A stretch of DNA of 33,058 nucleotides, taken from NCBI GenBank assembly GCA_029547225.1, contig JAKPPS010000012.1, positions 1 through 33,058 of the forward strand, given 5' to 3'. A program made the translations under genes and the position numbers. The stretch comes from a bacterium. Its GTDB lineage: Bacteria; Patescibacteriota; Dojkabacteria; SC72; WJKH01. The notes under the pieces were generated by a model, which was not told the origin of the DNA, did not search any database, and saw only the letters and a list, made by a program, of their open reading frames with translations. Below, in pieces: positions 1-33,058 of the stretch. Numbering within the stretch: position 1 is the stretch's first letter; each line of letters opens with the position of its first letter.

Positions 1-86
1 GAGTCAAAATCCTCTGTAAAATACCTTAGAATTTGCCTAAATTTAGCTTCAGAAATTTTTGAACGATTTGTATACTTGTTTTTCAT
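1..86 (-). CDS. IS1595/ISXO2-like transposase, N-terminal fragment (runs off the left edge)
   Basis: Minus strand from ATG at 86 reads MKNKYTNRSKISEAKFRQILRYFTEDFD, resembling the N-terminus of IS1595-type transposases; partner terminal repeat just upstream at 127-140. Confidence 0.7.
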   Translation of the reverse strand, partial: MKNKYTNRSKISEAKFRQILRYFTEDFD

Positions 87-126
87 AGTCTTGTAAAGTA
101 TTTTACCACATTTGCAATGTGCTATT

Positions 127-140
127 CTTTACAAGACCCT
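127..140. repeat. Putative IS terminal inverted repeat (CTTTACAAGACCCT)
   Basis: Exact reverse complement of AGGGTCTTGTAAAG at 32918-32931; both sit just outside the transposase fragments. Confidence 0.75.
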
Positions 141-159
141 AAATTAATTTCAGATTGTT

Positions 160-861
160 ATGTCAAAATATTCTATAGAGGAATTTATCGCTCAGTCAGC
201 GCAAAAAGACGATGGTTTCAATTTCTTTGATTTAGAGAGTAAAAAGATGTTGGAAATAAATCTTGATGGAGCTGACCATAATTTAGTTTGGTTGAAACTT
301 GGTAGTATGGTTGCCTATCGTGGAGATGTTCAATTCCACCGCGAAGGTTTGATGGAGCAAGGTATCGAAAGACTCATCAAAAAGCAGTTTACTGGCGAAG
401 GTGCGACCTTAATGAAAGCTACTGGTAAAGGAAAAGTATATATTGCTGATTACGGTAAACAGATTACAATACTCGACCTTACAGATGATTCTATTACTGT
501 AAACGGTAATGATCTTCTTGCACTCGCCCCTACATTACACTGGGATATTAAACTTAATCGTAGAATATCCTCTTTTGCAGCCGGTGGCCTTTTCAATGTA
601 GTAATCGACGGCTCTGGTTGTGTTGCGATAACTTCAGAGGGTAACCCATTAACTTTACATGTAACACCAGATTCTCCAGTTTATACAGATCCTAACGCCA
701 CAATTGCGTGGTCAACTGGATTAACTACCAATCTTAAAACTAATTTTTCTCTTGGGACCTTTATTGGAAGAGGAAGTGGTGAAACAATTCAGATGGAGTT
801 TTCAGGTGAAGGTTTTGTAGTCGTACAACCTTATGAGGAACTCGCTAGCTATACACAATAA
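160..861 (+). CDS. AIM24 family protein
   Basis: 233 aa ORF with AIM24/TIGR00266-like beta-rich pattern (GSMVAYRGDVQF..., GKGKVYIADYGKQITILDL, AAGGLFNVVIDGSGCVAITSEG). Confidence 0.75.
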   Translation: MSKYSIEEFIAQSAQKDDGFNFFDLESKKMLEINLDGADHNLVWLKLGSMVAYRGDVQFHREGLMEQGIERLIKKQFTGEGATLMKATGKGKVYIADYGKQITILDLTDDSITVNGNDLLALAPTLHWDIKLNRRISSFAAGGLFNVVIDGSGCVAITSEGNPLTLHVTPDSPVYTDPNATIAWSTGLTTNLKTNFSLGTFIGRGSGETIQMEFSGEGFVVVQPYEELASYTQ

Positions 862-942
862 ATATTAGGCTTCTCGGTGAAAAATAAGAGAGAATTTGTT
901 TGTAGCTGGACACGACGAAACGGTGAGCAATATATGACCCAT

Positions 943-1449
943 TTAAATACCGTTAATTACAAAATCTTGCCAAATCAAGAGATTATCCTTAAGGTTGCCA
1001 GATAAGGCGTTACTTTCGTCAGGGATATTCTCATATTTTGCTCTAATCGAAGCTATAACATTTTCAGGTATCACTACCCTAATTTCGCCTTCTTTGGAAT
1101 AATTCAGTCTATTTCGTGCTTCTCTTATGACATAATCCTCCGTACCGACCGATGTACTTTCCATGACTAATTTTACATTTTCTATGCGCAATTGAGTGAC
1201 TTCCTCCTTAGCTTGTTCAAGAATCAAATTCTTTTGGTGAGCAATATTCAATGATTTGAAAATATTATAAAACATAAAAAGCGAGATGCCGATAAAGATT
1301 ATCGTAAAAATGTTTTTAACTAGTTTACTTCCAGAGCTTCCATTGTCAATTTTAGGGCGCAAAAATTTCTGATCAGGATTGATTGGTGCAAAATTTGCAC
1401 TGTTTGAACGCCATTCCTTCAATTTTAGAGAATTAATTTTACTTCCCAT
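943..1449 (-). CDS. Septum formation initiator (FtsB/DivIC-like) protein
   Basis: Single TM segment (IFTIIFIGISLFMFYNIF), coiled coil, then YVIREARNRLNYSKEGEIRVVIPE typical of FtsB/DivIC. Confidence 0.75.
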   Translation of the reverse strand: MGSKINSLKLKEWRSNSANFAPINPDQKFLRPKIDNGSSGSKLVKNIFTIIFIGISLFMFYNIFKSLNIAHQKNLILEQAKEEVTQLRIENVKLVMESTSVGTEDYVIREARNRLNYSKEGEIRVVIPENVIASIRAKYENIPDESNALSGNLKDNLLIWQDFVINGI

Positions 1450-1606
1450 GTATAAAAACGAACACTTTAAGTTAGATTAATAATTAATAGTATCAATTAT
1501 TAATAAGAATATAAAGACTTGCAATTTTATATGAAAAACGATTTTGTGGGCAAGAATACAAGTCGTCCTCGAACAAAAAATTATAAAAAGAAAACATAGC
1601 ATTGTG

Positions 1607-1635
1607 TTGACCACTATAAGACGGCGTGCTATAAT
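1607..1635 (+). promoter_or_regulatory. Sigma70-type promoter for the tyrosine recombinase gene
   Basis: TTGACC-N17-TATAAT, about 44 bp upstream of the TTG start at 1679. Confidence 0.75.
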
Positions 1636-1678
1636 CCTAGTAGAAAAAAAGAAGTGATAAATTGTTAATAATAAAAAG

Positions 1679-2569
1679 TTGATAACAGTACAAAATCCAA
1701 ACTTTGCCAAGCATCATAATGATTTTATTCAGACTTTAAAAACACGTAGTAAATCAGAGTCTACTGTTATTGCATATTCAAAAGATATTGAGCAACTACT
1801 CAATTTCTTTACTCGCACTGGAGTATCCGATATCAAACATGTTAGATTAGAAGATCTTGAGAACTTCAAGAGATCACTTCAACAGGAGAACTACACTCCA
1901 AAAAGTGTTTCAAGGAAGATAAACAGTATAAGAACCTTTTATAGGTACTTAGTAGACACTGCGGTTATTGCTGAAAATCCATCTGAGAAACTTGTTCACC
2001 CGAAATTTGAGACAAAACCACCACGAGTCCTAACCGAAATGGAATACAGAGCATTAAGAGATGTATGCCGTGTCGATATTAGACTCTACTCTATCGTTGA
2101 GATCTTATTACAGACAGGTATTCGTATCAGTGAGCTTGCAAACTTGCTTTTAGATGATGTAAGAAACTCACCAGATGGTAAAATAAAATATCTATATATT
2201 AGAGATTATGGTAGCCACACTTCACGAAAAGTACCTCTAAACAAATCGGCTTTTAAATCTGTTCAAGATTATCTTGCAGTACGACCAGAAACTGAAGATG
2301 AGCACCTATACGTCACAAAGACAGGAAACCCATTATTGATAAGAAATATTCGAACAACTATCGACAAAGCTTTTATCAAGGCTGGTGTAAAAGATGCAAA
2401 AGTTAACGATCTAAGAAATACATTTATCGCACATCACTTAGCAAATGGAGTCAGTCTTGTAACGGTTTCAAAAATTGTTGGACACAAAAGAATTTCTACA
2501 ACAGAAAAATATCTTAACATCTTAGAGAAAATTACTAAGGATGATGAAAAAAGCCTAAAGGAGCTATAA
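1679..2569 (+). CDS. Tyrosine recombinase/integrase (Xer-like)
   Basis: N-terminal SAM-like domain, TGIRISELANL (Arg I), GHKRISTTEKYLNI (His/Trp box and nucleophilic Tyr); HxxR box is NDLR. TTG start is tentative. Confidence 0.9.
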   Translation: MITVQNPNFAKHHNDFIQTLKTRSKSESTVIAYSKDIEQLLNFFTRTGVSDIKHVRLEDLENFKRSLQQENYTPKSVSRKINSIRTFYRYLVDTAVIAENPSEKLVHPKFETKPPRVLTEMEYRALRDVCRVDIRLYSIVEILLQTGIRISELANLLLDDVRNSPDGKIKYLYIRDYGSHTSRKVPLNKSAFKSVQDYLAVRPETEDEHLYVTKTGNPLLIRNIRTTIDKAFIKAGVKDAKVNDLRNTFIAHHLANGVSLVTVSKIVGHKRISTTEKYLNILEKITKDDEKSLKEL

Positions 2570-2603
2570 ATAATAAATAAAGCTCTGCCCAAAATCTTAA
2601 GAG

Positions 2604-3452
2604 ATGAAAAAGCATAAGATAATCAAAGTTAAAAAGAAAAAGAGCAGTAATCAAACTTTAATCCTCTTCGATCACGACGGTACTCTATGTCAAACTAATC
2701 CAAATTCATACGATAGTATTATCTACGCGGCAAAAGATGCAGCAATTTTCTTTAAAGTACCTAGCATATATCTTGATGTTGACTGGGATTCATTGTTTGC
2801 ACTTACAAGGGGAACCACAGAACTCAACCTTATTCACGAAATTGCTAAGTTATATACAATTAAGGAAGCTGACTTGGACACATTCACAAGTGCTTTTATC
2901 AAAGCAAGGGCAAATTGGTATAAGGCTACAAGATTAACCGGGGATACAATCCATGACACATACCATTCTGACTCTTTACAAATTTTAGATATGATCCACA
3001 CCAGTGAAAAGCATAAATCTATATTAGTCACAGGAAATCCTCGTGAAGTTATTGAGATAAGATTAAGCAAACATGTAAGAAAGTATTTCACAAGTGAGTC
3101 TGGTTTGTTTGGAGCATTCGGAGAAGAAGCAAAAACAAGAGACGAGATTATTCGCATTGCTATAGAAAAATCGATAGCGCAATTTCCAGACTTTAAACCT
3201 GTCTATTCAGATGACGGATATATTATAAACGTCATATATATTGGTGATAGTAGTCACGATATGATTGCAGGATTAATGTCTAAAGTTCAAGTAATACTTA
3301 TCCCATCGCGAGATCTAGCTCAAAAAATCGATTATGTTGCAGATAGTTATAACAGGTTTTTAGCAAAGACATTTGAAAAGCACTTATTGATAACAAATAA
3401 TCTAACAAACAATGATGCTTTGCATTTCCTTGGGCTAGAAGAAGTCGAATAA
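2604..3452 (+). CDS. HAD family hydrolase
   Basis: Motif I LILFDHDGTLCQTN, motif II SILVTGN, motif IV-like IYIGDSSHDMIAGLMS. Confidence 0.85.
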   Translation: MKKHKIIKVKKKKSSNQTLILFDHDGTLCQTNPNSYDSIIYAAKDAAIFFKVPSIYLDVDWDSLFALTRGTTELNLIHEIAKLYTIKEADLDTFTSAFIKARANWYKATRLTGDTIHDTYHSDSLQILDMIHTSEKHKSILVTGNPREVIEIRLSKHVRKYFTSESGLFGAFGEEAKTRDEIIRIAIEKSIAQFPDFKPVYSDDGYIINVIYIGDSSHDMIAGLMSKVQVILIPSRDLAQKIDYVADSYNRFLAKTFEKHLLITNNLTNNDALHFLGLEEVE

Positions 3453-3594
3453 GAATAATTGCTTGAAGGCTTATAAGAAAAACTGATTTTACAACCATCT
3501 GTTTGTCTTGATAAACCGCATTAAGTGCAAAAACCGTTCAAACGCAAATCGACTATTAGTACTACTCAATTTGATATATAATAGATAAATTAAA

Positions 3595-4254
3595 TTGCAT
3601 GAGAAAAATATGAAGAAATCAACAATCATATCATTAATTATGCTTCTCTGTTTGGTATTGATTGTCGGGTCAATAATAAAGCTCATTGACTCAACAAATA
3701 AATATCATAAGAGTCAAGAGGAATTAGAAGCACTTTATCAGCAACCATGCCAATATTCGAGTAAAGAAATCACAGGTAATACTGAGAATGGCACACAATT
3801 AATTAGCTGTTTTGTCGAATACCCAGATGAGATAACTCGAGAAGATGATAAATATTACATCGTCGAGGACATTTGCGGCCAATTTACACAGCAATTCATT
3901 GAGAATATGTCATTAGTTCAGATACGAGTAACTGAACCAACAAACAATGAAAACGATAATCTATGTAAATATTCAATTTCTGACGCAGAAAATATCATTA
4001 TCTCTTTAAGCTATTCTAATATTGAGGAAACTAAAAAATCTGAAGCTGACGCTGGAAATCGTGTCGAGACTATAGCACAAATACCTATGTCCAACTTTAT
4101 CATAAAAAACCCAGATGGCATAATTCAGTCTATCAATTTAATATTGTCTGAGAGCAAAGTTATCTCGATAAAACAATCTGGCGAGCAATTTGACAATGAT
4201 AAGAAAATTGACACTGCAATGAGCATCGCAAAAGAGATAAACAACTATAAATAG
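3595..4254 (+). CDS. Hypothetical protein with N-terminal TM anchor
   Basis: 219 aa ORF; hydrophobic IISLIMLLCLVLIVGSIIKLI then a soluble region. Confidence 0.55.
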   Translation: MHEKNMKKSTIISLIMLLCLVLIVGSIIKLIDSTNKYHKSQEELEALYQQPCQYSSKEITGNTENGTQLISCFVEYPDEITREDDKYYIVEDICGQFTQQFIENMSLVQIRVTEPTNNENDNLCKYSISDAENIIISLSYSNIEETKKSEADAGNRVETIAQIPMSNFIIKNPDGIIQSINLILSESKVISIKQSGEQFDNDKKIDTAMSIAKEINNYK

Positions 4255-4365
4255 TTAAGATTTTGTTATTGTAAAAGAATCTATTGTGAAATAATCCCAC
4301 AAGAAGGTATAGAGATATCCAGCAAACAACTCTGCATAAGCGAAAATTCTTTTTTGGGGAAAGGA

Positions 4366-4442
4366 TGGTGGGAGTGGACGGAATCGAACCGTCGACCACG
4401 GCTTTATAAGAACCGCGCTCTAACCGACTGAGCTACACTCCC
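4366..4442 (-). tRNA. tRNA-Ile (anticodon UAU), CCA encoded
   Basis: Full cloverleaf: GGGAGTG/CACTCCC acceptor, GCTC/GAGC D arm, CGGTT-CTTATAA-AGCCG anticodon arm, GACGG-TTCGATT-CCGTC T arm, then A-CCA. Positions 34-36 are TAT. Confidence 0.93.
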
Positions 4443-4677
4443 CTATTTATTCAAGCGATAGCGCTGATATATCATATCTCAATGTTATTTTCGCTACCAA
4501 ATACTCCGTATTATACAACAAAAAAACTGATCGATAAAGATCAAAGCTATTTAAACCAAAGATGATAATCGATTGTAACACCGTTGTAATTATCCTACCG
4601 AACTGCACTTAATTTAGCGCTCAAACGCATTTACTAAAAAAGATTATCAGAGCAGAAATTATGCACCATAAATTTTG

Positions 4678-7194
4678 TTAGAAAGACGGCAAAGGTGGAA
4701 GCTTTGCAGATTCCGTAGGAGCTGACTCAACTACAGCCAATTCGGATCGAGAATTTATTTCCTGAGTTACTACATTCACATCTCGACCATATTTAAGACG
4801 AGATATTTGCTTGATTGTAGCTGCAATCTCTTTGTCAGGTTTCATATCAAAACCAGACTTTGGATGCCATGATCCCCACCCTGGTTCCATAGAGAACGGA
4901 TTAGGATAACGTCCTGAAGCTAAGAGTTTGACATAGTAATGTTCATTAGCTTGATTCATGAGATCCTCAGAAGTAAAAATCGGCTCGAAATACTGCTGAA
5001 GAAACTCAGCATCTTCAGGACCAGGACGAGCAATAAGCATGGTACCGACATTACCAAAAATCGCCTTTTTAATATTATCTTCGAGCTGACCAATGTACTG
5101 ATTTGCGACGGTAAGATTTAAGTGATATTTTCTAGCTTCAGACAATATCGAAGCAAAGGCTTCAGTAGCAAAGTTTTGAAACTCATCAACATAGAAAAAG
5201 AAGTCTCTACGGTCATTCTCGTCAGGAATATCTTCACGGCTTAATGCAGCAGAAACAATCTTTGAGATTATCAGTAAGCCAAGAAATTGGGAGTTCTCTT
5301 CACCCATAAGTCCTTTAGCAAGGTTAATAATAAGTATCTTCCCCGAATCCATAACTTCACGAATATCAAACGATGATTTAGACTGAGTAATAATATTACG
5401 CATAGCAAGATTGGTTACAAAACGGTCAAATTTTGACGTGATATAGCCAAGTGTCTCAGATTTATGAAAATCATTAGTTTTCGCTATCTGGTCAGTCCAA
5501 TATCTTTTAACAAGATCATCCTTAATAATCGGTAACCATTTTTCATCAACCCATTTTTGATCTGTTAATATTCTTAAAACTTCAAGCAATGTAGAACCTT
5601 CTTTAGACATAGCTGTCAACATAGAGTTACGAACAGCTCTCTCAAGTATAGGTCCAACGATACCTTGATTATGAGGGTCATAAAGCTTTTTTAATAGATC
5701 AATAAAACCGTTGATTATCCTATGCTTATCCTGCTCACTTTTAAACTCCATCATGTTAAATCCAAATGGTCTATCAAAATCTGCAGCGTTGACATATATT
5801 ACATCTTCAATCCTTTCATAAGGGATTCTCTCTAAAAGCATTTCAGCTGTAGTTCCATGGGGATCCAAAAAGCACAGACCGTCACCATTCATAATATCTT
5901 GATACATCATACGAGTCATTAAACGAGATTTACCAGAACCAGTTTGACCTAAGATATACGAGTGATATCGCCTATCTCTCCGTTCGAAACAGATCTGCTT
6001 CTTAACTCCACGATAATAATTATTTCCTAACCAGATAGTATCTTTTGAACCGATTTCAGAGCTAATCCAATTAGCAGCGGGAGCTTCCTTTGATAACAAC
6101 CAGTTAATGTTTGGTGTTGTAACATTTTTGTTCGGCATGTGGTATATTGTCGCAAGTTCCTCAATATTCAATATTGTTTTAACACTCAAAGGCAATCTTC
6201 GATAAATAACATTCTCAATAAAATCCCTCTCCTTTAATCGATTGAGCTTATCTTTCTTCAACTCATTTATACCAGGATTAGTAAATTGACTAAATGCTCC
6301 AACAATATTATTAAGATGCATATCAGCAATATCCTCCTGAGGAGCAACCGTAACAATCCTTATCGCCGTATAATAGCCTATTTTAGAAGTCTTTTTACTT
6401 ACCGCTTGCATTTGTTCTTGGCTGACATGGATTTTCTCCTTTTCTGGATCTGAGTTGTTTGATTCGACTCGTTCAACAAACTTCCTACCATTTTTTTGCC
6501 ATTTCTTCTCTGCCGGTGAAATAACAACCTGTATCATGGCTCCCTCACCTTCCTGCAATTTACTAATTGTACTTAGAATATTTGCAAGAGGATCACCTTT
6601 GAAATCCTCAGCACCTTTTAAAGGATAATAAACTTCATCAGACAAAACTAAACTTGCATATGAGACCTTTGAATTAGAACTAAAAATATTGTATTCATCA
6701 ACAATATTTACTTCGGCATCCTGATAAGAACCTAGAATTTGTTTTTCAACTAAATCGGCAAGTTTCTTCGGGGCATAAACATAGAAATGAATCTCACCTG
6801 GAAAAGCTGCAATCTCAAAACTAATAGAATGATTTACGGTCAAATGTTTCAAAATACCCTTACCTCTTCCACCCATTCCATAAAGATTCGCAAACATTTG
6901 CTCAGCAACGCCAATCTCAATCTCATTACCTCTTGGAACTTTAATTTCCATTACAACGCCCTTCTTTGTTTTATCTGCACGATCCTTTTTCTTCATGTTA
7001 CGTACAATATAAAAGAAAAGAAAGACACAAAGAGCTATTAATATAATGATTAATGGTATTACACCCCATAAATATCCATAATCCCTATCAGGTGTTACTA
7101 CCGGTTCACGCGTAGTTGTTGTAGTAGATGGGACAGGCCCAACAGTTTGTGCATACAATGTGTTTTGAATAACAGTTGGATTCATAAAATTCAT
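4678..7194 (-). CDS. Membrane-anchored VirD4/TraG/TraM-recognition-type T4SS-like ATPase
   Basis: N-terminal TM, Walker A ILGQTGSGKSRL, CFLDPHGTTAEMLLERIP, Walker B FFFYVDEFQNFATEAF. Confidence 0.8.
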   Translation of the reverse strand: MNFMNPTVIQNTLYAQTVGPVPSTTTTTREPVVTPDRDYGYLWGVIPLIIILIALCVFLFFYIVRNMKKKDRADKTKKGVVMEIKVPRGNEIEIGVAEQMFANLYGMGGRGKGILKHLTVNHSISFEIAAFPGEIHFYVYAPKKLADLVEKQILGSYQDAEVNIVDEYNIFSSNSKVSYASLVLSDEVYYPLKGAEDFKGDPLANILSTISKLQEGEGAMIQVVISPAEKKWQKNGRKFVERVESNNSDPEKEKIHVSQEQMQAVSKKTSKIGYYTAIRIVTVAPQEDIADMHLNNIVGAFSQFTNPGINELKKDKLNRLKERDFIENVIYRRLPLSVKTILNIEELATIYHMPNKNVTTPNINWLLSKEAPAANWISSEIGSKDTIWLGNNYYRGVKKQICFERRDRRYHSYILGQTGSGKSRLMTRMMYQDIMNGDGLCFLDPHGTTAEMLLERIPYERIEDVIYVNAADFDRPFGFNMMEFKSEQDKHRIINGFIDLLKKLYDPHNQGIVGPILERAVRNSMLTAMSKEGSTLLEVLRILTDQKWVDEKWLPIIKDDLVKRYWTDQIAKTNDFHKSETLGYITSKFDRFVTNLAMRNIITQSKSSFDIREVMDSGKILIINLAKGLMGEENSQFLGLLIISKIVSAALSREDIPDENDRRDFFFYVDEFQNFATEAFASILSEARKYHLNLTVANQYIGQLEDNIKKAIFGNVGTMLIARPGPEDAEFLQQYFEPIFTSEDLMNQANEHYYVKLLASGRYPNPFSMEPGWGSWHPKSGFDMKPDKEIAATIKQISRLKYGRDVNVVTQEINSRSELAVVESAPTESAKLPPLPSF

Positions 7195-7231
7195 TGGACA
7201 GTTAGTTTACACAAGGATAGCATAAAAATCA

Positions 7232-8155
7232 CTATTCTTTAAGGGATAGTATTAATTTTCTAATAATTGTTGCCACCCAAGTTTCAGAATCTTTAATATT
7301 ACCGTTTTTAGCTTTATCCTCAGCTTTCTCAATCAATTCTTCATTAGGTTGATATCCTGATAGAATAAAAGCAGCTGTTTTTTGGCCATCTGCAAGATTA
7401 ACAGGCAAGAGTAAAGGAGTATTAGTTTTCTTATCATCCTTAGTTGGCTGTGTCGTTTGTGTGGCTTGATTACCATTGGAAGCGCTAGATGCTAAATCTC
7501 TGTTATTTGCCAATAACGCTATCTCTTCATTGATTCTCTTCTGATCTTCAGCACTAATTGATGACTCGACTTTATTATCTTCAGCCCAAATAGTGTTTCC
7601 TGCAGCCTTTTCACTAGAGATCTGATTATCTATATCCGCTTTAATAGCGAGATAATTCTGCATGTCTTCGTCAGAAATTTCTGACTTCAATATACTACTA
7701 TCCGGTTTCTCATCACCAAGGTTTGAAGGAGATACTTCTGAAGGATTCTCAAGCTGTTCGAGGTCACCTTGAATTCTTTCATCATTATTTATTTCACCTG
7801 ATATATCTTGAGCTATTGATACACTTTGTGTTGTGTCAAAAGCAGTTTGTAGACTGTTTATTTCCTGGCGTTCTTGATCACTAAGTTCCCCTATCTTCTG
7901 TTCTGCACTCCTTCGCGCATTAAATACTTCAATATATCTATTAGGATCAATACCTGCTTGTTGTAATAATAATTTCTTCTGATCATCATCCAATAAATCC
8001 CATTCCTGTTGTCCAATAATTCCTCGAGCTTGAAAAACATCAGGAACTTTCCGTAAAGCTTCAATACCATGATTCGAAGCAAATTCGTTAACTTCGAAGG
8101 CTCCCAATACTTTGTTTTGTTGTGGATTTGTAGTATTTGTTGATACTGCTTGCAT
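7232..8155 (-). CDS. Hypothetical, largely disordered Q/E/D-rich protein
   Basis: 307 aa ORF with a TATAAT 6 nt upstream of ATG; no recognised domain. Confidence 0.6.
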   Translation of the reverse strand: MQAVSTNTTNPQQNKVLGAFEVNEFASNHGIEALRKVPDVFQARGIIGQQEWDLLDDDQKKLLLQQAGIDPNRYIEVFNARRSAEQKIGELSDQERQEINSLQTAFDTTQSVSIAQDISGEINNDERIQGDLEQLENPSEVSPSNLGDEKPDSSILKSEISDEDMQNYLAIKADIDNQISSEKAAGNTIWAEDNKVESSISAEDQKRINEEIALLANNRDLASSASNGNQATQTTQPTKDDKKTNTPLLLPVNLADGQKTAAFILSGYQPNEELIEKAEDKAKNGNIKDSETWVATIIRKLILSLKE

Positions 8156-8162
8156 TTTAGTA

Positions 8163-8636
8163 TTATACCATAAATTTACGCTTCTCTCTATGAAGTTCGA
8201 TTTTTAGATCTCTTTCCTTCTGCTGTAGTTTCTTCTCGTAAACTTTTTTACCTCTACAAAGACCTATTTCCATTTTTATTTTACCATCATTTGAATATAC
8301 TTTTAACGGTATAATCGTCAAGTTACCTTGTTTCATCTTACTACTCCATTTTATTATCTGTGACTTATGTATTAAAACTTTTCGGTTTCTAATTGGATCG
8401 TAATTTATTAGTGCAGCATTGACATATCTGGGTATGTTTGCGTTCCATAAATACATCTGACCATTTATAATCTTTATATAACTCTCATTCAAGGAGATCT
8501 GACCACCTTTTATTGATTTAACTTCATTACCATGCAAAACTAGACCTACCTCTAAGGTCTCCAATACTTCATAATTGTGAAATGCTTTTCGATTAATAAT
8601 TGACTGCATATATTCGATTTTATCACAGTTTGCCAA
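8163..8636 (-). CDS. smpB: SsrA-binding protein SmpB (start more likely at about 8609, MQSIINRKAF...)
   Basis: NRKAFHNYEVLETLEVGLVLHGNEVKSIKGGQISLNESYIKI... and C-terminal KKxxQKERDLKIELHREKRKF. Confidence 0.92.
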   Translation of the reverse strand: MANCDKIEYMQSIINRKAFHNYEVLETLEVGLVLHGNEVKSIKGGQISLNESYIKIINGQMYLWNANIPRYVNAALINYDPIRNRKVLIHKSQIIKWSSKMKQGNLTIIPLKVYSNDGKIKMEIGLCRGKKVYEKKLQQKERDLKIELHREKRKFMV

Positions 8637-8657
8637 TACAAGTAAAAGAGGAAAATA

Positions 8658-11570
8658 CTACAGTTTAATTTTCCAAACTCTTAAACCATCAAGAACATAT
8701 AGGTAATTTTCATCCCAATCGGTAACTAATTCCTTAACATCGTTAAAAACATCATCGCGATTTCCCCTATAAACATACTGTTTAATAAAAACAAGTGAAT
8801 CTGTATGCAGACCTGTCTCATCGTTAGGTTTCTCCAAAACAATTATCCTTTTATTAGGTTCGTCCCATAAATACATTTTATGATTGACTGTCCAGAACGA
8901 GAATGCACATGTAATATCTTGTATTGGTGGATTAACACCATTTACTGCTATACCTAAGTCATCACCTCCTGAAAAATAGTACCTGCTAACCGCATCAGAA
9001 CCACCTGAGAACGCATAAATAAAATTATCTGCAAAAAGATCATTTATCTGAGCAAAACTACTATCAGAAACGAAGAGTTGAGGAAATCCATAAGCATTTC
9101 CGACATTTGGAGCCTTATATATCGATTTGTCGGTACGGCTAGTGTAGAAAATACTATCCTCTCCGCCGAAAATTGCTAAATCTGTAATACCCTTCTCTGA
9201 TAATGAGCTGCCCGTCAGAGGTGACAAAGAAACAAAATTAGTATAATTACCATCTTCTCCGAGGCTCGACCTTATCATGCCGGCAGATTTATCGTAAACA
9301 AAAACATCTCCATCAATACCAATATCGATATTCTCAGGAGAAGCAACAATCGCACCCTCATCATTTATTTTTGTAAGCTTCTTGTCATACAAAGATAGTC
9401 TATACACAGATTTAGTTCCTCTGTCTGTTACAAAGAGAAATTGATTACCTGCAGTATTCTTATTGGATATCATATCAGTTGGATTAGCGCTATCTCCAAA
9501 AGTAATTTTTGCATCGATAAATAGCTCAAAGTTTCCGCTATCTTCAGAAATACCGACTCTTCGATAAATTATATCTTCAACCTTTGTCGCTCGTGCCTTA
9601 AGATCATTTATTATTTGAATATCTTTCTCCCATAACACGATTTCTTCTGCTGACGCAATCTTACTATTAGCATTTATAATATTAGTTTGAGCAAGCGTTG
9701 GATTCTCACGAACTACTCTTTCTGCCTCATCAACGAGAGTCACTGATTCCTGATAAAACTGATCTACTTGTTTATGAACTTCACTTTCATTTTTTGAAAT
9801 TATAATAAATCTAATCCCAAAGAACAGAACAATGGCAACAAGCAAAATAATGATTATTAATCCAATTCTTTTCTTTCGCTGATCACTATATCTGTATCCA
9901 TCTATTTTCATACCCTTGATTTGTCCACGAGGCCTTGAAATCTGCATTTGAGATATCCTTGCCATCAACTTTTTATACCACATCTTGCGGCCCAACTTGT
10001 CATCAATAGATACTTTAACCTTATTTCCAACATTATCAATCTTCTCTCCAACTTTTCCTACTCCACCGCCTAATACTCCTGATATTTTCAACAACCAATT
10101 CCAGAATTTTTTTAGTGCATGCCCAATCTTGATAAAGAAAACTCGTAGGTTATATATGAATTTTTTAAATTTACTGTTACCGACATATGGTGCTGGCAAG
10201 ACTAGTTTTTCCTCAGCGATATTTGTCCCAGAAGTAACCGACAGATTTTCCGTTGGATTATCAGTATAATTAGCACCTGTTTCACGAACCTCACCATTTT
10301 CTAGTATTTTCTCACCTACTGTTTCACGCGATATGTCACTTGGATTTTCGATATCACCACCGACACTACCTGTTTCACGGTCACTTTCTGATAATTGATC
10401 AGCAATTGAACTCGTTGTTTTCTCATCGGAATACCTTGGAATTTCAAAAGCAAGATCTTCTTTATTATCTACTTCATGATAATCCTTGACTGATGGATTG
10501 TGAAATTCGCCATCTCCTATTTCATCATCTAGACCTTCTTCTGAATCGTCATCCTCTTCATGAACATCGATATTTTTATCAATTTCACTCTCTTGCTTAT
10601 CAAGATCAATAAAATCATATTCAACACCTTCTCGAGTAACTTCAGTTTCAACTTTCATTTCAGTATACTGAGTAATTACGATATCTTTACCATCTAATTC
10701 TGATTCTTTGAGTGGACCTTCTATTATTTCTTCTATGGCCTCATCTTCTTTATTCTTTTTTGCAGATATTTCGCCATTGCTATCATATTCATCCTCCTTG
10801 TCAACACTATTATCTGGCTGGTTAAGATCTGGGACTTTTTCTCCTGTCAGGTTGTTGTTAAAATCATTATCTCTCAGGTCATGATTCCCATCTATTATTC
10901 GGTTAATTGATTCATCAACTTTCGGTGTTTCTTCGGTGCTGGTAGGTTCGATAGTATTTATTGATGAGTCAAGTTGCGATTTTAAAGGTTCCTGCATTGA
11001 AGAAATGAAATATCCTTGATCTTCTGACACTTCATCTGCAATTTTATCCATTGTATCTAAGGAAAATTGTTGAGATTTTATTTTCTCCCCAGCAAGTTTA
11101 GTAGCAACAATAAGATAATCATCTCGTTCTATAGCCGAACTACCTGCTACAACCTTATGATTATCAAGTATTTCTCCCACATCTATATATTTATTATTTC
11201 GCCAAAGCAATATTTGCTGATCACCCAATCTTGCAACATAAAGGCTATTGCCCCGAATTGATAAAATCGTAAGATTAAGATTAACACCTGTATTTTCCAG
11301 ATACTCATCACCACGAATAAGGTTACGAAGTTCATACTCACCTGCCTTTAATGCAGATTTAAGCGAATCCAAAGGTCCGAATTGACTTGAAAGATATTTC
11401 TCAATAACTGCATCCCAGACGAACTTTATTATTCTGTCTACAGGATAATCTGCAATTGGATCAACACCAATTAGTGCTATAACCTCTCCCTTTGCTGAGA
11501 AAATATTAGGATTTGTTGGAAGATATCGCAATACAGAAGTATTATTTGATGTGTAACCTTTAATATACAT
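8658..11570 (-). CDS. PP2C-like (probably pseudoenzyme) domain, long acidic linker, TM segment, beta-propeller-like C-terminus
   Basis: N-terminus LTILSIRGNSLYVARLGDQQILLWRNNKY matches the PP2C fold core; acidic 250-450 region; TM IGLIIIILLVAIVLFFGIRFIII; C-terminus with repeated beta units (FLFVTDRGTKSVYRLSL, DSIFYTSRTDKSIYKAP, NYLYVLDGLRVWKI). Confidence 0.65.
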   Translation of the reverse strand: MYIKGYTSNNTSVLRYLPTNPNIFSAKGEVIALIGVDPIADYPVDRIIKFVWDAVIEKYLSSQFGPLDSLKSALKAGEYELRNLIRGDEYLENTGVNLNLTILSIRGNSLYVARLGDQQILLWRNNKYIDVGEILDNHKVVAGSSAIERDDYLIVATKLAGEKIKSQQFSLDTMDKIADEVSEDQGYFISSMQEPLKSQLDSSINTIEPTSTEETPKVDESINRIIDGNHDLRDNDFNNNLTGEKVPDLNQPDNSVDKEDEYDSNGEISAKKNKEDEAIEEIIEGPLKESELDGKDIVITQYTEMKVETEVTREGVEYDFIDLDKQESEIDKNIDVHEEDDDSEEGLDDEIGDGEFHNPSVKDYHEVDNKEDLAFEIPRYSDEKTTSSIADQLSESDRETGSVGGDIENPSDISRETVGEKILENGEVRETGANYTDNPTENLSVTSGTNIAEEKLVLPAPYVGNSKFKKFIYNLRVFFIKIGHALKKFWNWLLKISGVLGGGVGKVGEKIDNVGNKVKVSIDDKLGRKMWYKKLMARISQMQISRPRGQIKGMKIDGYRYSDQRKKRIGLIIIILLVAIVLFFGIRFIIISKNESEVHKQVDQFYQESVTLVDEAERVVRENPTLAQTNIINANSKIASAEEIVLWEKDIQIINDLKARATKVEDIIYRRVGISEDSGNFELFIDAKITFGDSANPTDMISNKNTAGNQFLFVTDRGTKSVYRLSLYDKKLTKINDEGAIVASPENIDIGIDGDVFVYDKSAGMIRSSLGEDGNYTNFVSLSPLTGSSLSEKGITDLAIFGGEDSIFYTSRTDKSIYKAPNVGNAYGFPQLFVSDSSFAQINDLFADNFIYAFSGGSDAVSRYYFSGGDDLGIAVNGVNPPIQDITCAFSFWTVNHKMYLWDEPNKRIIVLEKPNDETGLHTDSLVFIKQYVYRGNRDDVFNDVKELVTDWDENYLYVLDGLRVWKIKL

Positions 11571-11806
11571 ATTTTCCAGAAATAAATAATATTGTACTTA
11601 CATATACTTTAATATAAGTTTGCCAACAGTACAAGCGGAGAGATCAATTATCGAAATATGCCATTAAAATGAATTCTTAAAAGATAATACTAAGAGATTA
11701 ATGATAAGCAGTCATTAAACATTTACCTGTATATTGAGAAGAAAAAATGTTACATCTGTTATCAAAAGAGAATTTGCTCCCCAATAGCTGATCTAGAAAG
11801 AAAGTA

Positions 11807-12097
11807 CTATGCCAACAAAATAATAGCTAAAGCGAGGATTCCACCAATCAGAGCAATAACAAGATGAATCACCGAATATGCACGAACGACTTTATTAAAA
11901 GGTGTATTGACAGTATCTGCCAGTATACGTACTCTAAATGTAAGTAGAAATGCGAAAAAAATATATCCGAAGATAATAACAAAGAATAAAATCTTAAATA
12001 TCCATGTGAAATTAACGAAGCTTAAATCAGGTTCTGGAACAAAATTATACCCAAACTGAAAAAATTTAGCACAAATTATTGAAAAAATTGAACTCAT
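11807..12097 (-). CDS. Small membrane protein, two TM segments
   Basis: 96 aa; TM IFKILFFVIIFGYIFFAFLL and VIHLVIALIGGILALAIILL; its ATG overlaps the upstream TGA stop (ATGA). Confidence 0.65.
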   Translation of the reverse strand: MSSIFSIICAKFFQFGYNFVPEPDLSFVNFTWIFKILFFVIIFGYIFFAFLLTFRVRILADTVNTPFNKVVRAYSVIHLVIALIGGILALAIILLA

Positions 12098-12723
12098 ATT
12101 TGACCTTTCTGTTTCATTTCTAATAGATCCAGGATAGTATCCTGAACATCCCGTGGTCGCGGTACATTGTCAAATTGAAATTCCGGTTTACTTCCAGCTG
12201 TTTGAATTACAACCGTACCGAAATCAAAAACTAATCCAAGAAACTTATTAACATTATGTGTCACATCTTCTAACCTTTCTAATTGGGCTTCTGAATACTT
12301 GTGAGACATAATATTATTGAAGTCTAAATCCACAATTCTTTCATCAGTAACAATGTTAACTGTATAAAACCACCTAATAAAAGAGAAAAAAGCTGTCGTA
12401 ATAATTAAAATAATTGAGAATATATTTAAACCTACAATAAAAGCTAAATTAACGCCCAAAATTGAATTTATTGTATCCCAGGAAAAATTTAGCAAAACTA
12501 CAATTACTATTAAAGCAATAATAAAAAGCATCTGTGGAAGATATGTTACAGGATGTTGCCTTAATATCAAGACAATATTCTCTCCTTTATTTTGGCCATC
12601 AAAATATGTCTGTTGAGGAAACCCGATAAATGTAGTAACTGGTGACTTATCAAATGTATCAGAAATCCTCTGAACAAACGACTGATTTCCATGCAATATC
12701 TTTTTAGGTACTCTCGTTGCCAT
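12094..12723 (-). CDS. PH (bPH2/YdbT-like) domain membrane protein
   Basis: Two TM segments followed by WFYTVNIVTDERIVDLDFNNIMSHKYSEAQLERLEDVTHNVNKFLGLVFDFGTVVIQTAG, typical of bacterial PH domains. Confidence 0.8.
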   Translation of the reverse strand: MATRVPKKILHGNQSFVQRISDTFDKSPVTTFIGFPQQTYFDGQNKGENIVLILRQHPVTYLPQMLFIIALIVIVVLLNFSWDTINSILGVNLAFIVGLNIFSIILIITTAFFSFIRWFYTVNIVTDERIVDLDFNNIMSHKYSEAQLERLEDVTHNVNKFLGLVFDFGTVVIQTAGSKPEFQFDNVPRPRDVQDTILDLLEMKQKGQI

Positions 12724-12884
12724 GCATAATTATACTACACAATGGACAAAAATAAAAATCTGAATTATTTTGCATAATCGGTTATCCCCTACAATTTGTA
12801 TAAATATACTGTATTTAGATAAGATATTTTGAACATATTACATAGCAGGAAATGGCGCTTGTTCAATTAATAAATATCCAATAA

Positions 12885-12908
12885 GGCCCCGTGCTTACGC
12901 ACGGAGCC
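12885..12908 (-). terminator. Hairpin terminator downstream of dnaK
   Basis: Minus strand GGCTCCGTGC-GTAA-GCACGGGGCC (GNRA-like loop) followed by TTATT. Confidence 0.65.
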
Positions 12909-12959
12909 CTAAACCGAGTAATATATTTACGCAGAAATACGTATCTTTCTAAAAGACAA

Positions 12960-14900
12960 TTATTCTACAACTTCACCCTCTTTTACATCTTCTGCAGCCT
13001 TGGTCTCTTTACTTTCGTCTGAGTCCTTTGAAGCTTCGTCAGGATTACCATCCTTATTCTTATCCGCTTCTTCCTGCTTTACTTCTTTTGCTGCTTGTTC
13101 ATACATCTTTTTACTAATTTCTTGAACAGCAGTTGTAAGCTCTTCGGTTTTGGATTTGACTGCATCTTTGTCAATCGGATCCTTTGCAATCATTTCTTTA
13201 AGCTCTTTGACTAAAGCTTCAGCTTTTTCTTTGTCTGCATTATCGATTTTTTCTCCACTATCCTTAATCAATTTTTCCGTATTAAAGCAGAGAGAATCAG
13301 CATCATTCTTTACTTCAGCAAGCTCTTTCTTAGCTTTATCCTCTTCTGCGTGAGCTGCAGCCTCTGCAACCATTTTTTCGATCTCTTCGTCTTTAAGGCC
13401 GGTCGAAGCAGTGATTGTAACATTCTGCTTTCGTCCTGTCGCCCTATCTTGTGCAGTTACATTCAAAATACCATTTGCATCGATATTAAATGTAACTTCA
13501 ATCTGAGGTACCCCTCTAGGTGCAGGTGGGATACCATCTAAAATAAATTTACCCAATGTTTTGTTATCAGAAGCCATTTCTCTTTCACCTTGCAAAATAT
13601 TTATATCAACAGCTGGTTGATTATCTGCTGCGGTTGAGAATACTTGTTTTTTCTCCACAGGGATTGTGGTATTTCGCTCAATAATTTTCGTCATTACTCC
13701 ACCAAGAGTTTCAACTCCCAATGATAACGGAGTAACATCAAGCAAAGTAATATCATGTACTTCTCCACCTAACACACCTGCTTGGATTGCAGCACCAATA
13801 CCAACAACCTCATCCGGATTAACTCCTTTATTTGGTTCTTTCCCAAAGATTTCTTTAACTTTTCGAATGACTGCAGGCATCCTTGTCATACCTCCTACAA
13901 GTAATACTTCATCAATATCCTCTTTTTTGATTTTTGCATCTTTAATTGCCTTATTACATGGCTCAACAGATTTATCTAAAAGAGATGCTGTTATTTTCTC
14001 TAATTCTGATCTTGTCATACTTCTTTGAATATGTTTTGGACCAGTTGCATTTGCAGTAATATATGGCAAACTGATTTCAGTTGATTCAGAAGATGAAAGC
14101 TCGATTTTTGCTTTCTCGGCAGCCTCTCGCAAACGCTGTAAAGCTGTCTTATCCTCTCTTAAATCAATACCTTCTTTCGACTTAAACTCTTCTGCGAGCA
14201 AATCAATAATTGTACGATCCCAGTCGTCTCCTCCAAGATGTGTATCACCATTTGTAGATAACACCTCAAACACACCATCTCCTACCTCGAGGATTGAGAT
14301 ATCAAATGTACCACCACCTAAGTCAAATACGGCTATCATCTGATCTTTCTTTTTATCCATACCATATGCCAATGCAGCTGCTGTTGGTTCATTAACAATA
14401 CGCTTGACATCAAAGCCTGCAATTTTACCTGCATCTTTTGTTGCTTGTCTCTGAGAATCATCAAAATATGCTGGAACAGTAATTACTGCATCTGATACAG
14501 TTTCTCCTAAGAAATCTTCAGCATCTTTTTTAATTTTGGCTAAGACTTTTGCAGATATCTCTTGAGGAGTGAACCATTTATCACCCATTTTCACTTCGAT
14601 ACCGCCATTACTTGACTTTTGCATTTCAAAAGGTAAGTTAGCCTTATCCTTTTTAACCTCAGGATCATCCCACCTACGACCTATTAACCTTTTTACAGAA
14701 TAGATTGTCCCTGTAGGATTCACTACTGCCTGATTTCTTGCTGGAGCACCGACTAATTCATTACCTTTGTCATCAATAGCGACAACAGAAGGTATAAGAT
14801 TAGAACCCTGAGCACTTGGTATTACCTGTGCTTTACCTCCAGACATATAAGCTACAACTGAGTTTGTTGTACCCAAGTCGATTCCAATTATTTTTCCCAT
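12960..14900 (-). CDS. dnaK: Molecular chaperone DnaK
   Basis: [65 protein letters not shown]. Confidence 0.99.
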
Positions 14901-14983
14901 TTTAAATATTAATAAAAAATTAACTACTATTATGCGGTCTGATAGAAATCATCCGAGATCTAATGACCGGTTCATAACCAATA

Positions 14984-15730
14984 TTATTTACTCTTACTTA
15001 CAATTACTCTTGCTGGACGAACAATAAGATCAGTACCAGACATAATGTAACCATCTTGCATTACCTGAGCAATATGTCCCTCTTTACCCTCATAAACTAC
15101 TCCCAAAGCCTCATGTCTTAATGAATCAAAAACATCTCCATCCTTACAACCCATTGCTACTACGCCTAAGGTTTCCAAAGAGCGATGTAATTTACGCATC
15201 GTTGCGATCATACCATCCAGCCAAGCAGATACTGATTGGTCGATTTGCATTTTCTCTTTTGCTTGATAAGCCAATTCTATTTCATCAATAATCCCTATTA
15301 TTTCCATCGCTGATTTAGCCTTAAGTTGTTTTATTACTATCTCATTTCTCTTATCATTATCTCTTTGCATGTTTGCATAATCAGCAAGAGCTTTCTTCAG
15401 TTGAGTAGTAATTTTTTCATTTTCAAAACGTAACTTTTGCGCTATCAAGACGACTTCATCAAGATTTTTTTGTAGTTCGTTTACATCTTTACTATTACTT
15501 GTATTACTCTGACGACTTTCCCGATTAATAGACGCATCCTTACCAGTACTTGATTTTACGCAATCCTGACACCCTTCACATTTTGATTTATCTGAGCAAT
15601 TATTATTACCACCTTGATTATCAGAGCAACAATTGCACTCCTGACATTCACATTCGTTGCATTGACAATCTTCGCTGCAATTACATTTTTCTTCTTTCTT
15701 TATATCTCTGTTATCCATATCATCCATCAA
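14984..15730 (-). CDS. grpE: GrpE nucleotide exchange factor with Cys-rich N-terminal extension
   Basis: LADYANMQRDNDKRNE... and MQDGYIMSGTDLIVRPARVIVSK are GrpE hallmarks; between hrcA and dnaK. Confidence 0.93.
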   Translation of the reverse strand: MMDDMDNRDIKKEEKCNCSEDCQCNECECQECNCCSDNQGGNNNCSDKSKCEGCQDCVKSSTGKDASINRESRQSNTSNSKDVNELQKNLDEVVLIAQKLRFENEKITTQLKKALADYANMQRDNDKRNEIVIKQLKAKSAMEIIGIIDEIELAYQAKEKMQIDQSVSAWLDGMIATMRKLHRSLETLGVVAMGCKDGDVFDSLRHEALGVVYEGKEGHIAQVMQDGYIMSGTDLIVRPARVIVSKSK

Positions 15731-15739
15731 TAAAATAAA

Positions 15740-16495
15740 TTATCTCCAACCTCTTAAAGATTGTTCAACTGCGTTTCTTACAAGACGCATCGTACTCAAA
15801 GACCTAGCGTAATCTAATCTTTTCGAGCCAATCACGCCATAATATATTACTTCTCTATCCCAGAATGGCATACGGCCAAATACTATTGCACAATCGCTCA
15901 AATCATCAAGACCTGTTTCTTCACCAATTAGCATACCGATCTCTTCAGACTGGTATCTTTCAAAAAGAGATCTCAATAATTTTTCATCTTCAAGAATGTC
16001 AAAGATCCTTTGCATTACATTTACTTGCTTCATCTCCTCATAACGCATAAGAGAAGAAACACCATAATATCTGACACCACCCTCTGTAAGTACGAAACTG
16101 ACACTTTTAGAGTATTTCGCCAAAATATCAAGTATCGATCTAATCAACTTCTCTCTTTCAAAGCGATCTCTAAAAACTTCTTGCTTTAAAACTGCTTCCT
16201 CCTGTGCATCCAATGCTTTATCAAGACCAAGCTGCTTAACATACAACCTCAAAGCCTGATCAGTTGGCAATCGGCCAGAAGAAATATGGCTTTTAACCAA
16301 ATAGCCAAGCTCCATTAATCTCATCATTTCATTACGGATAGTAGCCGAACTGACACCGAGATTATACTTGTCAACTATCAGGTGCGAGCTTACCTCATCA
16401 GCATTTTCGATATATTCGCTGATAATAGCTTTTAATATTTCTAACTGTCGATGAGTTAACTCCATGATGTTATGACCCAATTTAGCTACTAACAC
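15740..16495 (-). CDS. hrcA: Heat-inducible repressor HrcA (start more likely at about 16465, MELTHRQLEIL...)
   Basis: LTHRQLEILKAIISEYIE..., VSSATIRNEMMRLMELGYLVKSHISSGRLPTDQALRLYV; C-terminal YYGVSSLMRYEEM... IGEE... GVIGSKRLDYARS. Confidence 0.93.
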   Translation of the reverse strand: MLVAKLGHNIMELTHRQLEILKAIISEYIENADEVSSHLIVDKYNLGVSSATIRNEMMRLMELGYLVKSHISSGRLPTDQALRLYVKQLGLDKALDAQEEAVLKQEVFRDRFEREKLIRSILDILAKYSKSVSFVLTEGGVRYYGVSSLMRYEEMKQVNVMQRIFDILEDEKLLRSLFERYQSEEIGMLIGEETGLDDLSDCAIVFGRMPFWDREVIYYGVIGSKRLDYARSLSTMRLVRNAVEQSLRGWR

Positions 16496-16527
16496 ACAAT
16501 TCCTTTAATAAGTGCCCTTTCAATCCT

Positions 16528-16554
16528 TTAGCACTCTACGACATTGACTGCTAA
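16528..16554. promoter_or_regulatory. CIRCE operator
   Basis: TTAGCACTC-N9-GACTGCTAA; one mismatch from consensus TTAGCACTC-N9-GAGTGCTAA. Confidence 0.93.
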
Positions 16555-16583
16555 ATATTATCGAACATTTTAACTTTTGTCAA
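16555..16583 (-). promoter_or_regulatory. Sigma70-type promoter of hrcA-grpE-dnaK
   Basis: Minus strand TTGACA-N17-TAATAT, directly abutting the CIRCE. Confidence 0.85.
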
Positions 16584-16732
16584 GTAGAGACAACGACTGC
16601 TAATAAGAAAAGAAAGAATTAGTAAAAAAGATGGCTTAATAACACTATCCTACTCTTTATTATTCCGTTACATAGTGCACGATAGTGAGAAATTACCATA
16701 CACTCATTATCTAGTATTCATGAAATAACACT

Positions 16733-16813
16733 GTGCTCAAGGTGCTAAATCAGAATTAGCTTGGGTAGTCATGGGATGATATTCTTGGTACGCAATTTGG
16801 TTGGTGGCATACC
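16733..16813. repeat. Imperfect 81-bp intergenic repeat, copy 1
   Basis: 69/81 ungapped matches with 18743-18823; shared block ATTTGGTTGGTGGCATACC. Confidence 0.9.
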
Positions 16814-16926
16814 ATAATAATCACCAATCACTAACATAATATTTCGATATTTTACTGTAGCGATTATCAGAAAATAGTGATATAATAAGCCTGCATTTTG
16901 AAGTAATGTTAGATTTGCGGAATCTA

Positions 16927-16955
16927 TAGACAAAATGGCTTTAAATTGATACAAT
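16927..16955 (+). promoter_or_regulatory. Promoter of rplY, placed for a leaderless transcript
   Basis: TAGACA-N17-TACAAT with the -10 ending 8 nt before ATG at 16964. Confidence 0.6.
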
Positions 16956-17617
16956 ACCGTATTATGCAAAACAAGATAAACGCTAAAAAACGAGACCTAC
17001 TCGGGAAAAAAGTAAAAAATATCAGAAAAGATGGATTTGTTCCAGCTTCAATTTATGGCTCAGATACTATCAGCCAATCAATCACTATCCCCTATGGAGA
17101 GATTGAAAAAGTCCTCAGAACTGCAACACTAACTTCTATTATCGATATGGATGTTGACGGCGCAGAAATCAAGGCATTAATTAAAGAGGTTCAGAGAGAT
17201 CTAATCACTAACGAAATCAATCATGTTTCATTCTTCAAAATCGATGAGAAAGCAGAAATGCTATTCGAGATTCCTATTTACCTTACAGGTATTGCTCCAG
17301 CAGTCAAAAACAATCTTGGTGCTCTCGTACAAACAATGAATAGTGTTGAAGTTAGATGTAAAGTCGCAGACCTCGTACCTAGCTTTACAGTTGATATTTC
17401 TAAACTTGAGGGACCTGGTCAGACAATCAAGTTAAGTGAGATTTCTATGCCAGAAGCTATTAAACTTGTTCACAAAGAAGATCTACATTCAACAATTGTA
17501 ACTATCACTGAGTTACAGAGTGAGGAAGTCACAGCAACTACTACTGAGGAGACTCCTGCAGCAACCGACGAAAAAGCAGCTGAAACTAAGGAAGAACCTA
17601 CAGAAGATAAGAAATAA
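16946..17617 (+). CDS. rplY: 50S ribosomal protein bL25 (CTC form); start more likely 16964
   Basis: NAKKRDLLGKKVKNIRKDGFVPASIYG, then CTC-type C-terminal domain and acidic tail. The -10 box falls inside the longer ORF start. Confidence 0.92.
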   Translation: MIQYRIMQNKINAKKRDLLGKKVKNIRKDGFVPASIYGSDTISQSITIPYGEIEKVLRTATLTSIIDMDVDGAEIKALIKEVQRDLITNEINHVSFFKIDEKAEMLFEIPIYLTGIAPAVKNNLGALVQTMNSVEVRCKVADLVPSFTVDISKLEGPGQTIKLSEISMPEAIKLVHKEDLHSTIVTITELQSEEVTATTTEETPAATDEKAAETKEEPTEDKK

Positions 17618-17631
17618 GAATTGTAAAACTA

Positions 17632-18540
17632 ATGATAACTGTCATTATTACCTCTTGGAAAGAGCCGAAAACTATTGGCAAAGCTATCCAATCTGTTGGA
17701 GATGTATCTTATTCAGGTATACCAGATAATTTTGAGATCATACAAGTCAGCCCTGATGATGAAACATTGCAAGCTGGCTATAAAATGTCTCAAAAGCTAA
17801 AACTTGCTGAGAAATTTATTCAGATAAGAGATCCTCAAAAAGGTAAGCCATACGCATATAAAATGGCAATTGATATTGCAAAAGGTGATATTATCATAAC
17901 TACTGACGGAGATGTATATTTCGGCGAAAAAGCCATCGAACACATAGTAAAGGCTTTTGAAGATAAAAGAATAGGTGGTGTTTCTGGCCGCCCTATTTCT
18001 GCGCAAAGCAAGGATACTTTTTGGTCATATATCGGCAACTTACTCGCTGATTCAGCACATCACAAAAGGACTTCTACAGCGAATAAAAACGAATTCTTCC
18101 CGATGAGTGGATACATTATGGCATTTCGAAAGATTAAACTCGCAATACCTCAAGATGTACTTTCCGATGATGCATATATCTCTTATATCATAGCTAAAAG
18201 TGGCAAATTGATCGGATACGCACCACAGGCATTAGCATATATCAAATATCCTGACAATTACAAGGATTACATGAAACAGAAAGTCCGTTCTCACGGCGGT
18301 TATCAGCAATTAAAAAAATATCCTGAAATACAAGGTATGAAGACTACACGAACATTTCTCGATGAACTAAGGTATTTTTGGTTCCCAATCGCATATGCAA
18401 AAAACATAAGGGAATTTTTTTGGTCATTATTACTCTACCCTCTAAGGATTATTCAATGGATAAGAATTTTCTATGAAAGAGTCATCCTCAAAAAAGGCAT
18501 GAGTGCAACAGGTTGGGATAGAATCGAAAGTACTAAATAG
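17632..18540 (+). CDS. Family 2 glycosyltransferase
   Basis: TVIITSWKEPKTIGKAIQSV, GDIIITTDGDVYF, GGVSGRP, C-terminal hydrophobic segment. Confidence 0.88.
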   Translation: MITVIITSWKEPKTIGKAIQSVGDVSYSGIPDNFEIIQVSPDDETLQAGYKMSQKLKLAEKFIQIRDPQKGKPYAYKMAIDIAKGDIIITTDGDVYFGEKAIEHIVKAFEDKRIGGVSGRPISAQSKDTFWSYIGNLLADSAHHKRTSTANKNEFFPMSGYIMAFRKIKLAIPQDVLSDDAYISYIIAKSGKLIGYAPQALAYIKYPDNYKDYMKQKVRSHGGYQQLKKYPEIQGMKTTRTFLDELRYFWFPIAYAKNIREFFWSLLLYPLRIIQWIRIFYERVILKKGMSATGWDRIESTK

Positions 18541-18742
18541 CTTTTATTTTACGCAATTTTCCAAGTCTTCTCGGAATACTGTATTAGTCACACTAAGCTA
18601 CCTTTTTAAATTCCGCTCTTTATTGTGAAATCAAGTAGTATTTTATAACCATGCGCTGATTTTCAAAATTATCCGTCACCATTACAATCCAAGCGTTGTA
18701 CATTAATATCACCCGATTCACATGCTGTGTATTATTACAGTC

Positions 18743-18823
18743 GTGCTAAAGGTTATAGATCAGCCTGAGCATGGGTAGTCATGGAATGATATTATTGGGA
18801 CGCTATTTGGTTGGTGGCATACC
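18743..18823. repeat. Imperfect 81-bp intergenic repeat, copy 2
   Basis: Same orientation as copy 1, 69/81 matches. Confidence 0.9.
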
Positions 18824-18904
18824 TAAAACCAACTTCTACGAAAAATATTAAAATAGCTTGAAAAAGCGTAGACTACTAAGCCTGGAAATACAAATGAAAA
18901 TCTC

Positions 18905-19372
18905 TTACCACTTAAAGTGAGCAAATGCTTTGTTAGCTTCAGCCATCCTCTCAACATTGAGTTTCTTCTCGTATGCTGCACCCTGACCATTGTACACATC
19001 GATCATCTCTTTTCGAAGGATATTTGTAAAACTGTCGCCTGATTTCATTCTTGCGGCATCAACTATCCATCTGATTGCTAATGATTCTTGACGTGCTGGT
19101 GAAACTGGCATAGGTATAGAATAGTTTGCACCACCGACTCTTCGTGATTTTACTTCTAATGCTGGCCTTAAGTTATCGACTACTTTATTGACAAAGTCCA
19201 TAGGCTCGATATTAAGCTCTTTTGCTCCGCCTTCAATAACCTCATAAAACATCTTTTGAGCAAGACTTTTCTTACCATCAAGCATTATTTTTTTGATAAA
19301 TTTTGTTACAAGATCGCTTCCGTACTTGATATCCGGTTGCATTATTCTAACTTTAGCTTTTTTACCTCTCAT
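18905..19372 (-). CDS. rpsG: 30S ribosomal protein uS7
   Basis: FIKKIMLDGKKSLAQKMFYEVI..., RRVGGANYSIPMPVSPARQESLAIRWIVDAAR. Confidence 0.97.
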   Translation of the reverse strand: MRGKKAKVRIMQPDIKYGSDLVTKFIKKIMLDGKKSLAQKMFYEVIEGGAKELNIEPMDFVNKVVDNLRPALEVKSRRVGGANYSIPMPVSPARQESLAIRWIVDAARMKSGDSFTNILRKEMIDVYNGQGAAYEKKLNVERMAEANKAFAHFKW

Positions 19373-19389
19373 GTTGCGATTTCTTTAAA

Positions 19390-19842
19390 TTACTTACTTG
19401 CTTCTTTTTTAGCTCCATATTTAGATCGAGCCTTTTTACGACCCTCTACTCCAGCAGTATCATATTTACCTCTCACAATTGTGTACTTAACACCTGGAAG
19501 GTCTCGTTTTCTACCAGCCTTGATAAGCACTACTGAGTGCTCTTGTAGATTATGGCCTTCACCTGGAATATAAGCGGTAACCTCTGAACCGTTTGATAGT
19601 CTAACTTTTGCTACTTTTCGCAAAGCTGAGTTAGGCTTTTTTGGAGTCAATGTTTTAACAACAAGACAAACACCTCTTTTAAAAGGATTATTTGCGAGTT
19701 TATATCTATTTTTTATACTGTTAAGATTCCTTGAGAGTGCAACATGTTTATTTTTTGCACCTTTTACTTCTCTAGGTTTTCTAATTAATTGATTTATTGT
19801 CGGCATACGGCATATTTTACTACAAATTAATTTCTTTTTCAA
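19390..19842 (-). CDS. rpsL: 30S ribosomal protein uS12 (start likely at about 19806, [12 protein letters not shown])
   Basis: [58 protein letters not shown]. Confidence 0.98.
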
Positions 19843-19871
19843 TAACTAACATTAATTATCACAATACACAG

Positions 19872-19902
19872 ACTGATCGGGCGGTATCCCCGCCCAACCA
19901 GT
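19872..19902 (-). other. Long GC-rich hairpin in the rpoC-rpsL intergenic region
   Basis: Minus strand ACTGGTTGGGCGG-GGATA-CCGCCCGATCAGT: 13 contiguous pairs (two G-U), no U-tract after it. Confidence 0.8.
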
Positions 19903-19908
19903 AATAAA

Positions 19909-22900
19909 TTACGCGTCAAACTCAGTGTTATCTGCAGGTGCCTCTTGAGTATTTTCCTCTACAGCTTCAACTGGGATTTCACTATCATCTGCTTTAATCT
20001 CACCACCATCTTCTGTTAATGCTACTTCGTTTACTTCTTCAGATTGAGCTTCAGAGTTTTCTTCCACTGCCACATCTTCACCCTCTTCAGTATCACTAAC
20101 AACTGTTGGAACTTCTTCAATTTCAACTTTCTTTGTCGTGATAGCACCGATTTCTGGTAAGTTAAGAATTGCTTCATCATCGATACCTGCTGATTGACCA
20201 TGTGGAATCCTATGACCGATAATGACATTCTCTTTCATACCTCTCAAATAATCGACTTTACCATAGATCGCAGCACTTGTGAGTACTCTAACCTGCTCTT
20301 GGAACGACATAGCTGATAAGAAGCTTTCAGTATATAGAGATGATGCTTTGATACCAAGTAATTTTCGAGATAATAATGCAACATTCTTTCCTTGTAATCT
20401 CAACTGCTGATTCTTAATTTCAGCTATTTGAGAATTAACGAGGGTACCAATCAAGTATTGTGAATCACCATTCTCCAATACTCTAGATAATCTTGCCATT
20501 TGTTTGACGATTACTTCAAAGTGTACATCAGATAATGCAACACCCTGCTCGTTATAAACCTTTTGAGCTTCGTCAACGATATACATCTGAGCTGCAAGAG
20601 TACCTGCGGCATCCTCGAGCTCTTTAGGATCTACTGATCCTGCAGTAATCTGTTGACCTGCTTTAATATTATCACCATCTTTTATCAATAATTCCTCTTC
20701 TTCACTGATAGTAATTGTCTCTTCGACTTTTACATGACCACGAACAGTCATTATTCCGTTATCTAGCTTGACAGTACCTGCGATAGGAGACATTTTTTCA
20801 GATTCATCAAAATCAATAAACAATAACTGACCTTGTTTAATATCGACTCCATCTGATACAGATACTTTCTTTGCTTTACTTGTAATATAATATCTGACAA
20901 CTTCCTTCTCACCTTTAATATTAATAACATGTGAACCATCGTCCTGCTCTTCAACAGATGCAACACCTGGGAATTTAGCAATATGAGATGCATTTTTTGG
21001 AGCACGAGCTTCAAGTAATTCTTCAACTCTTGGTAAACCTTGAGTAATATCTGTCTTGGTAACACCACCAGTATGGAATGTTCTTAATGTAAACTGAGTA
21101 CCTGGCTCACCGATAGATTGTGCTGCGATAACACCAACAGCCTTACCGATTTCAACAGGAGCACCCTGCTCGACATCGTATCCATAACATTTTTGACATA
21201 CTCCGAGTGGAGAATGACAACCAAGTACAGATCGTACATTTACTTCATTAATTGATTCGACTGAAGCAATAATCTTTGCATTCTCTTTTGTTATATATTC
21301 ACCCTTTGGAACAATTACTTTTCCTTTTTCGCCGACAATATCTATTGCTGCGACTCGACCATATATACGATCTGCGAAGCTAAGACCTCTATCAGCAACT
21401 CGCTTTACTACAACACCATCTCCATCATATCCACAGTCATCAACTCTGACAATAATATCATGAGCAACATCAACCAATTTACGAGTTAAGTAACCTGATG
21501 CTGGAGTTCTCAAAGCTGTATCGGCAACACCCTTACGACCACCACTTGCGGATACAAAATATTCGAAAGCATTTAAGCCGTCACGATAATTCCCCTTAAT
21601 AGGCATTGCGACCCAGTTACCTTCAGAGTCTTTAACCATACCCTTAATAGTAATAACCTGTCGAACGTTAACCTTAGCACCATTAGCTTTAGACTCAACC
21701 ATATTGTAAACCGAATTGTTCTTATCGATTGTCTTCCAAGCTTCATCCTGCATTGAATCAGCGAGATTATTCCACATTTCAACTGATTTCTTTTTCTTCT
21801 CTTCAGCTGTGACTAAGCCTTGTAGATAATATTCCTGCAATTGAATATCTTTTTGTTCAATTTCTTTGATCTTAGATTTAACATCATATTGTAAGTTACA
21901 ATCTGCCATTGCGAATGAATATCCAAGATCTGTTGCGAATTTAAAGCCGATTGATTTGAGATCATCGAGCATTTTGATAACAACTTCTAATGGGAATTTA
22001 TCCTTAATATCTTCAATAAGACCGGTAACTTCTGAACCACCGACTCTAGAGTTTACAAATGGATATTCTTCAGGTAGTACATTATTAAAAATGATCCTAC
22101 CGACAGAAGTGTGTAAGATTTGATTTTTACCCTTTGCAATGATTTCCTGATCAATTTGAATATCTCCTCTATCATAAGCTCTGATAGCATCATCGAAAGA
22201 CGAGAAAATTCTTGGTTTCTCAACTTCATTCATATTGGTCATGAGGAAGAATCCTAATACCATATCTTTTGAAGGTCCAGCAAGTAATTTCCCATTTGCA
22301 ATACTGATGATATTCTTTGTTGACATGACTTTCTCAAGTCCCTCATCAATAGCTTCGTCAGTAAGCAAGACATGGACTGCCATCTGGTCTCCATCGAAGT
22401 CTGCGTTAAATGCCTTACAGATCAAAGGATGAATACGGATAGCTTCACCTTCAACAAGTCTTGGATAGAATGCCTGAATACCATATTTGTGTAATGTTGG
22501 AGCACGATTTAGCAAGACTGGTTTGTTCTGGATTACCTCTTCCAAGATATCCCAGATTATGTCACCCTTCTCATCAATCATATCTTTTGCAACCTTAACA
22601 TTAGGCGCAATCTCTCTGGACAAGAGTTTCTGGATAACAAATGGTTTAAAAATCTCAAGAGCGACAGACTTTGGCAAACCACATTGATGTAATAGCAATG
22701 AAGAATCACCTACGATGACACCTCGAGCTGAATAGTCAACACGTTTACCGAGCAAGTTTTTCCTAAAGATACCTTTTTTACCTCTTAGAAGATCTGTCAA
22801 TGAGTTATATGGCATTTTCTTACCATTTAACATAGGTTTACCTGGACGATGTTGATTATCAAAGAGTGCATCAACTGATTCCTGCAACATTCTCTTCTCA

Positions 22901-24054
22901 TTTCGCAAAATAACATCTGGTGCACCGATCTCAATCAATCTCCTTAATCTATTATTTCTGTTTATAATCCTACGATAAAGGTCATTAAGGTCATTTGTAG
23001 CAAATTTACCACCTGCTAGAGGAATAATTGGCCTTAGTTCTGGAGGGATAACTGGAATTACTCGCAAGACCATCCAAACAGGATCTAAACCGTTCTTCTT
23101 GAAACCCTCAAGATATTGAAGTCTTTTGATCATCTTCAATTTCTTTTCCAAACTCTTTTCATTGGTAGACAATGCTCTTATTGCTGATATTTCAGCATCA
23201 AGATCAAGTTTCTTAAGCAATTCTTCAATTGCTTCTGCACCCATCCGAGCGTCAAAGAAGATCAAATCATTCTCACTTAAGTCTAAGTATTCATCCTCAG
23301 TTAAGATTGCACCTACAGCAATTCTGTTAATTGACTGTAGTAATCTAGCGTAGAATTCATCAATACTATTTGCTTTATCTGCAAAATCTCTACGAATTTT
23401 TGCGATAGATTGTTTATGATCATGGTCAGCTTGATTAAGTTTGAATTCAACTGCAGTTTTATCTTTATCAGATTTCTTAAGTGCCTTGATATCTTTTTGA
23501 TGAGCTTCTTCTAAAGCTGAAAGCTCTGCATCTAATTCAGTGTCGAGTTCACTCTTTTTTGCCATCAAAAGCTCATTAACCATCTTAACCTTTGATTCTC
23601 TAAGCTCTTCTTGAACTTCAATCACCATGTATCTTGTGTAATAGATGACAGCAAGTAATTTTTTATGAGAGATATCTAAAACAATAGATAACTTATTTGG
23701 AACACCATATGCGAACCAAACATGAGTAACTGGGACAACTAAACTAATATGACCCAATCTCTCTCGTCTGACATCCTTACGTGTAACTTCTACTCCACAC
23801 TTATCGCAAACAATACCCTTGTACCTAATCTTGCGATATTTTCCACAATAACATTCAAAGTTCTTTGTAGGACCGAAAATCTTTTCACAGAAAAGACCAT
23901 CTGGTTCTGGCTTATATGTACGGTAGTTGATTGTTTCAGCTTTCGTTACTTCTCCATATGACCAATCCATAATCTGCTCTGGCGAAGCAAGCGTCATCTT
24001 CAACGAATCAAACATTGCGATTTTATTTGTTTTCTTCTTCATTTGGTAATTCAT
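19909..24054 (-). CDS. rpoC: RNA polymerase beta' subunit
   Basis: CYCGKYRKIRYKGIVCDKCGVEV zinc site, NADFDGDQMAVHV catalytic motif, GCHSPLGVCQKCYG second zinc site. Confidence 0.99.
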   Translation of the reverse strand: MNYQMKKKTNKIAMFDSLKMTLASPEQIMDWSYGEVTKAETINYRTYKPEPDGLFCEKIFGPTKNFECYCGKYRKIRYKGIVCDKCGVEVTRKDVRRERLGHISLVVPVTHVWFAYGVPNKLSIVLDISHKKLLAVIYYTRYMVIEVQEELRESKVKMVNELLMAKKSELDTELDAELSALEEAHQKDIKALKKSDKDKTAVEFKLNQADHDHKQSIAKIRRDFADKANSIDEFYARLLQSINRIAVGAILTEDEYLDLSENDLIFFDARMGAEAIEELLKKLDLDAEISAIRALSTNEKSLEKKLKMIKRLQYLEGFKKNGLDPVWMVLRVIPVIPPELRPIIPLAGGKFATNDLNDLYRRIINRNNRLRRLIEIGAPDVILRNEKRMLQESVDALFDNQHRPGKPMLNGKKMPYNSLTDLLRGKKGIFRKNLLGKRVDYSARGVIVGDSSLLLHQCGLPKSVALEIFKPFVIQKLLSREIAPNVKVAKDMIDEKGDIIWDILEEVIQNKPVLLNRAPTLHKYGIQAFYPRLVEGEAIRIHPLICKAFNADFDGDQMAVHVLLTDEAIDEGLEKVMSTKNIISIANGKLLAGPSKDMVLGFFLMTNMNEVEKPRIFSSFDDAIRAYDRGDIQIDQEIIAKGKNQILHTSVGRIIFNNVLPEEYPFVNSRVGGSEVTGLIEDIKDKFPLEVVIKMLDDLKSIGFKFATDLGYSFAMADCNLQYDVKSKIKEIEQKDIQLQEYYLQGLVTAEEKKKKSVEMWNNLADSMQDEAWKTIDKNNSVYNMVESKANGAKVNVRQVITIKGMVKDSEGNWVAMPIKGNYRDGLNAFEYFVSASGGRKGVADTALRTPASGYLTRKLVDVAHDIIVRVDDCGYDGDGVVVKRVADRGLSFADRIYGRVAAIDIVGEKGKVIVPKGEYITKENAKIIASVESINEVNVRSVLGCHSPLGVCQKCYGYDVEQGAPVEIGKAVGVIAAQSIGEPGTQFTLRTFHTGGVTKTDITQGLPRVEELLEARAPKNASHIAKFPGVASVEEQDDGSHVINIKGEKEVVRYYITSKAKKVSVSDGVDIKQGQLLFIDFDESEKMSPIAGTVKLDNGIMTVRGHVKVEETITISEEEELLIKDGDNIKAGQQITAGSVDPKELEDAAGTLAAQMYIVDEAQKVYNEQGVALSDVHFEVIVKQMARLSRVLENGDSQYLIGTLVNSQIAEIKNQQLRLQGKNVALLSRKLLGIKASSLYTESFLSAMSFQEQVRVLTSAAIYGKVDYLRGMKENVIIGHRIPHGQSAGIDDEAILNLPEIGAITTKKVEIEEVPTVVSDTEEGEDVAVEENSEAQSEEVNEVALTEDGGEIKADDSEIPVEAVEENTQEAPADNTEFDA

Positions 24055-27000
24055 GAGAAATTAGATCAATATTTAAACAGAGTGCATTTAACTCTCTTAT
24101 CAAGACTTTAAATGACTCTGGAACATTAACACTTTCTATCTTTTCACCATGTATGATTGCTTTATACGCTGCAGCTCTACCATCACGATCATCTGATTTG
24201 ATTGTTAACATTTCCTGCAATGCATATGCTGCGCCATGAGCTTCCAATGCCCAGACTTCCATTTCTCCAAACCTCTGTCCACCCATTTGTGCCTTACCAC
24301 CAAGAGGCTGTTGAGTTACTAACGTGTATGGACCCGTAGATCTAGCATGTACTTTTTCGTCTGCAATATGTTTTAATTTCAAGACGTATTTAATACCGAC
24401 TGTAACTGGTTTTGGAAATTTCTCTCCTGTCCTACCATCATAAAGTACTTCTTTTTGACTCAGATCTTTACCCTTAGCTTTTAACTGTTCTTCTAACCAA
24501 GCATAATCAATCTCATCAAAAAGTGGGAATGCAAGTTTTTCACCAAGAATATCTGCATATCTACCTGCATGAACCTCTACTGCCTGTCCCATATTCATAC
24601 GTTTAATGAATGTTGGTGTCAAAACAATATCAACTGGTTCACCATCTTCTGTAAATGGCATATCCTCTGGAGCTCGTATCGCTGCAATAGTACTTTTATC
24701 TCCGTGTCTTCCTGCGATCTTATCTCCATAGTTAATTTTCTTTGTTTCTGCGACCCAAACCTTTACCTGTTTTAATACTCCTGGTGAAAGCCTATCACCC
24801 TTATCAGCGGATAATAATTGAGTCTTGATTACAATACCCTTCTCACCATTTGGTAATTTCAAAGACACATCTCTAACATCTGTTGCAGATTCACCAAAGA
24901 TAGCACGAAGCAATTTTTCTTCAGCAGTTAATTCTTGCTCTCCACGAGGGCCAACTACACCTGCCAAAATATCACCTGCTTGTACTCTCGCACCAATCCT
25001 GACAATACCTTGTACATCAAGTTTTGCAAGCACTCTATCACTTACATGAGGTATATCTGAAGTTAAAACCTCAGCACCTAATTCAGTATCTCTAAGTTCG
25101 ATCACATACTCTTTAACATGTACTGATGTTAGTAAATCTTCTTTAACTAATCTTTCTGAGATGACTGCGGAGTCTTCATAGTTATAACCTTCAAAGAACA
25201 TAAGTGCTACTTTGAGGTTGACTCCCAATGAAAGCTCACCATCTACCATACAAGGTCCATCAGCTAAAAGATCGTCTTTTGCAACTTTCTGCCCAACTGA
25301 TACTCTCGGATATTGTGAAAAAGCTGTATCATGGTTTGATCTCTCAAATTTAACGATATGATAATCTTTAATTCCAAGTTTCTTGTATTTTACTGAAACA
25401 ATATTTCCATCGACATATTCAACCACACCATCATCCTCAGCAAATATTCCCCAGTTTGATTGACGTGCAACAACCTCTTCAAAACCGGTACCGACAACAG
25501 GTGCCTCCTGTCTAATTAGTGGAACGGCCTGTCTTTGCTGATTAGAACCCATGAGTGCTCTCTTAGCATCATCATTTGCAACAAATGGAATTAATGCCAT
25601 ACCCAATCCTGCTGACTGGAATGGCGAGATATCAACAAAGTTTAATTGTCTAACATCCTGAAGTAAGAATTCACCATGGTATTTCATAGGAGCAAGTAGC
25701 TCCGTTATGTTTCCAAAATCATCTCGAGAAATTGTTGACATACCGACATGGCTTTCCTCTTCGACTGCTGCATCAATATATACAACTTCATCGGTAATGT
25801 AACTTGATACTGGGATTTCTTTCAATTCCTTATTTGCCATCAAGGCCTTTGCACTCTTTTCATCAATCATTGCACCGGATTTTACGACAACCTTTTTATT
25901 TAACATTAGGTCTTCAGCCGCAATTCGATTTACTGCATCTTTACCATTATTCTTTGCTGTCTGAGCAACTTTCTTGTAAGGTGCTTCTAAAAATCCGAAA
26001 TCATTGATTCTTGCATAAGAAGCTAATTGAGTAACAACACCGATTGATTGACTTTCTGGACTAGTAACAGGACAAAATCTTGAATACTGTGAATGATGAA
26101 CCTCTCGAAGTGAGAAAGGTGCTCTCTCTTTAAGAATTCCACCCGGACCAGAAGCTGTAATCTTTCGCTTATTCTCAACCTCTGACAAAATATTAACCTG
26201 CTCCATAAATGAAGAAAGTTGGTTTTGTCCGAAGAATGAAAGTATAGAAGCTGAAATTGGTTTTGTACTAACAAGCATGGCTGGAGTCAATTTTGCATCT
26301 TCACCATACATACTCATTTTATCTTTAATATTCTTCTCTACCCTGCGAACTCCAATTCTTAACTGATCAACTAATATCTCACCAACACTTCTAATCCTTC
26401 TGTTTGCAAGGTTATCAATATCGTCAGCAGGTTTAACACCATTATTAATCTCGATTAATCGTTTGATAATCAAAATAACATCGTCAAGATACAATTTACA
26501 ATGATCTGTATCTAAAGGATATTCTGTACCCAATTTTTTATTTATCTGATAACGACCGATTTTACCTAGATCAAACTTACGATTGTTGAAAAATAGAGAT
26601 TTGATATATTTCTCGGCACTCTCAAGTGTTACTGATTCATCTGGGCGTAGCTTATTATAAATACTAATTACTGCTTCATCTTTAGATTTAGTAAAGTCTC
26701 TTGCCAATGTTGACTCGATATACTTTATTTCATTATTAGTATCAACATCTGCAAATAATTTCTTGATATCCTCTTCTGTTTCATAACCAAGAACTTTTAA
26801 TAACTCAGTAATTAAGATCTTTGGTCTCTTTTGAACTAGTCTTACTGTAATAACATTATGTTTTGTCAACTCGAAGTCATACCAACCACCTCTCTCCGGC
26901 ATTAAAACAGCATTGTATAACTGTCTGAAGCCAGCTTTCTCTCCTGCATAAAAAAGTACACCTTCTGCTCTTAATATCTGATGAACAACAACTCTACGAA

Positions 27001-27388
27001 CACCATTGATAACGAAATAACCGTCATTTGTCATTAAGGGGACATCAACAACAAATACTTCCTGTTCTTTTATCTCACCAGTTTTGTTATTAAGTAATTG
27101 TGCTTTTACATATAGAGGACACTCATAAGATAAACCTTTGTCCACCGCTTCTCTTACAGTGCGAGCTGGTTTACCCCACCTAAATTCCTTAAATTCCAAA
27201 GTCCACATTCGCTCCATCGAATCCTTTACAGGATTTATCTCATCAAACAGCTTCTTAAAACCGTTTTCCAAAAACCATTCAAACGACTTATGCTGTGCTT
27301 CGATAAGATTTGGGGCTAAAATCTCCCGCGTATTCTTACCCAAGATTATACGGGATGCCTTATTTCGGCGCATTTCTTTTTTAGACAT
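24023..27388 (-). CDS. rpoB: RNA polymerase beta subunit
   Basis: ASGPGGILKERAPFSLREVHHSQYSRFCPVTSPE, YNYEDSAVISERLVKED, GGQRFGEMEVWALEAHGAAYALQEMLTIKSDD. Confidence 0.99.
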   Translation of the reverse strand: MSKKEMRRNKASRIILGKNTREILAPNLIEAQHKSFEWFLENGFKKLFDEINPVKDSMERMWTLEFKEFRWGKPARTVREAVDKGLSYECPLYVKAQLLNNKTGEIKEQEVFVVDVPLMTNDGYFVINGVRRVVVHQILRAEGVLFYAGEKAGFRQLYNAVLMPERGGWYDFELTKHNVITVRLVQKRPKILITELLKVLGYETEEDIKKLFADVDTNNEIKYIESTLARDFTKSKDEAVISIYNKLRPDESVTLESAEKYIKSLFFNNRKFDLGKIGRYQINKKLGTEYPLDTDHCKLYLDDVILIIKRLIEINNGVKPADDIDNLANRRIRSVGEILVDQLRIGVRRVEKNIKDKMSMYGEDAKLTPAMLVSTKPISASILSFFGQNQLSSFMEQVNILSEVENKRKITASGPGGILKERAPFSLREVHHSQYSRFCPVTSPESQSIGVVTQLASYARINDFGFLEAPYKKVAQTAKNNGKDAVNRIAAEDLMLNKKVVVKSGAMIDEKSAKALMANKELKEIPVSSYITDEVVYIDAAVEEESHVGMSTISRDDFGNITELLAPMKYHGEFLLQDVRQLNFVDISPFQSAGLGMALIPFVANDDAKRALMGSNQQRQAVPLIRQEAPVVGTGFEEVVARQSNWGIFAEDDGVVEYVDGNIVSVKYKKLGIKDYHIVKFERSNHDTAFSQYPRVSVGQKVAKDDLLADGPCMVDGELSLGVNLKVALMFFEGYNYEDSAVISERLVKEDLLTSVHVKEYVIELRDTELGAEVLTSDIPHVSDRVLAKLDVQGIVRIGARVQAGDILAGVVGPRGEQELTAEEKLLRAIFGESATDVRDVSLKLPNGEKGIVIKTQLLSADKGDRLSPGVLKQVKVWVAETKKINYGDKIAGRHGDKSTIAAIRAPEDMPFTEDGEPVDIVLTPTFIKRMNMGQAVEVHAGRYADILGEKLAFPLFDEIDYAWLEEQLKAKGKDLSQKEVLYDGRTGEKFPKPVTVGIKYVLKLKHIADEKVHARSTGPYTLVTQQPLGGKAQMGGQRFGEMEVWALEAHGAAYALQEMLTIKSDDRDGRAAAYKAIIHGEKIESVNVPESFKVLIRELNALCLNIDLISHELPNEEENK

Positions 27389-27643
27389 AAAGAAGACCCT
27401 ATTAAATATTAAATCATAAATTATGAGTTTTTAACTCACGCGGATACCATCTCGATTACAAAAGATGGAGATACCGTATTAATAATTGATTTCAACGTAA
27501 TAAAAGAGTTGTTTAGTGATGTAAAAATAGGTGCTTGCCAATTCACAATGTATGTGATAAAAAAGGAGTGTATAACAGCTTGAGTTATTTTGTCCGCTTT
27601 TGAGTATATTTTTATCATATTTCTGGGAATTGTAATCTCGGGG

Positions 27644-27672
27644 ATTTTACCATAATCTATCCACAATGTCAA
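27644..27672 (-). promoter_or_regulatory. Sigma70-type promoter for rpoBC
   Basis: Minus strand TTGACA-N17-TAAAAT; implies a roughly 250-nt 5' leader. Confidence 0.85.
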
Positions 27673-27932
27673 ACCCGTAGTTTCCCACATGAAAAAGGCC
27701 GACTTTCCTACCATTTTCTGTTCGATTGATACCCCACTTGAGGTAGGAAGCCCTGAAGTTATATATGTATATATAGGTGCTTAAGAAGTAACACATAAAA
27801 AAAGACTAAAACAGATTAATGATGTATTATTAAAAAATATGCGAAAAAAGCCTAGAAATAACGTGAACTCGAGGATAATATACGGTTCAAACAGATTAGA
27901 TATTCTCCTGAAGCGATTGATCCTACTAATTA

Positions 27933-29519
27933 CTACTTACGCAGAATTAGTGATGTACCTGTCATTACAAATGGTTTCTCAATTCCCATCAAGTCCAAAA
28001 TCGTTGGGGCTACGTCTTCCAAAGACTCTCTTCTATCGAGTGTACAATCTAAATCACTTACCACAATAAATGGGACAGGGTTTAAAGTATGTTGAGTATG
28101 AGGTTGGTTATTCTTGTAGTCCCACATAATATCAGCATTTCCATGATCGGCAGTAATAATAAGTGCATATTTATCTAATTTACTCTCTATCGTTTCAAAT
28201 ATTTTCCCAAGGCAGTAATCTACGGATTCTGTTGCAATGACAGCAGCAGGATAATTACCTGTATGACCGACCATATCGGTACTGCTAAAATTAACGGCAA
28301 TAAAATCATATTCTTCATCGTCAATTGCTTTGATCACTCGTTTAGTAAGATCAAAATTACGCATACTTGGTTCATAATTATATTGTGGTTTTACAAATCT
28401 GTTTGAATCACACATCTCCCAAGTTTCTCCTTCGAACTCCTGCTCTCTTTCACCGTTTAGAAAAAAAGTTAAGTGCTGATATTTTTCAGTTTCAGCAATA
28501 TGAATCTGTTTCTTTCCTGCCTTTGATATCGCTTCAGACATAGTATCGGTAACCTTAAGTCTCGGGAACGCAACAAGTAATCGAGTAAACTCCTCACCTG
28601 GTGAAACAAATGAGCCAATAATAGATTTTTTGCTAGTGTTATCAAAAATAGCTTTTAAAAACTGATGCATCCGGTCGGTACGATAATGAAACATAAAAAG
28701 GCCGTCTCCATCTGTAAATCCAAAATAGTCTCCAATGGCATACTGTTCGAAAAATTCATCTTTATTGTTCTGATTATATTCATAATTTAATACAGCTTGC
28801 CAATCGTTAAATCTTCTCCCGACAGCTTTTGTCACAAGCTCTACAGCAAATTTCGTCTTATCCCAATCCTTATCTCTGTCAAGATAAAGTCTTCCCTGTA
28901 CCGTAGCCAGACTTATATTTATATTACTGTATTTCTTTATTTGACCATCTAGCCATTTAAAATAGTTTTCAGCACTAATCGGGGGTACGTCTCTCCCATC
29001 AGTGAAAGAATGAACAAATATCTTATTCTCAAACTGATGCCTTGATAAAAATTCAAAGATCGCACTAAGATGATTTGTATGAGAATGTAGGCCGCCATCA
29101 CTCAAAATACCTGCAAGATGAATATTTGATCCATATTTTTTGCAGTTTTCCATCAAACTAACCAAAGCTTCATTATTGTAAAACTCGCCTGTCTCAATAG
29201 AATTATTAATACGAGGTAGATCTTGCAAAATCACTCTACCCGCACCAATTGTCAGATGATTCACTTCAGAGGTACCCATTTGTCCCTCTGGTAGACCTAC
29301 ACTTAATCCATCAGACTTCAGGGAAGTGTTTGGATAATTACGCGCGAGCTTGTCATAAATAGGTTTTTGAGCATTATCGATAGCATTGTACTTATCAGGT
29401 TTACCTACTCCCCATCCATCCATGATCACTAAAATAACTTTTTTTGATAAATTATTTTTCCGTACTTTTGGTTTTTGTGAGACAGGTGCAATTCCCTTTT
29501 TATTTACCATTTCAATCAT
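27933..29519 (-). CDS. gpmI: 2,3-bisphosphoglycerate-independent phosphoglycerate mutase
   Basis: VILVIMDGWGVG, LPEGQMGTSEVNHLTIGAGRV, HSFTDGRDVPP, ITADHGNADIM. Confidence 0.97.
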   Translation of the reverse strand: MIEMVNKKGIAPVSQKPKVRKNNLSKKVILVIMDGWGVGKPDKYNAIDNAQKPIYDKLARNYPNTSLKSDGLSVGLPEGQMGTSEVNHLTIGAGRVILQDLPRINNSIETGEFYNNEALVSLMENCKKYGSNIHLAGILSDGGLHSHTNHLSAIFEFLSRHQFENKIFVHSFTDGRDVPPISAENYFKWLDGQIKKYSNINISLATVQGRLYLDRDKDWDKTKFAVELVTKAVGRRFNDWQAVLNYEYNQNNKDEFFEQYAIGDYFGFTDGDGLFMFHYRTDRMHQFLKAIFDNTSKKSIIGSFVSPGEEFTRLLVAFPRLKVTDTMSEAISKAGKKQIHIAETEKYQHLTFFLNGEREQEFEGETWEMCDSNRFVKPQYNYEPSMRNFDLTKRVIKAIDDEEYDFIAVNFSSTDMVGHTGNYPAAVIATESVDYCLGKIFETIESKLDKYALIITADHGNADIMWDYKNNQPHTQHTLNPVPFIVVSDLDCTLDRRESLEDVAPTILDLMGIEKPFVMTGTSLILRK

Positions 29520-29736
29520 TAATGATAATTAATATATCCGATTGCTAAAGAATAATTACTCTCTCGGACACAATTGATCCCCAAGCAATTTCTATTCTAT
29601 ACAAAAATATTTTATTCACATTGTTTAGATATGTCAAAGTGAGTTTGCGGAGACGATACTTATAGTGATGGTAAAGCGATCGCCTCCTGCAAAGAGATCG
29701 GATACATAAAAAATCTACTATCAAAGTAAATAGTAT

Positions 29737-32460
29737 TTATTTTTCTAACTTCTCTCGTATTACTGCTTGAGCTGCAGCCAATCTTGCCACTGGAACACGA
29801 TATGGTGAACAGCTTACATAGTTAAGTCCAATTTTATGGCAAAACTCAACGGATTTTGGCTCACCACCATGCTCTCCACAAATTCCAATTTCCATTTCTG
29901 GATTAACTTCACGACCTTTTTTTACTGCCATCTCCATCAATACTCCGATACCCTCCTGATCAATTACCTGGAATGGATCATCCATATAAACACCCAATTC
30001 GATATATTTACCAATGAACTTTCCAGCATCATCTCTCGAATATCCATAAGTTGTTTGTGTAAGGTCATTTGTACCGAACGAGAAGAACTGTGAATATTGA
30101 GCAAATTTATCGGCAGTAACACAAGCCCTTGGTAACTCTATCATTGTACCGATTGTATATTCGAGCAGTTTAAGCTCTTTTGTAGCATTTATGTCAACTT
30201 TTGCTTGCTGTAATACTGGATCAGCAATATCTTTAATTACTTGGTTTAACACTTCCAACTCTCTATAGTTTGAAGTAACAGGGATTTCTATCTCTGGCTT
30301 GACCAAAATACCTTCTTTCGCAACCACAATAGCAGCATTGATAATAGCTCGGGTTTGCATCTCAGTTATTTCTGGATAAACCATGCCCAATCGACAACCT
30401 CTAAAACCAAGCATAGGATTAAACTCAGCCAAAGATTCTTTTCGTTCTTTCAAAACTTCGAAATCAACCTCCATAGCTTTTGCTAAATCTTGCATCTCCT
30501 CATCTGTGTGAGGTAGAAATTCGTGCAATGGTGGATCAAGAAGTCTTACAGTAACTGGTAAATCGTGCATTTGACGAAATATGTTTTCAAAATCTGATTG
30601 CTGCATTTTTTCGATCTTCTTGAGAGCTTTAACTCTCTCTTCTTTCGTATCAGATAAAATCATTTCTCTGACAGCAAAAATCCTATCCTCCTGAAAAAAC
30701 ATGTGCTCTGTACGACAAAGACCGATACCTTCTGCACCGAATTTTCTGGCAACTGTAGCATCTTTTGGCGTATCTGCATTGGTTCTAACCTTTAATTTTC
30801 GAACATCATCAGCCCACTGCATCAAAATACCAAACTCGCCTTCTAGAGTCGGCTCAACTGTATCTATTTTTCCTCGATAAACCTCACCATTTGAACCGTC
30901 AAGAGTAATCCAATCTCCCTCCACCAGATCAATACTTTTACCCACGTGTAGGCTTTTTTTCTCTTCATTTACAGCAATATCTGAACAGCCAGAAACACAA
31001 CATTTTCCCATACCTCTAGCTACAACTGCCGCATGACTTGTCATACCACCTCTTGCAGTTAAAATGCCTTGAGCAACATTCATGCCTTCGATATCTTCTG
31101 GCGAAGTTTCCATACGCACGAGGATCACTTTCTTTCCTTGGTTTGCCCAGATAACAGCATCCTCTGCAGTAAAGACTATTTGACCGGTAGATGCACCAGG
31201 TGAAGCTGGAAGTCCCTTAGCAATAAGTTCTTTTTGAGCCTTAGGATCAATAGCTGGATGTAACAACTGATTGAGAGCATTTGGATCAACTCGCATAATA
31301 GCAGTGTCCTTATCGATTAATTTCTCATTAAACATATCTACAGCGATTTTTACTGCAGCTTTACCTGTACGCTTACCAACTCTCGATTGCAACATATACA
31401 AAATACCCTCCTCGATAGTGAATTCGAGATCAACCATATCTTTATAATGCATCTCGAGTTTTGCGAAAATCTCTTTAACTTGTTCATAGATTTCGGGCAT
31501 CTCTTTTGCCATATCATCAAGATGTTTAGGAGTACGGATACCTGCGACGACATCTTCACCCTGTGCATTGACGAGATATTCACCATAATATTCTTTGGCA
31601 CCAGTAGACGGATTTCGAGTAAAAGCTACTCCAGTAGCAGAATTCTCTCCCATATTTCCGAAAACCATAGCTTGTACTGTAACAGCTGTACCAGAAATCT
31701 TTGCAGGAACTTTGTTTATACGACGATACGAAATGGCTCGAGGATTATTCCACGATTTGAAGACTGCCTCGATACTCAACATTAACTGTTCAAATGGATC
31801 ATGAGGAAATTCTTTACCCGTATCTGTCTTGTAAAGATCAAGGTATCTATCGACAATGATTTTAATATTATCTGCAGTGAGATCAACATCTAACGATACT
31901 CCGAATTCTTCCTTAGCACTATCCAAAATACCCATAAACTTAGCGTGTTCAACACCCATCACTACATCCCCAAACATCTGTATAAATCTACGATAATTAT
32001 CCCATGCAAAACGATCATTTCCAGATTTAGCAATCAAGCCCTGCAATGTTTCCTTATTAAGACCAAGATTCAATATCGTATCCATCATTCCTGGCATTGA
32101 TACGGCAGAACCGGATCTTACTGAAAGCAATAATGGATTCTGAGGATCACCAAATTTCTTTCCAGTACTCTCTTCTATTTTTTGAAGATATTGTTTTACT
32201 TGCTCAGTAAAATCGGCTGGAAATTGTCTATCATTTTTATAATAATATTCACAAGTTTGTATTGATATGACAAAACCTTGTGGTACCGGTAACCCCATTT
32301 CCGTCATCTGTACTAATGAGTAGCCTTTTCCTCCTAATATATATTTTGGTTCATTTGTATTTGGTGACTCTGTTTTTTCTTTTGAGAAAAAATAAAAGTC
32401 TTTGTTAGTTAAAGTCTCCCTAGCTGATTGGTTTTTTGAATTATTTATTTTTGTTGCCAT
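29737..32460 (-). CDS. ppdK: Pyruvate, phosphate dikinase
   Basis: GGKGYSLVQMTEMGLPVPQGFVIS, GGMTSHAAVVARGMGKCCVSGC (catalytic His), GICGEHGGEPKSVEFCHKIGLNYVSCSPYRVPVARLAAAQA. Confidence 0.98.
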   Translation of the reverse strand: MATKINNSKNQSARETLTNKDFYFFSKEKTESPNTNEPKYILGGKGYSLVQMTEMGLPVPQGFVISIQTCEYYYKNDRQFPADFTEQVKQYLQKIEESTGKKFGDPQNPLLLSVRSGSAVSMPGMMDTILNLGLNKETLQGLIAKSGNDRFAWDNYRRFIQMFGDVVMGVEHAKFMGILDSAKEEFGVSLDVDLTADNIKIIVDRYLDLYKTDTGKEFPHDPFEQLMLSIEAVFKSWNNPRAISYRRINKVPAKISGTAVTVQAMVFGNMGENSATGVAFTRNPSTGAKEYYGEYLVNAQGEDVVAGIRTPKHLDDMAKEMPEIYEQVKEIFAKLEMHYKDMVDLEFTIEEGILYMLQSRVGKRTGKAAVKIAVDMFNEKLIDKDTAIMRVDPNALNQLLHPAIDPKAQKELIAKGLPASPGASTGQIVFTAEDAVIWANQGKKVILVRMETSPEDIEGMNVAQGILTARGGMTSHAAVVARGMGKCCVSGCSDIAVNEEKKSLHVGKSIDLVEGDWITLDGSNGEVYRGKIDTVEPTLEGEFGILMQWADDVRKLKVRTNADTPKDATVARKFGAEGIGLCRTEHMFFQEDRIFAVREMILSDTKEERVKALKKIEKMQQSDFENIFRQMHDLPVTVRLLDPPLHEFLPHTDEEMQDLAKAMEVDFEVLKERKESLAEFNPMLGFRGCRLGMVYPEITEMQTRAIINAAIVVAKEGILVKPEIEIPVTSNYRELEVLNQVIKDIADPVLQQAKVDINATKELKLLEYTIGTMIELPRACVTADKFAQYSQFFSFGTNDLTQTTYGYSRDDAGKFIGKYIELGVYMDDPFQVIDQEGIGVLMEMAVKKGREVNPEMEIGICGEHGGEPKSVEFCHKIGLNYVSCSPYRVPVARLAAAQAVIREKLEK

Positions 32461-32917
32461 ATTTTTTAAAATAAATTTATTTATTATTTTATTTTAGTAT
32501 TATACTTAAAACGTTTTGATTACTTCTCAAAAACAGATCACGATAATATAATACGCACTACCCAAATTACATTTATTAAAATGATTTTCTAGATACAACT
32601 GAGAAATATTTATTGACACTGCAATAAAAAAGCTTAAGACAATATAAAAACAGATGCCTCCTATTCTACATATATATTTATATCTTTACAATGGGTTTGT
32701 CCTCATAGAAATCAAAATAAATTGAATATGAAAAAATATGGTTTTATATTCATAAGAAAATATCACACAATGAGTGACATAATAATTCAAGCTCACTGGG
32801 CACCACACTATAGGTTGCACTTGAAGTTTTTTTCTGATATAATTTACATAATTAAGTTTATTATATTTCGTATATGGGTATTTATAGAGATATTATTAAA
32901 ATATCAGGTGAAAAAAT

Positions 32918-32931
32918 AGGGTCTTGTAAAG
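32918..32931. repeat. Putative IS terminal inverted repeat (AGGGTCTTGTAAAG)
   Basis: Reverse complement of 127-140; followed at once by a transposase C-terminus. Confidence 0.75.
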
Positions 32932-32932
32932 A

Positions 32933-33058
32933 TTAGAGAGGATTTTTACTCAACTCTTTCATCAACAATTTGTATATATTATCACTTCTGTGGTTAAAAC
33001 GCCACTCAGATTCTTTTAAATGTAAAATGAACTTATTTCTCGGAACTCCGTTGAATTT
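32933..33058 (-). CDS. IS1595/ISXO2-like transposase, C-terminal fragment (runs off the right edge)
   Basis: Minus strand reads KFNGVPRNKFILHLKESEWRFNHRSDNIYKLLMKELSKNPL*; HLKESEWRFNHR is typical of the ISXO2-like DDE transposase C-terminus. Confidence 0.82.
   Translation of the reverse strand, partial: KFNGVPRNKFILHLKESEWRFNHRSDNIYKLLMKELSKNPL

Follow-up and report, generated by a model that had tools for sequence, protein, structure and literature searches.

A cysteine-rich N-terminal tail on a Dojkabacteria GrpE, a candidate metallothionein-like extension of a heat-shock co-chaperone

Of all the parts of the essential chaperone machine to which GrpE belongs, the N-terminal tail of GrpE is the one least understood. 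These tails are disordered and diverse, and competition with clients has been proposed for them without structural proof (PMC8215388, PMC12987570). The locus studied here raises the question of what such a tail might do when it is packed with cysteines. The window, i.e., the whole stretch of DNA that we analyzed, is a contig of 33,058 bases (C59) from a Dojkabacteria (WS6; Patescibacteria) genome of 1.01 Mb that is 84% complete and in which a single grpE was found. No cysteine-rich or metallothionein-like GrpE was described in the open-access papers that we found. Judged by its sequence, the protein is a real and unusual variant, new as a cysteine-tailed GrpE within a family that is itself known.

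The window protein resembles the rest of the GrpE family (PF01025) in fold, operon, stalk, beta domain and disordered N-terminus. The genes hrcA, grpE and dnaK form an operon behind a near-perfect CIRCE element, with 12 bases between the hrcA stop codon and the grpE ATG (Table 1). The GrpE profile matched residues 73-245 (E = 1.5e-26; 93.5 bits versus a cut-off of 25.8; profile positions 4-165 of 165). An AlphaFold2 model built with 50 relatives placed the long dimerisation helix, a second helix (residues 164-186, pLDDT >90) and the beta domain, and all 12 significant Foldseek matches (E ≤ 0.001) were GrpE or GrpEL1. As modelled, the window protein is a genuine member of the GrpE family, the nucleotide exchange factors of DnaK, with its fold intact. 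A 3-residue turn was the sole regular structure predicted in the tail, and the cysteine stretch, itself flexible, stops about 22 residues ahead of the stalk. The model contains no metal and is therefore silent on whether metal would order the tail.

Table 1. Features of the heat-shock locus in the window and of the GrpE that it encodes (residues numbered from ATG 15727)
Feature	Positions	Strand	Evidence
CIRCE operator, upstream of hrcA-grpE-dnaK	16528..16554		pattern match, 1 mismatch; 0 expected in shuffles
hrcA, repressor, about 241 aa, upstream of grpE	15740..16465	-	PF01628 (E = 7e-16), PF03444; sequence
grpE, 247 aa	14984..15727	-	ORF; ATG 15727 (alternatives TTG 15730, ATG 15718)
GrpE disordered N-terminal tail, residues 1-78	15494..15727	-	AlphaFold2, pLDDT about 50-60
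GrpE cysteine cluster, residues 15-56: CNCSEDCQCNECECQECNCCSDNQGGNNNCSDKSKCEGCQDC	15560..15685	-	direct sequence; 13 Cys
GrpE long dimerisation helix, residues 79-159	15251..15493	-	AlphaFold2 model, pLDDT >90
GrpE beta domain, residues 189-244	14996..15163	-	AlphaFold2 model, pLDDT >90
dnaK, 646 aa	12960..14900	-	PF00012 (E = 2.5e-253)

Whether the tail belongs to the protein depends on the start codon, and the sequence-only reading that had drawn attention to this GrpE allowed that the true start might lie downstream. Between codons 4 and 94 there is no ATG, GTG or TTG, and an ATT at codon 67 is the sole other start-like codon between the cysteine stretch and the stalk. The TTG at codon 94, which is the next of the start-type codons, is located inside the long helix, so that a downstream start would destroy the GrpE stalk; beyond the N-terminal starts, the next in-frame ATG is codon 120. 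The tail is therefore translated if GrpE keeps its stalk, and a downstream start was ruled out. The start itself is fixed to a range of a few codons, namely TTG 15730, ATG 15727 or ATG 15718, and the two ATGs are likelier than the TTG. The N-terminus quoted in the sequence-only reading agrees letter by letter with the DNA, except that its leading 'MM' takes the less likely TTG.

The count given there, 13 cysteines in about 45 residues before the coiled coil, was confirmed by direct sequence. The cysteines occupy positions 15, 17, 21, 23, 26, 28, 31, 33, 34, 44, 50, 53 and 56, and the first nine are spaced CxC-x3-CxC-x2-CxC-x2-CxCC. A 14th cysteine lies in the core, in the beta domain region, and the long helix has none. 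The first 60 residues are 22% cysteine, contain no aromatic residue, histidine or leucine, and have a net charge of -8. We sampled the proteome by reading about 900 kb of the 1.01 Mb in stretches, which yielded 957 largely non-overlapping ORFs with 1.09% cysteine among their residues. The GrpE tail (13 per 45 residues) was the densest of them all, and the runners-up, with 9 per 45, were long, extracellular-looking proteins. At a frequency of 1.09%, the binomial probability of at least 13 cysteines in 45 residues is 1.5e-15, or about 4e-10 occurrences expected over the sampled proteome. The motif CxCx(2,3)CxC, picked post hoc, was found three times in the tail versus 0.4 in shuffles of the same residues (P about 0.004), and the counts of CxC and CxxC taken alone were not above shuffles of the tail residues. 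No tandem DNA repeat was found beneath the cysteine stretch, ruling out a repeat expansion in the window copy. Its cysteine codons are mixed, with 7 TGT and 6 TGC versus 1743 and 614 among those sampled ORFs that reach 150 aa or more.

A tail shared by close relatives, whose absence the sequence-only reading had named as a ground for refutation, was not seen at the family level. Indeed, the GrpE of the one same-family genome compared (G001), only 35% identical to the window GrpE, has neither the tail nor any cysteine before the stalk, and most of the window's order has a GrpE without a cysteine-rich tail. Among 76 Dojkabacteria GrpEs with automatically assigned starts, there was no cysteine before the core in 65, one in four and two in three, while 4, 6, 11 and 13 cysteines were each seen once. 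The tail with 11 (CCHCECECCEDGECEECEDCKECLDC; N-terminus MSKNKQDSEFHKDKDKEHNVENEECCHCECECCEDGECEECEDCKECLDCKK) belongs to G064, a genome from a different order, where it sits at the same position as the window cluster and grpE likewise follows hrcA; its coding DNA looks repetitive and all its cysteine codons are TGT. Two genomes of the window's order carry CCGCHDCKCC (G030) and CHCENCDC (G018) at the same GrpE position, both in an hrcA-grpE-dnaK arrangement. The earlier claim that canonical GrpE has no such module held in 103 GrpEs from other Patescibacteria, mostly picked by long frames or high scores and not at random, which had a maximum of 3 cysteines (ECQECRVC, G333) and a few instances of CxxC. 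Some of these share pre-stalk cysteines with the window protein, but only 2-3 of them (e.g., TCENC in G139 and CAKC in G166); in ordinary GrpEs the tail is charged rather than cysteine-rich.

In the GrpE-core tree, the label 'at least 4 Cys' requires four changes. Forcing the 13-Cys protein of the window genome (G000) and the 11-Cys protein of G064 into one clade cost 73 log units (p-AU 6e-5), by which a single origin of these two tails was rejected, albeit on long branches. A clade of the three order members with at least 4 cysteines was also disfavoured (p 0.014). Because the first pair was rejected as one clade, the sequences favour repeated gain of a cysteine-rich tail as the simpler reading; repeated loss of an ancestral module may be an alternative. 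As far as these genomes tell, the tail is lineage-restricted and sporadic in Dojkabacteria, with at least two separate occurrences. That comparable clusters turn up again at this site in distantly related Dojkabacteria argues in favour of a function.

Searches for a known module in the tail returned no Pfam family at E ≤ 10, metallothioneins included, and the G064 tail had no match in NCBIfam. The sole PDB sequence match to the window tail, scytovirin (E = 0.033), was rejected as a low-complexity cysteine match. A free-standing cysteine module shared across the class was rejected as well: only noise (L297-L299, E 0.02-0.17) came out when 87 genomes were searched at the protein level, although this search was not sensitive, since it also missed the G064 GrpE tail.

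These data bear on several readings of the tail. It is unlikely that it is a lineage-specific quirk, arisen perhaps by short repeat expansion and tolerated with no dedicated function. A patchy distribution that skips the nearest relatives would fit such a quirk, as would the high variability and disorder of GrpE N-termini (PMC8215388, PMC12987570) and the repetitive, all-TGT coding DNA of G064. However, the window copy has mixed codons and no DNA repeat, the separate occurrences share an identical site, and drift to 13 cysteines in 42 residues is very unlikely because cysteine is rare in this genome (1.1%). A thiol redox switch, in which oxidised tail cysteines would form disulfides within or between GrpE protomers, is possible though doubtful. 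Oxidation would alter the oligomeric state or slow ADP exchange on DnaK, with clients held until reduction. The CxxC spacings of the tail are consistent with a switch, and a thiol-sensitive precedent is known in vertebrate GrpEL2, where the stalk residue Cys87 forms an inter-protomer disulfide that weakens Hsp70 binding (PMC12987570). In addition, the cysteines of the window DnaK are limited to positions 315 and 538, and a valine occupies the position of E. coli Cys15, so a sensor would have to sit elsewhere. Yet human GrpEL2, with its proposed thiol sensing, relies on one stalk cysteine, whereas the cysteines of the window GrpE are many, lie in a flexible stretch ahead of the stalk rather than in a helix, and leave the long helix without any cysteine able to cross-link the protomers. 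Thirteen of them far exceed the needs of a switch. Scanning about 900 kb for motifs turned up no WCGPC-type thioredoxin motif that could serve re-reduction, a weak result because the genome is incomplete and the motifs are crude. Dojkabacteria are also thought to be anaerobic fermenters, which speaks against a redox switch.

Two further proposals tie the tail directly to the DnaK cycle. It is improbable that the tail regulates nucleotide exchange under the control of metal or thiols, as a device that evolved more than once in Dojkabacteria. Metal loading or oxidation would then fold or cross-link both tails of the GrpE dimer and alter how DnaK releases ADP; GrpE would work as a sensor coupling the Hsp70 cycle to metal or redox stress. 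We consider it highly improbable that the tail acts as a modified pseudo-substrate or docking tail in the DnaK substrate cycle, tuned by metal loading. For E. coli GrpE, the N-tail was proposed to vie with clients over binding in the DnaK groove (Brehmer 2004, cited by PMC8215388). Nevertheless, the window tail is devoid of the hydrophobic or leucine-rich stretch that DnaK prefers, and no structure has the N-tail in the groove (PMC12987570).

The reading that we prefer, at a rough probability of 45%, is that of a metallothionein-like tail binding soft metals on a heat-shock-controlled co-chaperone. The naturally disordered N-terminal tail would have turned into a metallothionein-like thiolate cluster, its 13 thiols binding soft metal ions (Zn2+, Cu+, Cd2+), as suggested by an acidic, flexible tail without aromatic residues, histidine or leucine. 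Metal binding, a role in buffering and any influence on nucleotide exchange by DnaK are each inferred. The metallothionein-like reading is supported by a cysteine density that greatly exceeds chance and has no equal in the sampled proteome, and by the rhythmic spacing of the first nine cysteines (CxC-x(2,3)). It is weakened by the absence of the tail in the same-family genome and in most of the order, and by the lack of a Pfam match and of histidine. The likeness to metallothioneins that had been proposed earlier thus stands for the cysteine-dense, disordered and acidic composition free of aromatics and falls short at the level of a Pfam metallothionein match. Those bacterial metallothioneins whose structures are known take their fold around metal, often with histidine among the ligands. 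They share with the window tail a high cysteine content and CxC and CxxC spacing (SmtA/BmtA, PflQ2MT), and the tail displays the CxC/CxxC arrays and paucity of aromatics used to recognize metallothioneins (13 cysteines in 42 residues, no aromatic). In contrast to these free-standing proteins, the window cluster is a tail. As SmtA binds 3-4 Zn(II), PflQ2MT 3 and TvMT 4 (PMC10612145), the GrpE tail would, by analogy, take up perhaps 3-4 metal ions per chain.

In a bacterium whose gene set is very small, an abundant heat-shock protein under CIRCE/HrcA control could also serve to buffer or sequester metal through its tail. This buffering role is supported by the CIRCE element, HrcA control and the precedent of Helicobacter pylori HspA, an intact heat-shock co-chaperone that also has an appended tail rich in metal ligands. 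The likeness is one of analogy, not homology, since HspA is a GroES with a C-terminal tail of histidine and cysteine, whereas the window protein is a GrpE with an N-terminal tail using cysteine only. The HspA extension binds nickel in vitro, and cells from which it has been deleted contain less intracellular nickel and are more sensitive to the metal (PMC3856676). Nickel binding has thus been demonstrated for HspA, while metal binding by the GrpE tail is a prediction. If the metallothionein-like reading is true, a reduced-genome bacterium would have put metal handling onto a heat-shock protein. The protein would also have no precedent that we could find among bacterial GrpEs in being loaded with metal or thiols, a trait that would have arisen two or more times within a single class, and such a thiolate cluster would offer a testable handle on the effect of the tail upon the DnaK cycle.

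In Dojkabacteria, the N-terminus of GrpE seems prone to acquiring extra modules. In family f7, the GrpE of L016 (G057) is N-terminally fused to a YecM domain (PF06185, E = 1.1e-11), and L018 (G051) and L037 (G044) look similar by eye, with open frames of 330-334 aa across the three. GrpE in L268 (G072) and L263 (G063) carries an N-terminal domain of another kind, about 150 aa long and without a significant match in Pfam, and long grpE frames similar to these two (open frames of 296-316 aa) were observed in G062, G073, G075, G078 and G079. No GrpE over the Pfam cut-off was found in G004, G008 and G012, three genomes of genus g5 in the window's order that are 68-75% complete, for which grpE loss or genome incompleteness are possible explanations.

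Other genes of the window deserve mention. The usual bacterial HrcA is about 100 aa longer than the one encoded here, and frame lengths comparable to the window HrcA were seen in relatives from L007, L030 and L273. Positions 8658-11570 (- strand) encode a 970-aa protein with one transmembrane segment and no Pfam match, in which, by eye, the N-terminal part resembles a PP2C-like phosphatase domain and the C-terminal part a repeat propeller. An 838-aa protein (4678-7194, - strand) has a T4SS coupling-protein/HerA-like ATPase domain (PF10412, PF02534), and an smpB-like gene is located two genes away.

Follow-up and report, generated by a model that had tools for sequence, protein, structure and literature searches.

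The described systems that come closest to the repeats reported here include two groups. REP, BIME and REPIN sequences are short extragenic units that form inverted doublets with variable spacers, fall into several sequence groups per genome and spread extragenically; in the REPIN study, singlets were decayed remnants, more diverged than the doublets (PMC3116915). Bacterial MITEs and other small mobile repeats (ERIC/RU, Correia, RUP and BOX) are non-coding intergenic elements of 100-300 bp with inverted ends that appear as extra DNA relative to related genomes (PMC10969869, PMC2229807). The family described below shares the general features listed for each group, the decay of singlets excepted and inverted arms being seen at its doublets only, and it differs from each in ways to which we return at the end. 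In the open-licence literature that we searched we found no description of a MITE-like or REP-like family of such a kind in candidate-phyla bacteria. Genomes in the order and class of the source organism measure 0.5-1.6 Mb, and genomes so small and streamlined would not be expected to harbour a non-coding repeat in dozens of copies.

The window, by which we mean the whole 33,058-nt stretch of DNA analysed, is contig C59 of the draft genome G000 (1.01 Mb in 59 contigs, 84% complete). Its top direct-repeat family consists of positions 16733-16813 and 18743-18823, which align without gaps at 69/81 identity (85%) on the same strand. The repeat search confirmed what had been noted from the letters alone, namely two similar 81-bp copies in the same orientation, each sitting in an intergenic gap. 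The 18-mer TTTGGTTGGTGGCATACC occurs twice in the window against an expectation of 0.03, and the combined pattern of core, spacer and outer box occurs twice against an expectation of 0.00. Each copy is one module of roughly 65-85 nt belonging to a larger family, and we refer to such a module as an arm. The arms recognized in the window are the following.

16733..16813, plus strand: RE-type arm (copy 1), solo, between hrcA (minus strand) and rplY (plus strand); GTG inner box at 16733, core GGGTAGTCATGG at 16763-16774, spacer, outer box GGTTGGTGGCATACC at 16799-16813
18639..18730, minus strand: LE-type arm, left half of the copy 2 doublet, missed by the original prediction; core GGATTGTAATGG at 18679-18690 (minus strand), outer box GCATGGTTATA towards 18641
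18743..18823, plus strand: RE-type arm (copy 2), right half of a head-to-head doublet; core at 18773-18784, outer box at 18809-18823
29650..29712, plus strand: LEc-type arm; core TATAGTGATGG at 29661-29671, outer box CGGATACATAAAA

The LEc arm is flanked by the iPGM gene (27933-29519, minus strand) and a PPDK-like gene (29737-32460, minus strand) and lies in the gap that separates them; it scored weakly by the first model (19.9 bits) and reached E=9.8e-6 with a profile iterated on all non-RE arms. As a separate observation on the window, the gene at 14984-15730 (minus strand) encodes a GrpE whose N-terminal tail is unusually rich in cysteine, with many CxC/CxxC motifs, and is possibly metal-binding.

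A blastn search of the genome with copy 1 returned 28 matches on many contigs and both strands, nearly all of them true copies, and put the number of copies of this subfamily (RE) at about 27. Using the longer copy 2 region as query revealed a second module type upstream of copy 2, found elsewhere also alone, and this type, when reverse-complemented, aligns with the first. A covariance model search of the genome recovered 62 arms, and iterative profiles recovered at least 71 arms at 53 loci, on both strands, in the 899 kb read; further copies, for which the original prediction had proposed a search, are plentiful in this genome. By the covariance model, the small contigs of the draft (about 244 kb) hold a single arm (C22:3855) as against about 61 in roughly 770 kb of large contigs, and some of these small contigs may stem from another organism or a mobile element. 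The arms fall into at least four subfamilies, and since all members come from one genome the copy numbers given here are counts of sequences and not of independent events.

RE: core GGGTAGTCATGG, outer box GGTTGGTGGCATACC, 27 copies
LE: core GGATTGTAATGG, outer box GCATGGTTAYA, 26 copies in the seed set and 3 more
LEb: core GGATAGTGATGG, outer box GCTCGGATACAT, 7 copies
LEc: core TTATAGYRATGG or TTATTGCAATGG, outer box CGGATACA, about 8 copies

The layout of the arms is GTG-N~30-core-N~28-outer box, and across arms the distance from core to outer box takes values of 35-38 nt only. In the 27 RE arms, a set first gathered by exact core match, the core is 100% identical, the outer box 94% and the spacer 55%; RE arms with a damaged core did not appear even in a permissive model search of the genome (E up to 10). 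An invariant core, a conserved outer box and a freely varying spacer together indicate constraint on the two boxes and on their spacing. One close pair aside, the genome holds no near-identical, young copies.

Where two arms lie within 450 nt of each other they are head-to-head in 18 cases out of 18, never in tandem and never tail-to-tail. These doublets, about 170-340 bp long, join inverted homologous arms of different subfamilies; none of the 18 is an RE-RE doublet, which chance could explain. The arm stands alone at 35 of the 53 loci, and such solo arms match their profiles as well as paired arms do (leave-one-out scores of 60.8 paired and 59.5 solo for RE arms, p=0.94; 40.5 paired and 41.9 solo for non-RE arms, p=0.54). 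The partners of three arms emerged only with a more sensitive search. The undecayed solo arms either move by themselves, or have partners in unrecognized subfamilies, or serve the host.

Gene context was taken from a simple ORF model, by which a single arm overlaps an ORF of 100 aa or more, an ORF that itself arises from the repeat. Arms are found in co-directional, convergent and divergent gaps; convergent gaps hold more of them than expected and divergent gaps fewer (p about 0.04 for each, without correction), and the arms show no clear preference of orientation relative to the neighbouring genes. We compared these gaps with those of G012, a single-contig genome of the same order and another family, pairing orthologues by reciprocal best hits. 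The 17 conserved gene pairs that carry arms have a median gap of 310 nt here and 59 nt in G012, whereas the corresponding values for 174 gene pairs without arms are 37.5 nt and 17 nt (arm versus no arm, p=1.5e-8); one of the 17 arm-carrying pairs differs in the opposite direction. The smallest gap excess, 108 nt at a solo arm, amounts to about one arm length, and at most loci there is extra DNA beyond the arm. In G013, which like G012 belongs to another family than the source genome, the GT2 and rpsG ORFs abut with 0 bases between them; the window has 364 nt there, with an LE-RE doublet. Since these relatives are distant, the extra DNA is lineage-specific at a resolution coarser than that of single insertion events. 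Two other large gaps in G000, C29:66145-66701 (555 nt) and C29:60708-61023 (314 nt), correspond to 2 and 6 nt in G012 and contain no recognized arm; subfamilies that escaped detection, or repeats of another sort, may lie there.

Beyond this genome the arms have not turned up. The covariance model detected none in 41 other genomes of the order, a model search none in 85 other genomes of the class and blastn none in 58 relatives, and searches of phages and plasmids gave none either; copies in relatives, which the original prediction had also proposed to look for, did not materialize. The exact core-to-outer pattern, allowing the gap lengths seen in the arms, has 0 matches in viral contigs; an LE pattern of 18 bases that leaves out the outer box has 11 viral matches, and a stricter pattern has 0. 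A 223-kb sample of G001, the only genome of the same family, likewise has none of these arms. That sample (L207-L225) carries dispersed repeats of its own that are unrelated to the arms (for example L210:5138-5360 and L218:13586-13675), one a near-perfect palindrome of about 90 bp (ACGAAATTCAAAA...TTTTGAATTTCG) and another an element of about 215 bp (GAAAAGGCGACTAGGACT...). Their presence raises the thought that the lineage may be unusually open to such repeats. G012 has almost no dispersed repeats.

We found no gene for an enzyme that moves the arms. The 84%-complete genome contains no Y1_Tnp domain (PF01797, RAYT), in a search for which control genomes were positive and which leaves room for a gene in the missing part, and no DDE_Tnp_1 domain. 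Its only DDE integrase domain with a match to rve (PF00665) is a fragment at a contig edge (G000:C50:6-305, L226), and that contig carries no arm. The genome encodes three tyrosine recombinases, none of them tied to the arms. A tyrosine recombinase with an RE arm just upstream of its gene (G000:C29:77361-79139; L229, L230) is 592 aa long, against 476 aa in G012, and a long low-complexity insertion interrupts its catalytic domain. Among the genes tested between nearby arms, Pfam identified no transposase. We considered LE...RE intervals of 2-4 kb as autonomous copies and rejected them, since on visual inspection their content is ordinary genes, dnaX and a UmuC-like polymerase among them. No target-site duplication was apparent, the longest shared flank being 5.67 nt as against 5.64 nt with swapped flanks in a test limited by the imprecise ends of the element.

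Taken together, these data lead us to favour, at a probability of about 0.6, a lineage-specific and non-autonomous family of REPIN-like or MITE-like mobile DNA. A MITE-like repeat was among the options of the original prediction and is the one that gained from the many dispersed intergenic copies, the head-to-head doublets and the greater length of the gaps compared with their orthologues. The unit would be the arm, with its invariant core box, a spacer of about 28 nt nearly fixed in length and an outer end box, and two head-to-head arms would make up a miniature element-like doublet with two outward-facing ends. Boxes at fixed spacing, two outward ends and diverged end types suggest ends recognized by a recombinase in trans. 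Such a recombinase or transposase might read the boxes either as half-sites in double-stranded DNA or in the form of a small hairpin made by a single strand, and copies would have spread into gaps of this lineage after its split from the sequenced relatives. Several observations speak against mobility: dead remnants of an element with two ends would hardly be expected to look like the undecayed solo arms, near-identical young copies are missing apart from one close pair, and the genome has yielded no mover enzyme, target-site duplication or autonomous copy.

As a rival explanation, each arm may be a multi-box binding site kept by the host for a protein of the nucleoid, segregation, replication or transcription-boundary type, perhaps spread by mobility and then domesticated. 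The core identical in 27/27 RE arms beside spacers at 55%, with no damaged-core RE arm, the fixed core-to-outer distance and the solo arms as intact as paired ones are what such a site would predict. On the other hand, the arms are absent from every relative including the one of the same family, which argues against an essential, ancient system; they are intergenic only, without preferred orientation to neighbouring genes, and at most loci the added DNA exceeds the arm itself. On balance we regard a host-kept site as an unlikely though serious alternative to the mobile family. A related proposal, which we advance only tentatively and consider no more probable, is that selection acts on the single arm and not on the doublet: the roughly 70 arms would then be two-box DNA sites with invariant boxes and drifting spacers, taken up in one lineage, where either the host or an undescribed form of single-arm mobility makes use of them.

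A structured RNA formed by pairing of the core with the outer box, whether a small RNA or a cis-acting element, seems to us improbable despite some suggestive pairing. The GTNA of the core is complementary to the outer box and the central pair is C-G, A-U or G-U according to subfamily, with 59/59 arms paired, above all 500 shuffles; over 70 arms the pairing amounts to 92% on the forward strand and 73% on the reverse. This lends the structured RNA of the original prediction weak support at best, in that core and outer box shift in step between subfamilies. Yet the pair changes represent only two or three subfamily events, the neighbouring pairs break in LEb and LEc, and folding is unremarkable (the mean z is -1.0 in RE arms and lies between about -0.6 and 0.1 in the other types). 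Rfam 15 gave no match at the arms (the window at gathering score, 10 loci at E up to 5), and there is no orientation bias towards genes, the two arms of a doublet diverging on opposite strands. Nor does the 3' hairpin ascribed to each window copy help: it can be drawn in both, but the longest stem that the GGTTGGTGG block can form with the 30 nt after it has a mean of 6.27 in 26 copies. With swapped flanks the mean is 6.22 (sd 0.16), and 221 of 500 swaps reach the observed value, so that we attribute the hairpin to chance. Given the excess of forward over reverse pairing, the arms may form a small single-stranded hairpin; inverted double-stranded half-sites fit the pairing data about as well. 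Relic coding, suggested by one frame that reads similarly in both window copies, we reject as having almost no chance of being right, because the frames are closed in most copies: for the forward frames of the 81-bp unit the numbers of open copies are 0, 3 and 9 out of 27, and for those of the core-to-outer stretch 0, 12 and 14 out of 26. Conservation lies in two blocks and covers every codon position, the core being invariant at third positions too, and no full-length gene with the motif was seen.

With boxes that are fixed and spacers that are free, with arms paired strictly head-to-head and solo arms that have not decayed, this family offers a clean test of selfish repeats against repeats used by the cell. 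Compared with REP, BIME and REPIN sequences, the core and outer boxes of an arm lie about 37 nt apart and do not form a compact palindrome, and a GTAG-like tetranucleotide is not common to all subfamilies. The doublets (n=18) fold with a mean z of -1.5 and -1.1 on the two strands and a range of +1.0 to -3.8. The solo arms are no more decayed than the doublets, the opposite of the REPIN finding, and no RAYT was found; on these two grounds we do not claim membership among REPINs. The family departs from MITEs in that about two thirds of its loci are one-ended, its ends are of several diverged types instead of near-identical inverted repeats, and it comes with neither a target-site duplication nor a parent IS.

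In Tn7-like and Mu-like transposons each end carries several related boxes, whose spacing is fixed while the spacers are free to vary, and the two ends differ from each other. No TnsB-like or MuA-like gene is tied to the arms, and it is in layout only that the arms resemble ends of this kind.
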